Shown here one piece after another: positions 1 through 64,000 of a DNA stretch of 64,000 nucleotides (position 1 is its first letter; each line of letters begins with the position of its first letter). Where the stretch lies: assembly GCA_945881945.1 (NCBI GenBank), contig CAMCVO010000003.1, positions 1 to 64,000 on the forward strand, read 5' to 3'. The position numbers and the translations under genes were made by a program. Below the pieces are notes generated by a model. The model searched no databases. It saw nothing but the letters and a program-made list of their open reading frames with translations, and was not told the DNA's origin. This stretch comes from Bifidobacterium breve. Lineage in GTDB: Bacteria > Actinomycetota > Actinomycetes > Nanopelagicales > Nanopelagicaceae.

Positions 1-42
1 GATCCAAATCTAAACGCTTTGCTTGAGAAGTATTCGCTGTAA
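1..42 (+). CDS. C-terminal tail of an unidentified protein (partial)
   Basis: From the first base, frame 1 reads open for 13 codons (ending ALLEKYSL) and stops with TAA at 40-42. It lies 7 bases before the end of the convergent tRNA-Tyr, the spacing expected of a real gene end in this compact genome. The fragment is too short to assign a family, and a chance open frame cannot be excluded. Confidence 0.35.
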   Translation, partial: DPNLNALLEKYSL

Positions 43-49
43 ATTATTT

Positions 50-134
50 TGGTGGCGGGTGAAGGATTTGAACCTTCGAAGGCAGAGCCGGGGGATTTAC
101 AGTCCCCTCCCATTGGCCGCTCGGGCAACCCGCC
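50..134 (-). tRNA. tRNA-Tyr (anticodon GTA)
   Basis: Read on the minus strand, the gene folds as a class II tRNA with a long variable arm, as expected for bacterial tRNA-Tyr. The 7-bp acceptor stem pairs GGCGGGT with ACCCGCC. The anticodon loop reads CTGTAAA, giving anticodon GTA. The T-loop has the usual GGTTCAAATCC. The discriminator A and a CCA end are genome-encoded (positions 50-53 on the plus strand are tggt). It is the only RNA gene recognised in the window. Confidence 0.97.
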
Positions 135-154
135 AGGATTGTTAAGCGAGTTTT

Positions 155-184
155 AGTCTAAAGCCTCAGCACATGTATCGCCAA
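155..184 (-). promoter_or_regulatory. Putative promoter of tRNA-Tyr
   Basis: On the minus strand a TTGGCG box (179-184) and a TAGACT box (155-160) are separated by 18 bases, with the tRNA starting about 20 bases further on. Each matches the sigma-70 type consensus at four of six positions. No start site is mapped, so this is a sequence-based suggestion. Confidence 0.4.
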
Positions 185-191
185 AAGATCA

Positions 192-211
192 ATCAACTAC
201 CTATAGTTGAT
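192..211. repeat. Short perfect inverted repeat in the tRNA-yajQ gap
   Basis: ATCAACTA (192-199) and TAGTTGAT (204-211) form an 8-bp perfect inverted repeat around a 4-base centre. No T-run follows, so it does not look like an intrinsic terminator. It lies between the divergent tRNA-Tyr and yajQ genes. The rest of this 290-base gap shows no gene that I can support. Confidence 0.35.
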
Positions 212-413
212 CTGGTTAAATTAAACATGGGTGTTAGCGCAATATTGCGAATGCTATCTCTACCAGCATTTCCAAAATTATCTATATAACGGCAAAAGGT
301 ATGGTTGATTAAGTACCCATACTGAAAGTTATTCCTGCCAGATGCACCACAAAATAACCCCTATTAACCTGATTAAAAATTAAAGATTTTGGAAAAACAT
401 TGAGTATAACCAG

Positions 414-419
414 TAAAGT
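414..419 (+). promoter_or_regulatory. -10 box of yajQ, TAAAGT, probable leaderless start
   Basis: TAAAGT ends exactly 6 bases before the ATG at 426, so transcription would begin at or next to the start codon. The same TANNNT-N6-ATG layout precedes six other first genes in this window. No Shine-Dalgarno sequence is visible. A TATAAC sits slightly further upstream (405-410). Confidence 0.5.
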
Positions 420-425
420 ATGTGT

Positions 426-914
426 ATGGCTGACAGTAGTTTCGATATCATCTCAAAAATTGATCAAATGGAATTAGATAATGCGTTTAATCAGTGCTCT
501 AGGGAAATTGCGACTAGGTTTGACTTTAAGAACACTGACACAAAGATTGAAAAAATTGGATTAAAAATTCTATTAGAGTCCGGTACCGAAGAAAGAATTA
601 ATGCAGCTCTTGATGTACTAAAAGATAAACTGATAAAACGAAATGTTTCACTCAAACACTTAGATGCCTCTGAGCCAGCCTTGAGTGGTAAGACTTATCG
701 AATTAGCTGTGACTTTAAAGAAGGAATTTCGACTGAGAATGCAAAAAAGATTGCAAAATTCCTTAAAGAGAATGGACCTAAGTCTTTAAAAACACAAATT
801 CAAGGTGAAGAGCTACGTGTCTCAAGTAAAAGTAGAGATGACTTGCAGACTGCTATAGCTCAGGTTAAAAAAGAAACGTGGGATTTTGCAGTTCAGTTCA
901 CCAATTACCGCTAA
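426..914 (+). CDS. yajQ: YajQ family nucleotide-binding protein
   Basis: This 162-residue protein has the YajQ hallmarks: an N-terminal SSFDIISK, a repeated basic alpha/beta fold, a central SCDFKEGI-type segment and a C-terminal WDFAVQFTNYR close to the family's usual LQFTNFR ending. Family members bind nucleotides, and some bind cyclic di-GMP as regulators. The exact role in Actinobacteria is not settled. An ATG at 420 is also in frame, but the family normally begins MADSSFD, and the -10-like TAAAGT 6 bases before 426 supports that start. rarD follows 17 bases later. Confidence 0.93.
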   Translation: MADSSFDIISKIDQMELDNAFNQCSREIATRFDFKNTDTKIEKIGLKILLESGTEERINAALDVLKDKLIKRNVSLKHLDASEPALSGKTYRISCDFKEGISTENAKKIAKFLKENGPKSLKTQIQGEELRVSSKSRDDLQTAIAQVKKETWDFAVQFTNYR

Positions 915-931
915 TCAATAAAAAGGAAAAC

Positions 932-1822
932 TTGAAATCTAATCGCTTAGGTGTTGCTTATGGAGTTGGCGCTTATGTAATTTGGGGACTACTTCCCATC
1001 TATTGGCGTTGGTTAGAGCAAGCCACCGCATTTGAAATTTTAGCCAACCGAGGAATCTGGTCCTTGGTAGTTTGCATGATACTTCTAGCATTTCAAAGGC
1101 AGTTGAGATCAACTTTTACATTGATGAAAAATTACAAAACTTTCTTCACCCTTGTCCTATCCTCATTTTTACTCACTTTGAACTGGGGAATTTATATTTG
1201 GTCTGTCTCTGCGGATCGAGTTGTTGAAGCATCTCTTGGTTACTACATAACGCCGTTAGTAGTTGTTTTCTTTGGTGTTTTTGTATTGAAAGAAAAATTG
1301 AGAAACACACAAAAATTATCACTAGGTTTGGCTGCAATAGGTGTTGCAATTCTAACTTTTGCGTTTGGCCAACTGCCGCTAGTGGCATTTGGATTAGCGC
1401 TTAGTTGGGGGGCCTACTCATTGATTAAAAAGCGGCTTGATGCTGGCTCACTTGAGACACTATCGGTTGAAATGCTTTTTGCTTTGATCCCAAGTTGTAT
1501 TTATATGTTTTATCTGATGAGTAATAACCAAGCACAATTTGGCACTGAACTTTGGTTCTCGCTGATACTTACAACCGCTGGCCTAGTAACCATAGTCCCG
1601 CTACTCATGTTTAACTCTGCTGCTACCACTCTGCCATTAACGCTCGTTGGGCTTCTAGGTTACATAAATCCAACAATTATGTTTTTGGTTGGGTTCATTG
1701 TCTTTCACGAACCGCTAACTTTTTCTAAGATTTTTGGTTTTGTTTTTATCTGGAGTGCATTAATTCTGTTGGGTATTGATATGTATAGATCAGGTAGATC
1801 GATTGACCAAAGCAAAGGTTAA
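932..1822 (+). CDS. rarD: RarD-type EamA/DMT superfamily permease
   Basis: This is a 296-residue polytopic membrane protein with about ten hydrophobic segments. It begins with the RarD pattern GVAYGVGAYVIWGLLPIYWRW and carries EILANRGIWS further on. RarD proteins belong to the drug/metabolite transporter superfamily. The substrate is unknown, and the historical link to chloramphenicol sensitivity does not define one. The open frame reaches back to 878 inside yajQ, but a TTG at 932 preceded by AAAAGG fits the N-terminus far better. Its last 33 bases overlap the convergent polyprenyl diphosphate synthase gene. Confidence 0.9.
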   Translation: MKSNRLGVAYGVGAYVIWGLLPIYWRWLEQATAFEILANRGIWSLVVCMILLAFQRQLRSTFTLMKNYKTFFTLVLSSFLLTLNWGIYIWSVSADRVVEASLGYYITPLVVVFFGVFVLKEKLRNTQKLSLGLAAIGVAILTFAFGQLPLVAFGLALSWGAYSLIKKRLDAGSLETLSVEMLFALIPSCIYMFYLMSNNQAQFGTELWFSLILTTAGLVTIVPLLMFNSAATTLPLTLVGLLGYINPTIMFLVGFIVFHEPLTFSKIFGFVFIWSALILLGIDMYRSGRSIDQSKG

Positions 1823-2776
1823 ATTTTCTAGAGCATTCTTTGCTGGCCCATTAGGTAAATTAACAAGCAATTGATTTGCTTCATTTGCCACATCGCTTAA
1901 ATAATCTTGCACCTGTTTTAAAGCCTTATGGTTGCGTAGCTCTTGAATGACCCCGGCTAAATCTTCATCACTTATTGGCTTACTTAACTTCTCTATTAAG
2001 ACTCTATCAGCAGGATCATTATCTGCCATCACAAACAATGTCACTAGTGTTGGAACTCCTTCTTTAAGATCTGTGCCAGGTGTTTTGCCGGAAGCGGTCT
2101 CAGTGCTTGCGATATCCAGTAGATCATCGGCAACCTGAAAAGCAACACCAATTTTTTCGCCAAATTTTGTAAGAGTGTCGACCACCTCTATGGGTGCACC
2201 AGAAAGTAGGGCTCCAAATCTTGCGCTAGTTGCAATAAGCGATCCAGTTTTATCAGCAACTACCTTCATGTAGTGATCAATTTGAGATAAGCCTTCGCTC
2301 TTTCCTTGCGTTTCCTTAATCTGTCCAATTACTAATCTTTCAAAAGTTTTTGCCTGTAACTTAACCGCTTCTGGACCAATATCAGCCAACATGTCAGATA
2401 CTTTTGAAAACAGATAATCACCAGTCAAAATTGCCACAGTGTTATCCCATTTTTTGTTTGCACTCACTACCCCACGCCTCAGTACCGCATCATCCATAAC
2501 ATCGTCATGATACAAAGTTGCTAAGTGAGTTAATTCGCAACATACAGCTGCTTTAATAATGTCGTAGTTTGTTGGGTCCCCAAATTGAGCTGCTAACAAC
2601 ATTAGTAATGGTCTCAGACGCTTTCCGCCTGCCTCAACTAAATGTCTTGAAGTCTCAACCACCAATGGATAATCACCTTTTATATGTGATCGCATTAGAT
2701 CTTCGACTTTGTTTAGATCAGAAATCAAGAATTGCTCAAGTTGATTATCTAAATTTGGTATTCCAATTTTAGTCAT
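1790..2776 (-). CDS. Long-chain polyprenyl diphosphate synthase (menaquinone side chain)
   Basis: This 328-residue trans-isoprenyl diphosphate synthase has GGKRLRP at 50-56, the first Asp-rich motif DDVMD at 91-95, KTGSL at 176-180 and the second Asp-rich motif DDLLD at 217-221. The residue five positions before the first motif is Ala, typical of enzymes making long chains. The start codon abuts the nuoN stop, so it is very probably the last gene of the nuo operon. In that setting it most likely makes the octa- or nonaprenyl tail used by MenA for menaquinone. Product length cannot be read from sequence alone. Confidence 0.93.
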   Translation of the reverse strand: MTKIGIPNLDNQLEQFLISDLNKVEDLMRSHIKGDYPLVVETSRHLVEAGGKRLRPLLMLLAAQFGDPTNYDIIKAAVCCELTHLATLYHDDVMDDAVLRRGVVSANKKWDNTVAILTGDYLFSKVSDMLADIGPEAVKLQAKTFERLVIGQIKETQGKSEGLSQIDHYMKVVADKTGSLIATSARFGALLSGAPIEVVDTLTKFGEKIGVAFQVADDLLDIASTETASGKTPGTDLKEGVPTLVTLFVMADNDPADRVLIEKLSKPISDEDLAGVIQELRNHKALKQVQDYLSDVANEANQLLVNLPNGPAKNALENLTFALVNRST

Positions 2777-4285
2777 TTATTTGATAAAGGTCGCAAAGTT
2801 AGTTGCTGAAGTTAACAACCATGATGGAGCCACGCCAAAGATTAGGGAAGCAACGGTGGCAACTGAAATTGAAATCTTGCTTTTAACCGATGGAATAATG
2901 ACAGAGACTGAATCATTTACTGGATCAGTAAAGAAGATCATGATTATTACTCTGATATAGAAGAATGCAGCGATCGCACTTGCAAGCACGCCTGATACAA
3001 CTATTGCTATATTTCCAGATTGATAAGCGGCTGAGAAAATTGCAAACTTTCCAATAAAGCCAGATGTTAATGGAATACCAGCAAAACTTAAAAGCAAAAA
3101 GGCAAATACAGAACCAACAAGTGGTGACTTCTTTCCTAATCCAACCCAGCGATTTAAGTCAGTTACCTCGCCAGTTGAATCTCTAACTAGTCCAATAATT
3201 CCAAATGCAGCTAAGGTGGTTAGTCCGTAAGCCATCAAGTAAAATAATGAGGCGGCTAGACCATCTTTACTTAACGCAACAACACCTGAAAGTAAGAAAC
3301 CTGCGTGAGCAATTGAAGAGTATGCCAACATTCGCTTCACATCTCGTTGAGCAATTGCAACCACAGAACCAAGCACCATAGTTAAGATCGCAATTACCGT
3401 AATAATTGGCTGCCATATCGTCTGTGCTTCAGCAAAGCCAATGTAGAAAATTCTTAATAGTGCGCCAAATGCAGCAACTTTTGTACAGGCTGCCATGAAT
3501 GCAGTTATTGGAGTAGGTGCGCCTTGATATACATCTGGGGTCCAGGAATGAAATGGAACTGCGCTGATCTTAAATAGCAAGCCAATTGAGACAAAGATTA
3601 TTCCAATTAATAAGAACACTTCGTTGGCACTGCCAGCGGCAGAACTTATGCCTACCAAAGAAATGGTGCCGGCATAGCCATATAGAAAAGCTGCGCCAAA
3701 CAAGAAAAATGCCGAAGCGTAAGCACCGAGTAGGAAGTATTTAAGGGCTGCCTCTTGAGAGAGCAAACGTCGACGTCTACTCAAACCTGCTAGTAAATAA
3801 AGGGGCAGTGAAAAAACTTCTAAGGCAACAAATAAAGTAATCAGATCTGTTGCAACCGGAAATAGCATCATTCCACCCACTGCAAATAAGAAGAGTGGGA
3901 AAATTTCTGTTTGCTGATTCTTCTGCAAAAGCGCAACTGCCTCTTCGTTAGAGCCTGGTACGGCGGAGGCTTGAGCTGTGAAATTTTCTTGATCAGCAAT
4001 TAGTAAGACGGCAATCAGAGCTAAAACCACAACTGTTGCTTGTAGAAATATTCCAGCCTTATCAATGGTTACTGAATTAACTGCTGCAGTCGTTGATGAG
4101 AGATCTCTTATTCGCCAGAGTTGAACTAAGGCCAGTAATAGTGCGCCAATACTGATAGTTAGTTGTACCGCTGCTCGATGAGTTTTACCCATGAATGCTT
4201 CAACTAAAACGCCAATTACTGCAGCAGCAAAGACAATAATCATTGGTGATAACAAAAGATAGCCAAGTGAAGGGGCAGTTAACAT
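2777..4285 (-). CDS. nuoN: NADH-quinone oxidoreductase subunit N
   Basis: A 502-residue antiporter-like membrane subunit of complex I with about 14 hydrophobic helices. Conserved proton-channel segments include FKISAVPFHSWTPDVYQGAP and the TM7-type ALKYFLLGAYAS. The subunit is the proton-pumping arm module nearest the quinone domain. Its start shares one base with the nuoM stop (TAATG), indicating translational coupling. A hydrophilic insert near residues 90-130 (QENFTAQASAVPGSNEEAV) is somewhat unusual but does not disturb the helices. Confidence 0.96.
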   Translation of the reverse strand: MLTAPSLGYLLLSPMIIVFAAAVIGVLVEAFMGKTHRAAVQLTISIGALLLALVQLWRIRDLSSTTAAVNSVTIDKAGIFLQATVVVLALIAVLLIADQENFTAQASAVPGSNEEAVALLQKNQQTEIFPLFLFAVGGMMLFPVATDLITLFVALEVFSLPLYLLAGLSRRRRLLSQEAALKYFLLGAYASAFFLFGAAFLYGYAGTISLVGISSAAGSANEVFLLIGIIFVSIGLLFKISAVPFHSWTPDVYQGAPTPITAFMAACTKVAAFGALLRIFYIGFAEAQTIWQPIITVIAILTMVLGSVVAIAQRDVKRMLAYSSIAHAGFLLSGVVALSKDGLAASLFYLMAYGLTTLAAFGIIGLVRDSTGEVTDLNRWVGLGKKSPLVGSVFAFLLLSFAGIPLTSGFIGKFAIFSAAYQSGNIAIVVSGVLASAIAAFFYIRVIIMIFFTDPVNDSVSVIIPSVKSKISISVATVASLIFGVAPSWLLTSATNFATFIK

Positions 4286-5790
4286 TATTTATTCACCTCC
4301 GCTACTGGGTCTGTAAAGCCAGCATTTGTCACAACTTTTTCTGAAGTTGGATTAATCAAATCAAGCACTGGCTTTGGATAAAAACCCATTACAACAATGA
4401 TTGCTATCACTGGAGCAATTGCAATTTTCTCACGCAAGTTAAGATCTGTCATTTTTTCATTACCTGGCGTTACTGGACCGTGCAAGGTTTTTTGAATTGG
4501 AATTAAGATATAAAGTGCAGCCAGAATTATTCCAAGTGTTCCAATGATTGCTGCCACTGGATACCTTGTATAGGTGCCAACTAAAACTAAGAACTCGCTA
4601 ACAAAGCTGGCTAAGCCTGGTAGTGCAAGCCCTGATAATCCAGCTATGAAAAAACTCCATGCCATAACTGGGGTTACTCTTTGAAGACCACCGAAATCTG
4701 AAATTATTGAAGAGTTTCTTCGTGCCATCATCCAACCAGCAATTAAAAATAAAGCTGCAGTTGAGAATCCATGATTGACCATATACAAGTTTGAACCTGA
4801 CATACCTTGCGTAGTCATTGCAAAGATACCCATTGTGATAAAACCAAAGTGGGAAATTGAGGTAAAAGCAATCAATCCCTTTATGTCTTTTTGCCCAATT
4901 GCCATGAATGCACCGTAAATTATTGAAATAACCGCCAGGGTGATGATTAAAGGGGTAAAGGTTTTGCTGGCATCTGGGAAAAGTTCAATACAAAAGCGAA
5001 TCATTCCGTAGGTACCAACTTTGTCTAGTACGCCAAGCAACAAAACAGAGGTACCTGGAGTAGCTGACTTGGCAGCATCAGGTAGCCAGGTATGGAAAGG
5101 CCACAACGGTGCTTTGATTGCAAATGCAATAAAGAATCCTAAAAAGAGGAAGTTTTCAGTTTGATTATCTATCTCAAGAGTTGCAAGTTGTGTTAAATCA
5201 AAAGTGGCACCAATTTGATTTCCCGATATTACATAAACACCAATTATTGAAGCCAGCATCAGTAATCCACCAAATAAGCTGTACAGAAGAAACTTAATTG
5301 CCGCCGCTGATCTATTTGCACTGCCATATCCGCCAATTAGGAAATAAACTGGGATGAGCATTGCTTCAAAGAATACATAAAACAAGAAAAGATCAGTCGC
5401 AGCAAATACTCCGATCATCATGGTTTCAAGAATTAAAATTAAGACATAGAAAGTTTTGACGCTCCACCTGCCACCATCTGATTCATGCCAGGTTGCAAGC
5501 ACCACAATTGGTACTAAAATTGTTGAAAGCAAAATCAAAACCAATGAAATACCATCAAGGCCAACAGCAAAATTGATATTAAAAGCAGAGATCCAGCTAT
5601 TACTCTGCGTAAATTGCATACTTGTTACTGACTTATCAAAGCCAATCGCTAAAAATATCGATGCTACCGCCACTAAAGTTGTAACTAGAAGGGCAAACTT
5701 TTTTACTAGCTCTATATTTTTGCTTGGTATGAAATACATAAGGGCAGCTCCTACCAACGGTAGAGCACCAACTAGGGTTAATAAACTCAT
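4285..5790 (-). CDS. nuoM: NADH-quinone oxidoreductase subunit M
   Basis: A 501-residue antiporter-like subunit with the signature FHTWLPDAAKSATPGTSVLL and a conserved Glu in the TM5 region (FYVFFEAMLIPVYFLIGGYG). It forms part of the proton-translocating membrane arm. The frame is open to 5805, but the ATG at 5790 overlaps the nuoL stop as ATGA and gives the normal N-terminus MSLLTLVGALPLVGA. It is coupled on both sides, to nuoL and nuoN. Confidence 0.96.
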   Translation of the reverse strand: MSLLTLVGALPLVGAALMYFIPSKNIELVKKFALLVTTLVAVASIFLAIGFDKSVTSMQFTQSNSWISAFNINFAVGLDGISLVLILLSTILVPIVVLATWHESDGGRWSVKTFYVLILILETMMIGVFAATDLFLFYVFFEAMLIPVYFLIGGYGSANRSAAAIKFLLYSLFGGLLMLASIIGVYVISGNQIGATFDLTQLATLEIDNQTENFLFLGFFIAFAIKAPLWPFHTWLPDAAKSATPGTSVLLLGVLDKVGTYGMIRFCIELFPDASKTFTPLIITLAVISIIYGAFMAIGQKDIKGLIAFTSISHFGFITMGIFAMTTQGMSGSNLYMVNHGFSTAALFLIAGWMMARRNSSIISDFGGLQRVTPVMAWSFFIAGLSGLALPGLASFVSEFLVLVGTYTRYPVAAIIGTLGIILAALYILIPIQKTLHGPVTPGNEKMTDLNLREKIAIAPVIAIIVVMGFYPKPVLDLINPTSEKVVTNAGFTDPVAEVNK

Positions 5791-7676
5791 GCAGTTATCA
5801 ACCAAATCGTTGCGATCAGTGCCAAGGCTCCAACCACCATTAATAATGCATAGCTTCTAACATAACCATTTTGAACAACTCGTAATTTATTTCCAGCACT
5901 TAGTGAAACTGATCCAACTGCTCTGACCATGCCATCAATTATTAAGTGATCAATATTTAGTAAATTCTTCACTACAGATTGACCAGGACGCATAAACGCT
6001 GCCTCATTAAAATTATCTTGGAATAAATCTTTCCGAGCTGCTCTAGTAAATACAGATACCCGCTCTGGAGCTTTATCTGGTTGCTCCCCTCGATATTTAA
6101 GTATGGCAACACTCACTCCCACCAGCACGACAGCTACGGCCATGATTGAAACCACTATTGGCGGCAAGAGCTCTTTATGATGGACTTTGAGTGGATTTAC
6201 AACTGGCTCTAACCAGTGAACTAACCAATCACCTTTATATAAAAGATAGCCAGAGGCTACAGATCCGACTGAAAGCAATCCGATAGGTATCAACATCAGC
6301 GCTGGGCTCTCATGTGGCTCATCTTTATGACCCCATCTTTCATTTCCAAAGAAGGTCAAAATAACCACTCGCGTCATATAGAAAGCTGTAATCATCGCGC
6401 CAAGCAATGTTGCAGAGCCTAAGATTAAACCCTTAATACCACCCTCATTAAGAGCAGTCTCAATAATTTTATCCTTTGAATAAAAACCAGCAAATGGCGG
6501 TACGCCAATTATTGCTAGATATCCCAATCCAAATGTTAGGAAAGTTATTGGCATGAATTTTCCAATACCGCCATACTTTCGCATATTCACTTCATCCTTC
6601 ATGCCATGCATTACAGATCCAGCACCAAGAAACATGCTGGCTTTAAAGAAACCGTGGGTTAGTAGATGCATGATTGCAAATGCATAACCAATTGGACCTA
6701 AGCCAGTTGCCAAAATCATGTAACCAATTTGAGACATGGTAGAGGCGGCAAGTGCCTTCTTAATATCATCTTTAGCCATACCAATAATTGCACCAAACAA
6801 TAAGGTAACTCCACCAACAATTAAGACCATTAATTGTGCAATTGGTGCGGCGTCAAATACAAAATTAGATCTAGTAATTAAGTAAACGCCGGCGGTCACC
6901 ATAGTCGCCGCATGGATTAGAGCTGAGACTGGAGTTGGGCCTGCCATCGCATCTCCCAACCAGGATTGCAATGGGAATTGCGCAGATTTTCCGCAAGCAG
7001 CAAGTAATAGCATCAAGCCAATTGCAGTTAGTTGTGTTGAAGATGCCTGATCAACACCATCTTTCATGCCAGAAAATGAAACATCGCCAAAGGTTGCAAA
7101 TGAAATCATGATTGCAAGTGACAGCCCAACATCACCCACGCGGTTGGCCACAAATGCTTTCTTAGCAGCAGTTGCATAAGCGGGCTTTTCATTCCAAAAA
7201 CCAATCAATAGGTAAGAGGCAAGACCAACGCCCTCCCATCCAACATAAAGATTCAAATAAGAATCACCTAAAACAAGAAGTAACATCGAGGCAATGAATA
7301 AGTTTAAGTAGGCGAAAAAACGCCTACGATCTAAATCATGTGACATATACGCGATTGAATACACGTGAATTAAGGTGCCTACGCCTGTAATTAACAAGAC
7401 AAAACAGATTGAAAGTTGGTCTAATAAAAGAGAAGCATCAACATTAAAAGATCCTACAGAGATCCAGGTAAATATTTTTTGTGTCACCGCTCGGTTCTCT
7501 TCAGACCTAGATTGCATTGCGAAAAATTCAATTATTCCAATTGTAAAAGTTGAAGCAGAAACAATTGTTCCCATGATATGACCCCAAGAATTAGCTCGCT
7601 TACCCGCTAGCAACAGGATTGCTGAGCTAAATAGCGGAAGGGCGATTAGCCAAAGTAAATTCTCAGATGTCTGCAT
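5787..7676 (-). CDS. nuoL: NADH-quinone oxidoreductase subunit L
   Basis: A 629-residue protein with the NuoL signature PLQSWLGDAMAGPTPVSALI followed by HAATMVTAGVYL, and HLLTHGFFKA near the middle. It is the distal proton-pumping subunit, carrying the long lateral helix at its C-terminus. Helices HL and TM16 are represented by the extended C-terminal region after residue 480. It starts 2 bases after the nuoK stop and overlaps nuoM by 4 bases (ATGA). Length is normal for the family. Confidence 0.96.
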   Translation of the reverse strand: MQTSENLLWLIALPLFSSAILLLAGKRANSWGHIMGTIVSASTFTIGIIEFFAMQSRSEENRAVTQKIFTWISVGSFNVDASLLLDQLSICFVLLITGVGTLIHVYSIAYMSHDLDRRRFFAYLNLFIASMLLLVLGDSYLNLYVGWEGVGLASYLLIGFWNEKPAYATAAKKAFVANRVGDVGLSLAIMISFATFGDVSFSGMKDGVDQASSTQLTAIGLMLLLAACGKSAQFPLQSWLGDAMAGPTPVSALIHAATMVTAGVYLITRSNFVFDAAPIAQLMVLIVGGVTLLFGAIIGMAKDDIKKALAASTMSQIGYMILATGLGPIGYAFAIMHLLTHGFFKASMFLGAGSVMHGMKDEVNMRKYGGIGKFMPITFLTFGLGYLAIIGVPPFAGFYSKDKIIETALNEGGIKGLILGSATLLGAMITAFYMTRVVILTFFGNERWGHKDEPHESPALMLIPIGLLSVGSVASGYLLYKGDWLVHWLEPVVNPLKVHHKELLPPIVVSIMAVAVVLVGVSVAILKYRGEQPDKAPERVSVFTRAARKDLFQDNFNEAAFMRPGQSVVKNLLNIDHLIIDGMVRAVGSVSLSAGNKLRVVQNGYVRSYALLMVVGALALIATIWLITA

Positions 7677-7678
7677 GA

Positions 7679-7978
7679 TTATCTCTTAAGCAAACTTGCA
7701 TCATCAACAGATGCTGAGCGTCTAGAGCGATAAATGGTTACGATGATTGCTAGTCCGACCACAACTTCACATGCAGCAACTACCATAGTGAAGAAAGCAA
7801 CAACTTGACCCTCTAAATTGCCGTTAATTCTGGCAAAGGTAACAAAGGCTAAATTAGCGGCATTGAGCATTAACTCGATGCACATGAAAACAACAATTGA
7901 GTTTCGGCGAACTACAACGCCAATTGCGCCAATTGTGAATAAAATTGCAGAGAGGTAAAGGTAATTAGCAACAGCCAC
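7679..7978 (-). CDS. nuoK: NADH-quinone oxidoreductase subunit K
   Basis: A 99-residue, three-helix subunit. Both membrane glutamates typical of NuoK are present, in [14 protein letters not shown] and in [16 protein letters not shown]. These residues belong to the charged axis linking the quinone site to the antiporter subunits. The start is GTG at 7978, sharing one base with the nuoJ TAG stop (TAGTG). Nothing is missing compared with the family. Confidence 0.96.
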
Positions 7979-8760
7979 TACTTTTCCTCCTCTTCATCTT
8001 TTTTCATTTCAAAAGTTGCACTTTCAATAATGTCTCCACGAGCCTGTAACACACTTGAAATTGAAGTAGGAGCAGCTTGCCCAGTTGGCAAGAGCGCAGG
8101 AACATCCACTGCGTTATGAAGTGCGTAAACACCAGCACTTGGCAGACCAGAGGCATCCTTTAGGCTATCTTTTCTAAATCTTGCAATCGAAAGATCTCGT
8201 TGTGAATTCTTTGATTTAGATTTTTGACTATGCCCTAGAACCATTGCACCAATTGCTGCTGTAATTAGTAAAGCTGATACCACCTCAAATGCAAAGACGT
8301 ATCTGGTAAATAGCTGTGCCGCTATACCAAAAGCATTCCCTTCTGCATTAGCAGCACTTAAACCATAGATTGGTCGATTAAAGGTCGCCCGACTAATCAA
8401 GCTAACTAATAGACCGCCAAAGCCAATAGCTGCAATAATGGCTATTGGGCGAAGTCCTGGGATATTTTCTTCTAGAGAATCTGAAGTATCAACACCAACG
8501 AGCATTAAAATAAATAAGAACAGCATCATTACCGCGCCGGTATATACAACAATTTGAACAATTCCCAAAAAGAGTGCTTCTTGAGCAATGTAAAATATTG
8601 CCAACGAAATCATGACCCAAGCAAGTAGCAATGCAGAATGAACAGCTTTTTTTACTAAGAGCATTCCTAATGCTGCCAATACTGATAGTGGTGCAAGGAA
8701 ATAAAATAAGTATGACTCTGGTGTGGCTGTTGTGCCAACATCTAGCGCAAAATTAATCAT
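7978..8760 (-). CDS. nuoJ: NADH-quinone oxidoreductase subunit J
   Basis: A 260-residue membrane subunit with five hydrophobic helices. It contains the conserved [18 protein letters not shown] segment, equivalent to the pi-bulge TM3 helix of NuoJ. The C-terminal 70 residues are hydrophilic, as in other Actinobacteria. The frame is open to 8868, but the ATG at 8760 (MINFALDVG) overlaps the nuoI end by only 8 bases and gives a normal length; starting at 8868 would add a basic, non-membrane leader. Confidence 0.94.
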
Positions 8761-9376
8761 CAATTGCTGTGCCTTGAGATGGGTGAGAACCAGTGACTTC
8801 ACCACGGTAATAATTTCCATCATCAGTATTTGGATACATTGGATGTGGTGGCGGAACCATACCGGCACGAAGTGGACCTAGTAGATCGTCTTTTTCAAAT
8901 ATCAATTTTTCTCTAGTGCTATCGGCTAGCTCATACTCATTTGTCATAGTCAGTGCTCTTGTTGGACATGCTTCGATGCACAGCCCACAGAAAATACATC
9001 TTAAATAATTAATTTGGTAGACCTTGCCATATCGTTCACCTGGTGAAAATTGTTCACCCTCTTTGTTATCAGCACCTTCTACATAAATAGCATCTGCCGG
9101 ACATGCCCATGCGCATAATTCACATCCAATGCATTTTTCAAGCCCATCTGGATGTCTATTTAACTGATGGCGGCCATGAAATCTCTCAGCAGTTGGTTCC
9201 TTTACCTCAGGGTATTGGACCGTATTAACTTTCTTAAACATTGTTCTAAATGTCACCCAGAACCCAAGAAGTTGCTTTCCAATGCTTGCACTTTCATGAT
9301 CAGTGATTGGTGCTTTTGCTTGATCGGATTTCGCTAATCCAAACTCCTCATTGCGAGGCAATAATTCATCAGCCAT
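8753..9376 (-). CDS. nuoI: NADH-quinone oxidoreductase subunit I
   Basis: A 207-residue ferredoxin-like subunit carrying two 4Fe-4S clusters (N6a and N6b). Ligands are Cys82, 85, 88 and 92 ([11 protein letters not shown]), and Cys127, 130, 133 and 137 ([11 protein letters not shown]). It hands electrons to NuoB at the junction of the peripheral and membrane arms. The N-terminal 30 residues are a charged extension before the amphipathic [15 protein letters not shown] helix. It overlaps nuoH by 8 bases. Confidence 0.97.
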
Positions 9377-10592
9377 TTAATTGCTCCACTCTCGAGGTAG
9401 GGATTGCAGGGACAGGAAAGCTAGGTTCGACTTCTTCTACCATCTTGGTTGATTTAGCTATTTTCACTTTCTGCCTCTCATACAAAGATGTGCCAGCCAG
9501 ATACAAAAGTGCAACTGTGAAAACAAAGGCAAAAATTACCGCTTGCGGTGCATTCTCCTGTGACAGTACCCGCAAAGTGGCAACAACTAAAATCCATGCC
9601 AGTGAGAATGGAATCAATACTTTCCAGCCAAACTTCATGAACTGGTCATACCGTAATCTTGGCAAAGTACCGCGTAACCAAACAAATACGAAGAAGAATG
9701 CTAAAACCTTAATAAAGAACCAAACTAATGTGAACCATCCGCCCAACCATTGCTCGGTAAAGCCAAGACCTGGAAGTGCTCGATACCCACCTAAAAATAA
9801 TGTGGTTGCTAAAGCAGAGACAGCAATAATGTTTACGTACTCTGACAAGAAAAATAGTGCGAACTTAAGGGATGAATACTCAGTGTGGAAACCACCAACT
9901 AACTCTCCTTCAGCCTCTGCTAGGTCAAATGGCGCACGATTAGTTTCACCAACCATCGAAATTGAATAAATAACAAAAGATGGGAAAAGCACTACGGCAT
10001 ACCACCATTGATCTTGAGCTGCGACAATTTCTGAAGTAGACATTGAACCGGCATAAATAAATACTGCAACGAGTGATAATCCCATTGCAACTTCATATGA
10101 AATTACTTGAGCTGATGAACGAAGCCCACCTAATAGTGGGTAAGTAGATCCAGATGACCAGCCGGCAAGCACAATGCCATAAACACCAACAGATGCGATC
10201 GCTAGAACATAAAGCACTCCAACTGAAAGATCAGTCAACTGCATTGCGGTTTGTTGACCGAAGAAATTTACTGGTCCAGTCATAGGAATTACTGCAAATG
10301 CCATAAAACATGCGGTAGTGCTAATAATTGGTGCAATCACAAAAACAATTCGGTCAGCTGCTTTTGGAATCAAATCTTCTTTTAGCGCTAATTTCACACC
10401 ATCAACTAGTGCTTGTAACAAACCAAACTTTCCAACCCTATTTGGTCCACTTCGTTGTTGCATTCTGGCAACAATTCGTCGCTCTCCCCAAACAGACATG
10501 ATCGTTAGAACAACACACACTGCAAAAACTATTAGACCCTTTAACGCAATAATCCAACCTGGATCTTGGCTAATTAATTCTGCATTTGTCAT
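9369..10592 (-). CDS. nuoH: NADH-quinone oxidoreductase subunit H
   Basis: A 407-residue membrane subunit that forms the quinone-binding chamber with NuoB and NuoD. It has the hallmark [18 protein letters not shown] and the charged loop [22 protein letters not shown], both nearly invariant in the family. About eight hydrophobic helices are visible, with a hydrophilic tail of about 35 residues. The start overlaps the nuoG stop by 4 bases (ATGA). Confidence 0.97.
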
Positions 10593-12934
10593 GCTTTAGC
10601 CACCTTTACTATTGAATTTCCAACTACACCTAAATTTCTTATCAGCTGGCTATTGCTTGAGTTACGCGGTAACCATACGGAAGAGTCATCAATATCGCCA
10701 ATTACACAAGGTAATGTGACTGCGCCATAATTGTTTGACACTCTGACTAAGTCATTTTCTTTAACGCTTAGAAAGCTTGCCCGAGATTTACTAATAACTG
10801 CAACAGATGCACGTGCTGTACCTGCCAGATTTTCTTCACCATCTTGTAAAGATCCCTTATCGAGCAAATTTCGCCATGAGGTAAGAATTGCCTCATCACC
10901 ACTTACAGATGTGTTTGCACTGGCGGTTACTGATTTCATTGTTGATCGAGCGCCATCCCATGCACCTAGTGATTCCATCTCTGCTCTAGCAGCTTTTACT
11001 GTTGGTAAATTGATTGGCTTGCCTATCTCATCGGCCAAGATTGAAAGAATTCTGACATCACTGCGATTTAATGACTGTTCCACTGCAGCTTCAAACTTTC
11101 GCACTTTGCCTTGCCAATCCATAAAAGACCCACTCTTTTCAACAACTGCTGCAACCGGCAAGACCACCGATGCATGCTCGGTGATATCACTCTGGCGAAT
11201 TTCAAGTGAGACTATAAACTTTTTAGCCAACTTAACTTTGGCATCTGCAGAGATATCCATTGGATCAACTCCACCAATTACTAAAGCTTGCAGATCTGAA
11301 TTAATCATTTCTTGAGTGTCCATGCCTGGTGTTGTTGGCAATGAATCAACAGCCCAAGCTGTAGAGATATCAACTCTGGCTGCAGCATCACTTACTGGGC
11401 GATTTCCTGGCAATAAATTTGGAAGTGCACCTGCTGATATCGCACCCATTTCGCCAGATCGTCGTGGAATCCAACCCAATTTGGCACCACTGCTGCTGAT
11501 TAATTTTGCTACTGCCGACAATGCCCCTGGAGTCTCTGCCGCTCTCTCACCAACTAGCACTACTGATTTACCTGTTAATCCTGTGATCGAGTTAATCGCA
11601 GAGACTTCATCACCGGTTGCAGTTTTAATCAAATTCGCATTTAACTTTTCACTTCCGCGACTAGTAAAGGCAGCAATGCTGCTTACTTTGATCGACCGCT
11701 TATGAACTTGTTTGTAAATTCTCAAAAAGACAATTGGTGACTCATCCTCTGGCTCAAAATTAATTAGAACTACATGATCTGCTTTATCAATATCTGTATA
11801 TGTTACTGAGGTTGGCACCGATGCTAAGAAATCTGCCTCCTCTGATGTGTGAAGACGTGCGCGGAAATCAATGTTGTTACTTCCTAGCGTTACTCGAGCA
11901 AATTTGCTGTAACCATAAGCATCTTCAACAGTTGCTCTACCGCCAACTAACACCCCTGCTCTTACACCTTTTAATCCGGCTGCAGCAGCAGCTAAAGCTT
12001 CAGGCCAAGATGCTTCTTGTAGTTGACCATTTGCATCACGAATTAGCGGTGTAGAAATTCTATTTTTTGCCACTTCATATTTAAACGCCCAGCGGCCTTT
12101 GTCGCAGTTCCACTCTTCATTTACAGATGCATCTTCGCCAGCAAGTCTTCGTAATGTTTTTCCTCTACGGACATCAGTACGCATCGCGCAACCAGATGCG
12201 CAGTGTTCACAAGCTGACTCAGTAGATACTAAATCAAAAGGTCTTGCTCTAAATCGATAAGAGGTACCAGTTAACGCACCTACTGGGCAGATTTGAACAG
12301 TATTTCCAGAGTAGTAAGAATTAAATGGTTCATCTTCATAAATTCCTACCTGCTGCAATGCACCTCGTTCATTGAGAGTAATAAATGGATCGCCAGCGAT
12401 TTGTTCTGAAAATCTAGTGCAGCGAGCGCACAGCACGCACCGCTCACGGTCTAACAAAACTTGGGAGGAAATGGCTACTGGTTTTTCAAAAGTTCGCTTA
12501 ACGCCTTCAAATCGAGATTCACCACGACCATTAGACATTGCTTGATTTTGTAATGGACACTCGCCGCCTTTATCACAAACTGGGCAATCTAGTGGGTGGT
12601 TAATTAACAACAACTCCATTACTCCCTTTTGTGCTTTGTCAGCAACTGGCGAGGTTAATTGTGTTTTTACAATCATTCCGGTTTCAACTGGAATGGTGCA
12701 GGAAGCCTGTGGCTTAGGAAAAGCACGGCCATTAATTTCAATATCAACTAAGCATTGTCGGCAGGCACCTGCTGGTTCAAGTAATGGGTGGTCACAAAAT
12801 CTTGGTATTTGAATTCCAAGTTTCTCAGCAGCTCTAATCACCAAGGTGCCCTTTGGCACAGTTACCTCAAAACCATCAATTACGCAGGTGATCATCTCAA
12901 CTTTTTGCTCTGTACCTAACTCTTGAATACTCAT
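10589..12934 (-). CDS. nuoG: NADH-quinone oxidoreductase subunit G
   Basis: A 781-residue iron-sulfur subunit. The N-terminal 2Fe-2S ligands are Cys47, 58, 61 and about 79. His113 with Cys117, 120 and 126 form the N5-type cluster. Cys166, 169, 172 and 216 form N4. Cys242, 245, 249 and 277 match the additional N7 cluster found only in some bacteria. A molybdopterin-type oxidoreductase fold without evident cofactor function follows. It carries electrons from NuoF/E towards NuoI. It overlaps nuoF and nuoH by ATGA. Confidence 0.96.
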   Translation of the reverse strand: MSIQELGTEQKVEMITCVIDGFEVTVPKGTLVIRAAEKLGIQIPRFCDHPLLEPAGACRQCLVDIEINGRAFPKPQASCTIPVETGMIVKTQLTSPVADKAQKGVMELLLINHPLDCPVCDKGGECPLQNQAMSNGRGESRFEGVKRTFEKPVAISSQVLLDRERCVLCARCTRFSEQIAGDPFITLNERGALQQVGIYEDEPFNSYYSGNTVQICPVGALTGTSYRFRARPFDLVSTESACEHCASGCAMRTDVRRGKTLRRLAGEDASVNEEWNCDKGRWAFKYEVAKNRISTPLIRDANGQLQEASWPEALAAAAAGLKGVRAGVLVGGRATVEDAYGYSKFARVTLGSNNIDFRARLHTSEEADFLASVPTSVTYTDIDKADHVVLINFEPEDESPIVFLRIYKQVHKRSIKVSSIAAFTSRGSEKLNANLIKTATGDEVSAINSITGLTGKSVVLVGERAAETPGALSAVAKLISSSGAKLGWIPRRSGEMGAISAGALPNLLPGNRPVSDAAARVDISTAWAVDSLPTTPGMDTQEMINSDLQALVIGGVDPMDISADAKVKLAKKFIVSLEIRQSDITEHASVVLPVAAVVEKSGSFMDWQGKVRKFEAAVEQSLNRSDVRILSILADEIGKPINLPTVKAARAEMESLGAWDGARSTMKSVTASANTSVSGDEAILTSWRNLLDKGSLQDGEENLAGTARASVAVISKSRASFLSVKENDLVRVSNNYGAVTLPCVIGDIDDSSVWLPRNSSNSQLIRNLGVVGNSIVKVAKA

Positions 12935-14235
12935 CTCACACCCACGCTTTCAAACAAAGTTGCAGCCGCGGGATCAAATGGACAGGTGCCGGCAGAAAGA
13001 TGATCTAAATACTCTTGTCGGAAATACTGAAGAGAAGAAATAATTGGACTAGCTGCGCCATCTGCCAATGCGCAAAATGATCGTCCCATGATGTTGTCGC
13101 AAAGATCTAATAACTTATCCAAATCTGCTTCAGTGCCTTTACCAGACTCTAAATCTTTTAGTACCTGTACTAGCCACCAAGTTCCCTCGCGGCACGGTGT
13201 GCACTTGCCACAAGATTCATGTTTATAAAACTCAGTCCAACGAAGTACTGCTCTGACAACACAGGTTGTTTCATCAAAAATTTGCAATGCTTTTGTGCCA
13301 AGCATTGAACCAGCCTTTGACACTCCCTCATAATCTAGTGGCACATCTAAGTGAGCATCGGTAAACATTGGCGTTGATGAACCGCCAGGTGTCCAAAACT
13401 TTAATTTGTGACCAGATCTAACTCCCCCAGATATTTCTAGTAATTGACGCAAAGTTATGCCAAGTGGCGCCTCAAACTGTCCTGGATTATTTACATGCCC
13501 AGATAATGAATAGAGTGTAAAACCTTTGCTTTTCTCGGTTCCCATTGAAGTAAACCACTCAACTCCATTATTTACTATTGCAGGCACAGAAGCCACAGAT
13601 TCGACATTGTTAACAACTGTTGGTTTTGCATACAAACCGGCAATCGCGGGAAAAGGTGGACGTAATCTTGGTTGTCCTCTAAATCCCTCAAGTGAATCAA
13701 GCAAAGCAGTCTCTTCACCACAAATATATGCACCCGCTCCAACATGCAAAACTAATTCCAGATCAAAACCTTTGCCCAATATATTTTTCCCTAGTAAGCC
13801 TGCTTTATAAGCATCTTCTATTGCTTGCTGCACTCTTCGGACCACATGTGTTACTTCCCCGCGAATATAAATAAATGCGTAATTAGCTCTAATTGCGTAA
13901 GAGCCGATAATTACTCCCTCAATTAATACATGGGGATTAGCCATCATCAATGGCGTATCTTTACAAGTTCCTGGCTCTGATTCATCGGCATTTACAACAA
14001 AGTAATGTTCTTTATTATCGCCTTGTGGAATAAAGCCCCATTTATTTCCAGTAGGAAAACCTGCGCCGCCTCTGCCTCGTAGCCCTGAATCTTTTACTAA
14101 TTGAATAACTTCATCAGGTTGCATAGCTAAGGCTTTTTCAACTGCGGTGTAACCGCCATTACGTTTGTAACCTGCAATGGTAAATGAATCTGCTTGATCC
14201 CAATAGGCCGAAAGTACTGGAGTTAATTTACTCAT
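12931..14235 (-). CDS. nuoF: NADH-quinone oxidoreductase subunit F
   Basis: A 434-residue flavoprotein that oxidises NADH. GRGGAGFPTG (54-63) is the nucleotide/FMN binding loop, and GAGAYICGEETAL follows near residue 165. The 4Fe-4S cluster N3 ligands are Cys342, 345 and 348 (CGKCTPC) plus Cys388. It pairs with NuoE as the electron-input module. ATGA overlaps join it to nuoE upstream and nuoG downstream. Confidence 0.97.
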   Translation of the reverse strand: MSKLTPVLSAYWDQADSFTIAGYKRNGGYTAVEKALAMQPDEVIQLVKDSGLRGRGGAGFPTGNKWGFIPQGDNKEHYFVVNADESEPGTCKDTPLMMANPHVLIEGVIIGSYAIRANYAFIYIRGEVTHVVRRVQQAIEDAYKAGLLGKNILGKGFDLELVLHVGAGAYICGEETALLDSLEGFRGQPRLRPPFPAIAGLYAKPTVVNNVESVASVPAIVNNGVEWFTSMGTEKSKGFTLYSLSGHVNNPGQFEAPLGITLRQLLEISGGVRSGHKLKFWTPGGSSTPMFTDAHLDVPLDYEGVSKAGSMLGTKALQIFDETTCVVRAVLRWTEFYKHESCGKCTPCREGTWWLVQVLKDLESGKGTEADLDKLLDLCDNIMGRSFCALADGAASPIISSLQYFRQEYLDHLSAGTCPFDPAAATLFESVGVR

Positions 14236-14858
14236 TCTCCACCCTTTGCCTTGTTTAATCCCAATAATGTTGGCTCTCCTGCTTGCACGCCTTCATTTGC
14301 TAATCCATCAGAGATTCCAGCAAGTACTGCAGAATTTTGTCTCCAAGTGCGCAATGTTTTCGGACCACGTGTTGGCGGGATTGGTTTTCCAGCTCTGGCG
14401 CTATCAACTAGATCTTTAGTGGATTGAACCGTTTGATTGTCATAAAACTCCCAATTGACCATCACTACCGGCGCATAATCGCAAGCTGCATTACATTCAA
14501 TATGCTCCACTGAAACCTTGCCATCTGATGTTACGCCATCATTTTCAATACTTAAATGTTCTTTGATAGAGCTAAATATTGCATCCCCACCCATAACTGC
14601 ACATAAAGTATTGGTGCAGATACCAACATGGTATTCACCTACTGGCTTTGATTTATATTGCGTATAGAAAGTTGAGACTGCAGTCACCTCAGCAGTTGCT
14701 AGTTCTAATTTTTGACCAATTAATTCAATTCCCTCATTTGTTACATACCCATCAATTGATTGCACATAATGAAGTAGTGGCATGATTGCAGAACGCTTAC
14801 GCGGATATCTTGCAATTATTGAATCCATAATTGAGATTTGTTCAGTTGTGAATGCCAT
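14232..14858 (-). CDS. nuoE: NADH-quinone oxidoreductase subunit E
   Basis: A 208-residue thioredoxin-like 2Fe-2S subunit. Ligands Cys81 and 86 (CTNTLC) and Cys122 and 126 (CNAAC) fit the NuoE pattern C-x4-C...C-x3-C for cluster N1a. The C-terminal 40 residues after PPTRGPKTLRTW are a low-complexity extension common in Actinobacteria. It shares one base with the nuoD stop and overlaps nuoF by 4 bases. Confidence 0.96.
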   Translation of the reverse strand: MAFTTEQISIMDSIIARYPRKRSAIMPLLHYVQSIDGYVTNEGIELIGQKLELATAEVTAVSTFYTQYKSKPVGEYHVGICTNTLCAVMGGDAIFSSIKEHLSIENDGVTSDGKVSVEHIECNAACDYAPVVMVNWEFYDNQTVQSTKDLVDSARAGKPIPPTRGPKTLRTWRQNSAVLAGISDGLANEGVQAGEPTLLGLNKAKGGE

Positions 14859-16198
14859 TATCGATCAACCCCACCCATCACTGGATCAATTGATGCCACC
14901 GCAGCAACTACATCTGAGATCTGTCCACCCTCACACATTGCTGCAGTTGACTGCAGATTGTTAAATGATGGATCACGGAAATGAACCCGATAAGGTCTAG
15001 TACCGCCATCTGAAACTAAATTAACCCCTAGTTCACCACGTGGGGATTCAATCGCGGTGTACACCTGACCGGCTGGAACTCTAAAACCTTCAGTGACTAA
15101 TTTGAAGTGATGAATCAATGCCTCCATTGATTCGCCCATAATTTCTCTAATGTGATTTAGTGAATTACCCATACCATCAGCACCTACAGATAATTGAGAA
15201 GGCCAAGCGATTTTTTTATCAGCCACCATTACTGGCTGACCCTCTAATTTTTCTAACTTAGAAACACATTGTTCGATAATCCTCAAAGATTGCTCAAGCT
15301 CTTTCATTCTAATTAAAAAGCGACCGTAAACATCGCAGGTATCTGTTGTTGGGATATCAAACTCATAATCTTCATAACCGCAATAAGGTTGAGCCTTACG
15401 TAAATCCCAAGCTAATCCAGTTGAACGAAGTACTGGACCAGTAATTCCTAAAGTTGTACAACCAGCCAGATCTAAGTAGCCAACCCCTTGTGTGCGCTTG
15501 ATCCAGATTGAATTACCAATCAATAATTTTTCATTATCTTTAAAGTTATGTCTTAAATCTTTGACTGTTTCACGAATCTTTTTTAAGGCACCCTCTGGTA
15601 AATCTTGAGCCACTCCACCTGGTCGGATATAGGCCATATTCATTCGCAATCCTGAGAGCATTTCGAAAATATCTAATACTTTCTCTCTCTCCCTAAATGC
15701 AAAGATCATTGGAGATAGTGCGCCAAGTTCTAATGCACCAGTTCCAAGCGCAACCATGTGAGATGAGATTCGGTTGAACTCCATCATCATCACACGAATA
15801 ACCGTTGCTCTTTCTGGCACATCATTTGTAATTCCTAATAACTTCTCAACTCCTAGGCAATATGCTGTTTCATTAAATATTGGAGAGAGATAATCCATTC
15901 TGGTTACAAAAGTTACGCCTTGGGTCCAGTTTCTAAATTCAGTATTTTTCTCAATGCCAGTATGTAAATATCCAATTCCACATCGAGTTTCAGTTACCGT
16001 CTCACCCTCTAATTCCAAAATTAAGCGCAGCACACCATGAGTTGACGGGTGCTGTGGTCCCATATTTAAAACTACGCGCTCTTCTTTGGTAGCACCAATC
16101 TCAGTAATTAATGCATCCCAATCTCCGCCTGTAACCGAATAAACCCGTCCTTCGGTTGTCTCCTGTGAGGATGCGTATGGATCGGTATAAGTTGTCAT
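14858..16198 (-). CDS. nuoD: NADH-quinone oxidoreductase subunit D
   Basis: A 446-residue 49-kDa-type subunit forming most of the quinone site. The family core [14 protein letters not shown] is present near residue 45, with [10 protein letters not shown] soon after and [14 protein letters not shown] near the C-terminus. The N-terminal 40 residues are an extension seen in actinobacterial NuoD. NuoC and NuoD are separate here, not fused as in Escherichia coli. The start overlaps nuoC as ATGA. Confidence 0.97.
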
Positions 16199-16824
16199 GA
16201 ATAACTCCGACGTTCTGATGGCGCTGGAACAGTTGCACCCTTATATTCAATTTCAATTCCGCCCAGCGGATAATCTTTTCGTTGCGGAAATCCTGACCAA
16301 TCATCTGGCATCAAAATACGTGTTAGTCCAGGATGGTTATCAAAAATAATTCCAAACATGTCATAGGTTTCCCGCTCATGCCAATTTGTACCTGCCCAAA
16401 TTTCAACTAGAGAAGGAACGTGAGGGTCTTTTTCAGAGACACAAACTTCTAATCTAATTCGTTGATTTCTAGTAATCGACAGCAGTGAATAGATTGCATG
16501 TAGCTCTCGATTTGTTTCCTCTGGATAGTGCACGCCATTCACACCAACACACATTTCAAACCTAAGTTGATCTCGTAATATTTTGGCCACATCTAACAAT
16601 CGGTTTGATTTAATAAATAAGGTCAGCTCGCCGCGGTCTACGACAACTTTCTCAATCGCATCATTAAAGAGTGGGTAAGCACGCTCTAAATCATCAGCTA
16701 CTTGGTCAAAGTAGCCACCGAAAGGGCGCTCAGTTGACCCAATTGTGGTTTGGGTTTTAGCTAACCCGCCAAAACCGGAGGTGTCTCCACTTCCTTGGCT
16801 ACCAAACATTCCGTTCTTTCTCAT
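16195..16824 (-). CDS. nuoC: NADH-quinone oxidoreductase subunit C
   Basis: A 209-residue 30-kDa-type subunit. The family motif [20 protein letters not shown] is followed by the expected [11 protein letters not shown] segment. It is a structural protein of the quinone-module with no cofactor. A Gly/Ser-rich N-terminal stretch of about 30 residues precedes the conserved fold. It overlaps nuoB upstream and nuoD downstream by 4 bases each. Confidence 0.96.
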
Positions 16825-17375
16825 GCCAATAAACCTTTTAGTTGATGGGTAGGTTTTGCGGCCAGCGCTGCAGCTTCCACCTCTTTGATTATCTTTTCTC
16901 TATTTGGACCAAGTTTTTCGTTTCCAATTTGCTCATGTAGCTTCAAGATTGCATCCATCAACATTTCAGGTCTTGGTGGACACCCTGGCAGGTAGATATC
17001 AACTGGAATTATGTGATCGACTCCTTGCACAATTGCATAATTATTGAACATTCCACCTGATGAAGCACATGCACCCATTGCAATTGTCCACTTAGGGGCT
17101 GCCATTTGATCATAAATCTGACGAACAACTGGCGCCATTTTGTTACTTACTCGGCCAGCAACAATCATTAAATCTGCCTGTCGAGGGGAGGCTCTAAATA
17201 CTTCCATTCCAAACCTAGCTAAGTCATATCTGCCAGCACCTGCAGCCATCATTTCAATTGCGCAACAAGCCAATCCAAATGTTGCCGGCCATAATGAGTT
17301 TTTTCTCATGTAACCGGCAAGCTTTTCAACTGTTGTTAATAAGAACCCGCTCGGTAACTTCTCCTCTAAACCCAT
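16821..17375 (-). CDS. nuoB: NADH-quinone oxidoreductase subunit B
   Basis: A 184-residue subunit carrying the terminal cluster N2. Ligands are the tandem Cys37-Cys38, Cys103 and Cys132 (in LPGCPPRPE). The frame is open to 17408, but ATG 17375 gives the usual actinobacterial beginning [11 protein letters not shown] and lies 2 bases after the nuoA stop. An in-frame ATG at 17387 is the alternative. It transfers electrons to menaquinone at the NuoB/NuoD interface. Confidence 0.96.
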
Positions 17376-17377
17376 AA

Positions 17378-17749
17378 TTAATCCCATTCCAATCCACCGC
17401 GACGCCAAACGTAGGCGTAGGCAACAAATACCGTGCCAATAAATAATCCCATTTCAACTAACCCAAATAATCCAAGTTCATCAAATGCAACTGCCCATGG
17501 ATATAAGAAGACAATTTCGATATCAAAAACAATAAAAAGCATTGCGGTTAAAAAATATTTAATTGGGAATCTTCCGCCACCAGCTGCTTGAGGCGATGGC
17601 TGGATACCGCACTCATACGCATCTGACTTTGCGCGGTTATACCGTTTTGGACCAGTTAAGGCTGCGGCAGCGACTGAAAAAATCGCAAAACCAAAGCCAA
17701 TTGCCCCGATCGCCAGGATTGGCACATATGGATTAAATGAGAGATTCAT
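17378..17749 (-). CDS. nuoA: NADH-quinone oxidoreductase subunit A
   Basis: A 123-residue, three-helix subunit with the conserved YECGIQP loop between helices 1 and 2 and the acidic [12 protein letters not shown] segment. It is the first nuo gene and lies 41 bases after menG on the same strand. A TAAGAT box 8 bases before its ATG could give it a second, internal promoter; otherwise it is cotranscribed with menG. Confidence 0.96.
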
Positions 17750-17757
17750 ACGACCAA

Positions 17758-17763
17758 ATCTTA
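17758..17763 (-). promoter_or_regulatory. Possible -10 box of nuoA, TAAGAT
   Basis: On the minus strand TAAGAT is followed by 8 bases and the nuoA ATG. It resembles the TANNNT boxes ahead of other genes in the window, at slightly longer spacing. The gap between menG and nuoA is only 41 bases, so readthrough from menG is equally likely. Confidence 0.35.
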
Positions 17764-17790
17764 TGGTTTACCAGCGGTGCCTTTTGCCAC

Positions 17791-18483
17791 TTACGCCTTG
17801 TACCCAATGTGAACTGCGACAATCCCGAAGGTTAAATCCTGCCAAGCCACAGAGTTCCATCCATTTTTTTGCATTTTCAGGGCTAGCCCTGCCTGATCTG
17901 GCCAGGCTCGGATCGATTCTGCAAGATAGATATAAGCCTGTGGATTTTTACTGATTTTTCGAACAGCTGCAGGAAGTGCCTTCATTAAATAATTTAAGTA
18001 GACAATTTTAAAAACTTTATTAACGGGATGGGAGAATTCTGCAACAACAATTTTGCCACCTGATTTAGTAACTCGCAGTGCCTCTTTTAAAGCCAAAGAT
18101 GTGTCATTAGTGTTTCGTAAACCAAATGAAATTGTAGTTACATCAAATGTATTGTCACCAAATGGAAGCTTAAGTGCATCTCCTTGAACAAACTTAATAT
18201 CTTTATGTTGCTTTCTGCCTTGTGCCAACATTCCTTCTGAAAAATCTAATGCGGTAACTTGGGCGCCGTTATCAACTAATGGCCTAGCCGAAGAACCAGT
18301 CCCGGCGGCAATATCTAAAATCTGCATTCCCGATTTTGGAGCAATGATTGTCGTCACACTCTTACGCCATGCCTTGGTTCTGCCTAGGCTTAGTAGGTCA
18401 TTTAAGAAGTCATATCGACTAGCCACGCCATCAAACATCTTTGAAACATCATCTGGATCTTTATTCAAATTTGCGCGGACCAC
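17791..18483 (-). CDS. menG: Demethylmenaquinone methyltransferase
   Basis: A 230-residue class I methyltransferase of the UbiE/MenG family, catalysing the last step of menaquinone synthesis. SAM-binding motif I is LDIAAGTGSSA, followed by the family signature YDFLNDLLSLG near the N-terminus and ISFGLRN in mid-protein. The frame also has a TTG at 18498. I prefer GTG 18483 because GGAG lies 9 bases upstream and the protein then begins VRANLNKDP, as in relatives. It heads the menG-nuo-polyprenyl synthase unit. In many Actinobacteria menJ lies between menG and nuoA; here it does not. Confidence 0.93.
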   Translation of the reverse strand: MVRANLNKDPDDVSKMFDGVASRYDFLNDLLSLGRTKAWRKSVTTIIAPKSGMQILDIAAGTGSSARPLVDNGAQVTALDFSEGMLAQGRKQHKDIKFVQGDALKLPFGDNTFDVTTISFGLRNTNDTSLALKEALRVTKSGGKIVVAEFSHPVNKVFKIVYLNYLMKALPAAVRKISKNPQAYIYLAESIRAWPDQAGLALKMQKNGWNSVAWQDLTFGIVAVHIGYKA

Positions 18484-18548
18484 ACCCCCATTCTCCAAGG
18501 AGTAGGCTTTACAGACAAATCCGGTAAATAGATGGGCGTAAATTATTA

Positions 18549-19778
18549 ATGTCAGTTTTAATCACTACTGAAATCTTGGGAGAGAACTCAGTACTAACCT
18601 CAGTTGAAAGCCAGTTAGATTTATCAGCTGCTTGGATTCGAAGTGGTGATGGGTTGATTGGGTTTGGTGAGTATAGAAAAATACAAATTTCTGGGGCTGA
18701 TCGTTTTAAGCAGGCGCGCACCTGGTGGAATCAACAGCTATCTGAATTTAAGATTCAAAACAATGTTCATGGCAGCGGCACTGGCCCAGTGCTTTTTACC
18801 TCTTTCTCATTTGATCCTCAACAAAGTTCGGTGCTGGTAATCCCAGAGATTATCCTGGTAAAGAAAGGCAACAAATCCTGGGTTACATGGATTGGTGATA
18901 CTAGACAGCCTGATTTTTCAAAACTTCATAGCACAGCACCAAGCGGTGAAATCTTTTGGGGTGGTGGATCAATTCCTGAAGACAAGTGGCGCGAACAGGT
19001 GAGTTATGCAATTAAATCAATTAAAGAAGGAAAATTAGAAAAAGTAGTTTTAGCTAGGGATCAGATTGCTCGCTCTAATCAAGTGATAAATACACGCGGT
19101 ATTTTGCAACGATTAGAGATTGATTACCCCTCTACTTGGTTATTTCTAGTTGATGGATTAATTGGCGCAACTCCTGAGCTATTAGTTAGATTGAGTAAAT
19201 CTCTAGTTACCTCTAGAGTTTTGGCCGGCACAATACAAAAAACTGGCAATGAGGATAGAGATTTAGCTCTAGCTGCCTCATTAGCTAAGTCCTCTAAAGA
19301 TTTAGAGGAACATGAGTATGCAGTCAGATCGGTTGCAGATGCCTTAGAACCATTTTGTTCTTCTACTAATGTTCCAGAGTCACCTTTTGTTCTTCATCTT
19401 TCAAATGTCATGCATCTTGCAACTGATGTGACAGGGGTTCTAAATGACAGCGCAAAGCAAGCAGATGTTTTCACTCTTATTGAGCAACTTCACCCAACGG
19501 CTGCGGTATGCGGCACACCAACTGATATTGCAAAACAATTAATTAATGATCTTGAGAAAATGAATCGGGGGCGTTATGCAGCCCCAGTTGGCTGGATTGA
19601 TGCAAATGGTGATGGTGAAATAGCTATTGCACTTCGCTGCGGTTTACTCCTTGAAGATAAAAAATCAATTAGGATCTTTGCTGGTTGTGGGATTGTTGCT
19701 GGTTCAGATCCAGAGACTGAATTTGCAGAAAGTCAGGCTAAATTAATGCCAATGCGCACTGCGCTAGAAATGCTTTGA
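18549..19778 (+). CDS. menF: Isochorismate synthase
   Basis: A 409-residue chorismate-binding enzyme converting chorismate to isochorismate, the first step of menaquinone synthesis. Diagnostic segments are LEKVVLARD near 165, AGTIQKTGNEDRDL near 225, HPTAAVCGTP at 315-324 and RYAAPVGWIDANGDGE near 340. It is divergent from menG and convergent with menD, whose coding region it overlaps by 46 bases. A TAAATT lies 4 bases before the ATG, so the leader is very short if that is its -10 box. Confidence 0.95.
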   Translation: MSVLITTEILGENSVLTSVESQLDLSAAWIRSGDGLIGFGEYRKIQISGADRFKQARTWWNQQLSEFKIQNNVHGSGTGPVLFTSFSFDPQQSSVLVIPEIILVKKGNKSWVTWIGDTRQPDFSKLHSTAPSGEIFWGGGSIPEDKWREQVSYAIKSIKEGKLEKVVLARDQIARSNQVINTRGILQRLEIDYPSTWLFLVDGLIGATPELLVRLSKSLVTSRVLAGTIQKTGNEDRDLALAASLAKSSKDLEEHEYAVRSVADALEPFCSSTNVPESPFVLHLSNVMHLATDVTGVLNDSAKQADVFTLIEQLHPTAAVCGTPTDIAKQLINDLEKMNRGRYAAPVGWIDANGDGEIAIALRCGLLLEDKKSIRIFAGCGIVAGSDPETEFAESQAKLMPMRTALEML

Positions 19779-21295
19779 GAAATAACTTTTAACTCTTTAG
19801 CATTAACCTCTCGATCTGGAACTTGAATTATCACAATCTCTAAACCGTTAACTGACTTACTCATCACTTTTTGTAGTTCTACGGGGTTGTTTACTTTCAC
19901 TACATTTAAGCCAAAACCAGCACAAACTTTAACTAGATCTAAGTTATGCGGAGTACCGAACAACTGATCAAAATTTTCCACGCCCGCCTGTGGCAAGGTA
20001 GAAAATATCCCACCCCCATTGTTATCAATAACATAAATGCGCACATTCTCATTAGCTGTATTGCTCAAAGCTGAAATATCATGCAGGAAGGTCAGATCAC
20101 CTAAAATTGCATAGGTAGTATCAAACTCTCTTGCAACTCCAAAAACTGTTGAGATATTGCCATCAATGCCAGCTAAACCACGATTTGCAAAAATCTCAAG
20201 GCCACCTCTTGGCTTACAAAATGCCTCAACATCTCTAACTGGGCGAGACGAGCCAACAAATAAAGCACTTGAATTTGGCATTGATTTGGTGATTTCTAAA
20301 GTAACAAATTGCTCTGACCACTGTAAATTCTCAATCTTCTTAGCGGTTAAATCTGATGCTTTTTGCCAAATATTTGAATCTGTTTTCTCGCTAACGACCT
20401 GACTTGGCAAGGTTGAAAGCAGTAAGTTCCCCTCTCTCTTACTATCTATATCTAAGGATCGTGGATCAATCACAATCAAATTCTTTGCAAGCTTTATAAA
20501 GTTGTTCGTACTTCTTGACAATGTAGTTCTACCAATTACTACTACATTTTCTGGGGCTAATTCCTTCGCAATCTCACTGTCACTTAAAAATAATGCGGCG
20601 TGCGCAATCGCCTGTGGAAAGGAGAGTGGATCTTCGGAAATTACTGGCCAATTTAATTTCTTTGCAAACTCCAACACCTGATCAACTCGGTATCCTGCGC
20701 GATCATGTCCAATAACTAAAACACCAGTGGTTACTTCGAGTTTACCTTCGATATGGTTTTCAAAACTTATTGGATTTATCTTTATTCCTGCAAGCCAATC
20801 GTTTTTCTCAACACTAACTAGTGGCTCATCAAATTGGATGTTTAGGTGTACTGGACCAGTGTTTAGCAGCGACTTGATTTCAATCTCTGATGAAATATCA
20901 TGAGTTTTGACTCCTGGAAAAATATTTACTTGATTTGTTGTTTGGTTTGCACCAGTTTTTCTCAGCCTAGCCGGTCTATCAGCGGTAATAATTAATAATT
21001 TATTAGCGCTGTGCAACGCTTCGATAGCAGCTGGATGAAAATTTGCAGCCGCAGTTCCACTTGTGCAAATAACTGCAACATAGTTGTTACTAGCCTTTGA
21101 TACTCCTAGTGCAAAGAAGGCAGCACCTCGTTCATCAATTTTTACATGCAGGTCAATTATTTGTTTTTCGGCGGCCTCACCCACCGCGGTAAGTAACGGT
21201 GCGTTACGCGACCCAGGGGAAACAACGAAATCACTAACTCCTGCTTCAATTAATTGACGCAGAACCGCATGGGCCAACTTAGTTGAATTACTCAT
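19733..21295 (-). CDS. menD: 2-succinyl-5-enolpyruvyl-6-hydroxy-3-cyclohexene-1-carboxylate synthase
   Basis: A 520-residue thiamine-diphosphate enzyme that joins isochorismate and 2-oxoglutarate. The N-terminal FVVSPGSRNAPLL and DERGAAFFALG (with the catalytic Glu) are typical of MenD. The cofactor motif runs from GDLTFLHD to NNGGGIFSTLPQ near residues 390-425. It is the third gene of a menB-menC-menD unit and shares one base with menC. The C-terminal 15 codons overlap the convergent menF. Confidence 0.95.
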   Translation of the reverse strand: MSNSTKLAHAVLRQLIEAGVSDFVVSPGSRNAPLLTAVGEAAEKQIIDLHVKIDERGAAFFALGVSKASNNYVAVICTSGTAAANFHPAAIEALHSANKLLIITADRPARLRKTGANQTTNQVNIFPGVKTHDISSEIEIKSLLNTGPVHLNIQFDEPLVSVEKNDWLAGIKINPISFENHIEGKLEVTTGVLVIGHDRAGYRVDQVLEFAKKLNWPVISEDPLSFPQAIAHAALFLSDSEIAKELAPENVVVIGRTTLSRSTNNFIKLAKNLIVIDPRSLDIDSKREGNLLLSTLPSQVVSEKTDSNIWQKASDLTAKKIENLQWSEQFVTLEITKSMPNSSALFVGSSRPVRDVEAFCKPRGGLEIFANRGLAGIDGNISTVFGVAREFDTTYAILGDLTFLHDISALSNTANENVRIYVIDNNGGGIFSTLPQAGVENFDQLFGTPHNLDLVKVCAGFGLNVVKVNNPVELQKVMSKSVNGLEIVIIQVPDREVNAKELKVISQSISSAVRIGINLA

Positions 21296-22233
21296 TATGA
21301 AACCTCGGCATATATCTCATTAACTCTATCTTGCCACCAACTCTGTCTTGCTGGCAGCACTTTAAACTCTTCGATTAAATCAGGAACTATTCTTCGGTTT
21401 TTAATGTACCCATTCTCTGCTATTAGTGGTTTGCTCGTAACATCTGCTTCAAGCAGTGCAGTAGTTGCTAAACCACATGGACCATAAAGATTTGGAATCG
21501 AAGCTGCCAGCGATAAACCATGAGAAATACCGACACTACTATCTAAAGCACTAGAAATTACTACTGGCAGTTGGATTTTTTCAATTACCTCAAAGGCTGA
21601 TAAAAAACCACCACTTGGTGCCCACTTAATGATTGCCACATCAGCAACCTCTTTTAATCTTGTTAAATCAGATCCAAGATATTTTCTAATTGATTCATCA
21701 ACGGCAATTGGGATTTTTACCGTTTGACGCAATGATTTAAGGTCTGCAATATCTAGACATGGCTGCTCTACATAATCAATCTGTCCCGGAAACTCTTGTA
21801 GATAATTTCTCAAATTGGCAATTGCTTCTTCTAGGTTCCAACCACCATTAACGTCCAACCGGAATTTTGCGCCAGGTATCTTCCGTAGAACTTCTTGGAG
21901 TAAGAATTGATCATTAATAAAGTCATTGACCTTGACCTTGACCGTTGTGCAACCATTAAAGCTAGCCAACAGTGTTGATACTTGATCAACTTTCATATTT
22001 GGCAATGTTGCATTTACTTCTACTTCATTACGAACCGGCTTTGGCGCAGGTTTTGTAGCAGATTCAAGTGCAGCCTTAAGCCAGGTTGCTGACTCCTTAT
22101 TGTTGTACTCAATAAAAGGTGAGAACTCGCTCCAGCCCTCAGGTCCTTCAAATAATGCAATTTCACGATTTTTTATCTGTCGAAAATTGTATTTAACTGG
22201 AATTGAAACTACTTTGAGTTGAAACGGAAACAT
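21295..22233 (-). CDS. menC: o-Succinylbenzoate synthase
   Basis: A 312-residue enolase-superfamily enzyme that dehydrates SHCHC to o-succinylbenzoate. The catalytic KxK pair is Lys99/Lys101. Likely metal ligands are Asp127, Glu156 and Asp179, and the second catalytic lysine is Lys203 (IIKWAPSGG). It lies 3 bases after menB and overlaps menD by one base. Length is typical of actinobacterial MenC. Confidence 0.94.
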   Translation of the reverse strand: MFPFQLKVVSIPVKYNFRQIKNREIALFEGPEGWSEFSPFIEYNNKESATWLKAALESATKPAPKPVRNEVEVNATLPNMKVDQVSTLLASFNGCTTVKVKVNDFINDQFLLQEVLRKIPGAKFRLDVNGGWNLEEAIANLRNYLQEFPGQIDYVEQPCLDIADLKSLRQTVKIPIAVDESIRKYLGSDLTRLKEVADVAIIKWAPSGGFLSAFEVIEKIQLPVVISSALDSSVGISHGLSLAASIPNLYGPCGLATTALLEADVTSKPLIAENGYIKNRRIVPDLIEEFKVLPARQSWWQDRVNEIYAEVS

Positions 22234-22236
22234 TAA

Positions 22237-23115
22237 TTAAGGGCGTTTAGGGAATTTATCAAAGTTTGGCTCGCGCTTTTCTTGATAAGCGTTTCTACCC
22301 TCTTGACCTTCCTCGGTTAGGTAAAACAACAATGTTGCATCACCTGCTAATTGCTGAACCCCAGCTAAGCCATCATCTGCAGCATTTAAGCCAGCCTTTA
22401 GTAATCGAAGTGCCATTGGTGAGTGTCTAAGCATCTCTCGTGCCCATGAAACTGTCTCTGCCTCTAAATCTTTAACTGGGACAACAGCATTTACTAATCC
22501 CATATCTAATGCTTCTTGCGCATCGTATTGGCGGCAAAGAAACCAAATTTCTCGCGCTTTCTTTTGGCCAACATGCGCCGCTAATAACCCGGCTCCATAG
22601 CCGCCATCAAATGATCCAACCATCGGACCTGTTTGACCAAACTTTGCATTCTCTGCTGCAATCGTTAAATCACAAACCACGTGCAAAACATGTCCGCCGC
22701 CAATAGCCCAGCCTGCAACCATTGCTACAACTGGTTTAGGGGTTCTGCGAATTTGAACTTGTAGATCTAAAACATTTAGCCGACCAATTCCTTTTTTACT
22801 TAATTCATCATCACCAAGATAGCCATCATCACCACGAACATTTATGTCACCACCGGAACAAAAAGCCTCACTGCCTTCACCTGTGAATATGATTACTCCA
22901 ACTTGATCATTGTCACGCGCCAAATCAAAGGCCTTGGCTAACTCTTTTAGCGTTTGTGGGCGAAAAGCATTTCGTACCTCTGGGCGGTTGATTGTAATTT
23001 TTGCCATACCTTCAGATACTTGATATCTAATATCTTTAAAATCTTCGCCACCTATGCCGCTCTCCCACTTTGGAATAGTTCGATCACCAGGTGCTCGTTT
23101 AATCGGCTTGCTCAA
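22237..23115 (-). CDS. menB: 1,4-Dihydroxy-2-naphthoyl-CoA synthase
   Basis: A 292-residue crotonase-fold enzyme closing the naphthoquinone ring. The oxyanion-hole segment [11 protein letters not shown] and [19 protein letters not shown] match MenB, as does [15 protein letters not shown]. The start is TTG at 23115, preceded by AGGAG with 6 bases spacing. It is the first gene of menB-menC-menD. The 48-base gap to the divergent menE must contain both promoters. Confidence 0.95.
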
Positions 23116-23169
23116 GAGGTGCTCCTAAGGTTTTATTCACAATTAGATAAGAGATAGCCTACGGTGATT

Positions 23170-24246
23170 ATGGGAGAAAAAGAACTACGAGAATTAATCC
23201 CGATTCAGGCTGAGTGGTCAATCCCACAATTACAAGAAAATTTAGCGGTAGCACTTGAAGGATCAGGGCCAGCACTTTCTACCGCCACCTTGAGGGTCAA
23301 GCAAGTTCCAAGTGAGATTGCACTTGTTGTAAGTACATCAGGCTCAACAGGTACCCCAAAAGCTGTTGCGATTTCTTCAGCTGCACTAATTGCCTCAACA
23401 AATGCTAGCCATAAGTATTTAGGTGCCACACCAGGTGACTCTTGGTCTTTGTTGCTGCCAACAACTCATATTGCTGGGCTTAATGTATTAATTAGAGCAA
23501 CCGCACTTGGCTCTAGAGTTATAGATAATCGAAGTAAAGATAATTACATCGATGCAGATTTTGTTTCTATTGTTCCAACTCAACTATATAAAGCATTGAC
23601 CTCTGATGCTAAGTTACTAGAACACTTGACTGCTGCTGAGGCAGTTTTAGTTGGTGGAGCAACTTTAAGTGAAAAAATCAAAAAAGAGGCTGCGAGTAAG
23701 CATATAAAAATTATTACTACTTATGGAATGACTGAAATGAGTGGTGGCTGTGTTTATAACCAAAAACCACTAGATGGGGTGGGAATTAAAATTTCTAATC
23801 AGGGGTTGATTCAACTTAGCGGGCCAACGATCGCATCTGGATATTTAAATGAGGATGGAAAAATCTCTGATGAGTTTAAATCTGGGTGGTTTGAAAGTAG
23901 TGACTTGGGAGAATTTAATAATGGCGTACTAAAGATTTTAGGCAGATCTGATGAGGTAATAATTTCAGGGGGTGAAAAGATATCTTTAGTAGAGGTTGAA
24001 GAGCTGATTAAAAAAATATTGCCAGGAGTTGAAGTTATCACTTTTGCCATGGCAGATGATAAGTGGGGCGATAAATTATGTCTCGCCTCAACCTCGGTGA
24101 TTAATCAGGAAGAGTTGCGGATAAAAATAGGAAATCTAGCAACCCCCAAAGAACTATTTGTTTTTGAATCAATCCCTAAAACTTCAATCGGTAAACCAGA
24201 TCGAAGGCTGGCTGCCCAAATTGCAAGTAAGATGAGGATTAAATGA
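23170..24246 (+). CDS. menE: o-Succinylbenzoate-CoA ligase
   Basis: A 358-residue adenylate-forming enzyme activating o-succinylbenzoate. It has the P-loop STSGSTGTPKAVA near the N-terminus, the A5-type TTYGMTE, GWFESSDLGEF and the C-terminal catalytic lysine segment KTSIGKPDRR. It is short compared with the Escherichia coli enzyme but similar in length to actinobacterial MenE, which lacks much of the N-terminal domain. A GTG at 23164 is an alternative start. It overlaps menA by 4 bases (ATGA). Confidence 0.93.
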   Translation: MGEKELRELIPIQAEWSIPQLQENLAVALEGSGPALSTATLRVKQVPSEIALVVSTSGSTGTPKAVAISSAALIASTNASHKYLGATPGDSWSLLLPTTHIAGLNVLIRATALGSRVIDNRSKDNYIDADFVSIVPTQLYKALTSDAKLLEHLTAAEAVLVGGATLSEKIKKEAASKHIKIITTYGMTEMSGGCVYNQKPLDGVGIKISNQGLIQLSGPTIASGYLNEDGKISDEFKSGWFESSDLGEFNNGVLKILGRSDEVIISGGEKISLVEVEELIKKILPGVEVITFAMADDKWGDKLCLASTSVINQEELRIKIGNLATPKELFVFESIPKTSIGKPDRRLAAQIASKMRIK

Positions 24247-25091
24247 ATAAATGGATAATTGGCGCCAGAGTTAAGACTCTGCCTGCAGCTGTTGCTCCCG
24301 TGTTAGTTGGCACCGCCTATGCCACTCAGATTTCCTTGCTAAATGCTGCATTAGCTATGACGGTGGCACTATTTCTTCAGATTGCAGTGAACTATTCAAA
24401 CGATTACTCAGATGGCGTAAAAGGAACAGATGCCAATCGTGTTGGTCCAGTTCGACTAGTTGCATCTGGTTTAGCGACTGCAAAATCAGTCAAGCAAGCT
24501 GCACTTATCTCATTTGTAATAGCTGCAATTGCTGGAACTATTCTGGCAATTAATATTTCATACTGGCTAATTGCTGTTGGAGCTTTTTCCATATGGGCAG
24601 CTTGGGGATACACCGGGGGCAAGAAACCTTACGGCTACTTTGGATTTGGTGAACTTTCAGTCTTCATTTTTTTTGGCTTAGTAGCAACAGTTGGTAGTTA
24701 CTACGTTCAAGCGCAAGAAATTAATTGGCAAATTATCTTTCTGGCAATTCCAGTTGGTGCACAATCTTGTGCGATTTTGGCAGCTAATAACTTACGAGAT
24801 CTACCCCAAGATGCTCTGGCAGGTAAAAAAACCATGGCGGTTAAAATCGGAGATAAAAATACTCGGCGTTTTTTTGTGCTTCTCATAGTAATTGCTCAGA
24901 TTTTTGCTCTTGGAGCCAGCGCAATAACCCAATTAGCCTTTATTTGTGCTCTGTGCCTGCCACTAACCTACTTAATCAGTAGAGAGGTATTAACTGGCGC
25001 TGCCGGTAAAGAGTTAATCTCTGTTTTGACTAGAACCGCAAAATTACAGTTACTAATGGCTGTGTTATTGACTACTGCACTCATAATCTAA
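24243..25091 (+). CDS. menA: 1,4-Dihydroxy-2-naphthoate polyprenyltransferase
   Basis: A 282-residue UbiA-family membrane enzyme that attaches the polyprenyl chain to dihydroxynaphthoate. The first Asp-rich motif is NDYSDGVKGTD (53-63), and the second is NNLRDLPQDALAGKKT near residue 185. About nine hydrophobic helices are present. Its prenyl substrate probably comes from the polyprenyl synthase at 1790-2776. It is translationally coupled to menE. Confidence 0.95.
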   Translation: MNKWIIGARVKTLPAAVAPVLVGTAYATQISLLNAALAMTVALFLQIAVNYSNDYSDGVKGTDANRVGPVRLVASGLATAKSVKQAALISFVIAAIAGTILAINISYWLIAVGAFSIWAAWGYTGGKKPYGYFGFGELSVFIFFGLVATVGSYYVQAQEINWQIIFLAIPVGAQSCAILAANNLRDLPQDALAGKKTMAVKIGDKNTRRFFVLLIVIAQIFALGASAITQLAFICALCLPLTYLISREVLTGAAGKELISVLTRTAKLQLLMAVLLTTALII

Positions 25092-25097
25092 AAAGGC

Positions 25098-25103
25098 TAA
25101 ACT
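25098..25103 (+). promoter_or_regulatory. -10 box TAAACT, leaderless layout
   Basis: TAAACT is followed by exactly 6 bases and the ATG at 25110. It lies only 7 bases after the menA stop, so the small membrane protein gene can be transcribed separately from menE-menA. No -35 element is obvious. Confidence 0.5.
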
Positions 25104-25109
25104 AAGGGC

Positions 25110-25361
25110 ATGATTAAGTACCTAGTGGTCCTGGTAATAGTTATTGATATTTATACATTAATTGATTGCGCTATGACACCACAGGAGAAGGTTCGAAGGT
25201 TTCCTAAATGGGCTTGGTTATTGATCATTATTCTTACTGGAATAATTGGTGATATTGCCTGGTTTGTCGCAGGTAGACCAAAGAGACCTAGACCTAATCG
25301 TGGCGGGAATAAGAGAATTATTCCGCCAGATGACAATCCTGATTTTTTAAGAAAGCTATAA
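25110..25361 (+). CDS. Small PLDc_N-domain membrane protein
   Basis: An 83-residue protein with two hydrophobic helices (about residues 3-20 and 36-53) and a basic C-terminus rich in Arg and Pro. The sequence between them, TLIDCAMTPQEKVRRFPKWAWLLIIIL, matches the phospholipase D nuclease N-terminal (PLDc_N) family of small actinobacterial membrane proteins. No catalytic domain follows, and the function is unknown. It has its own likely -10 box. Its end overlaps the convergent ccsB by 6 bases. Confidence 0.82.
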   Translation: MIKYLVVLVIVIDIYTLIDCAMTPQEKVRRFPKWAWLLIIILTGIIGDIAWFVAGRPKRPRPNRGGNKRIIPPDDNPDFLRKL

Positions 25362-26255
25362 ACCAGAGTATGTGTGGCGACCTGTTCCCCATACATTTAT
25401 ATAAATGTAATTAAATAGGAATGTAGAGCCGGCAAGTAAACATAACCAAGCTGCTTTTCTGCCTCGCCAACCAATGGTCACACGAGCATGCAAATAAGCA
25501 GCATATGCAACCCAAGTTATAAAGGCCCAAGTTTCTTTTGGATCCCATCCCCAGTAACGCCCCCATGCAGCCTCTGCCCAAATTGCCCCAGCAATTACTG
25601 AAAATGTCCACAATGGAAATACCAGAGCTACTAATCGATATGAAAGGTTATCTAGTGATTCAAGTGTTGGTAATTTCTCAGCCCATACCGGTCTAATACC
25701 TTTTTGCTCATATCTGTCAAGAATTAAATATGTACCGGCGATGCAATTAGCAAGTAGGAAAACACCGCCAGAGATAATCGCTGCTGACACATGAATTACT
25801 AACCAAGGTGATTTAAGTGCTGGCATCAGTGGCGCACTTGGTCGGTATAGCAAAGTTACTGCAGTTCCCAAAGTTAGTAATGTTGAAAGTGCTGCTGGCA
25901 AACCTAACCAACGTAACTTATATTTCTTAAGTGCAAATAAATAAGCACCACTAAATGTCATCGCTCCAGTTATTGAAAACTCATACATATTTCCCCAAGG
26001 AACCCGATTTGCTGAAATTCCTCGAAAAATCACACCAGGTAGCAAAAGTAAGAAACCTAAAACCATGAAGGCAGTAGCAAGTCTGCCCACTCGCTCTGTC
26101 CGTGAAAAATCTAACTTTGTTTTCTTAACAGATTTTGCTGGAGTTTTCACCGACCAAGCCACCTCTATGGCGTGAGCTAGAAAGGCTAAAGCATAAAATA
26201 GGATTGCAGAGTAAATAAGATTATTTGATAACACAGCAGCCGAGTTATCGCTCAT
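25356..26255 (-). CDS. ccsB: Cytochrome c biogenesis protein CcsB/ResC type
   Basis: A 299-residue polytopic membrane protein with the heme-handling WWD motif WGWDPKETW at 235-243. It has eight or so helices, with likely heme-ligand histidines at about 155 and 252-256. With ResB it forms the System II cytochrome c synthase, which ligates heme to apocytochrome c outside the membrane. It overlaps resB by 11 bases and ends the histidine phosphatase-tlpA-ccdA-resB-ccsB unit, matching the order known from mycobacteria (Rv0525-Rv0529). Confidence 0.95.
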   Translation of the reverse strand: MSDNSAAVLSNNLIYSAILFYALAFLAHAIEVAWSVKTPAKSVKKTKLDFSRTERVGRLATAFMVLGFLLLLPGVIFRGISANRVPWGNMYEFSITGAMTFSGAYLFALKKYKLRWLGLPAALSTLLTLGTAVTLLYRPSAPLMPALKSPWLVIHVSAAIISGGVFLLANCIAGTYLILDRYEQKGIRPVWAEKLPTLESLDNLSYRLVALVFPLWTFSVIAGAIWAEAAWGRYWGWDPKETWAFITWVAYAAYLHARVTIGWRGRKAAWLCLLAGSTFLFNYIYINVWGTGRHTYSGL

Positions 26256-27693
26256 TACTCATCTCCTTTACTAAATCTTTAATCTCTTCTTCTAATCCTG
26301 GTATGCCATTCTTAGCAAGACCTGCAACCTGAGTCTTTCTTCCTTGCTTAATCCAAACTCTTCGCTGCCTTGTAAATAAAGAGATTAACAATCCCAAGAT
26401 CGCAAGTATTGCACCAATTAATGCAAAACCTTTTCCAGGATCATTAACTATTTGTAAGTTAACCCAAGAAGTCCATCCTGTAAATGTGACGCTGCCCTCA
26501 CCAAAGTCATAACTTTCATTTAGTACTAGCGCCTTTAAACCTATGCGCTCCATTTTGCTGGTATCAATTCGATAAACCGATTGCGGAACTCCAGTATTAA
26601 GACCTAAATCACCTTTCCAAATTGCTAACAAAAGTCGAGGATCTAAAACCTCTGGATAGGAGGAAAAGCCACCCCGTATTGGATCTCGAGCTGCGGTAGG
26701 GAGAAAGGAGGCAACAAATCCAATCTGGGGCTGCATATCAGGGATTTTTATCGCACCGATTGAAGAAAGATTTCCATCTTGTGGCAAAAATGTTGTTGGG
26801 CCATCAAAAATAACTTTGCCTGTTTTATCTTTTACAACCACAGTTGGTGCGTAACCATTTGCTTGTAAGTAAATCTTGGTACTTCCATAGGTAAGCGGTT
26901 GATTAACCTTAATAACTCTAGTTGTCTCATTAGAGCCAGCAGGGTTGGCTGTTAACACTGTTAACTCATAATCAATTGCGGCATTTGTTACCGGGTCATA
27001 CTCAGCCTTGAAGTCTTTAACTGTTAATGAAAATGGTGGAAGTGAATCTTCGGCTTGATACTTACCAAATCCTAAAATGTCATAAGAGGTAGGGGTATTT
27101 ATAAACCGATCTCCAACATTAACAATTGCATCACCACGACTTCCAAGTAATGATCCAACTCCTACTGCAATCAGGATTAAAACTAGTGACAAATGAAAGA
27201 GTAGATTTCCACTTTCTCTGGCATATCCCTTCTCTGCTGAAATTGAATTTTCATCTCTTCTAATCCGAAAGTGCTTCTTCTTTAAATACTTTTCTACCTC
27301 GTCTAGCTCTACTTTTTTCATCTCGGTATAAAACTCCATGCGATCTAGATACTTAGGAGTTAGCGGCGGCTTGGCACCTATCGCCTTTAAATGTTCAATG
27401 CTTCGCGGTAGGACGCAGCCAATTAAAGAGATGAACAACAATAAATAGATTGCACTAAACCAAGGTGAACTAAAAACTTCAAACATGCTGAATCGATCAA
27501 GCCAAATTGCAGCCTGCGGGTTATCAATAAAATATTGTCTTACTTGAACTGGATTCTGACTGCGCTGAGGAAAAAGTGAACCTGGAATAGCTGCAACAGC
27601 TAGGAGTAGCAAAAGAATTAGCGCAATACGCATGCTGGTTAGTTGGCGCCAGCACCAGCGCATAAAAGATCTGCTATCTAATACAGTACTCAT
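26245..27693 (-). CDS. resB: Cytochrome c biogenesis protein ResB
   Basis: A 482-residue protein with three N-terminal hydrophobic helices, a large extracytoplasmic domain (about 200-410) and one C-terminal helix near 425-445. The N-terminal SMRIALILLLLLAVAAIPGS followed by PQR is characteristic of ResB/Ccs1. It partners CcsB in System II cytochrome c maturation. It overlaps ccdA by one base and ccsB by 11 bases. The short charged C-terminal tail is cytoplasmic by prediction. Confidence 0.94.
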   Translation of the reverse strand: MSTVLDSRSFMRWCWRQLTSMRIALILLLLLAVAAIPGSLFPQRSQNPVQVRQYFIDNPQAAIWLDRFSMFEVFSSPWFSAIYLLLFISLIGCVLPRSIEHLKAIGAKPPLTPKYLDRMEFYTEMKKVELDEVEKYLKKKHFRIRRDENSISAEKGYARESGNLLFHLSLVLILIAVGVGSLLGSRGDAIVNVGDRFINTPTSYDILGFGKYQAEDSLPPFSLTVKDFKAEYDPVTNAAIDYELTVLTANPAGSNETTRVIKVNQPLTYGSTKIYLQANGYAPTVVVKDKTGKVIFDGPTTFLPQDGNLSSIGAIKIPDMQPQIGFVASFLPTAARDPIRGGFSSYPEVLDPRLLLAIWKGDLGLNTGVPQSVYRIDTSKMERIGLKALVLNESYDFGEGSVTFTGWTSWVNLQIVNDPGKGFALIGAILAILGLLISLFTRQRRVWIKQGRKTQVAGLAKNGIPGLEEEIKDLVKEMSNER

Positions 27694-28424
27694 TAGATTA
27701 TTGGTATGAATCCACTAATTAAATCTCGCAAGCTATTCATTAATTTATCCCATAGGTCTGAGACCTGCAGCAGGCCAATTAAAATCAAGAAACCTCCACC
27801 AAATTTTGTTATAGCGCTACCGTGGCTTGAAATAAATTTTCGCATTGGCTCTGCCTTATCTAAAAACAACCCCATCAATATGAAAGGAAGACCAAGGCCA
27901 AAACAGTAAGCGGCAGAAAGAATTGCTCCTCGTTGAGCAGTTGCACTCTGGATAGCTAAAACTTGAACTGCGCCAAGTGTTGGTCCAATACAAGGGGTCC
28001 AACCAATTCCAAAAGCAAAACCAAGAAGTGGTGCAAAAGCTAATCCGCTGCGCATTCGCCAGGCAGGCTTAAAGCTTCTATAAAATCTCTCACTGAGTAA
28101 GAAGATAAAACCAAGTCCAATTGTGAGTAACCCAAGGGCAATAGAGAGCGGCCTTGAGTTCTCCGCAATTTTTGAGCCTAAGCCACCAAACAATGCTCCG
28201 TATGAAATAAACAATAAAGTAAAGCCTGAGACAAATAGCAATGATCCCAGAAAAACTCTACTTCTACTCTTTACATCACTCATACCGGATGCATAGGAAA
28301 GATAACCAGGAACTAGTGGAATCACGCAAGGAGAAAAGAAAGAAACTAAACCTGCCAAGGCTGCAACCAACATAGCCACCAAAAGATTGGCATCAAAAAT
28401 CTGATCTATTAAAAACTCAATCAT
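27693..28424 (-). CDS. ccdA: Thiol-disulfide transporter CcdA
   Basis: A 243-residue DsbD-type membrane protein with six hydrophobic helices. The redox pair is Cys33 (SPCVIPLVPGYLSY) and Cys145 (GWTPCIGPTLG), both in conserved surroundings. It carries electrons from cytoplasmic thioredoxin to the extracytoplasmic TlpA-type protein encoded just upstream, which it overlaps by 8 bases. It keeps apocytochrome c cysteines reduced for heme ligation. Confidence 0.95.
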   Translation of the reverse strand: MIEFLIDQIFDANLLVAMLVAALAGLVSFFSPCVIPLVPGYLSYASGMSDVKSRSRVFLGSLLFVSGFTLLFISYGALFGGLGSKIAENSRPLSIALGLLTIGLGFIFLLSERFYRSFKPAWRMRSGLAFAPLLGFAFGIGWTPCIGPTLGAVQVLAIQSATAQRGAILSAAYCFGLGLPFILMGLFLDKAEPMRKFISSHGSAITKFGGGFLILIGLLQVSDLWDKLMNSLRDLISGFIPII

Positions 28425-28956
28425 TTACTAGTACCTTATCCAACATTTTCTTTAAGCCGGCCACTGTTACCTCACCACTTATTCTTACCGCAACTTTCCC
28501 ATCCTGATCAATTATTAGCGTGGTAGGAATTGCGTTTGGGATCAGTGAGCCACCAAAACCAATTAACAAAGAATCATCAATAAATGTTGGAAATGTTAGA
28601 TTAAATGTTTCATAAAATGCCCTAGCTGATGAGAGATTATCTCTAGTCAAAATTCCAGCAAATTGGACCTGTGGGTAATTAACTGAAAACTCTTGCAGTA
28701 CTGGCGCTTCAGCACGGCAGGGTGCACACCAAGATGCCCAGACATTAACCACTGTTACTTGATTTGAATTAAGAGTAATTTCTCCAGTAGTTAAAGTAGG
28801 ACCAGATAATATTGGGGCACTTTTTCTTTGATCTTTTTCAACAAAAGTGGCAATACCACTACCTGATATAAATGAATTTTCATTCACGCTTGATAATCCT
28901 CCACCAGCGCAGCCAGTTAACAAGAATAGGCAGAGTAGTGCTGAAATTAATTTCAT
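28417..28956 (-). CDS. TlpA/ResA-type thioredoxin lipoprotein
   Basis: A 179-residue exported thioredoxin-fold protein. A signal peptide ends in the lipobox LLTGC, giving a lipidated Cys16. The active site is CAPC at 77-80 within NVWASWCAPCRAEAP. It reduces apocytochrome c cysteines and is itself reduced by CcdA. It overlaps both the histidine phosphatase gene (4 bases) and ccdA (8 bases). Confidence 0.94.
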   Translation of the reverse strand: MKLISALLCLFLLTGCAGGGLSSVNENSFISGSGIATFVEKDQRKSAPILSGPTLTTGEITLNSNQVTVVNVWASWCAPCRAEAPVLQEFSVNYPQVQFAGILTRDNLSSARAFYETFNLTFPTFIDDSLLIGFGGSLIPNAIPTTLIIDQDGKVAVRISGEVTVAGLKKMLDKVLVND

Positions 28957-29576
28957 TTTTTAATAGGTAATAGGTGTTGTGCGGGCTCAGAGTAGGAGAC
29001 ACCATTAACCATTCCATTTGAATCTAATTCAAATGATGTAACTGAGGCTAATGAGCACTCACGTTTCCTTGGATCATGAAGTAGTCGCCTACCCTCAACA
29101 GCTGAACGTAGTATCCAAATCGGTAGTTGATGTGAAACGCAAATGGCATCCTTGCCACCTGCGGCATCTCGAGCTGCGAACAATGCTTTTAACATTCTAT
29201 TAATTATTTGATCATATGGCTCTCCCCAGGAAGGTCGCCAAGGGTTATACAAATAGCGCCAAGACTTAGGGTGTTTGAGAACCCCACTACCTAATTCAAA
29301 TCTTTTGCCTTCAAAGATATTACTTGCTTCAATTAAATTCTTATCAATTGTTAGTTGCAACCTATGGTTATCAATAATTGGTGCAACAGTTTCTTGTGCA
29401 CGTTGGAGTGGTGAAGAGTGAATTGCTCCTAAATTTAAGTTTTTTGACCACTGCGCAATGACCTGGGCCATTTGAATACCACGCTCGCTTAATCGCCAAC
29501 CTGGTTGAAGTCCATAAAGAATTTTCTCCGGATTATGAACCTCACCATGTCTAATGAAGTGAATTATCTGCGCCAT
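28953..29576 (-). CDS. Histidine phosphatase family protein
   Basis: A 207-residue phosphoglycerate-mutase-like protein with the catalytic FIRHGE motif at 7-12 (phosphohistidine His10), HSSPLQRAQETV near 53 and SHQLPIW near 147. It heads the cytochrome c maturation operon, as in mycobacteria, but its substrate is unknown. Start codon spacing to a TATGCT box (6 bases) suggests a leaderless mRNA. Confidence 0.92.
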   Translation of the reverse strand: MAQIIHFIRHGEVHNPEKILYGLQPGWRLSERGIQMAQVIAQWSKNLNLGAIHSSPLQRAQETVAPIIDNHRLQLTIDKNLIEASNIFEGKRFELGSGVLKHPKSWRYLYNPWRPSWGEPYDQIINRMLKALFAARDAAGGKDAICVSHQLPIWILRSAVEGRRLLHDPRKRECSLASVTSFELDSNGMVNGVSYSEPAQHLLPIKK

Positions 29577-29582
29577 GAGGTA

Positions 29583-29588
29583 AGCATA
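29583..29588 (-). promoter_or_regulatory. -10 box TATGCT of the cytochrome c maturation operon
   Basis: On the minus strand TATGCT is followed by 6 bases and the ATG of the histidine phosphatase gene at 29576. The box for the divergent HAD gene lies 26 bases away (29615-29620), so the two promoters share a 50-base gap. Confidence 0.5.
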
Positions 29589-29614
29589 AAGCAGTGGAAT
29601 TCAGGCTCGTTCGC

Positions 29615-29620
29615 TAGGGT
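29615..29620 (+). promoter_or_regulatory. -10 box TAGGGT of the HAD phosphatase gene
   Basis: TAGGGT is followed by 6 bases and the ATG at 29627. It follows the same TANNNT-N6-ATG layout as yajQ, radA, proC and others in this window. Confidence 0.5.
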
Positions 29621-29626
29621 AGTGAT

Positions 29627-30400
29627 ATGGCGCTCACAGAAAAGCGAGTTGCGTTTTTTGACGTCGACAACACCTTATTAAAAGGTTCAACTCTCTTCTT
29701 TTTGGGCCGTGGCATGTATCAAAGAGGTTTTTTTACGAAGAAAGATATCTCAGCCTTCGTTCTGGCGAATATCAGATATCGACTAACTGGAAAAGAGAAC
29801 AAAGATGAAATTGCTCGATTTCAAAATGCGGCAACTGAGTTTATTAAAGGGCACAATGTAGTTGAGATTGAAAAAATTGGGCAGGAAATATACGAGGAGT
29901 ATGTGTCACCAGCAATCTGGCAGGGCACGGTTGAAATTGCACAGGAGCATTTAAGTAAAGGTGAAGAGGTATGGCTAGTAACAGCTACCCCTCTTGATAT
30001 GGCCAACTTAATGGCAAAACGTTTGGGCTTTACCGGTGCATTAGGCACTAAAGCTGAGGTTGAAAATGGCGTGTATACCGGCAAAATGATCGGAAACCTT
30101 TTACATGGCTCTGAAAAAGCTCTGGCAATAAAAGAATTATCTGTTGAGAAAAATTTTGAATTAAAAAATTGTTATGCCTATTCAGATTCCCACCACGATA
30201 TTCCTTTGCTGGAGGCGGTTGGCAACCCAAGAGCAATCAATCCAGATCCCTTACTTGAGATTCGGGCCTACCGGGACAACTGGCCAGTCTATGACTTTCG
30301 TAGGGCTAGGCGAATAAAAAAAATGTTTGGACCAACTGCTGGACGAATAGCGGCTCTAGCCTCACTAATTTCACCAAGAAATCTAAAACGCAAAGGGTAA
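29627..30400 (+). CDS. HAD-IB family phosphatase (SerB1-like)
   Basis: A 257-residue HAD-superfamily hydrolase of the IB subgroup. Motif I is FFDVDNTLLKGST with Asp12 and Asp14, motif II is VTATP (118-122), and motif III/IV is YSDSHHDIPLLEAVG near 185-199. Relatives in mycobacteria are annotated SerB1, but phosphoserine specificity cannot be shown here. A basic C-terminal tail follows residue 225. It is divergent from the cytochrome c maturation genes. Confidence 0.92.
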   Translation: MALTEKRVAFFDVDNTLLKGSTLFFLGRGMYQRGFFTKKDISAFVLANIRYRLTGKENKDEIARFQNAATEFIKGHNVVEIEKIGQEIYEEYVSPAIWQGTVEIAQEHLSKGEEVWLVTATPLDMANLMAKRLGFTGALGTKAEVENGVYTGKMIGNLLHGSEKALAIKELSVEKNFELKNCYAYSDSHHDIPLLEAVGNPRAINPDPLLEIRAYRDNWPVYDFRRARRIKKMFGPTAGRIAALASLISPRNLKRKG

Positions 30401-30436
30401 TTGGCGCAAGTAAAACCCGAGTAAAGTAGGCCAGTT

Positions 30437-32629
30437 ATGTCTACTGTTGCGATCACATTTGCTGATGAGTTGCGCTCAAGATCAGATGAAGATTTAGCAA
30501 GCATTTTTAGATTAAGACCTGATCTGGTAACCCCAGTACCAAATGACTTTTCAGCTCTATCTGCTCGAGCAACATCCACACCGTCGCTGGTGCGCGCTCT
30601 TGATTCATTAAATTTATGGCACTACCAAATAATTGAGGCTGCGTGTGCATTACCTGAGCCATTTAAAAAATCAGAGTTAGTTGCTGTCACTAGCGAGGAA
30701 ACTACCTTTGCATTAGAACACTTATGGCAAATGGGCTTGTTATATAAAGAAGGAAATAACTATCGAACGCCAACTAATTTAAAGCTTTTAATCGGTGAAG
30801 AGCCAGCTGGTCTTGGTCCCTTCTCAGTTAAGAATTTTGATTTTGGATCCTTGAAAGATATTCCTAAAACTTCGCAAGAGGTATTAGAAAAGTTAACCTG
30901 GGGACCACCTAGGGGTCAGATTGCAAATATTAAAAAACCTGGGAACGCAATTGGTTGGCTGCTAGATAACAATGTTTTAGTGCCACTGGACTCTCATACC
31001 GTTGCCCTGCCTCGCGAAATTGCAATCAAATTGCGAGGTGGCAAAATCCATAAGGAGATTTCAAGTAAACCTGCAGATTTAGTCGGAAAGAAAGTAGTTC
31101 AAAAGCAAATAGATTTAGCTGCGATAGCAAATATTTCCACCATTCTCCGTTGGTGTGAAGAATTTTTACACAACCTTTCAGATGAGCCACCTACTGCATT
31201 ACGAACTGGTGGTATTGGAGTGCGAGATCTTAAGCGAATTGCTGAACATCTTGGTGTTGACGAAACATGTGCTGGATTTGTTGCTGAACTTTGTTACTTA
31301 GGTGGCCTTGTAGTTATTGATTCAGATGATCAGATACTCCCAACCTCAGCCTTTGATATCTGGTTGACTAAAACTGCAGAAGAGCGCTGGTACTCATTAG
31401 TGGTTCTCTGGTTAGATACTTCAAGGGTTAGTGGATTAATTGGAAAAGTAGGCGATAAAAGTATTGCACCTCTTGGCCCAGAGCTTGATCGGGCTGGTGC
31501 TTGCTTAATTAGAAGGACAACTTTAAAAGTTTTATCTGAAAATCAGCAGATCTGCCCAGATATTAAATCAATTCAAGAAATTGTTAAGTGGTGGAATCCA
31601 CAGCGAGCAAATTCAGATTTTGTGGAGTGGTCTTTGCGCGAGGCTGAATGGCTGGGAATAACTGGGCAAGGAGTGGTATCTACTTTCGGAATCAAGTTGC
31701 TATCTGAGGCAGAGGACTTAGGTATTGAATCTGCACTGCCAAAACCGGTTGATCACATTTTAATTCAAGCAGATAACAGTGCGGTGGCACCTGGTCCTCT
31801 CTTGCCAGAGCTTGCATCTGAAATGGGAACTATTGCAGATATTGAAAGTAGGGGCGGTGCAACGGTTTATCGCTTTAGTGAAGCATCTATTCGGCGCGGA
31901 CTAGACCATGGAAAAACCGGTGATCAGATCAAAACCTTCTTGAGTAAAACTTCCAAAACTCCAATGCCACAACCGCTGGAGTATCTAATCGCTGATGTGG
32001 CTAAACGCCATGGCAGATTAAGAGTTGGTTCTGCTCATACCTATATCAGGTGCGAAGATGAAGGATTAGTTCAGCAGATCTTGCATGATAAAAAGTGTGA
32101 ACACTTAAGGCTTCGAAAGATAGCCCCACAGGTTTTAGTAACAGATTTTGAACTTAACGAAGTAATTATTGAACTTAGAGAGTATGGGTATTTGCCAGCC
32201 GCTGAGAACGCTGGTGGTGTTTTATTATCTCAACCAAACTTACGAAGATCTAAATCTCGTCCAAAACCACCTCGTATCATTTCAGAGTTTACGGCACCTA
32301 AAGAGGTTATTGTTTTGGCGGCGGTAAAAAGTATTAGGACTGGTGAGCGCAGTCGAAAGGTCGAACCAATAGTCCCTGGCACATCATCAAATGAAACCTT
32401 GGCATTGATAAATCAATACATCGCAGAGGGAAAAACTTTAATGATTAGCTATGCCGACAATAATGGTGGGGTTTCAAACCGAATAATTGATCCAATCTCC
32501 ATCTCCTTGGGCACCCTCACCGCTCGAGATGAAGCCAGCGATGAAATAGTGCAATTTAGGATCCCTCGAATTAATGGCGTAGCCCCAGCCCTCACCATTT
32601 TGGAAAATAAGGCAGACTTAGACCTATGA
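30437..32629 (+). CDS. XPB/Ssl2 N-terminal-domain protein (helicase partner)
   Basis: A 730-residue protein of the actinobacterial family related to the XPB/Ssl2 helicase N-terminal domain (Rv0862c type). It starts FADELRSRSDEDLASIFRLRPDL, includes winged-helix-like segments around residues 65-110, and carries the damage-recognition-like region LIQADNSAVAPGPLLPEL near 437. It has no Walker motifs, so it is not itself a helicase. It lies in one unit with xpb, which supports a joint repair or transcription role. The role is inferred from family and context. Confidence 0.88.
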   Translation: MSTVAITFADELRSRSDEDLASIFRLRPDLVTPVPNDFSALSARATSTPSLVRALDSLNLWHYQIIEAACALPEPFKKSELVAVTSEETTFALEHLWQMGLLYKEGNNYRTPTNLKLLIGEEPAGLGPFSVKNFDFGSLKDIPKTSQEVLEKLTWGPPRGQIANIKKPGNAIGWLLDNNVLVPLDSHTVALPREIAIKLRGGKIHKEISSKPADLVGKKVVQKQIDLAAIANISTILRWCEEFLHNLSDEPPTALRTGGIGVRDLKRIAEHLGVDETCAGFVAELCYLGGLVVIDSDDQILPTSAFDIWLTKTAEERWYSLVVLWLDTSRVSGLIGKVGDKSIAPLGPELDRAGACLIRRTTLKVLSENQQICPDIKSIQEIVKWWNPQRANSDFVEWSLREAEWLGITGQGVVSTFGIKLLSEAEDLGIESALPKPVDHILIQADNSAVAPGPLLPELASEMGTIADIESRGGATVYRFSEASIRRGLDHGKTGDQIKTFLSKTSKTPMPQPLEYLIADVAKRHGRLRVGSAHTYIRCEDEGLVQQILHDKKCEHLRLRKIAPQVLVTDFELNEVIIELREYGYLPAAENAGGVLLSQPNLRRSKSRPKPPRIISEFTAPKEVIVLAAVKSIRTGERSRKVEPIVPGTSSNETLALINQYIAEGKTLMISYADNNGGVSNRIIDPISISLGTLTARDEASDEIVQFRIPRINGVAPALTILENKADLDL

Positions 32630-33693
32630 GTGCACTTGCTGATATCCAACGGTTGGTTGAGTGTGAGTCTCCCACTGAGGATTTAGTTGCCTGTAATCAA
32701 GTTATTGATCTAGCAGTTGAGATTTCAAATACAAGATTAAAGCCAATTGCACAAAAGGTAATTGAAAATGGACGGCCGGTATTTTGGTGGGGCGCAAAAA
32801 ATCCAAAGATAGTTTTGTTGTGCCACCTAGATACAGTTTGGCCAATTGGATCATTTCTTCCAACCTGGAAAGTTAATGGCGATCAGGTAAGTGGCCCTGG
32901 CATATTTGATATGAAAACTGGATTTATCCAAGCAATGCACGCATTAGTTGGTATTGAAAATGCTGAAGCTAAAGTGGCCTTGGTTGCAACTACTGATGAA
33001 GAGACCGGTAGCACCACCTCAAGAGAACTAATTAATAGGTTATCAAAAGATGCTGATGCGGTGCTGGTCTTTGAAGCATCACTAGATGGCAAAGTAAAAA
33101 CTGGTCGCAAAGGAACCGCGATGTACCAGGTTAAAGTCACTGGCCTTGCCTCTCACGCAGGACTAGATCCTGAAAAAGGAATCAACGCCACAACTGAAAT
33201 AGCAAAACTTGTATTGCAAATTGCCGCTTTGGAAAATCCAGTCTTTGGCACTACCGCTGTGCCAACTGTAATGAAATCAGGAACTACCACTAATACTGTT
33301 CCAGCATTAGCGACTTTAGATATTGATGTTAGATCCTTTACTAACGCAGAATTAGATCGAATTGATAAATCAATTAAAAATTTAAAGAGTGATATCGCAA
33401 AGGTTGAAGTTACTGGAGGTATCAATCGTCCGCCACTTGAAGAGGTGAGCACTATGGAGCTTTATAAAATGTTAGAAACTGTTGCTGCATCATTAGCTAT
33501 GCCAAAGATTGGGAACGCAAGTGTGGGAGGTGCTAGTGATGGCAATATCGCAGCTGCGGCTGGCGCAAAGGTTTTAGACGGTTTAGGAGCTGATGGGCAT
33601 GGCGCTCATGCGCCTAGTGAGTTTATAAAAATCTCAACAGTTGAGCCAAAAATTAAATTAATTAATGCATTTATCAATGAGCTGTTGAAATGA
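32626..33693 (+). CDS. M20 family metallopeptidase (carboxypeptidase G2-like)
   Basis: A 355-residue zinc exopeptidase. Metal and catalytic residues are visible: LCHLDTVWPIGS (His67, Asp69), the bridging Asp95 in GIFDMKTG, Glu125-Glu126 in TDEETGS, a further Glu in VFEAS near 148, and a C-terminal His in GAHAPSEF near 331. The family hydrolyses peptide or acyl-amino acid bonds; the substrate is unknown. It overlaps the genes on both sides by 4 bases, placing it between the XPB partner and XPB helicase. Confidence 0.92.
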   Translation: MSALADIQRLVECESPTEDLVACNQVIDLAVEISNTRLKPIAQKVIENGRPVFWWGAKNPKIVLLCHLDTVWPIGSFLPTWKVNGDQVSGPGIFDMKTGFIQAMHALVGIENAEAKVALVATTDEETGSTTSRELINRLSKDADAVLVFEASLDGKVKTGRKGTAMYQVKVTGLASHAGLDPEKGINATTEIAKLVLQIAALENPVFGTTAVPTVMKSGTTTNTVPALATLDIDVRSFTNAELDRIDKSIKNLKSDIAKVEVTGGINRPPLEEVSTMELYKMLETVAASLAMPKIGNASVGGASDGNIAAAAGAKVLDGLGADGHGAHAPSEFIKISTVEPKIKLINAFINELLK

Positions 33694-35336
33694 GTGATGG
33701 CCCTTTAATTGTTCAAAGCGATAAAACACTTTTATTAGATATCGACCACATTCTCTCTGATGAATGTCGAAGATCAATTGCATCCTTTGCTGAGTTAGAA
33801 AAATCTCCAGAGCACATCCATACCTATCGATTAACTCCTCTTGGCTTATGGAATGCCAGAGCATCTGGTCATGATGCTGAAGAGGTTATTGATATTTTAA
33901 TTAAGTACTCACGCTATGCAGTCCCACATGCTTTGTTGGTTGATATTGCTGAAACCATGTCTCGGTATGGACGTTTGCGACTTGAAGCCCACCCAGTCCA
34001 CGGCCTGATCTTGGTTTCAAATGATGCTGCGGTTTTAAAAGAGGTCACTCGCGGTAAAAAAGTTGCTCCAATGCTAGGTAAGCAATTAGATGATGAAACT
34101 ATTGTTGTTCATCCAGGTCAGCGAGGATTCTTAAAGCAAGCACTATTGAAATTAGGTTGGCCGGCTGAGGATTTTGCTGGATATGTTGATGGCGAGCACC
34201 ATGAGATTTCATTACGCCAAGATGGTTGGAAAATTCGAAAGTACCAGGAGTTAGCCGCAGAAGGTTTTTGGCATGGTGGTTCAGGTGTTGTCGTACTTCC
34301 TTGTGGAGCAGGAAAAACTATTGTTGGAGCAGCTGCAATGGCACACGCAAAGGCGACAACATTAATTTTAGTAACCAATACTGTTGCCGCAAGACAGTGG
34401 CGCGAGGAGTTGCTGCGCAGAACTGACTTAAATGAAGATGATATTGGTGAGTACAGCGGAGCAAAAAAAGAGATACGACCAATAACAATTGCTACCTACC
34501 AAGTTATGACTACCCGTAAAAAAGGTGTCTATGCACACCTTGATCTTTTTGATGCAATTGATTGGGGATTAATTATTTATGATGAGGTGCACCTATTACC
34601 TGCACCGATCTTTAGATTTACCGCAGATATTCAATCCCGGCGCAGGCTTGGATTAACCGCCACCTTGGTTAGAGAAGATGGTATGGAGGGTGAAGTTTTC
34701 TCCCTTATTGGACCAAAGAGGTTTGATGTTCCGTGGAAAGAGATTGAAGCACAAGGTTATATTGCACCGGCAGATTGCGTTGAGGTAAGAATTACTCTAA
34801 CTGATGCTGAGCGTTTAAATTATGCAACTGCTGAGCAGGAAGATCGTTATCGTTTTTGTTCAACCTCACAAACCAAAAAAGATGTTGCAGTTGCACTAGC
34901 AAAGCAACATGCAAATGATCAGGTGTTAGTAATCGGTCAGTACATTGATCAGTTAGACCAACTATCTGAGGCATTATCTGTACCAGTTATAAAAGGTGAC
35001 ACACCTATTAAAGAGCGAGAGCGGCTTTATGCTTTATTCCGAACTGGTGAAATCAAATGTTTAGTTGTTTCTAAAGTAGCTAACTTTTCAATTGATTTAC
35101 CTGAGGCAACAATTGCTATTCAAGTTTCTGGAACATTTGGATCAAGGCAAGAAGAGGCTCAACGACTGGGTCGAATATTGCGACCTAAAGCAGATGGTAG
35201 AGGCGCTCGGTTTTATTCACTAGTTGCACGCGACACAATTGACCAAGATTTTGCTCAAAACCGTCAACGATTCTTAGCTGAGCAGGGATATGCCTATCGG
35301 ATTATTGATGCCGATGAGATTATAAAAAAGAATTAA
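33690..35336 (+). CDS. XPB-type DNA repair helicase
   Basis: A 548-residue superfamily 2 helicase. The N-terminal domain (to about 170) matches XPB. Walker A is CGAGKT at 205-210, the Walker B box is DEVH at 298-301, GLTATLVREDG follows, and motif VI is QEEAQRLGRILRP near 497. Bacterial XPB homologues unwind DNA 3' to 5' and are linked to repair. It overlaps the M20 peptidase gene by ATGA and the convergent glutaredoxin by 4 bases. Confidence 0.94.
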   Translation: MSDGPLIVQSDKTLLLDIDHILSDECRRSIASFAELEKSPEHIHTYRLTPLGLWNARASGHDAEEVIDILIKYSRYAVPHALLVDIAETMSRYGRLRLEAHPVHGLILVSNDAAVLKEVTRGKKVAPMLGKQLDDETIVVHPGQRGFLKQALLKLGWPAEDFAGYVDGEHHEISLRQDGWKIRKYQELAAEGFWHGGSGVVVLPCGAGKTIVGAAAMAHAKATTLILVTNTVAARQWREELLRRTDLNEDDIGEYSGAKKEIRPITIATYQVMTTRKKGVYAHLDLFDAIDWGLIIYDEVHLLPAPIFRFTADIQSRRRLGLTATLVREDGMEGEVFSLIGPKRFDVPWKEIEAQGYIAPADCVEVRITLTDAERLNYATAEQEDRYRFCSTSQTKKDVAVALAKQHANDQVLVIGQYIDQLDQLSEALSVPVIKGDTPIKERERLYALFRTGEIKCLVVSKVANFSIDLPEATIAIQVSGTFGSRQEEAQRLGRILRPKADGRGARFYSLVARDTIDQDFAQNRQRFLAEQGYAYRIIDADEIIKKN

Positions 35337-35569
35337 CTATTAATTGCTTTAGTAAATCTAATTAAATCAACTCGCCAATAGTCATGAACCTTTTCATCAA
35401 TTAGAATCACAGGCACTTGTTCGCCGTACTCTTTTTGTAACTCACTATCATTATCAATCAATTTAATCTCTAAACTAAAATTATCACTTCCTTTTACAGA
35501 ATTGATTAGATCGATAGCTATTTCACATAAGTGGCAACCCGTTCGGGAGTAAACAGTTACTTTTTTCAT
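35333..35569 (-). CDS. Glutaredoxin-like protein
   Basis: A 78-residue thioredoxin-fold protein with the redox motif TGCHLCE (Cys12, Cys15) and a conserved Pro in QVPVILIDEK. It belongs to the short glutaredoxin-like (DUF836) family. The substrate is unknown. A 31-codon open frame ends 4 bases into its start (ATGA), see separate entry. Its end overlaps the XPB gene. Confidence 0.9.
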   Translation of the reverse strand: MKKVTVYSRTGCHLCEIAIDLINSVKGSDNFSLEIKLIDNDSELQKEYGEQVPVILIDEKVHDYWRVDLIRFTKAINS

Positions 35570-35661
35570 TCACAAGCCCCATTAATCGGCCAATTTTGCT
35601 GAGCTAAAAAACGCCAAATGTAATTTTGCTTAAATATTGCTGATAGAACTACTAGTGGCAT
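35566..35661 (-). CDS. Possible 31-residue protein upstream of glutaredoxin
   Basis: An ATG at 35661 opens 31 codons (MPLVVLSAIFKQNYIWRFL, then ending INGACE) and stops with TGA overlapping the glutaredoxin ATG as ATGA. That overlap is the commonest coupling seen between true genes in this window. Upstream I see only a weak GAG and no well-placed TANNNT box. No family is recognised. It may be a coupling leader peptide, a small protein or chance. Confidence 0.3.
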   Translation of the reverse strand: MPLVVLSAIFKQNYIWRFLAQQNWPINGACE

Positions 35662-35682
35662 AGACCAATCATCTCAGACTGT

Positions 35683-35688
35683 TAGCCT
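35683..35688 (+). promoter_or_regulatory. -10 box TAGCCT of the secreted metalloprotease gene
   Basis: TAGCCT is followed by 7 bases and the ATG at 35696, so the mRNA is probably leaderless or nearly so. No Shine-Dalgarno sequence is visible in the intervening bases. Confidence 0.42.
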
Positions 35689-35695
35689 TGAGCCT

Positions 35696-38044
35696 ATGCG
35701 CTTGAAATCGATGATCACCTCGGTATTAGTATTTGCCTCTTTTTTAGTTGCTCCGATCTCAAACTCATCCGCATTAGAAATTAAAGTAGCACCCGCTAAC
35801 TGGGGTTACATCTATGCCAGTGGTAATTCTGTGTCTGTACAGGCCAACCCTAGATTACCGTCAGCGAACTTAGAGAAGAAGAGTAGTTTTCTTGTCAACT
35901 TTAATACTGTGCCCTCGATTGCTAGATCTGCAGTTCAAGCTGCGGTTGATATCTGGTCAGAAAACTTTGCTTCTACTGTGCCAATAAATGTAAATGTAAA
36001 GTGGGGTAGCTCATCAAGTTATGGAGTTCTGGCATCAGCAAGTGCTAAAAGTAATTTTGCAAATTTTAATGGTGCACCCGATAGCACTCTTTACTACCCA
36101 TCTGCACTAGCAAATGCTCTTGCTGGAAAAGATTTAGACCCGACTTCGCCGGAGATGGAAATAACAATAGCTTCAAATGCTCCTTGGTATTTTGGGGTAG
36201 ATGGTAAATGTCCAGCTCGAAGCTATGACCTAGTTTCCGTAATTTTGCATGAAATGGGACATGGCCTGGGTTTTATCTCTGGTAGTTATTACGATGCTTT
36301 TTCTGGGTTTGGCAGAGTTGATCAACCAACACCATTTGATGCTTACGCACAACTTCCAGATGGAAAACGCTTATCTGATATGGCTTCACCTTCACTTGAA
36401 ACAGGCAAAGCCATGACCTCTGATTTAGTTTGGTCTGGTGAATTTGCTATTAAGGCTAACAATGGAATTAAGCCAAAACTTTACACTCCAACTACATATG
36501 AGGCAGGATCTTCGATTAGCCATCTTGATGAAGCGACTTTTTCTCAAGCTGGTGAAAACGCAGCTATGACTCCTAACTTAGATTCTGGCGAGGTATTTCA
36601 CTTACCAGGCGCGTTAGTGCTGGCAATGTTTGAAGACATGCGTCAAAAACCACCGGCTGGAATTGCTACTGGGACTCCCCAATCGCCACAAAATGTTAAG
36701 GCTTTAATTGGTGATAAAAGTGCAATTGTATTATTTGATTCGCCAGTGAATTTTAGGTCAGCACAAGTTTCAAGATATGATGTTAAGAATATTCAGACTG
36801 GGAATGTAGTTAGTGTTACTGAAAGCCCTGTGGTTATTTCTGGACTAAAAAACGGTACCAAGTACACATTTTCTGTCTCTGCTACGAACTCATTAGGAAC
36901 CTCTAATTCGGTAGATACTAATTCAGTCACGCCGCAAACTTCCTGGAAGAGCTCGGTAGTTGATGCAGCCGCAGATGCCAAATACCTAGCTACCGCCACC
37001 TATGCTGGTAAACCAGTTATTGCTTATAGTGATAGTAAAAAAGGTGATTTGAAACTTGCCACTTTTAATGGAAATAAGTGGGGGCTTAAAACTATTGATG
37101 GGAACTCCACAACTCTTGGAAAAACTAGCAATGATGTCTCCGGTTATATTTCTATGTGTACGTCGATAAGTGGTAGAACTAATTATTTGCATATATTTTA
37201 TGCTGATCTTAAGGATAAAGATCTTCGGCATGCCGTCTATGACGGTAAAAACTGGTCTTACGAAATAGTTGATGGGGATGGCGTAGCAATTCAAGATTAC
37301 AAAGAGTTTCCAAGAAAACGTGGTGGTTCTGATGTAAGCGTCTCTATTGCTTGTGCTGTGACTGCATCAGGGGTCCAAGTATTTTACCGAGATGAATCTC
37401 AAGGAATTTTGTTAGGTGCAGTAAAGGATGATCTTGATTGGCGTTATGAGATTGTTGATGGGGATAAAGACACTGAAGATCGAACAACTGGTGATGTTGC
37501 CTTCCATTTAAAAGCAACAACTGTTGGAAAGAAAATTCATTTGATATACGACTCTGTCCGCGGTTTCGACATGGATAGAAATGTCACTAGAAGTGAAATC
37601 AGGTATGCAACCAGAAGTAGTGGGGCTGTCGAAGATTGGACTTACAAAACCTTAGATGTACCCAGCAATGGTGTTTCAGTTGCTGGTTATGATGTTGCAA
37701 TTTTTAATGGTGCTAAAGGTATTAATACTGGTTGGTTGACTGGAACTGGTGCATCATTTCCAAACCCAAACCAAGTTAGATACCAATTACTTGGTGCTAC
37801 CTTGTTTACAGATGCCACATCTGTTAATTATGGTGTACCAAACTCTCCAATCGCTATGGATGATAAAACGATTATGTTTGGTTGTCAGCTTAGATTGTGT
37901 GCATTAAATAGAACTAATCGATCAGTTACGCTGCTATCAAATAGTACAGTTGAAGATGGATCGTTAAGTAGCTGGATTACCTTGAATAAAACTAGATACG
38001 CCGTTGCCGGCGTATCTGGAAAATTAACTCTGTTTAAACCCTAG
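35696..38044 (+). CDS. Secreted metzincin-like metalloprotease with FN3 and repeat domains
   Basis: A 782-residue exported protein. A signal peptide spans about residues 1-26. The protease-like domain contains HEMGHGLGF with His185, Glu186 and His189; the residue at the usual third-ligand position is Ser195, not His or Asp. A fibronectin type III domain covers about 330-410. The C-terminal 370 residues show at least three related blades ending KWGLKTIDG, NWSYEIVDG and DWRYEIVDG, suggesting a beta-propeller. It probably acts outside the cell on proteins. The gene ends in a weak terminator hairpin. Confidence 0.82.
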   Translation: MRLKSMITSVLVFASFLVAPISNSSALEIKVAPANWGYIYASGNSVSVQANPRLPSANLEKKSSFLVNFNTVPSIARSAVQAAVDIWSENFASTVPINVNVKWGSSSSYGVLASASAKSNFANFNGAPDSTLYYPSALANALAGKDLDPTSPEMEITIASNAPWYFGVDGKCPARSYDLVSVILHEMGHGLGFISGSYYDAFSGFGRVDQPTPFDAYAQLPDGKRLSDMASPSLETGKAMTSDLVWSGEFAIKANNGIKPKLYTPTTYEAGSSISHLDEATFSQAGENAAMTPNLDSGEVFHLPGALVLAMFEDMRQKPPAGIATGTPQSPQNVKALIGDKSAIVLFDSPVNFRSAQVSRYDVKNIQTGNVVSVTESPVVISGLKNGTKYTFSVSATNSLGTSNSVDTNSVTPQTSWKSSVVDAAADAKYLATATYAGKPVIAYSDSKKGDLKLATFNGNKWGLKTIDGNSTTLGKTSNDVSGYISMCTSISGRTNYLHIFYADLKDKDLRHAVYDGKNWSYEIVDGDGVAIQDYKEFPRKRGGSDVSVSIACAVTASGVQVFYRDESQGILLGAVKDDLDWRYEIVDGDKDTEDRTTGDVAFHLKATTVGKKIHLIYDSVRGFDMDRNVTRSEIRYATRSSGAVEDWTYKTLDVPSNGVSVAGYDVAIFNGAKGINTGWLTGTGASFPNPNQVRYQLLGATLFTDATSVNYGVPNSPIAMDDKTIMFGCQLRLCALNRTNRSVTLLSNSTVEDGSLSSWITLNKTRYAVAGVSGKLTLFKP

Positions 38045-38053
38045 TTGGGTTTT
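38036..38053 (+). terminator. Weak intrinsic terminator at the metalloprotease stop
   Basis: AAACCC (38036-38041) pairs with GGGTTT (38047-38052) around a 5-base loop that contains the TAG stop, and the downstream arm runs into TTTT. The stem has only three G-C pairs. It sits in the 11-base gap between convergent genes and may act on transcripts from either side. Confidence 0.4.
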
Positions 38054-38055
38054 GA

Positions 38056-38154
38056 TTACTTAGCGTTACGGCGCTGAATTCTGGTCTTCTTAAGAAGTTT
38101 TTTATGTTTCTTCTTAGCCATGCGCTTGCGACGCTTCTTAATTACTGAACCCAT
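38056..38154 (-). CDS. Small ribosomal subunit protein bS22 (AURKAIP1/COX24 domain)
   Basis: A 32-residue, extremely basic protein reading [20 protein letters not shown] and then [12 protein letters not shown]. This is almost identical in pattern to the actinobacterial AURKAIP1/COX24-domain protein now known as ribosomal protein bS22 in mycobacteria. AAGGAG lies 4 bases before the ATG. It is too short for most gene callers. Proximity to proC is shared with mycobacteria (Rv0500, Rv0500B). It is likely cotranscribed with the secreted protein gene 38 bases upstream. Confidence 0.93.
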
Positions 38155-38192
38155 TTTGCTCCTTTATTGAATCTAACTATGGCTAAAGATTA

Positions 38193-39416
38193 CTAGTTAA
38201 CTACTACTAAACCAAAACTCACACCCGAATCAGTGATTACTACAGTTCCAATTTCATTGTTTGATGCGATTGCAACTGCTGGGGCGGAGAGTGTGTGAGC
38301 GGAGATAACTTCACCCTTCTTACCCAATTCAAGGAGCACTGATGAAGCTGTCTTAGGTTTCCACGCAGGTACACCTTTAATCGCACCTGATGAGACAAAT
38401 GTCGCCCAAGTATTCTTGCTTACACTCGCCAAAGCAGATGATCTAGATGGGTACCTGGTATTCCAAACTGGCTTATTAAGAGCAGAAAATTTGGTTACTG
38501 CTGCTTCTTGTTTATTTGAATATAGAACCTGACCTGCCTGCAGCAAACCAGCATCAATTGAATTCCAACTTCTAGTTGTATTTTTAAGAGTAGCTCGGGC
38601 AACTTGCTGCAACACACCTAAGCTAGAAATTCTTATAGTCAATGCGTCCAATTTACTTATTGGTTTAACTTTTAACAATGACTCTCCGCTTGCACCAACT
38701 GCGGTTAGGCTGCCATCGGCATTCAAAATTGCATCATTTATTTGGGTACTTTTTGATCCGATTTTAATTATTGGAGAAAATACACCAGTTTTGGTGGTTG
38801 ATAAATAGAAGCCTGATGTTGCTGACTTCTCGTATAAGTTGCCAACAATTATTAAATTACTAGCTGATATCAGTATTTTTCTAGGAGTAATTATGTTTTG
38901 TGAAACATACTCATATGAATTCAATAAATTACCAGTACTGCCTACCTGCCAGAGCTTAATTCGGTTGAGTGGAGTTATGGCAGGTTGAGTAGGGTCAATC
39001 ACCACATTATCTGGGTTTAAAACTCTTGTCGGAGATGGTGTTGGAGTTGGCACTATTTGTGATGAGCTTGCACCAACTACCCAAATACTTCCATCTGCAT
39101 CAATTGCAGCATTTGTGGCAATTTCATCAGTTAATCCAGGTAATCTTAAATTCCACATTGGCGCACCAATTGATGAGTAGCTGGTGATAAATCCATCACT
39201 TAAACCGGTAATCGTGCCGCCAAGCCAAGGTGAAGTTGCAGATTCAGTTGTACCTACCAGAACGATACTTACTGGGGTAAGTAATACATCACTTATCTGA
39301 TCAGACTTAGTGTAGTTCAATTCAACTAAGGATTTTGTAATCTTCATCGATGCAGCATTAGCTGGTGCCAAGGGAATTAATACAGCAGCAAAAATTAGAC
39401 TTAAGATTTTTTTCAA
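38193..39416 (-). CDS. Secreted repeat protein of unknown function
   Basis: A 407-residue exported protein. Residues 1-21 form a signal peptide ending ANAA. The mature part is rich in Ser, Thr, Ile and Val, and has repeated short strands of the type DGSIWVVGAS, DGSLTAVGAS and ASNLIIVGNL, which suggest a beta-propeller or quinoprotein-like fold. A Pro/Thr linker (PTPTPSPTR) occurs near 127. No enzyme motif is visible. It overlaps proC by 4 bases, which is odd for an extracellular protein and probably reflects compaction. Confidence 0.72.
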   Translation of the reverse strand: MKKILSLIFAAVLIPLAPANAASMKITKSLVELNYTKSDQISDVLLTPVSIVLVGTTESATSPWLGGTITGLSDGFITSYSSIGAPMWNLRLPGLTDEIATNAAIDADGSIWVVGASSSQIVPTPTPSPTRVLNPDNVVIDPTQPAITPLNRIKLWQVGSTGNLLNSYEYVSQNIITPRKILISASNLIIVGNLYEKSATSGFYLSTTKTGVFSPIIKIGSKSTQINDAILNADGSLTAVGASGESLLKVKPISKLDALTIRISSLGVLQQVARATLKNTTRSWNSIDAGLLQAGQVLYSNKQEAAVTKFSALNKPVWNTRYPSRSSALASVSKNTWATFVSSGAIKGVPAWKPKTASSVLLELGKKGEVISAHTLSAPAVAIASNNEIGTVVITDSGVSFGLVVVN

Positions 39417-40225
39417 GCTAGCTCCTGAGCCCGACTTTTAGCAGCACTCATAGCTTTAAAAATAATATTTTCTAAATTACTAGCAGAAAAAACCTCAAGC
39501 GCTGCTGCGGTGGTGCCTTTTGGACTTGTCACATTCTTACGCAATGTGGCCGCATCTAAATTACTCTCTTTTAACATTGCAGCTGAGCCAGAGATTGTCT
39601 CGATTGCTAACTTGGTGGCAATTTCATCTGTTAAACCAAGCTCAACTCCTGCTTTTACCATCGCCTCAATAAAATAGAATAAATAAGCAGGGCCAGATCC
39701 ACTTAACGCAGTTACTGCATCTATTTTGTCCTCTGAAACCACAACTACCTCACCAGTAGTTGAAAATAACTCAATAGCAATCTTTAAATCATCGCTGCTT
39801 GCTTTTGCACCAACTGCAATTGCTGAAATTCCCTTACCAATTTGTGCTGGAGTATTTGGCATTGCCCTAATAACGGGATTATTTGTCTGTAACTGGTCCT
39901 CTATAAATTTGATTGTTTTTCCCGCAGCAATTGAGATAACAAGCGTTTCTGGCTGGATTGTCTGCTTTAACTCAGTTAATACATCAGCTAAATCCTGGGG
40001 TTTAACTGCAAGAAAAATTACATTACAGCTCTCTGCAATTGTTGAAATTTCTTTCACTTTAACCTGGTATTGACTCTTAATTTGCTCTAACTTCTCCGGG
40101 CTCTTATCGGCAATACAGATCTGATCACTAGTTATTGATTTCATCAGCAAACTCTTTATGATTGATGAGCCCATCACGCCAACGCCAATGAAGCCTAGGC
40201 ATTTATTTGTAAGTGATGTACTCAT
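39413..40225 (-). CDS. proC: Pyrroline-5-carboxylate reductase
   Basis: A 270-residue enzyme making proline with NAD(P)H. The Rossmann loop is GVGVMGSSI near 15-23. MPNTPAQIGKG near 122, SGSGPAYLFYFIEAM near 170 and the C-terminal VTSPKGTTAAAL near 236 are family signatures. A TAGGCT box 6 bases before the ATG suggests a leaderless start. It heads a unit with the secreted repeat protein and bS22. Confidence 0.95.
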   Translation of the reverse strand: MSTSLTNKCLGFIGVGVMGSSIIKSLLMKSITSDQICIADKSPEKLEQIKSQYQVKVKEISTIAESCNVIFLAVKPQDLADVLTELKQTIQPETLVISIAAGKTIKFIEDQLQTNNPVIRAMPNTPAQIGKGISAIAVGAKASSDDLKIAIELFSTTGEVVVVSEDKIDAVTALSGSGPAYLFYFIEAMVKAGVELGLTDEIATKLAIETISGSAAMLKESNLDAATLRKNVTSPKGTTAAALEVFSASNLENIIFKAMSAAKSRAQELA

Positions 40226-40231
40226 ACTTCA

Positions 40232-40237
40232 AGCCTA
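40232..40237 (-). promoter_or_regulatory. -10 box TAGGCT of proC
   Basis: On the minus strand TAGGCT is followed by 6 bases and the proC ATG. The promoter of the divergent cysteine-rich gene occupies the other end of the same 56-base gap. Confidence 0.5.
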
Positions 40238-40267
40238 CCCAATTAGTCTTTAACCATACTTAACCCT

Positions 40268-40273
40268 TAAACT
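40268..40273 (+). promoter_or_regulatory. Possible -10 box TAAACT of the cysteine-rich protein gene
   Basis: TAAACT is followed by 8 bases and the ATG at 40282. An out-of-frame ATG at 40274 also lies in between. Spacing is two bases longer than the commonest layout in this window. Confidence 0.4.
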
Positions 40274-40281
40274 ATGGCGCT

Positions 40282-41142
40282 ATGGCGAGTAAAAGCAGAG
40301 ACAAATCCAAGCTATCAAAGAATGAGGTTGCTGCTAATTTTGTGCGGGATTGGGTTGAGTTTGAAAACCCAGCAAATCCTGAGGAAATATTCAAGTGTGA
40401 TTTAACCTGGCTAACATCGTATTGGCAATGTATTTACGGAAATGGTTGTTGTGGCATTGATGCTGACAAACCAGATGCTGGCTGCTGTTCAGATGGGGCT
40501 TACTACACTGGGAAAGAGGATGAAAAAAGAGTTTTTGAAGCGGCCAAGAAACTAACTAGAGCTGATTGGCAATTTTATGATCAAGCTAGACCAAAAAAAG
40601 TTGGTGGTAAATTACAAATTACTGAGATTGGATTAGATAAGGATCGCAAGACTAAAAAAATTAAAGACTCTTGCATATTTTTAAATCGGGTTGGTTATGA
40701 AGCGCCTGGATATACCGGATCCTTTGGTTGCGCACTCCACCATTTGGCTCTTAAAGAGCAGGTGCATTTTGTTGATACCAAACCAGATATTTGTTGGCAA
40801 TTACCTATTCGCAGATCTTGGGAGACTCGTGAATATGGAGATGAAGAAATTACTGTTGTGGTAATTGGTGAGTACACCAGAACTGCCTGGGGTGAAGGAG
40901 GTGCTGATTTTGATTGGTACTGCACCAGTAACTCTGAGGCCCATGTGGGAAGAGTTCCGGTATATAAATCAAGTGAGGTTGAGTTAACCAAAATGATGGG
41001 TCGAAAAGGGTACGCCGAACTAGTTAAATTATGTGACAGTCGAATGGCTGCGATATCCGCCACCCGTAAGGCACAAAAAAAGCGTGAACTTCCACTCTTT
41101 GTGATTCACCCTGCCACAAAAGCTGTGCAAGAAGGACGATAG
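40282..41142 (+). CDS. Cysteine-rich conserved protein of unknown function
   Basis: A 286-residue soluble protein. I do not recognise a family with confidence. Cysteines cluster early: FKCDLTW, then WQCIYGNGCCGID and AGCCSDG within about 35 residues. More follow at DSCIFLN, FGCALHH, DICWQL and WYCTSN. The arrangement suggests an iron-sulfur or zinc site. Charged N- and C-terminal tails flank the core, and there is no signal peptide or membrane helix. It precedes radA by 26 bases on the same strand, though radA has its own promoter-like box. Confidence 0.75.
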   Translation: MASKSRDKSKLSKNEVAANFVRDWVEFENPANPEEIFKCDLTWLTSYWQCIYGNGCCGIDADKPDAGCCSDGAYYTGKEDEKRVFEAAKKLTRADWQFYDQARPKKVGGKLQITEIGLDKDRKTKKIKDSCIFLNRVGYEAPGYTGSFGCALHHLALKEQVHFVDTKPDICWQLPIRRSWETREYGDEEITVVVIGEYTRTAWGEGGADFDWYCTSNSEAHVGRVPVYKSSEVELTKMMGRKGYAELVKLCDSRMAAISATRKAQKKRELPLFVIHPATKAVQEGR

Positions 41143-41156
41143 TCAGCGCTAGCCAT

Positions 41157-41162
41157 TAGATT
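41157..41162 (+). promoter_or_regulatory. -10 box TAGATT of radA
   Basis: TAGATT is followed by 6 bases and the radA ATG at 41169, in a 26-base gap with no Shine-Dalgarno sequence. It allows leaderless radA transcription independent of the upstream gene. Confidence 0.48.
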
Positions 41163-41168
41163 AACGCC

Positions 41169-42539
41169 ATGGCAAAATCACCAGCAAAAGATCCATTTCG
41201 ATGTGTTGAGTGTGGCTGGAGTGCAACTAAATGGGTTGGTAGATGCGGTGAGTGCCAAGCTTGGGGAACTGTTGAAGAGATCGCAGCTCCAAAAAAACTT
41301 TCATTAGTTGCCGGTTCAATAACCTCAGCTGCAAAACCAATTGGTGATGTTGATTTAGCAAGTGCGAAAGCAAGAAGTAGTGGAGTTGGTGAACTAGATA
41401 GAGTTTTAGGTGGTGGGTTGGTACCAGGAGCTGCAATTCTGCTTGCCGGTGAGCCTGGAGTTGGTAAGTCAACATTACTTTTAACAGTTGCAGCAGAAAC
41501 TGCCAAACAAGGAATTCTTGCTTTATACATAAGTGGTGAAGAGTCTGCTTCTCAAGTTAGATTACGGGCAGAGCGGCTCAATGCAATTGATAAAAATTTG
41601 TGGCTAGCAGCAGAGTCTGATTTAGGCGCAGTTATTGCCCATATTGATTCAGTTAAACCTGAGTTATTAGTAATTGATTCAATTCAAACCATTTCAAGTA
41701 CCACAGTTGATGGCTCTCCAGGTGGCGTTACTCAAGTTCGTGAGATTGCTGCAGCTTTAATTAGAATCGCTAAAGAGCGATCAATAACCTTGGTGCTGGT
41801 AGGACATGTAACAAAAGATGGCTCTATTGCTGGCCCCCGATTACTTGAACACTTGGTGGATGTAGTTCTTAACTTTGAAGGAGAGCGTCACTCTCGTCTT
41901 AGATTGATAAGAGCAATAAAAAATCGCTTTGGTGCCTCTGATGAGGTTGGGTGTTTTGATTTAAATGACTCTGGCATCGTTGGATTACCAGATCCAACTG
42001 GCTTATTCACATCCCGTCACACCGATCCAGTTCCTGGCACCTGTGTCACAGTTGCATTAGAGGGCAGACGAGCCTTGCTTGCTGAGATTCAATCATTAGT
42101 TAGTGCGCCAAACTCTGAGGGTAGAGATTGGGGAAACTCAAGACGAGTAACAAGTGGATTAGATAACTCACGGACTGCAATGACTTTGGCAGTGTTAGAG
42201 CTTCGAGCTGGAATTAAAATCTCAGGTCGAGATGTTTATGTTGCAACTGTTGGTGGCATGAAAATTAATGAACCTTCCGCTGATCTTGCAGTGGCGCTCT
42301 CGGTTGGATCTGCTGCTAAAGGTTTAGCACTTCCAGCTGATTTGGTCGCAATTGGTGAGGTTGGGTTAGCTGGTGAAATTAGAAAAGTAACTGGAATTAC
42401 TCAACGAGTGTCAGAGGCTGCGCGGCTTGGTTTTAAACGAGCAATCGTTCCAGTAGGTAGTGATTTAAAGATTGCTGGAATTGAGATATTAGAGGCAGCT
42501 CGGGTTGAGCAAGCAATTAGTAAGGTGAAGATTAATTAG
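41169..42539 (+). CDS. radA: DNA repair protein RadA
   Basis: A 456-residue RecA-like ATPase for recombinational repair. A four-Cys zinc finger (Cys12, 15, 26, 29) is followed by Walker A GEPGVGKS (94-101), the RadA-specific KNRFG at 250-254, and a C-terminal Lon-like domain containing GMKINEPSADLA. It promotes branch migration of recombination intermediates. Its end overlaps the convergent clpC by 8 bases. Confidence 0.96.
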   Translation: MAKSPAKDPFRCVECGWSATKWVGRCGECQAWGTVEEIAAPKKLSLVAGSITSAAKPIGDVDLASAKARSSGVGELDRVLGGGLVPGAAILLAGEPGVGKSTLLLTVAAETAKQGILALYISGEESASQVRLRAERLNAIDKNLWLAAESDLGAVIAHIDSVKPELLVIDSIQTISSTTVDGSPGGVTQVREIAAALIRIAKERSITLVLVGHVTKDGSIAGPRLLEHLVDVVLNFEGERHSRLRLIRAIKNRFGASDEVGCFDLNDSGIVGLPDPTGLFTSRHTDPVPGTCVTVALEGRRALLAEIQSLVSAPNSEGRDWGNSRRVTSGLDNSRTAMTLAVLELRAGIKISGRDVYVATVGGMKINEPSADLAVALSVGSAAKGLALPADLVAIGEVGLAGEIRKVTGITQRVSEAARLGFKRAIVPVGSDLKIAGIEILEAARVEQAISKVKIN

Positions 42540-45030
42540 TTGCTTCTGCTAAATCACCAGGTGTATCTGGCAACGCAGATCTTGGCGTACCTTTGAAGGT
42601 AAAGGTTGCTTCAGGCGTCTCATCTGAAACATCTACCAAAATAATCTCACCCGCCTTTAAATCACCAAATAGCATCTTCTCAGATAAAACATCTTCAAGC
42701 TCTCGCTGGATTGTTCTACGAAGTGGGCGAGCGCCAAGCACTGGGTCATAACCACGCTTTGCTAGCAATGACTTAGCGCCAGTTGTTAATTCAATTCCCA
42801 TATCTTTTGCCTTTAATCGTTCATCTAATAGAGCAACCATTAGATCAACAATCTTGACAATCTCATTTTCAGTTAACTGATGGAAGACCACAATGTCATC
42901 GATACGGTTTAAGAACTCAGGGCGGAAGTGAGTCTTTAACTCATCTCCTACCTTTGCCTTCATCCGCTCATAACTTCCCTGTGCATCTGCCACATTGGCA
43001 AAGCCAAGTGAGAGTGATTTAGAGATATCACGAGTTCCAAGGTTGGTTGTCATAATGATTATGGTGTTTTTAAAGTCAACAACTCGACCTTGGGCATCAG
43101 TTAGACGACCATCTTCTAGTACCTGAAGCAATGAGTTAAAGATATCTGGGTGTGCTTTTTCAATCTCATCAAATAACACAACTGAGAATGGACGACGACG
43201 CACCTTCTCTGTTAATTGACCACCCTCGTCATAACCAACATAACCAGGAGGGGCACCAAATAAACGAGAGGCGGTGTGTTTTTCAGAGTACTCAGACATA
43301 TCTAATTGAATTAATGCATCAGCATCACCCAATAGGAATTGTGCCAAAGTTCTAGATAGCTCCGTCTTTCCAACACCAGAAGGGCCGGCAAAGATAAATG
43401 ATCCACCAGGACGTTTTGGATCTTTAAGTCCAGCGCGAGTTCGTCTAATTGCTTGCGACAAAGCTTTAATTGCTTGATCTTGGCCAATCACACGGCGGTG
43501 TAATTCATCTTCCATTTTAAGTAGTCGAGCAGTCTCTGCCTCGGTTAATTTAAATACTGGAATACCAGTTGCAGTTGAAAGAACCTCAGCAATTAACTCC
43601 TCATCAACCTCGGCAACCACATCAAGGTCACCAGCTTTCCAATTCTTCTCTTTATCAGCTTTTTCAGTGATTAATGATTTCTCTTTATCGCGAAGTGAAG
43701 CTGCCTTTTCAAAATCTTGTCCATCAATAGCAGACTCTTTTTCTTTACGAGCAGCTGCAATCTTGTCATCATATTCACGGATTTCAGGTGGCACAGTCAT
43801 TCGGCGAATGCGAAGGCGAGAGCCAGCCTCATCAATTAAATCAATTGCCTTATCTGGTAGATGACGATCTGATACATAACGATCAGCAAGGGTTGCAGCA
43901 GAGACTAATGCCCCATCTGAGATAGACACTTTATGGTGGCTTTCATAACGATCCCGAAGTCCCTTTAAAATCTCAATTGTGTGGGCAACAGTTGGTTCTG
44001 CAACCTGAATTGGTTGAAAGCGTCGCTCGAGTGCAGCATCTTTTTCTAAATGCTTGCGGTACTCATCCAAAGTAGTTGCACCAATTGTCTGTAACTCACC
44101 ACGGGCAAGCATTGGTTTCAATATTGAAGCTGCATCAATCGCACCCTCGGCAGCTCCGGCACCGACTAATGTGTGAATCTCGTCAATAAACAAAATAATG
44201 TCGCCACGGGTACGAATCTCCTTTAGAACTTTCTTTAACCGCTCTTCAAAATCACCACGGTATCTAGAACCTGCAACTAATGCACCAAGATCTAATGAGT
44301 AAAGTTGTTTATCCTTAAGTGTTTCTGGAATATCACCTTTGACAATTGCCTGAGCTAATCCTTCAACAACTGCTGTCTTTCCAACTCCAGGTTCACCAAT
44401 TAATACTGGATTATTTTTAGTTCGGCGAGAGAGCACCTGCATTACTCGCTCAATCTCTTTCTCTCTACCAATTACTGGATCTAACTTTCCTTCTCTTGCT
44501 GCTTGGGTAAGGTTTCGACCAAATTGATCTAAAACTAATGATGTTGATGGTTGGCCCTCTGCTGGTCCACCGGCAGTTACTGCCTCTTTGCCTTGGTAGC
44601 CAGATAGCAACTGGATTACTTGTTGGCGAACCCGAGATAAATCTGCACCAAGTTTTACAAGAACTTGTGCTGCAACACCTTCGCCTTCACGAATTAAACC
44701 TAACAGGATATGTTCGGTACCAATGTAGTTATGGCCTAACTGCAAAGCCTCACGAAGAGAAAGTTCTAAAACTTTTTTAGCTCGTGGAGTAAACGGAATA
44801 TGACCAGAAGGTGCTTGTTGTCCTTGGCCAATAATCTCTTCTACTTGGGAGCGAACTGCCTCTAATGAAATACCAAGAGATTCAAGTCCCTTAGCAGCAA
44901 CACCTTCGCCTTCATGAATTAAACCTAAAAGGATATGTTCGGTACCAATGTAATTATGGTTAAGCATGCGTGCTTCTTCTTGCGCCAGCACAACAACGCG
45001 TCTGGCACGATCGGTAAACCGTTCAAACAT
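42532..45030 (-). CDS. clpC: ATP-dependent Clp protease ATP-binding subunit ClpC
   Basis: An 832-residue Hsp100 unfoldase that feeds substrates to ClpP. Two Clp_N repeats occupy about 1-145, Walker A1 is GEPGVGKT (212-219), a UVR-type coiled region lies near 425-460, and the second ATPase domain has [14 protein letters not shown] near 550. GAKKAEN-like adaptor features cannot be judged. AAAGG lies 9 bases before the ATG, so unlike many neighbours it has a real leader. An inverted repeat lies upstream at 45061-45102. Confidence 0.96.
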
Positions 45031-45060
45031 TGCTCAAACCTTTCTTATCCTGATGTAAAT

Positions 45061-45102
45061 AGCCTAATACCAAGTTGGGACATTGTGCACTTCGATTAGG
45101 CT
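45061..45102. promoter_or_regulatory. 8-bp inverted repeat upstream of clpC
   Basis: AGCCTAAT (45061-45068) and ATTAGGCT (45095-45102) are perfect inverted repeats separated by 26 bases, 31 to 72 bases before the clpC ATG. They could be operator half-sites or the stem of a leader structure. They do not resemble the HAIR or CIRCE elements of heat-shock regulation. Confidence 0.38.
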
Positions 45103-45144
45103 GTGAATAACTCACCCATATGTTGGGCCTGTTATGGCTTTATA

Positions 45145-45160
45145 ACCCCACAATTGGGGT
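45145..45160 (-). terminator. Possible terminator between the acetyltransferase and clpC
   Basis: ACCCCA (45145-45150) and TGGGGT (45155-45160) form a 6-bp GC-rich stem with a CAAT loop, 17 bases beyond the acetyltransferase stop on the minus strand. The following bases are TTATAAAG, not a strong T-run, so termination efficiency is uncertain. Confidence 0.42.
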
Positions 45161-45176
45161 GTTTATGCCCGAAAAC

Positions 45177-45677
45177 TTAAAGAATTTTAAGCATTCTGGT
45201 ATTTCCCAGTGTGTTGGGTTTAACACTCTCTAGATCCAGGAACTCAGCAATACCCTCATCATAGGATCGCAGCAGTTGGGTATAAATCTCAGGATCAACT
45301 GGTGAGCCTTGTATTTCTTTAAATCCATGAGAGCCAAAAAACTTTGTTTCAAAGGTTAAGCAAAATACTTTTTTTACCCCAACCTCTTTAGCTTTAATTA
45401 AAATACTCTCCAAAATTAAATGTCCTACTCCTTTGCCATGCATTTGATCAACCACTGCAACTGTTCTAACCTCAGCTATATCCTCCCAAAGCACATGCAA
45501 TGCGCCACAACCAACTACTTCGCCGTCAACTTCTGCTACTACAAATTCTTGCACGCTTTCAAATAGAGTTACCGTCTCTTTAGATAGAAGTTTTCGTTCA
45601 GCTGCATATGCATCAACAATTGCTCTTATTTTTTTAACATCAGAAGTTTTAGCAGGTCTAATTACAACAGACATCAT
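45177..45677 (-). CDS. GNAT acetyltransferase, ArgA-like (N-acetylglutamate synthase candidate)
   Basis: A 166-residue single-domain GNAT protein. The acetyl-CoA loop region reads [17 protein letters not shown], and the C-terminal [19 protein letters not shown] matches ArgA-type N-acetylglutamate synthases, including the short mycobacterial enzyme. It would acetylate glutamate at the start of arginine synthesis. Other GNAT substrates are possible. The start overlaps the lysS stop as ATGA, so the two are coupled. Confidence 0.83.
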
Positions 45678-47170
45678 TCATCTCCAGCAGTTGGCTTTAC
45701 TAATGGAAATAAAATGGTCTCCCTGATTCCTAATCCAGTAAGTGCCATCAATAATCTATCTACACCCATTCCCATGCCTCCCATTGGCGGCATGCCATGC
45801 TCCATTGCTTTTAAGAAATCCTCATCTAATCCCATGGCCTCTAAATCACCAGATGCGCCAAGTTTTGCTTGTTCAACCAGTCGCTCGCGCTGAATAACTG
45901 GATCGATCAACTCTGAGTAACCAGTTGCCAACTCAAAACCTTCAACATAGAGATCCCATTTTTCAGCAACTCCAGGTGTGTCACGATGGGCCCTAACCAA
46001 TGGTGAGGTGTCTATTGGAAAGCCCATTACAAATGTTGGAGCAGTTAATGTTTTTATCGCTGTGTGTTCAAAAATCTCTTCAGCAATTTTGCCCTTAATC
46101 CATTTTGGGTCAAGTTTTATGCCTAATTTTGTGGCTATTTTCTTAAGCTCATCTATTGAGCTCTCGCCAGTAACTTTTTCACCAACCGCCTTAGAAATTG
46201 CCTCAAAAAGTGAAATTTGATTCCAATCACCACCAAGATCTAACTCCCTACCATCATGATGTTTAACTTTGTGAGAACCAAAAACAGCTTTGGCAGCATC
46301 TTGTACAAGATTTTTTGTTAACTGCGCCATAGTATGCCAATCACCATATGCCTCATATGTTTCAATCATTGCAAACTCTGGTGAGTGAGATGAGTCAGCG
46401 CCTTCATTACGGAAGTTTCTATTTATCTCAAATACTTTTTCAAGACCACCAACTACACATCGCTTTAAATATAGCTCTGGGGCGATTCGTAAAAATAGAT
46501 CCATCTCATATGCATTACTAAAGGTTTTAAATGGTCTAGCTGCTGCCCCACCATGCATTACCTGCAACATTGGAGTTTCTACCTCTAAAAAATCTCTGCT
46601 GCTAAATGTCTGTCGCAGTGATTTCATAACTGCTGGGCGCAATCTGGCATTGCTTCTTGCCTCTGGTCGAACAATTAAGTCCACATAACGCATTCGGACG
46701 CGGCTCTCTTCAGAGAGAGGTTTATGTTCTACCGGTAGTGGCCTTAAAGATTTTGCTGCCAACATAAATGAATTTGCCAGGATCGATAACTCACCGCGCT
46801 TTGATGTAATTACCTCACCGGTAACTGAAACAATGTCACCTAAGTCAATTTCAGATTTCCAGATCTCAAGTTGAGCGTCGCCAATTTTGTCTAATGAAAA
46901 CATAGCTTGTAGCTCAGTGCCATCACCTTCACGCAAATTAGCAAAACACAACTTGCCAGTGTCTCGCTTAAAAATTACACGTCCAGTAACTGATTCAATA
47001 ATTCCAGTTGCTACATCAATCGGTAGCTCTTTATGTTTATTTCTAATCTCTAATAAAGAGGTAGTTCGTGGAACAGATACTGGATAAGGCTCACCACCCC
47101 GACTTAATATTGCAGCCCGCTTTTCCCGTCGGATCCGCAGTTGTTCGGGTAGATCATCCTCATCAGCCAT
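45674..47170 (-). CDS. lysS: Lysyl-tRNA synthetase (class II)
   Basis: A 498-residue class II aminoacyl-tRNA synthetase with an N-terminal OB-fold anticodon domain (about 55-150). Motif 1 includes [13 protein letters not shown], motif 2 is [20 protein letters not shown] near 246, and motif 3 is [15 protein letters not shown] near 467. It charges tRNA-Lys. An upstream TAAGAT lies 10 bases before the ATG. It precedes the ArgA-like gene by overlap. Confidence 0.96.
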
Positions 47171-47210
47171 GATGTGTTAAATCTTAGCGGGTGCTGTGCG
47201 CAGTTATGAA

Positions 47211-47984
47211 TTAATTTCGCTCATGTACTAAGCGCAATCCGATCAATGTCAGATCTGGTTCATGAAATTCGATCATCTGACTAATTCCAAGTACCAATGG
47301 CGCAAGCCCGCCAGTTGCAATTACGCAGACATCGCCAGAATCTGGATACAAATCAGCTAGTTCATCAATTATTCGATTGACCAAACCATCTACTTGGCCA
47401 GCAAATCCAAATATGGTTCCAGATTGCAAGGCCTCAACAGTATTTTTGCCAATAACAGATCTTGGTTTTACTAATTCAACTTTACGAAGTTGAGCAGCTC
47501 TTGCAGCTAAAGCATCAACTGAGATCTCAATCCCGGGAGCTAGCGCGCCCCCCAAGAACTCTCCTTTTGGTGAAACCACATCCAAATTTGTTGATGTTCC
47601 AAAATCAACCACAATGGATGGACCATCAGCTCCATAAAGAGTAAATGCTGCCAATGAGTTAACAATCCGATCAGCGCCAATCTCTTTTGGATTATCTACT
47701 AATAGAGGTACACCAGTTTTAACACCTGGCTCAATAATTGTGGTCTTTACATCTTGAAAGTGGTCATCCAGTAATTTCCTAATCTCTCTAAGTATGGCTG
47801 GTACGGTTGAGCAGATCGCTACCCCAGAAATATCAAAACCTGCAACTAGAGCTGAGTATTGAAGCCAAAGCTCATCTGCGGTATCCCGAGGATCAGTTTT
47901 AACTCGCCATGATTGCTCTAATTTATCTTTGTTAAAAATTCCTAAAACTGTGTTGGTATTTCCAACATCTATTGCAAGTAACAT
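47211..47984 (-). CDS. coaX: Type III pantothenate kinase
   Basis: A 257-residue ASKHA-fold kinase starting coenzyme A synthesis. LLAIDVGNTNTVLG (2-15) is the phosphate-binding motif, GADRIVNSLAAF near 104 and FGTSTNLDVVSPKGEFLGGALAPGI near 126 are family signatures. The CoaX type is insensitive to CoA feedback. It shares one base with nadC upstream. Confidence 0.95.
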   Translation of the reverse strand: MLLAIDVGNTNTVLGIFNKDKLEQSWRVKTDPRDTADELWLQYSALVAGFDISGVAICSTVPAILREIRKLLDDHFQDVKTTIIEPGVKTGVPLLVDNPKEIGADRIVNSLAAFTLYGADGPSIVVDFGTSTNLDVVSPKGEFLGGALAPGIEISVDALAARAAQLRKVELVKPRSVIGKNTVEALQSGTIFGFAGQVDGLVNRIIDELADLYPDSGDVCVIATGGLAPLVLGISQMIEFHEPDLTLIGLRLVHERN

Positions 47985-48856
47985 TATTTACCCTTTCTAA
48001 AATCTAGGCCAATATCTAGCGCAGGTGACGAATGAGTTAATGACCCAACCGCTAAATAATCAACTCCTGTATTCGCGTAATTTTTTGCATTTTCAAGTGT
48101 TAACCCACCAGATGCTTCTAGTTTTACACTCCCGGCTGTAATTGCTACCGCCTCCTCGCATATTTTCACACTCATATTGTCAAGCAAGATCAAATCTGGT
48201 TTTAATCCAAGTGCTTCCTTTAGTTGTTCAAGAGAATCGACCTCAATCTCAATTAACTTTCCAGGATACATTTTTTTAATTGCATTAAATGCTGCCGTGA
48301 TCCCACCTACTGCTGCGATGTGGTTATCTTTGATTAATGCAGATTCAGATAGTGATTGGCGATGATTTACAGCGCCCCCCATCCGAGTGGCAAATTTTTC
48401 TAAGCTGCGCAATCCTGGGGTAGTTTTGCGGGTATCTCTAATCTGACATTTTGTGCCAGCGACCTCACCAACCCATTTACTTGTTAAGGTAGAAATTCCA
48501 CTTAGGTGGGATAGGAAATTAAGCGCAGTTCTTTCGGCAAGTAAAATCTTTTGAGTGTTGCCTTGAACAGAAATCAACACTTTACCTGCAGAAACCTTGG
48601 CTCCCTCATCAACTAAAACTTCATAATGATTAACACCGCAGTACTCAAGGACAGCGGCGGCAACATGCAATCCACAGATTATTCCTGATGCTCGAGTAGT
48701 AAACTCTCCAGTTGAAACTTGAGATGAAGTTATTGTTGCAGTTGAGGTTAGATCTTCTCCACCTGCTAAATCCTCACTAATTGCATCCTTCACCTGTTGG
48801 AAAATATGGTTAGGTGATAGGCCTAATTTCTTTAAATTATCTCGAAGTTGATTCAT
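47984..48856 (-). CDS. nadC: Nicotinate-nucleotide pyrophosphorylase (quinolinate phosphoribosyltransferase)
   Basis: A 290-residue enzyme converting quinolinate to nicotinate mononucleotide. EDLAGGEDLTS near 29, RTALNFLSHLSGIST near 108, RDTRKTTPGLR near 139 and the Glu/Asp loop LILLDNMS near 222 fit NadC. It abuts nadB without a gap and overlaps coaX by one base. Confidence 0.95.
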   Translation of the reverse strand: MNQLRDNLKKLGLSPNHIFQQVKDAISEDLAGGEDLTSTATITSSQVSTGEFTTRASGIICGLHVAAAVLEYCGVNHYEVLVDEGAKVSAGKVLISVQGNTQKILLAERTALNFLSHLSGISTLTSKWVGEVAGTKCQIRDTRKTTPGLRSLEKFATRMGGAVNHRQSLSESALIKDNHIAAVGGITAAFNAIKKMYPGKLIEIEVDSLEQLKEALGLKPDLILLDNMSVKICEEAVAITAGSVKLEASGGLTLENAKNYANTGVDYLAVGSLTHSSPALDIGLDFRKGK

Positions 48857-50458
48857 TTAAATCATCTCCAATGTATTTTTCCAATTACCAGACTCGTCTA
48901 TCTGTTGCACAATTCTACTCAACCACTTATCTTGGCTATTTGGGTAATCGCTGCGCCAATGCGAACCTCTGGATTCAGTCCTGAGTAAAGCAGATTTCAC
49001 AATCACAGTTGCCAGTAAGTGCAGATTTGTTGCCTCCCAGGCCTCAATACATGGCTCTGTACTTGTTAACTTAGATAACTCACCTAAGGTTTGTAAGGTT
49101 TTAGTTAATGAAGCCTCTGATCTTAAAACTCCTGCACCTTCACTCATTGCTATCTGCAATGGTAGAAGAATTTTAGGATCTAGAAGAATGCTTTTGTGAT
49201 CATCCACTGCCTCTTGCTGAACTGGTAATTTATTTGACAACGCTGCGGCAATTCTTGCGCCAAACACCAACCCTTCTAATAGTGAGTTAGAGGCAAGTCG
49301 ATTTGCGCCATGGGCACCAGTGCACGCTGATTCACCACATACATAAAGCCCATCAATAGAAGATTTTCCATTTAAATCAACCAATACACCACCTGATGCG
49401 TAATGTGATGCGGGTGCAACTGGAATCCTCTCTCTAGTTGGATCTATTCCATTTTGTGTACAAGAGGCATAAATCGTTGGAAATCTATTAGCGAAATCTT
49501 TAATTTTTGTTGCGTCTAACCAAACATGTGGTTGACCACTTAATCGCATTTGATTAAAAATCTCTATTGCTACTACATCTCTGGGTGCTAAATCAGCTTG
49601 TGGGTGTTTACCAATCATGAATTGTTCATCTTTAGAATTTAATAAAATAGCGCCCTCGCCGCGCACTGCTTCACTGATTAATGGTTGTTGTCCTCTGTTT
49701 GCTAGATCTTGCCATAAAACAGTTGGATGAAATTGAATAAATTCAACATCGGCAATTTTGGCCCCTGCCCTTAGTGCAAGCGCAACACCATCACCAGTTG
49801 ATACTGCTGGATTGGTAGTTTGTGAGTAAACCTGGCCTAATCCGCCGGTAGCTACAACAACTGCTCTAGCTAATGCTCTACCAACACCATCGCGACTTCC
49901 GGCACCAATCACATGCAAAGTAACACCACAAACTCGACCGGTTTTACTCTTTAACGCATCAATCACAAGTGCGTGTTCAATTACTTCAATACCTGAATCC
50001 TCATTAACTGCTGCAAGTAATGCTCTTGAGACCTCTGCGCCGGTGGCATCACCTCCTGCATGCAAGATTCTATTTCTTAAATGTCCACCCTCTCGAGTTA
50101 ATGCAATCTCACCTGTTTCAGATTTATCAAATACCGCCCCTTGTGCAATTAATTTTCTTACCGCTTCTGGTCCTTCTGAAACTAAAACATCTACCGCCTT
50201 GATATCGCACAAGCCAGCACCTGCGGCCAAGGTATCTTTCTTATGTTGATCTGGTGTATCTCCTGGTCCAAGTGCGGATGCAATTCCACCTTGCGCCCAT
50301 TTTGTTGAGCCTTCATCAATTTGTGCTTTGGTAACTAACAAGACTGATAAACCATAAGAACGCAGGTTTAATGCGGTTGTAAGTCCAGCGACACCAGAAC
50401 CGATAACGATTACATCAGCTGATGTACTCCAGCCAGATGGGGCAGTTAATAACTTCAT
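48857..50458 (-). CDS. nadB: L-aspartate oxidase
   Basis: A 533-residue FAD enzyme oxidising aspartate to iminoaspartate for NAD synthesis. The dinucleotide loop is VIGSGVAGLTTAL near 16-28, and TKWAQGGIASALG plus HYASGGVLVDLNG are diagnostic, as is the helical C-terminal domain after 430. nadA, normally adjacent in Actinobacteria, is not next to it. It overlaps panC by one base and abuts nadC. Confidence 0.95.
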   Translation of the reverse strand: MKLLTAPSGWSTSADVIVIGSGVAGLTTALNLRSYGLSVLLVTKAQIDEGSTKWAQGGIASALGPGDTPDQHKKDTLAAGAGLCDIKAVDVLVSEGPEAVRKLIAQGAVFDKSETGEIALTREGGHLRNRILHAGGDATGAEVSRALLAAVNEDSGIEVIEHALVIDALKSKTGRVCGVTLHVIGAGSRDGVGRALARAVVVATGGLGQVYSQTTNPAVSTGDGVALALRAGAKIADVEFIQFHPTVLWQDLANRGQQPLISEAVRGEGAILLNSKDEQFMIGKHPQADLAPRDVVAIEIFNQMRLSGQPHVWLDATKIKDFANRFPTIYASCTQNGIDPTRERIPVAPASHYASGGVLVDLNGKSSIDGLYVCGESACTGAHGANRLASNSLLEGLVFGARIAAALSNKLPVQQEAVDDHKSILLDPKILLPLQIAMSEGAGVLRSEASLTKTLQTLGELSKLTSTEPCIEAWEATNLHLLATVIVKSALLRTESRGSHWRSDYPNSQDKWLSRIVQQIDESGNWKNTLEMI

Positions 50459-51243
50459 TACTTACCTCCAACAGCTTTATTATCGATCAAACGCACCTGA
50501 TTCACCCAGCCAGCAATAATTAATCGCTTACTTTTGGTGGCAGGTCCAGCATCTTTAAATGTTTCTTCATCGATTAAATTTAAATAGTCCAATTGAAAAA
50601 GAGGTTGTCCATTAATGACTTCCTTGGCTTTCTCCAAACTGTTAGTACTTAATGCTTGAAAGATTACATTTGCAGTTTTCTTTTCACTCTCAGACAATCT
50701 CAAATTTCTTGAAGATAAGGCCAGATTATTAGCATCTCTAATAGTTGGGGCTGAAACTATATTCACAGGAAGTTGAAGTTTCTCAACCATCTCCTTAATT
50801 AAAAAAAGTTGCTGAAAATCTTTTTCACCAAAAATAGCGTGTTTTGGTTTCACCAAATCAAATAACCTCTTAACTACTGTTAACACACCAGAAAAATGAC
50901 CAACTCTGGCTGCACCTTCAAATAGATCTCCTAATTCTCCAGCATTGACTTGCTCTATTTTGCTTGGGTAAATCTCTTCCTCAGATGGCGCAAAAACTGC
51001 AGTTGCACCAGCATCCATTGCCATTTGCATATCAGTTTCAATAGTTTTTGGATAATTCTCTAGATCTATTTTATTTTCAAACTGTAATGGGTTAACAAAA
51101 ATACTAACAACAATCTTTTCACCATAATTTTTGGCTAATTTAATTAAAGATTGATGGCCAGGGTGAAGTGCGCCCATGGTAGGAATTAAAACATCCCATT
51201 TTTGGCGCGCTAAATCATCTGCAGATTTAAGTACTTCAATCAT
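50458..51243 (-). CDS. panC: Pantothenate synthetase
   Basis: A 261-residue ligase joining pantoate and beta-alanine. Motifs are MGALHPGHQSLI near 23, VSIFVNPLQFE near 46, GEKDFQQLFLI near 139 and SSRNLRLSESE near 175. It is a little short compared with many PanC proteins (about 280-310). AAAGGA lies 8 bases before the ATG inside a possible hairpin (51252-51278). No panD follows. Confidence 0.94.
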   Translation of the reverse strand: MIEVLKSADDLARQKWDVLIPTMGALHPGHQSLIKLAKNYGEKIVVSIFVNPLQFENKIDLENYPKTIETDMQMAMDAGATAVFAPSEEEIYPSKIEQVNAGELGDLFEGAARVGHFSGVLTVVKRLFDLVKPKHAIFGEKDFQQLFLIKEMVEKLQLPVNIVSAPTIRDANNLALSSRNLRLSESEKKTANVIFQALSTNSLEKAKEVINGQPLFQLDYLNLIDEETFKDAGPATKSKRLIIAGWVNQVRLIDNKAVGGK

Positions 51244-51251
51244 GGCTCCAG

Positions 51252-51278
51252 TCCTTTCCGGGTACCGGGCTAGAAGGA
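51252..51278 (-). promoter_or_regulatory. Possible Shine-Dalgarno-sequestering hairpin before panC
   Basis: On the minus strand TCCTT (51274-51278) can pair with AAGGA (51252-51256), which is the panC ribosome-binding site, and between them CCGG-TAC-CCGG can form an inner stem. It lies in the 39-base gap between folK and panC. Pairing was judged by eye, and no ligand or regulator is suggested. Confidence 0.3.
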
Positions 51279-51282
51279 GAGT

Positions 51283-51738
51283 TTAACTTGAGCTTTGAAT
51301 ACTTGCCAACAGAGATTTGACCTTACCTACGCCTGGTATTACACCCTCTGGATCAATAGCTAACCAAGGTTTTAATACAAACTCTCTTGATTGAGCAAAT
51401 GGGTGCGGCAGCTTCAAAAAAACAGTATCTACGACCTGATCTCCATAAACAATTAAATCTAAATCAATAATTCTCGGTCCCCATTTAACGTTACGTACAC
51501 GACCCATTTGATCTTCAATTTTTAACAGCTCTGCGAGCAATATTTCAGGCTTTAGATTGCAAATTCCAAGTGCCACTGCATTTATAAAATCATTTTGGGT
51601 TGGACCGCCAACTGGTTTAGTTTCAATATAAGGTGATACTTTCAGGTCCTGAAGTAATACTTCTAGATGAGTTATTGCAATATCTAAATTTAATTTACGG
51701 TTTTCAAGATTTGAACCAAGAGCTACAACAGCCTTCAT
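51283..51738 (-). CDS. folK: 2-Amino-4-hydroxy-6-hydroxymethyldihydropteridine pyrophosphokinase
   Basis: A 151-residue folate enzyme. VALGSNLENRKLNLD at the N-terminus, GGPTQNDFINAVALG near 44 and the ATP/Mg motif WGPRIIDLDLIVYG near 87-100 are typical HPPK features. It overlaps folB by 4 bases (ATGA) and is the last gene of the folE-folP-folB-folK run. Confidence 0.95.
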   Translation of the reverse strand: MKAVVALGSNLENRKLNLDIAITHLEVLLQDLKVSPYIETKPVGGPTQNDFINAVALGICNLKPEILLAELLKIEDQMGRVRNVKWGPRIIDLDLIVYGDQVVDTVFLKLPHPFAQSREFVLKPWLAIDPEGVIPGVGKVKSLLASIQSSS

Positions 51739-52091
51739 CTGCTTCTTTCAATCTCAACTGTAACGTCCTTAAATTTTAGAGGTATTGGAGCATTAGGTTT
51801 ATGAACTATGACTTTAACTTTTTTGATTTTCTTAAACTCTTTTAAGATTTGTTTTGCTATATCTTCAGCCAAACTTTCTATCAACTGACGAGGTTCACCC
51901 GTTATTAGGTTTTTAACAACCTGGGCCACCTCCGCGTAATTAACTGTTTTGTTTAGTTGGTCATTAAGGTTTCTAAGTGATAGATGGAACTCAACATCAA
52001 CAAGAAATTTTTGTCCACGTTTACGCTCTTTTTCTAATACGCCATGGAAACCTTTAGCCTCTATCCCAGATATTTTGATTACATCATTCAT
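51735..52091 (-). CDS. folB: Dihydroneopterin aldolase
   Basis: A 118-residue T-fold enzyme that cleaves dihydroneopterin. GIEAKGFHGVLEKERKRGQ near 8, the catalytic Glu region LIESLAEDIA near 75 and HKPNAPIP near 97 match FolB. It is coupled to folP and folK by 4-base overlaps. Confidence 0.95.
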   Translation of the reverse strand: MNDVIKISGIEAKGFHGVLEKERKRGQKFLVDVEFHLSLRNLNDQLNKTVNYAEVAQVVKNLITGEPRQLIESLAEDIAKQILKEFKKIKKVKVIVHKPNAPIPLKFKDVTVEIERSR

Positions 52092-52885
52092 TTTCGCATT
52101 TGTTCCACAACACTAATTGCATCTTGATGGGCTCTGACAGCATGAGTTCGCACACCCCAAACTTTAAGCCTTGCCAATTCATATGTTAAGGCAATTGTTG
52201 CTGCCTCTCGCTTGTCCGGATCTGTAGTGTTAAGTAATTCACCCAAGAAACGTTTTCTAGAAACTCCAATCAGAAGTGGGTAACCAAGAAGTTGTAATCG
52301 ATCAATGCTTCTTAATAACTTCCAATTATGCTCACTCTCTTTAGCAAATCCAATTCCCGGATCTAGAATTATTTGCTCAGGATTTACTCCCGCCTTCAGT
52401 AAATCAGCTACTCGCTCATCTAATTCATCTTTTACCTCTTTAACAACATCTTTATAAACTGCTCGACTCTGCATATCTTTAGAGTGGCCGCGCCAATGCA
52501 TGACTATGTACTGAATTTTTGAGTTTTCTGCAATTAAATTTGCCATTCTCTTATCACTCAATCCACCACTAACATCATTCACATATGTTGCGCCGGCCGC
52601 TATCGCTTGTTTGGCTACTTCAGATCTCATAGTGTCTACGCTAACTATGGCGCCATCTTTTACTAATTCGGTTATAACTGGAATTACTCGAATTAATTCA
52701 TCTTCCTGACTTACCCGCTCCGCACCTGGCTTGGTTGATTCACCACCTACATCAATAATGTCTGCGCCTTCTGCAATTAATCTTCGGCCATGGGTGATCG
52801 CATCTTCTTTTGATAAGTAATTACCCCCGTCAGCAAAGGAGTTTGGTGTGACATTTAATATTCCCATTACCAGGGTACGTAACAC
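52088..52885 (-). CDS. folP: Dihydropteroate synthase
   Basis: A 265-residue TIM-barrel enzyme joining p-aminobenzoate to the pterin. MGILNVTPNSFADGG near 7, IDVGGESTKPGAERV near 40, DPGIGFAKE near 172 and GVSRKRFLGEL near 203 are sulfonamide-site signatures. The start is GTG 52885, with AGGA just upstream. ATG at 52867 would remove only six residues, but its spacing to the AGGA is too long. Confidence 0.94.
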   Translation of the reverse strand: MLRTLVMGILNVTPNSFADGGNYLSKEDAITHGRRLIAEGADIIDVGGESTKPGAERVSQEDELIRVIPVITELVKDGAIVSVDTMRSEVAKQAIAAGATYVNDVSGGLSDKRMANLIAENSKIQYIVMHWRGHSKDMQSRAVYKDVVKEVKDELDERVADLLKAGVNPEQIILDPGIGFAKESEHNWKLLRSIDRLQLLGYPLLIGVSRKRFLGELLNTTDPDKREAATIALTYELARLKVWGVRTHAVRAHQDAISVVEQMRK

Positions 52886-52889
52886 CTTC

Positions 52890-53510
52890 CTACCTACTTT
52901 GATTAATCAATGAGATTGCTTCAGCTCTAGTTGTTGGATTCAATAACTGGCCACGCACCGCACTTGTAGTAGTTCTGGCTTGGGACTTTCTCACTCCGCG
53001 CATTGACATGCACAGGTGCTCACAATCAATAATCACAATCACACCACCTGGTTGCAAAATTTCTACTAATGCATCTGCAATTTGAGATGTGAGGCGCTCT
53101 TGAACCTGTGGTCGCCTAGCGTATAGATCAACAACCCGTGCTAACTTTGAGATACCGGTAATCCGGCCACTTTCACCTGGTATATAACCAATGTGAGCAA
53201 CGCCGTGAAAAGGTGTTAAGTGGTGCTCGCAATGAGAGAAAACTTCAATCTCTCTGACAATAACTAATTCTTGATGGCCGATATCAAAAGTTGTAGTTAA
53301 AACATCCTCAGGTTTTTGCCAAAGACCAGCAAAGTTTTCAGCAAGTGCTTTTGCAACTCGCTTAGGAGTGTCTTTTAAGCCCTCACGATCTGGATCTTCT
53401 CCAATCGCATGTAATAACTCAGTTACCGCTTTTTCTGCCCTAGCTTGATCAAACTCCTTCTTAGCACCACCATCATGTGGTCCCATTGATACGGAGTTAA
53501 TCTCACTCAT
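52890..53510 (-). CDS. folE: GTP cyclohydrolase I
   Basis: A 206-residue enzyme making dihydroneopterin triphosphate from GTP. The zinc ligands lie in [13 protein letters not shown] (about 92-104) and [14 protein letters not shown] (about 160-173), and [17 protein letters not shown] is the family core. It overlaps ftsH by 8 bases and precedes folP by 4 bases. Confidence 0.96.
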
Positions 53511-55572
53511 TTACATCCTTGTTTGATTCCTTATCAACTTTTTTTGCCGCTGTTTTCTTTGCTGGTTTTTCCTCTTCAGAAACCTTAACTTTTGCAGGCT
53601 TTAGTGCAACTGGAGGCTGATTTGAAGGAATACGCTTTTGAGAACCAGTCCATGCAGCTCTTGGTTTTACTTTTCTAACCTTCTTAAATACTGCCGCAAT
53701 CTCTTCCTTATTTAAGGTTTCATTTTCAAGCAACTCTTCAACTATGCGATCCAAAGTTTCCCGATTAGCAACCAAAATATCAAATGCCTCTTGGTGAGCA
53801 TTTTCTATCATTTCTCTTATCTCTCCATCTACAACTGCTGCAATACTTTCTGAGTAATCTCTTTGATGACCGTAATCTCTGCCAAGAAATGGCTGAGAAT
53901 CTGAAATACCAAGTTTGATTGCACCAAGGCGTTGAGTCATTCCATATTGTGTGACCATGGCCCTAGCTAAATTAGTTGCTTTTTCAATATCGTTTGATGC
54001 ACCAGTTGTTGGATCATGGAAAATTAACTCTTCGGCAGCTCTGCCACCCATTGTGTATGCCAGTTGATCTAGCATTTGATTTCTAGTTACTGCATATCGA
54101 TCTTCGTCAGGTAAAACCATTGTGTAGCCAAGCGCTCTTCCTCTTGGCATGATTGTTACTTTATGAACTGGATCAGTATGTGGAAGTGCGTGTGCAACTA
54201 ATGCGTGACCGCCTTCATGGTAGGCGGTAATTCTGCGCTCTTCCTCAGTCATTAATCTTGAAACTTTTTGTGGCCCAGCCATTACCCGATCAATTGCCTC
54301 ATCAATATCAGTATTTTTGATTGCTTTACGATCTTGTCTTGCTGCTAGTAGAGCTGCCTCATTTAATACATTAGCTAAATCTGCTCCTGTAAAGCCTGGG
54401 GTGCGCTTGGCATAGGAGGAAAGATCAACATCCTTAGCAATTGGTTTATTTTTTGCGTGCACTGCAAGTATTGCTGCTCTTCCTTTTAAGTCAGGTCGGT
54501 CTACTGATATTTGACGGTCAAATCTGCCAGGTCGCAATAGTGCTGGGTCTAATACATCCGGCCGGTTGGTTGCTGCAATCAAAATTACCTGACCATTTGC
54601 TTCAAAACCATCCATTTCAACTAACAGTTGGTTCAAGGTTTGCTCGCGTTCATCGTTTCCGCCACCTAATCCTGCGCCCCGTTGCCTGCCCACTGCATCA
54701 ATTTCATCAACAAAAACTATTGCTGGGGCATTTTGTTTTGCTTGGGCAAATAAATCACGCACTCTTGAAGCACCAACTCCAACAAACATCTCAACAAACT
54801 CAGAGCCAGAGATTGAATAAAACGGAACCTTTGCCTCACCAGCTACTGCTCTAGCCAGTAATGTCTTTCCAGTTCCGGGCGGCCCATAGAGTAAAACTCC
54901 CTTAGGTATCTTGGCGCCAATTGCCTTGTACTTATCTGGACTTGCTAAAAAGTCTTTAATCTCGCGCAGCTCTGCAACTGCTTCATCTGCACCTGCCACG
55001 TCAACAAATGTGTTGGTTGGCATCTCTTTATTTTGTAATTTAGCTTTTGATCTGCCAAAAGATAAAACTCGACCGCCTTGGCCACCGCCCATAAATAATA
55101 AAAGTAAGAAAATAATTAATAGAATCGGCAAAATACTAAAAAGTAGTGAGACAAACAGTGATTGTTTTGGAACTTTTATGTCCCAACCCGCTGATGGTGG
55201 ATTACTTGTCAATAACTCAACAATCAATGCCTCTTGGCCTGCAACATATGAGGCTTCGATTTTTGCTGATCCATCAACAAATTCACCATCTTTTAAGATC
55301 ACTTGAACTTTTTGATCACGATCAATAACTAACGCAGACTTAACATTATTAAGAGATATCTCATTTAAAATAGCTGAGGTCTCAACCTTTTTGTACTCTT
55401 CTCCAGTTGCAGAGATCTGACCAAATATGCTTACCGCAATTAGTGCAGCAATAATCCAAAATAATGGTCCTCGTAAAATCTTCCTTGCAGATTTTGGTGA
55501 TTTAGAGGCAGAGTTTTTGGCATTCTTAAGACCTTTAAATTTTGGAAACTTGAAACTCTTTTTTTGCGTCAC
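53503..55572 (-). CDS. ftsH: ATP-dependent zinc metalloprotease FtsH
   Basis: A 689-residue membrane AAA+ protease. Two helices (about 37-52 and 138-160) flank an extracytoplasmic domain. Walker A is GPPGTGKT (230-237), the SRH region is [18 protein letters not shown] near 336, and the zinc site is HEGGH at 452-456. The C-terminal 40 residues are Lys/Ala-rich. The start is GTG 55572, and the N-terminus carries a basic extension of about 30 residues before the first helix. It degrades misfolded and regulatory proteins. Confidence 0.96.
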
Positions 55573-55609
55573 CAGTTACTTCTCTTTCTCAAAAACAGTT
55601 ATTAGGGGC

Positions 55610-56161
55610 TTAAGAATAAAGGTGTTTGGCAAGAACGCCAATAAACGGCAAATTTCGGTACTTCTGGTTGAAATCTAAGCCATATCCGACCACAAACTCA
55701 CTGGGAATATCAAAGCCCACATATTTAGCCTCTACCTTAACTGTGGCAGCATCAGGTTTGCGCAGCACTGTTAAAACTGAAACAGATTTAGCCCCGCGGG
55801 AAAGTAAATTCTCTGTCAACCAAGAAAGTGTTAAGCCAGTATCTAAAATGTCTTCAACAATTAAAACTTCTCTTCCTAAGATGTCACCATCTAAATCCTT
55901 TAGAATTCTAACCACACCACTTGATTTTGTGCCAGCACCATATGATGAAACTGCCATCCAATCCATATCAACGTGGCGCTGTAGGTAGCGAGAGAAATCT
56001 GCCATCGCCATAACCGCACCCTTTAATACACCTACTAAAATTAAATCGCGCCCAACATAATCTTTATCAACTTGGACCGCTAATTCTTTTAATCTATTTT
56101 GAATCTGCTCCTGACTCACAACAACTCTTTCGATGTCATTTCCAAGTGCTGATAGATCCAC
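55610..56161 (-). CDS. hpt: Hypoxanthine phosphoribosyltransferase
   Basis: A 183-residue type I phosphoribosyltransferase for purine salvage. GVLKGAVMAMADFSRYL near 45 and the PRPP loop VEDILDTGLTLSW near 101-113 are diagnostic. YVGFDIPSEFVVGYGLDFNQKYRNLPFIG marks the C-terminus. The start is GTG at 56161, preceded by AAGGAG with 4 bases spacing. It follows tilS by 8 bases, the conserved bacterial tilS-hpt-ftsH order. Confidence 0.95.
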   Translation of the reverse strand: MDLSALGNDIERVVVSQEQIQNRLKELAVQVDKDYVGRDLILVGVLKGAVMAMADFSRYLQRHVDMDWMAVSSYGAGTKSSGVVRILKDLDGDILGREVLIVEDILDTGLTLSWLTENLLSRGAKSVSVLTVLRKPDAATVKVEAKYVGFDIPSEFVVGYGLDFNQKYRNLPFIGVLAKHLYS

Positions 56162-56169
56162 GATTCTCC

Positions 56170-57159
56170 TTATGTGTTAGCCGAGAGGATGATTCTGCCT
56201 GAATTTCTCAAAAGCTTCACATTCCCTGGAAGTGAGACCTCTTTTTGCCCATGCCAATTAGATATTAATGCCTCTGCAGCTTCAATGTGTTCGGCGGTAA
56301 GTGAGCCTAGTGGCGCACCAACCTGATAAATAGCCAAGCGCAGCACTCTGCTCCTGATTGCTTTGGGTAGTCGCTCTAGATCACTAATCTTAAGATTTTT
56401 TGGATCTATTTGAGTAAAAAACTCATTTGCAAAACCGTCCAATGCATCAGCATCATCTCTTAACAAATCAGCAGTTCTTGCCAGCGCCTCAGTAACCCCA
56501 GGTCCTAAATTCTCCTCCAGTATTGGCAGAACATTCTTACGCACCCTAACTCTTGCAAATTTTAAATCTTGATTGTGTGGGTCAGACCAGAAATCAATAC
56601 CTGCCTCAGTACATGCTGCCTCACTCATTTGCCTAGTAATTTTCAAAAGCGGCCTAACAAAAAAATTGTTTTGAGTTGCCATGCCAGAAAGTGATCTTGC
56701 CCCTGATCCTCTAGCTAATCCAAGTAAGGCAGTTTCTGCTTGATCATTTAAAGTATGGGCTAGGAAGAAATACTTTGGTTGATAGCTATCAATGAATTGA
56801 TGAAATACTTTATATCTTGCTCTTCTAGCAGATGCCTCTAAGCCATCAGTGACAATTACTTGAGCGACTGCGGTTTCAACTCTTTTGTAACCAATCGTTT
56901 TTAACTGTGTAGCGACTTTTACAGTAATCTGATCTGAATTTGGTTGCAGCCCATGGTCAACTACAACTGGAATGACTTTTTCACCACCGCACTCTGCAAA
57001 CAATGCAATTGCCAGTGCCATCGAATCAGCACCACCTGAGCAACCAAATAAAACTGTTTGAGTTGGGTCATTAAGAAAAGGTTTTAAAGCTTTTCTAATC
57101 TCCCAAAGATTTGGTGTATTTGAAGTACTCACACCGACAAGATTAGACCCGACCCCCAT
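56170..57159 (-). CDS. tilS: tRNA(Ile)-lysidine synthase
   Basis: A 329-residue PP-loop ATPase that makes lysidine at C34 of the minor tRNA-Ile. The P-loop is GCSGGADSMALA with SGGADS at 41-46, and FFLAHTLNDQAETALLGLARGSGARSL is the family core. A C-terminal domain of about 100 residues is shorter than in Escherichia coli, as in other Actinobacteria. ATG 57159 overlaps the upstream gene by 17 bases; GTG 57132 is an alternative but lacks a ribosome-binding site. Confidence 0.94.
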   Translation of the reverse strand: MGVGSNLVGVSTSNTPNLWEIRKALKPFLNDPTQTVLFGCSGGADSMALAIALFAECGGEKVIPVVVDHGLQPNSDQITVKVATQLKTIGYKRVETAVAQVIVTDGLEASARRARYKVFHQFIDSYQPKYFFLAHTLNDQAETALLGLARGSGARSLSGMATQNNFFVRPLLKITRQMSEAACTEAGIDFWSDPHNQDLKFARVRVRKNVLPILEENLGPGVTEALARTADLLRDDADALDGFANEFFTQIDPKNLKISDLERLPKAIRSRVLRLAIYQVGAPLGSLTAEHIEAAEALISNWHGQKEVSLPGNVKLLRNSGRIILSANT

Positions 57160-58339
57160 AAGGCATTAAACCTTTGACGCTGTAGATGCTAGAAAAGAGC
57201 AAATCTTTCTCTTTGTTATGCGCCTCCCACATCATGCCATCGCCGGCATAAATTCCAATGTGATGAATTGTGCTCACTGTTCCCTTATATGAGTAGAAAA
57301 CCAGATCCCCTGGCACCATCTCATTTAGTGGCACCCGTTTAGTTGCCACCCAATAAAGTGATGAGTTAAGGCGATCCCAGTTGGGCCAGCCAAGCCCTGC
57401 TGCTCGGTAGGCGGCATAAACCAATCCAGAGCAATCAAATGCATTTGGTCCTTCATCTCCCCAGACATATGGTTTTTTAGCTAGCACCTGCTTTTTAGCA
57501 TACTCAACTGCAGTAAGTCGCATAGCTTCAGTTGATCGAGTGCTACTTCTGCCGGTAAATCCAGTATCTCGCCAAATTTTTGCCTGATCTGGTGTAACAA
57601 GTGCCCGACCTGCGTTTGCCTCCTCTAATAATGCAATCTGTCGCTGTTGCTCCAGAGTTAATCTTGTTTTTTGGGCAACTGCTAACTCTTTTGCCAATTT
57701 ATCTTGCACAGCTTGTAACTTATCCACCTCTTCTTGCTGCATCGCTGCTGCTTCATCAGCTGCTTTTTTCGCTGCAGCAACTTTAACTGTTGCCTCTGCC
57801 TGTGCTTTCCTTGCTACATCCGCTGCCTTTTGTGCACTGGATGCCACGATTTCTGCCGCCTTAAACCTATCTAGAGCGCTGGAATTATTCTCACCCAATG
57901 CATCAAGAGTATTTAGGCGATCAACTAAGTCTTGTGGTCCATCTGAATTTAGTAATGAATCTAAATCTGTAAAACCGCCACCCATTACATATGCATTTAC
58001 CGCTAACTTTCCAATAGTCCGTTTACCAGTACTAACCGATGCTTGAGCAGCTCGTAAATGCTCCATAGCAATTTCAGCTTGTTTGGTTTTTGCTTTCAAA
58101 TCATTTTGAGCTGCGATATAAGCTTTACGTTTTGTAGTTGCAATAGCTGACAGTTGGCGCAAAGTTGTTTTAGCAGAGTTTAATTTTTTTGCAGCAGCGG
58201 CGGCGGCTGCCTTCTTCTCTGCCTCAATCTTTTTTGCAGCATCGATCTGTGCTTGAGTTGGCTTTGGCGGAGCAGCTAATGCCGAGGCTGGCATGAGACT
58301 TAATGCAAGTACTAGAGCAACCACTTTTTTATTTATCAA
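57143..58339 (-). CDS. NlpC/P60 peptidoglycan hydrolase with coiled coil
   Basis: A 398-residue exported protein. Residues 1-22 form a signal peptide ending ALAA. Lys/Ala-rich coiled coils span about 30-240, and the NlpC/P60 domain occupies the last 110 residues with Cys303 (AFDCSGLVYA), His360 (HHIGIYAG) and His374. Relatives such as RipA cut peptide stems during cell separation. The start is TTG, overlapping the permease stop as TTGA. Together with the ABC genes, the layout recalls FtsEX-hydrolase pairs, though this exporter is of ABC-2 type. Confidence 0.9.
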   Translation of the reverse strand: MINKKVVALVLALSLMPASALAAPPKPTQAQIDAAKKIEAEKKAAAAAAAKKLNSAKTTLRQLSAIATTKRKAYIAAQNDLKAKTKQAEIAMEHLRAAQASVSTGKRTIGKLAVNAYVMGGGFTDLDSLLNSDGPQDLVDRLNTLDALGENNSSALDRFKAAEIVASSAQKAADVARKAQAEATVKVAAAKKAADEAAAMQQEEVDKLQAVQDKLAKELAVAQKTRLTLEQQRQIALLEEANAGRALVTPDQAKIWRDTGFTGRSSTRSTEAMRLTAVEYAKKQVLAKKPYVWGDEGPNAFDCSGLVYAAYRAAGLGWPNWDRLNSSLYWVATKRVPLNEMVPGDLVFYSYKGTVSTIHHIGIYAGDGMMWEAHNKEKDLLFSSIYSVKGLMPYGGRV

Positions 58340-59127
58340 TTTGCTACATCCCGTCTCTTAAACAAAAACGCCACTATGGCCAAGCCTGCAAGTAAGAATC
58401 CGTATGAAGTAAAGAGTGCGTACTGATATGAGATGCGATCGCTGCCGCCTGCTGCAACAATTGATAAAAGTTGTCCTGGAAAGTATCGATCGATATCAGT
58501 AACAAAAAGTGAGAGTAGGCCTTCAATAATTAAATTCCAGATTACTCCAATAGATATTGCAGAGATTGGTGACCTTAAAAGTAAACCTAAAATCATGCCA
58601 AAGACTCCAAACCCAATTGTGGCAAGTAGGACATTTACAAAGGTTTGGATTACCGCTATCTGGGCATCTTGTGTACTCCAGGCTTGAGTTGGAATGTCTT
58701 TAACTCCAGCGAACAAATAGGAAAGGATGATGGTCAGTAAAGCTGAAAGGGTGACCATTGCGATTGCAAATAGCTTCATCGAACCTAATTTTCCAATCAA
58801 AATTTTCATGCGAGATGGCTGGCGCACCAATAAATTGCGCAGTGTTCCGTAGGTGTACTCCTGAGCTGTTTGTGCTGCAAATATACAAAGAGCAACAATG
58901 CCGAGTAGGCCGGCTGCATTACTAAAACTTAAGGTTACCCCGCTAGGTAGAGCTAGAACATCTCGACCTATTCTTACCCCTCGCTCACCATTTCCCTCTG
59001 GTGAATCAACCAATAAAAATAGCAGCGAAGTAGTCAAGCCAGTAACAAAGATGACAGCAGCAATAGTTGATAAAGAAAGAGATGGTCGTTTTAATTTAGT
59101 AAGTTCAGCTCTAAATACATTCCACAT
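58336..59127 (-). CDS. ABC-2 type transporter permease
   Basis: A 263-residue membrane protein with six hydrophobic helices and the N-terminal FRAELTKLKRPS, followed by AQEYTYGTLRNLLVRQPSR typical of ABC-2 permeases. It pairs with the ATPase encoded 2 bases upstream. The substrate is unknown, and no resistance or lipid partner is nearby. It overlaps the hydrolase gene by 4 bases. Confidence 0.9.
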   Translation of the reverse strand: MWNVFRAELTKLKRPSLSLSTIAAVIFVTGLTTSLLFLLVDSPEGNGERGVRIGRDVLALPSGVTLSFSNAAGLLGIVALCIFAAQTAQEYTYGTLRNLLVRQPSRMKILIGKLGSMKLFAIAMVTLSALLTIILSYLFAGVKDIPTQAWSTQDAQIAVIQTFVNVLLATIGFGVFGMILGLLLRSPISAISIGVIWNLIIEGLLSLFVTDIDRYFPGQLLSIVAAGGSDRISYQYALFTSYGFLLAGLAIVAFLFKRRDVAN

Positions 59128-59129
59128 AT

Positions 59130-60035
59130 TTAATTACCTGTCATTTCAAAAAATGTATCCTCAAGTGAGGCACGAACTGGTGTAAGGCTTGCCAAAACAA
59201 TTCCTGCCTCAAAAGCTGCTTTGTTGAATTTTGCAGAAAAATCACTCCCACCTGTTACATGAACAGATTCATCAATGATGGTTGCGGTGTGTCCAGCAGC
59301 TACTGCAATCTTTACTAATCTATCAAGATCACCAGGATTTTCAGGCTTTGCCACAATTACTGGTTGTTGTTTGGCCAGTAACTCACTTGTTTTACCGAAG
59401 AAAATAACCTTGCCAAGACGAAGCATCACTAAGTAATCACTAATCATCTCAATTTCAGATAAAAGATGGGAGGAGACGAAAACTGTTGTCCCATTGTCAG
59501 CTAACTTTCTAAGTAATGCTCGAACCTCTTGAATACCTGCTGGGTCCAAACCATTTGTTGGTTCATCAAGAATAAGTAGCTTTGGATTAGGTAATAAAGC
59601 TGCAGCAATACCAAGACGTTGCTTCATGCCCAATGAGTAAGTTTTATACTTTGAATCGCCTCGATCTCCAAGGTCAACTAAATCTAGTAATCCTTGAATG
59701 CTGCCAGTATCAAATCCACCTAATTTCGCTAAGACAGTTAAATTCTGTTCCCCAGTTAAAGCTGGATAAAAAGCTGGCCCTTCAATCATGGCGCCAACAT
59801 TTGGCAAATACTTCTCTGGCTCAGAGATTGATTCACCTAATACATGGCCACTTCCTGTAGTTGGTTTTATTAATCCAAGTAACATTCTGATTGTTGTTGT
59901 TTTACCAGAACCATTAGGGCCAACAAAACCACAAATGCTTCCCATTGGAACTTCAAAATTGGCATGAGATAGCGCCATTCGATCGCCATACTTTTTGGAC
60001 AAATCGGCAACATCAAGTGCTAGAGGGAAGGACAT
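59130..60035 (-). CDS. ABC transporter ATP-binding protein
   Basis: A 301-residue ATPase with Walker A GPNGSGKT (39-46), signature SLGMKQR (134-140) and Walker B LILDEP (154-159). A C-terminal domain of about 80 residues follows the NBD, as in multidrug or bacitracin-type exporters. Upstream of its ATG, GGGA and TCCC can pair around CAATTT, which may be fortuitous. It is the first gene of the ABC-NlpC-tilS run. Confidence 0.93.
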   Translation of the reverse strand: MSFPLALDVADLSKKYGDRMALSHANFEVPMGSICGFVGPNGSGKTTTIRMLLGLIKPTTGSGHVLGESISEPEKYLPNVGAMIEGPAFYPALTGEQNLTVLAKLGGFDTGSIQGLLDLVDLGDRGDSKYKTYSLGMKQRLGIAAALLPNPKLLILDEPTNGLDPAGIQEVRALLRKLADNGTTVFVSSHLLSEIEMISDYLVMLRLGKVIFFGKTSELLAKQQPVIVAKPENPGDLDRLVKIAVAAGHTATIIDESVHVTGGSDFSAKFNKAAFEAGIVLASLTPVRASLEDTFFEMTGN

Positions 60036-60067
60036 GGGGAAAATTGTCCCATTAAAGTATTAGAAAA

Positions 60068-60919
60068 CTACTTAAGTAACACACCAATTACTAATAAAAA
60101 TGAGTAAATACTGAGAAAAACAATTGATGCTTGGAATAATCTCCCAGCATTTACCTCACTTGGCTGCCTAGTTAATTTAATTAATTGCCGTTTCCAACCA
60201 GCAATTAGTAACAAGGTGATCACCGATAGCCAGATTGGCAACTGCGCACTTTGTATTACTAATAAGGAAACTACCGCCATTGCAAGTGAGTGAAACCACA
60301 TTTGATTTATCACAGATTTTATTGGGGCAACTACTGGCAACATAGGAATTCCAGCAGCTTTGTAATCATCCTTATAGCGAACTGCTAACGCCCAAAAATG
60401 TGGTGGGGTCCAGAAAAATATTAGTAAGAAAAATAACCAGGAGGTGAGGGTAAGTGAGTTGGTAACTGCTGCTTGGCCAATTAACACTGGCATACAACCA
60501 GCAATGCCGCCCCAAACAATATTTTGCGAGGTGTGTTTTTTCAATGCAAGTGTGTACCCAAAGACATAAAAGGTGATCGCAAGAAATGTTAATAAGGTTG
60601 CAAGAGGTGTGGTGAAGGCAGCAAAGATGCTTAAGGAAATAATTGAAATTAAGGTGGCAAAAATTAACCCATTTACTTTAGATATCTCACCTGTTGCTAT
60701 CGGCCGCTTGGCAGTTCGCTTCATTAGTAGATCGGATTTAGCCTCAATCACCATATTAAATGCATTAGCACCACCTGCTGCAAATGTTCCACCTACTAAT
60801 GCCCAAATAGTTACTGACAATTCAGGCACACCATCACTTGCTAAAAATAAAGCGGGAAGTGTGGTGACAAGTAGAAGTTCAACTACTCGCAATTTCATCA
60901 GCGAGATGTAGTTTTTCAT
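60068..60919 (-). CDS. ctaB: Protoheme IX farnesyltransferase (heme O synthase)
   Basis: A 283-residue UbiA-family membrane enzyme making heme O for cytochrome oxidase. FWTPPHFWALAVRYKDDYKAAGIPMLPV near 170-197 is the CtaB-specific core, and LKKHTSQNIVWGG precedes it. In the first motif, N55-M-V-I-E59-A-K61-S-D63-LLMKRT, the usual first two Asp residues are Glu and Lys; only Asp63 is kept. A TAGAGT lies 8 bases before the ATG. Confidence 0.92.
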   Translation of the reverse strand: MKNYISLMKLRVVELLLVTTLPALFLASDGVPELSVTIWALVGGTFAAGGANAFNMVIEAKSDLLMKRTAKRPIATGEISKVNGLIFATLISIISLSIFAAFTTPLATLLTFLAITFYVFGYTLALKKHTSQNIVWGGIAGCMPVLIGQAAVTNSLTLTSWLFFLLIFFWTPPHFWALAVRYKDDYKAAGIPMLPVVAPIKSVINQMWFHSLAMAVVSLLVIQSAQLPIWLSVITLLLIAGWKRQLIKLTRQPSEVNAGRLFQASIVFLSIYSFLLVIGVLLK

Positions 60920-60927
60920 TTGCTCTA

Positions 60928-60933
60928 ACTCTA
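60928..60933 (-). promoter_or_regulatory. Possible -10 box TAGAGT of ctaB
   Basis: On the minus strand TAGAGT is followed by 8 bases and the ctaB ATG, in the 36-base gap after the carboxypeptidase gene. It fits the TANNNT pattern with slightly longer spacing. Confidence 0.38.
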
Positions 60934-60955
60934 CTCTTGGTAAGGTGAGTAATTT

Positions 60956-62119
60956 TTAAGGTGTTGTTGTAAAAGGAATATTTTCAGGCACAGGTGGTGT
61001 TAATCCGCTCACAACTGGCTTAGTAATTGTTCCCAGCATTCGATCAATTGCACTTCGAGCCGCATCTTGCAAACTTCTTGTTCTGCCAACTCCATCAGCA
61101 AGAACTACAAAGACGTAATCTTTATCACCAGAGGTTGCAAAGCCAGCGAGTGAAACGGTATTACGAATTGATCCAGTCTTAGCTCTTACTAAACCAACAG
61201 CTTGTGGAGCTGTTGAGTGGTAACGACCAATTAAAGTGCCAGACTCTCCACTAATTGGCAGGGAATCATAAATAACCTTTAACCTCGGCTCACTCTTAAT
61301 TTTAAGAAGTAATTGTGAAACAGTTACGGCAGAGACTCGATTTTGCCCACTTAGTCCAGAGCCATCCATCAACACCATGCCGGTGGTATCCACTCCAAGC
61401 TCGCTAATCTTATTATTAGCCATTTTGTTTAAACCAGTTCTAGTTAAGGGATAGCCATTTTTACCAGTAGCTAACATTGCTAGTCGCTGTGATAAGACAT
61501 TGTCGCTATAAAGGAGTGCAAATCTAATCATTTTATGTAATGGTGGGGATGTAATTTCCGCAATCTTCTCTGTTATTAAAGATTCAACCTCAACATTTTT
61601 ACTTATTGGTTTATAAGCAACTGATGACTTTCGCTTTAATGCCCGTTTGGCATACAAAATATCGGAGTTATTAACCCCTCTATATATCAAATTGATCTTC
61701 TTTAATGATGTGTCAGATGCGAATGCTGCTTTAATCAATTCAGGCATGTATGCCCGCTTATTTGCATCTCGATACTTTGCATTTGAGGTAATCCAAGGAT
61801 CATTATCTCCCCAGATAACAAAGACGCCTTTTTTCTCAGTTTTATAGATCGCAGTCTTAAAAACTGTTGCGGTATCAAGGGTTAAGGCAATTGCTGATGT
61901 TGAAATAATTTTTAATACCGAAGCCGGCTTTCTAGGCTTACTGGCTCCATCTTGATAAACAACTTCATTACTAGCACCATTTATTAAAATTATTCCAGGG
62001 CTTCCCAAATACTTTGAACCTAGGTACTTGAAAAACGGTTCTGGTAATACTTCAGCTGCATTTGCCGGCTGAAGATTGCCAAGAAGAATGAGTAGTACAA
62101 ATGTTGCAATTTTCTTCAT
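60956..62119 (-). CDS. dacB: D-alanyl-D-alanine carboxypeptidase, PBP4 (DacB) type
   Basis: A 387-residue exported penicillin-binding protein. A signal peptide covers about 1-22. Catalytic motifs are SVLK (Ser67, Lys70), SDN (205-207) and KTGS (314-317). It trims or cuts peptidoglycan peptides. It is shorter than the 470-residue Escherichia coli protein, so the inserted domains are reduced. It overlaps the DMT transporter by 4 bases. Confidence 0.93.
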   Translation of the reverse strand: MKKIATFVLLILLGNLQPANAAEVLPEPFFKYLGSKYLGSPGIILINGASNEVVYQDGASKPRKPASVLKIISTSAIALTLDTATVFKTAIYKTEKKGVFVIWGDNDPWITSNAKYRDANKRAYMPELIKAAFASDTSLKKINLIYRGVNNSDILYAKRALKRKSSVAYKPISKNVEVESLITEKIAEITSPPLHKMIRFALLYSDNVLSQRLAMLATGKNGYPLTRTGLNKMANNKISELGVDTTGMVLMDGSGLSGQNRVSAVTVSQLLLKIKSEPRLKVIYDSLPISGESGTLIGRYHSTAPQAVGLVRAKTGSIRNTVSLAGFATSGDKDYVFVVLADGVGRTRSLQDAARSAIDRMLGTITKPVVSGLTPPVPENIPFTTTP

Positions 62120-63009
62120 CTGTTCACCGCTTTACTTTTAAATCTGCCTTGGGTAATCGCTGCGCCAAGAATGACAAACATTGCACCAACTGGTTCGTGC
62201 CAAGTAACTGACTCTGCTAAAAATAACCAACCAACAAATACTGCAACCACTGGTGTCACATAAGTTACGGTGCTGGCGATAGAGCTGCCTACGGCAGCAA
62301 TAATTGAGAAGTTCCAGATATAGGCAAAGCCACTTCCCAAAACGCCAAGAGCTAGCATCGCTAGCAAAGAATTTAACTGGTAGTTATCTTCTGCGATACC
62401 ATCAAATAAGTAAAAAGGAAGCAAGGTGATGGCTGCCATGCATAATTGCACGGTCGCCGCAGCCTCTGATTTTAACCCAAGAGGTAGAATTTTTCTAGTT
62501 GTGTAAGGGAATGAGTAGCCGTAACAAGCAACTGCAACTAGTAAAGCAATTACACCTAAGAGCTGATTCTCGCCAACCCCTTTCCAAATTCCTAGTACTA
62601 CCATTACACCAAATGCTCCGATGAGTAAACCAATTATCTGTTCACCCTTTAGTTTCTCTTCTCTAAATAAGATCAGCATAAAAATTAAGGTCATTAGTGG
62701 GGTTGTGGCATTAATAATCCCAGCAAGAACTGAAGTGACATACTGCTGGGCAAATGCAAACAAAATGCCAGGCACGACATTTAACAACAGAGCAACTATC
62801 CACAGTTTTCTCCAGGTACTTTTCTCTTTTGGTAATTGAATTTTTCTCATTTTGACAAAAATCAACAAGGTAATCGCACCTAATGCACATCTGACAAAGG
62901 CAACTCCAAATGGAGTGAGGAATTCAAGGCCTAGCTCAATAAAAATAAAGGAGCAGCCCCAGATAAAACCTAAGGCAATATAGGCAGGTAGCCATGATTT
63001 TCTCATCAT
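62116..63009 (-). CDS. EamA family (DMT superfamily) transporter
   Basis: A 297-residue protein with ten hydrophobic helices in two EamA repeats. IALGFIWGCSFIFIELGLEFL begins the first, and GVLGSGFAYIWNFSIIAAVGSSIAS lies in the second. The substrate is unknown. ATGs at 63009 and 63006 both work; AAGGAG 5 bases before the second makes it slightly more likely. It is distinct from the RarD-type DMT protein at 932-1822. Confidence 0.9.
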   Translation of the reverse strand: MMRKSWLPAYIALGFIWGCSFIFIELGLEFLTPFGVAFVRCALGAITLLIFVKMRKIQLPKEKSTWRKLWIVALLLNVVPGILFAFAQQYVTSVLAGIINATTPLMTLIFMLILFREEKLKGEQIIGLLIGAFGVMVVLGIWKGVGENQLLGVIALLVAVACYGYSFPYTTRKILPLGLKSEAAATVQLCMAAITLLPFYLFDGIAEDNYQLNSLLAMLALGVLGSGFAYIWNFSIIAAVGSSIASTVTYVTPVVAVFVGWLFLAESVTWHEPVGAMFVILGAAITQGRFKSKAVNR

Positions 63010-63023
63010 TACTCCTTAGCCCT

Positions 63024-63029
63024 TAAGGT
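63024..63029 (+). promoter_or_regulatory. -10 box TAAGGT of the TrmH-type gene
   Basis: TAAGGT is followed by 6 bases and the ATG at 63036. It lies within a 26-base gap shared with the divergent DMT transporter, whose ribosome-binding site occupies the other end. Confidence 0.48.
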
Positions 63030-63035
63030 TTACTT

Positions 63036-63689
63036 ATGACACAGTCATCTGTTGGACCTGGTGAGTTCTACCAGGTGGTTGGCGTAGGCCCACACTCTAA
63101 ACCATGGCCGACTGAGAATCACTTTGATCTGGAGTTACTTGAGCATGGTGATCGGAGAAATGTCTTAGATAAATACAGATATTGGAAGGTTGAGGCGATT
63201 GTTGCTGATCTTGATACCAAGCGACATGATCTGCAAATTGCAATTGAAAATTGGCAACATGATTTAAATATTGGCTCAATTGTTAGAACTGCAAACGCCT
63301 TTAATGTTTCAGCTGTTCATATTGTTGGTAAACGTGATTGGAACCGACGGGGTGCGATGGTGACCGATCGTTATTTAACTGTGCATCATCATGCAACGGT
63401 AGCGGAGTTTAAAATTTGGTGTGATGAAAATAAATTACCAATTATTGGAATAGATAATCTGCCGATCTCTAAATCACTAGAGAGTGCGAATCTGCCTAAA
63501 AAATGTGTGATGTTATTTGGCCAAGAGGGTGCGGGGATGAGTGATGAAGGGGTAGCAGTTTGTTCAGTTGTTCTTGGGATCTCACAATATGGCTCAACTA
63601 GATCGATGAATGCATCCGCTGCCGGTGCGATTGCGATGTATGCCTGGGCGATGCAACATTTAAATCCAAGTAATCACCCAAAAAATTAA
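63036..63689 (+). CDS. TrmH/SpoU family RNA 2'-O-methyltransferase
   Basis: A 217-residue SPOUT methyltransferase. Motif 1 is NIGSIVRTANAFNV near 85, motif 2 is MLFGQEGAGMSD near 161, and motif 3 is GSTRSMNASAAGAIAMY near 187, together forming the SAM-binding knot. It methylates a ribose in tRNA or rRNA; the target cannot be told. The N-terminal 60 residues are an actinobacterial-type extension. Its stop overlaps that of the convergent TPR-like gene. Confidence 0.92.
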   Translation: MTQSSVGPGEFYQVVGVGPHSKPWPTENHFDLELLEHGDRRNVLDKYRYWKVEAIVADLDTKRHDLQIAIENWQHDLNIGSIVRTANAFNVSAVHIVGKRDWNRRGAMVTDRYLTVHHHATVAEFKIWCDENKLPIIGIDNLPISKSLESANLPKKCVMLFGQEGAGMSDEGVAVCSVVLGISQYGSTRSMNASAAGAIAMYAWAMQHLNPSNHPKN

Positions 63690-64000
63690 GTCTCGTCAAT
63701 TACCTCAGTAACAGCATCTAATCTTCTAATAATTTCATCAGCCTCATTTTCACGTCCTAATTCACGAAGGGTGAGGGCAATCTTTCGTTCAATATCAATA
63801 ATAAATTCAAAATCCTTAAACTCAGCCTCCGTAACACTTTCTAATACATTCTCAAGTGTCATAAGGGCCTCTTCATACTGTGCAAGTCCCATCTGGGCTT
63901 TACCTAACTCAAAGGATGAGTAGGTCTCTCTTCTGTGATCATGTGCGGTTACAAAAACATCTAAAGATTTTTGAGCAGAGATTAACGCCCCTTGCGCATC
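63686..64000 (-). CDS. TPR-like repeat protein (partial, N-terminus beyond window)
   Basis: The frame is open from the right edge for 104 codons to the TAA at 63686-63688. The visible part is helical, with repeats such as SSFELGKAQMGLAQYEEALMT and IALTLRELGRENEADEIIRRL, which match the spacing of tetratricopeptide repeats. An internal ATG at 63892 is not the start because homologous helices continue upstream of it. Function is unknown. Confidence 0.75.
   Translation of the reverse strand, partial: DAQGALISAQKSLDVFVTAHDHRRETYSSFELGKAQMGLAQYEEALMTLENVLESVTEAEFKDFEFIIDIERKIALTLRELGRENEADEIIRRLDAVTEVIDET

What the first reader, a model, noticed from the sequence alone, without database searches (positions are those of the whole stretch)
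35696..38044. Secreted metalloprotease with a missing third zinc ligand and propeller-like repeats
The motif HEMGHGLGFIS keeps HExxHxxG but has Ser195 where metzincins have His or Asp. The zinc site must use another ligand or the enzyme is altered. An FN3 domain and at least three repeats ending (N/D)W(S/R)YEIVDG-like follow. The combination in a free-living streamlined bacterium suggests an adhesive or substrate-targeted exoenzyme.
Basis: partly seen in the sequence, partly recalled or inferred. Interest (0 to 1): 0.55.

Follow-up and report, generated by a model that had tools for sequence, protein, structure and literature searches.

The report
Bacterial leishmanolysin-type protease with propeller
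An abundant group of tiny lake bacteria carries a secreted zinc protease whose seemingly missing third metal ligand is most likely a histidine further along the chain, as in the Leishmania surface protease, joined to a seven-bladed propeller that probably holds it on a target.

Summary
The third ligand is displaced, not missing. His276, in SHLDE, lies 83 residues after Gly192 and is followed by a Met-turn-like Met291. H185, H189 and H276 are the only invariant histidines in 69 of 69 aligned homologs. Remote homologs with Ser/Gly/Thr at 195 all keep His276, while three with the classical His/Asp at 195 lack it. AlphaFold (pLDDT 93.7) plus structural alignment puts leishmanolysin (1lml) first, Z 14.1, ahead of MMPs at about 10. 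Leishmanolysin has the same displaced-ligand layout, with a 62-residue insertion in print. By sequence it falls in NCBIfam NF038122 (metallo_LGF), E 2e-15 but below the curated cut-off; Pfam M8 does not match. The repeats are a complete seven-bladed beta-propeller (415-782), one face of which is more conserved. The gene is core, present in 112 of 113 well-sequenced genomes of its family, with fixed neighbours. Most likely it is an active, surface-directed protease; substrate and propeller ligand are unknown. The anomaly is explained; what remains of interest is the universality in streamlined genomes.

The parts
35696..38044 (+). whole gene, 782 aa secreted metalloprotease with FN3 and beta-propeller
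   Evidence: homologs
35696..35773 (+). signal peptide, residues 1-26 (S-S-A before L27), inferred by eye
   Evidence: sequence shows hydrophobic stretch and small residues; AF2 helix 3-17 of low confidence
35774..35884 (+). variable linker or propeptide-like stretch, residues 27-63; holds no Cys, so no cysteine switch
   Evidence: mean identity to P0001 0.37 against 0.61 for the catalytic domain
35885..36646 (+). metzincin catalytic domain, residues 64-317
   Evidence: NF038122 match; AF2 pLDDT 93.7 and 1lml Z 14.1
36248..36280 (+). HEMGHGLGFIS, residues 185-195: two zinc His, general-base Glu186, Gly192, Ser195 in the usual third-ligand place
   Evidence: H185, E186, H189 in 69 of 69; S195 68 S, 1 T
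36281..36520 (+). insertion, residues 196-275, between glycine turn and third His
   Evidence: as conserved as the domain as a whole or more (0.77 vs 0.73)
36521..36523 (+). His276, proposed third zinc ligand (SHLDE)
   Evidence: 69 of 69, 20 of 20 in a second spread sample, 14 of 14 remote LGF-type homologs
36566..36568 (+). Met291, proposed Met-turn (AMTP)
   Evidence: 69 of 69; 19 of 20, one Leu
36683..36904 (+). fibronectin type III domain, residues 330-403
   Evidence: 16 of 16 members
36938..38041 (+). seven-bladed beta-propeller, residues 415-782, closed by strand 418-423 joining the last blade
   Evidence: conserved face
38193..39416 (-). convergent, fast-evolving secreted protein of unknown family, constant neighbour
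   Evidence: 69 of 69 loci with at least 1500 bases downstream; no Pfam or NCBIfam family over its cut-off

Best explanation
It is an exported, catalytically competent zinc endopeptidase of the metzincin fold with a leishmanolysin-type displaced third ligand. Zn is held by His185, His189 and His276, Glu186 is the general base, and Met291 forms the Met-turn under the metal. The 81-residue insertion between the glycine turn and His276 forms part of the cleft wall. A short FN3 spacer links the enzyme to a seven-bladed propeller whose one conserved loop face binds a surface ligand (glycan or protein), so cleavage is directed to a fixed target at or near the cell surface. Shown: sequence, conservation, fold match, synteny and universality. 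Inferred: zinc binding, activity, export, cleft wall, propeller ligand, substrate.
For: Only H185, H189 and H276 are invariant histidines across 69 of 69 homologs, with M291 69 of 69. In a second sample of 20 spread and divergent family members all three His and E186 are kept 20 of 20, M291 19 of 20. In 18 aligned rows incl. P0001, 15 with S/G/T at 195 all have His at 276 and Met at 291; 3 with His/Asp at 195 have Q/E/E at 276. AF2 of residues 61-325: pLDDT 93.7, pTM 0.92; VIA best match 1lml leishmanolysin Z 14.1, rmsd 2.8, 180 residues, 22% identity, next MMP-11 Z 10.4. NF038122 E 2.1e-15, 16 of 16 members. Propeller: Z 27.4 with lectin PLL3, 278 residues, rmsd 2.5; BC+DA loop face conservation 0.676 vs 0.536 for the other face, 0 of 10,000 permutations. 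Leishmanolysin has a 62-residue insertion between Gly and last His with unchanged site geometry (PMC5572447, passages).
Against: No coordinates were available to measure His-zinc distances. Foldseek by itself gave no significant catalytic-domain match (best E 0.55); leishmanolysin ranks first only in the VIA re-alignment. NF038122 score is under its curated cut-off (57.5 vs 80 bits) and Pfam M8 is not found. The propeller's Z is similar for lectins, WD40 proteins and hydrolases, so the fold does not name the ligand. The permutation test ignores neighbour correlation, and blade 4 goes the other way. One of 20 members has Leu at the Met-turn.
Confidence: 0.82

Rival explanations
1. The zinc site is degenerate and the protein is a pseudo-protease used only as a binding or structural surface protein.
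For: Ser at the classical third-ligand position; sequence scores below curated family cut-offs.
Against: Glu186 and three His are invariant in 69 of 69 and 20 of 20 homologs while the catalytic domain as a whole averages 61% identity to P0001; a decayed site would vary.
Confidence: 0.06
2. The third ligand is some other residue (for example invariant Asp215, Asp278 or Tyr268) or a water, and not His276.
For: D215, D278 and Y268 are also invariant.
Against: His276 plus a following Met reproduces the leishmanolysin order, and presence of His276 is mutually exclusive with a classical ligand at 195 in the 18 aligned rows; best structural match is leishmanolysin.
Confidence: 0.06
3. Same enzyme, but its role is nutritional: a general exoprotease making peptides for the cell's peptide transporters, the propeller being a lectin that sticks to algal or detrital glycoproteins.
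For: acI bacteria are predicted to use di- and oligopeptides and carry and express peptide transporters (PMC5574706, passages); propeller resembles PLL3 lectin; an M20 peptidase gene lies two genes upstream.
Against: Core status and fixed context fit a housekeeping role at least as well; no transporter is among the 10 neighbour genes compared.
Confidence: 0.4
4. Same enzyme, but its role is housekeeping: maturation or turnover of the cell's own surface proteins, perhaps including the convergent secreted neighbour at 38193-39416.
For: 112 of 113 well-sequenced family genomes carry it; neighbour conserved 69 of 69; secreted metzincins with binding modules can have a partner gene next door, as Mep72 with BamI (PMC4334185, passages).
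Against: No substrate known; the neighbour has no recognised family and is convergent, not co-operonic.
Confidence: 0.4

Closest known systems
Leishmanolysin (MEROPS M8, PDB 1lml)
   Same: metzincin fold over 180 aligned residues; order HExxHxxG, long insertion, distant third His, Met-turn
   Different: 22% identity; insertion longer by 19 to 21 residues depending on how it is counted; M8 has 19 conserved Cys (PMC11957388, passages) while P0001 64-317 has one (C172); FN3 and propeller follow; Pfam M8 not detected
NCBIfam NF038122 (metallo_LGF)
   Same: profile matched over two stretches, the better 130-300, E 2.1e-15; LGF motif
   Different: 57.5 bits, below the 80-bit cut-off
Mep72 of Pseudomonas aeruginosa (PMC4334185, passages)
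   Same: secreted metzincin with C-terminal binding domains and an adjacent partner gene
   Different: Mep72 has two carbohydrate-binding modules and an inhibitor BamI; no propeller; related there to adamalysins
PLL3 seven-bladed lectin of Photorhabdus (8q81, 6t96)
   Same: propeller fold, Z 27.4, rmsd 2.5
   Different: 14% identity; sugar sites not tested; WD40 and other propellers score within 1 to 3 Z

Membership tests
Metzincins (clan MA(M)) | HExxHxxG with general-base Glu | tested here: met
   185-192; H185, E186, H189, G192 invariant in 69 of 69
Metzincins (clan MA(M)) | third ligand His/Asp three residues after the Gly (classical spacing) | tested here: not met
   Ser195; 68 S and 1 T of 69. 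Leishmanolysins, accepted metzincins, also depart from this spacing (PMC5572447)
Metzincins (clan MA(M)) | Met-turn | tested here: met
   Met291 69 of 69, by sequence position; geometry not measured
Leishmanolysin-type site | large insertion between Gly and third His (62 aa in Leishmania, PMC5572447) | tested here: met
   83 residues between G192 and H276, H276 invariant
Leishmanolysin family M8 | match to Pfam PF01457 Peptidase_M8 | tested here: not met
   no match in the window's genome at E up to 10, none in hmmscan
Leishmanolysin family M8 | fold of 1lml | tested here: met
   Z 14.1, rmsd 2.8, 180 aligned, rank 1 by 3.7 Z; Foldseek alone not significant
NCBIfam NF038122 metallo_LGF | score over curated cut-off of 80 bits | tested here: not met
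   57.5 bits; 0 of 296 class genomes over it
PLL-type propeller lectins | seven-bladed propeller | tested here: met
PLL-type propeller lectins | sugar binding | not testable with these tools
   needs a glycan array or similar

The most novel reading that the evidence does not exclude
A leishmanolysin-type surface protease is part of the irreducible core of the most streamlined freshwater actinobacteria, where a lineage-specific propeller aims it at one conserved self or partner molecule, making it a near-essential envelope-processing or cell-contact enzyme rather than a general exoenzyme.
Probability: 0.3. Interest if true: 0.55.

Novelty: new variant of a known kind. Interest (0 to 1): 0.36.

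Why it matters
It removes an apparent anomaly: the zinc site is most likely intact, with its third ligand displaced. It also points to a concrete family: bacterial enzymes with a Leishmania-surface-protease-like active site occur in several actinobacterial families, and one is fixed in genomes of about 1.1 to 2.2 Mb. That makes a testable lead on how these abundant lake bacteria handle extracellular protein or their own surface.

Tried and rejected
Direct sequence search of the PDB with the protein, the full profile and the catalytic profile found FN3 domains but no metalloprotease of note; the catalytic profile gave only a lectin at E 0.6 and MMP-20 at E 1.2. Pfam gave Peptidase_M10 only at E 0.075, below cut-off, and in 11 of 16 members at best E 0.0037. 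Foldseek on the catalytic model gave nothing significant; astacin was second at E 0.77. A viral-contig scan found 40 pattern stretches, none a relative. DNA tandem repeats: none relevant. The propeller profile hits 16 of 197 class genomes, all 16 in the window's family. Promoter and terminator scan: no more sites than in shuffles. Literature: no paper in the held library with metallo_LGF or NF038122, with any of six phrases for bacterial leishmanolysin, with Nanopelagicales, peptidase and secreted together, or with acI Actinobacteria and metalloprotease; the listings showed nothing on this protein as far as titles and abstract starts tell.

Full report
Observation. The open reading frame at 35696-38044 on the + strand encodes 782 residues. 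It starts with a hydrophobic export-signal-like stretch, carries HEMGHGLGFIS at 185-195 and an FN3 domain at 330-403 (Pfam 28.7 bits against a cut-off of 25), then a repeat region. Pfam offers no peptidase family over its cut-off. NCBIfam NF038122, metallo_LGF, matches at E 2.1e-15 but 57.5 bits is below its 80-bit cut-off; all 16 of 16 members of a first alignment match that model.

The third ligand. Classical metzincins have the third ligand three residues after the glycine, here Ser195. In 69 aligned homologs (P0001 plus 68 of the 80 loci) the only invariant histidines in the whole protein are 185, 189 and 276; Glu186 and Met291 are also invariant, and 195 is Ser in 68 and Thr in 1. A separate sample of 20 family members, including the most divergent ones, keeps H185, E186, H189, S195 and H276 in 20 of 20 and M291 in 19 of 20, the other being Leu. 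Remote homologs from other actinobacteria give an independent test (rows are the non-family loci with duplicates removed, plus L154 and L155). Of 18 rows including P0001, the 15 with Ser, Gly or Thr at 195 all have His at the 276 position and Met at the 291 position. The 3 rows with His or Asp at 195 (L146, L148, L147) have Q, E and E at 276. The alignment of those 3 short proteins past the motif is loose, so the exclusion is suggestive rather than strict.

Structure. AlphaFold2 on residues 61-325 with 69 sequences gives pLDDT 93.7 and pTM 0.92. In the VIA re-alignment the top match is leishmanolysin, 1lml, Z 14.1, rmsd 2.8, 180 residues, 22% identity, model 1-257 against chain 107-367; the next are MMP-11 at 10.4 and karilysin at 9.9. 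Foldseek alone gave nothing significant. [quoted passage not shown] In P0001, 83 residues lie between Gly192 and His276. I take His276 as the third ligand with about 0.9 confidence.

The repeats. The full-length model (pLDDT 87.4) shows seven blades, as I read its strand list: 431-468, 485-526, 551-590, 601-654, 660-707, 715-748 and 758-781, the last completed by strand 418-423. VIA gives Z 27.4 with PLL3, a Photorhabdus lectin, over 278 residues at 14% identity, but WD40 and other propellers are within 1 to 3 Z, so lectin function is only a lead. Loops on the BC/DA face are more conserved than those on the AB/CD face (0.676, n 163, against 0.536, n 96; 0 of 10,000 permutations). The difference is largest in blades 2, 3 and 5, reversed in blade 4 (0.52 against 0.59) and nil in blades 6 and 7 (0.51 against 0.49, 0.68 against 0.67). 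Neighbouring columns are not independent, so the permutation value is optimistic.

Distribution. The catalytic profile hits 112 of 113 family genomes searched with a completeness floor of 90% (the window's own genome, 86%, included; G343 has none, G340 only a fragment). The whole-protein profile hits 113 of 113, but G343 only at E 6.6e-4, and G336, G340 and G344 only in part; G334 shows two copies on two contigs. In the closest set, 23 of 24 same-genus and 12 of 12 other-genus family genomes match. Outside the family, the catalytic domain occurs with other C-termini: FN3 repeats in L113 and L118, an FN3-like and other C-terminal region in L154 and what looks to me like DUF4214 repeats in L155 (name recalled). 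The propeller profile was found only in the family, 16 of 197 class genomes. Record titles name Candidatus Nanopelagicaceae and Nanopelagicus; that these are the acI bacteria of the literature is recalled. Some titles (Bifidobacterium breve, Bacteroidetes) look like mislabelled metagenome bins.

Context. Of 66 loci with at least 1500 bases upstream, 65 have the XPB helicase there. Of 69 with at least 1500 bases downstream, 69 have the convergent secreted protein and 69 have ProC (80 loci examined). Export plus strict retention suggests an important extracellular role. acI bacteria are predicted to use di- and oligopeptides and to express their transporters (PMC5574706, passages), which fits a feeding role; fixed core status fits a housekeeping role. 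The evidence does not decide between the two.

Verdict. The anomaly is explained: a leishmanolysin-like metzincin with a displaced third His. By Pfam it is not an M8 member, and by NCBIfam it is a sub-threshold relative of metallo_LGF. The enzyme-FN3-propeller architecture is a family-specific variant in what was searched. Interest is moderate because of universality in streamlined genomes, not because of a novel zinc site.

Noticed in passing
window 35336-35569, - strand: Small glutaredoxin-like ORF, 77 aa with a CHLC motif, between the XPB helicase and the metalloprotease; family named by eye only.
   Followed up: partly
window 38193-39416, - strand: Secreted protein with no Pfam or NCBIfam family over cut-off, fast evolving (mostly 27-42% identity in the more distant loci) yet a constant convergent neighbour.
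   Followed up: partly
window 40282-41142, + strand: 286 aa protein without Pfam or NCBIfam match but conserved in the same neighbourhood.
   Followed up: no
L113, L118 (unnamed class genomes): Same catalytic domain in very large open frames (2108 and 2239 aa) with many FN3-like repeats.
   Followed up: no
window 36938-38041 (C488, C553, C730, C735 of P0001): Four invariant cysteines in the propeller (69 of 69), likely disulphides; pairing not tested.
   Followed up: no
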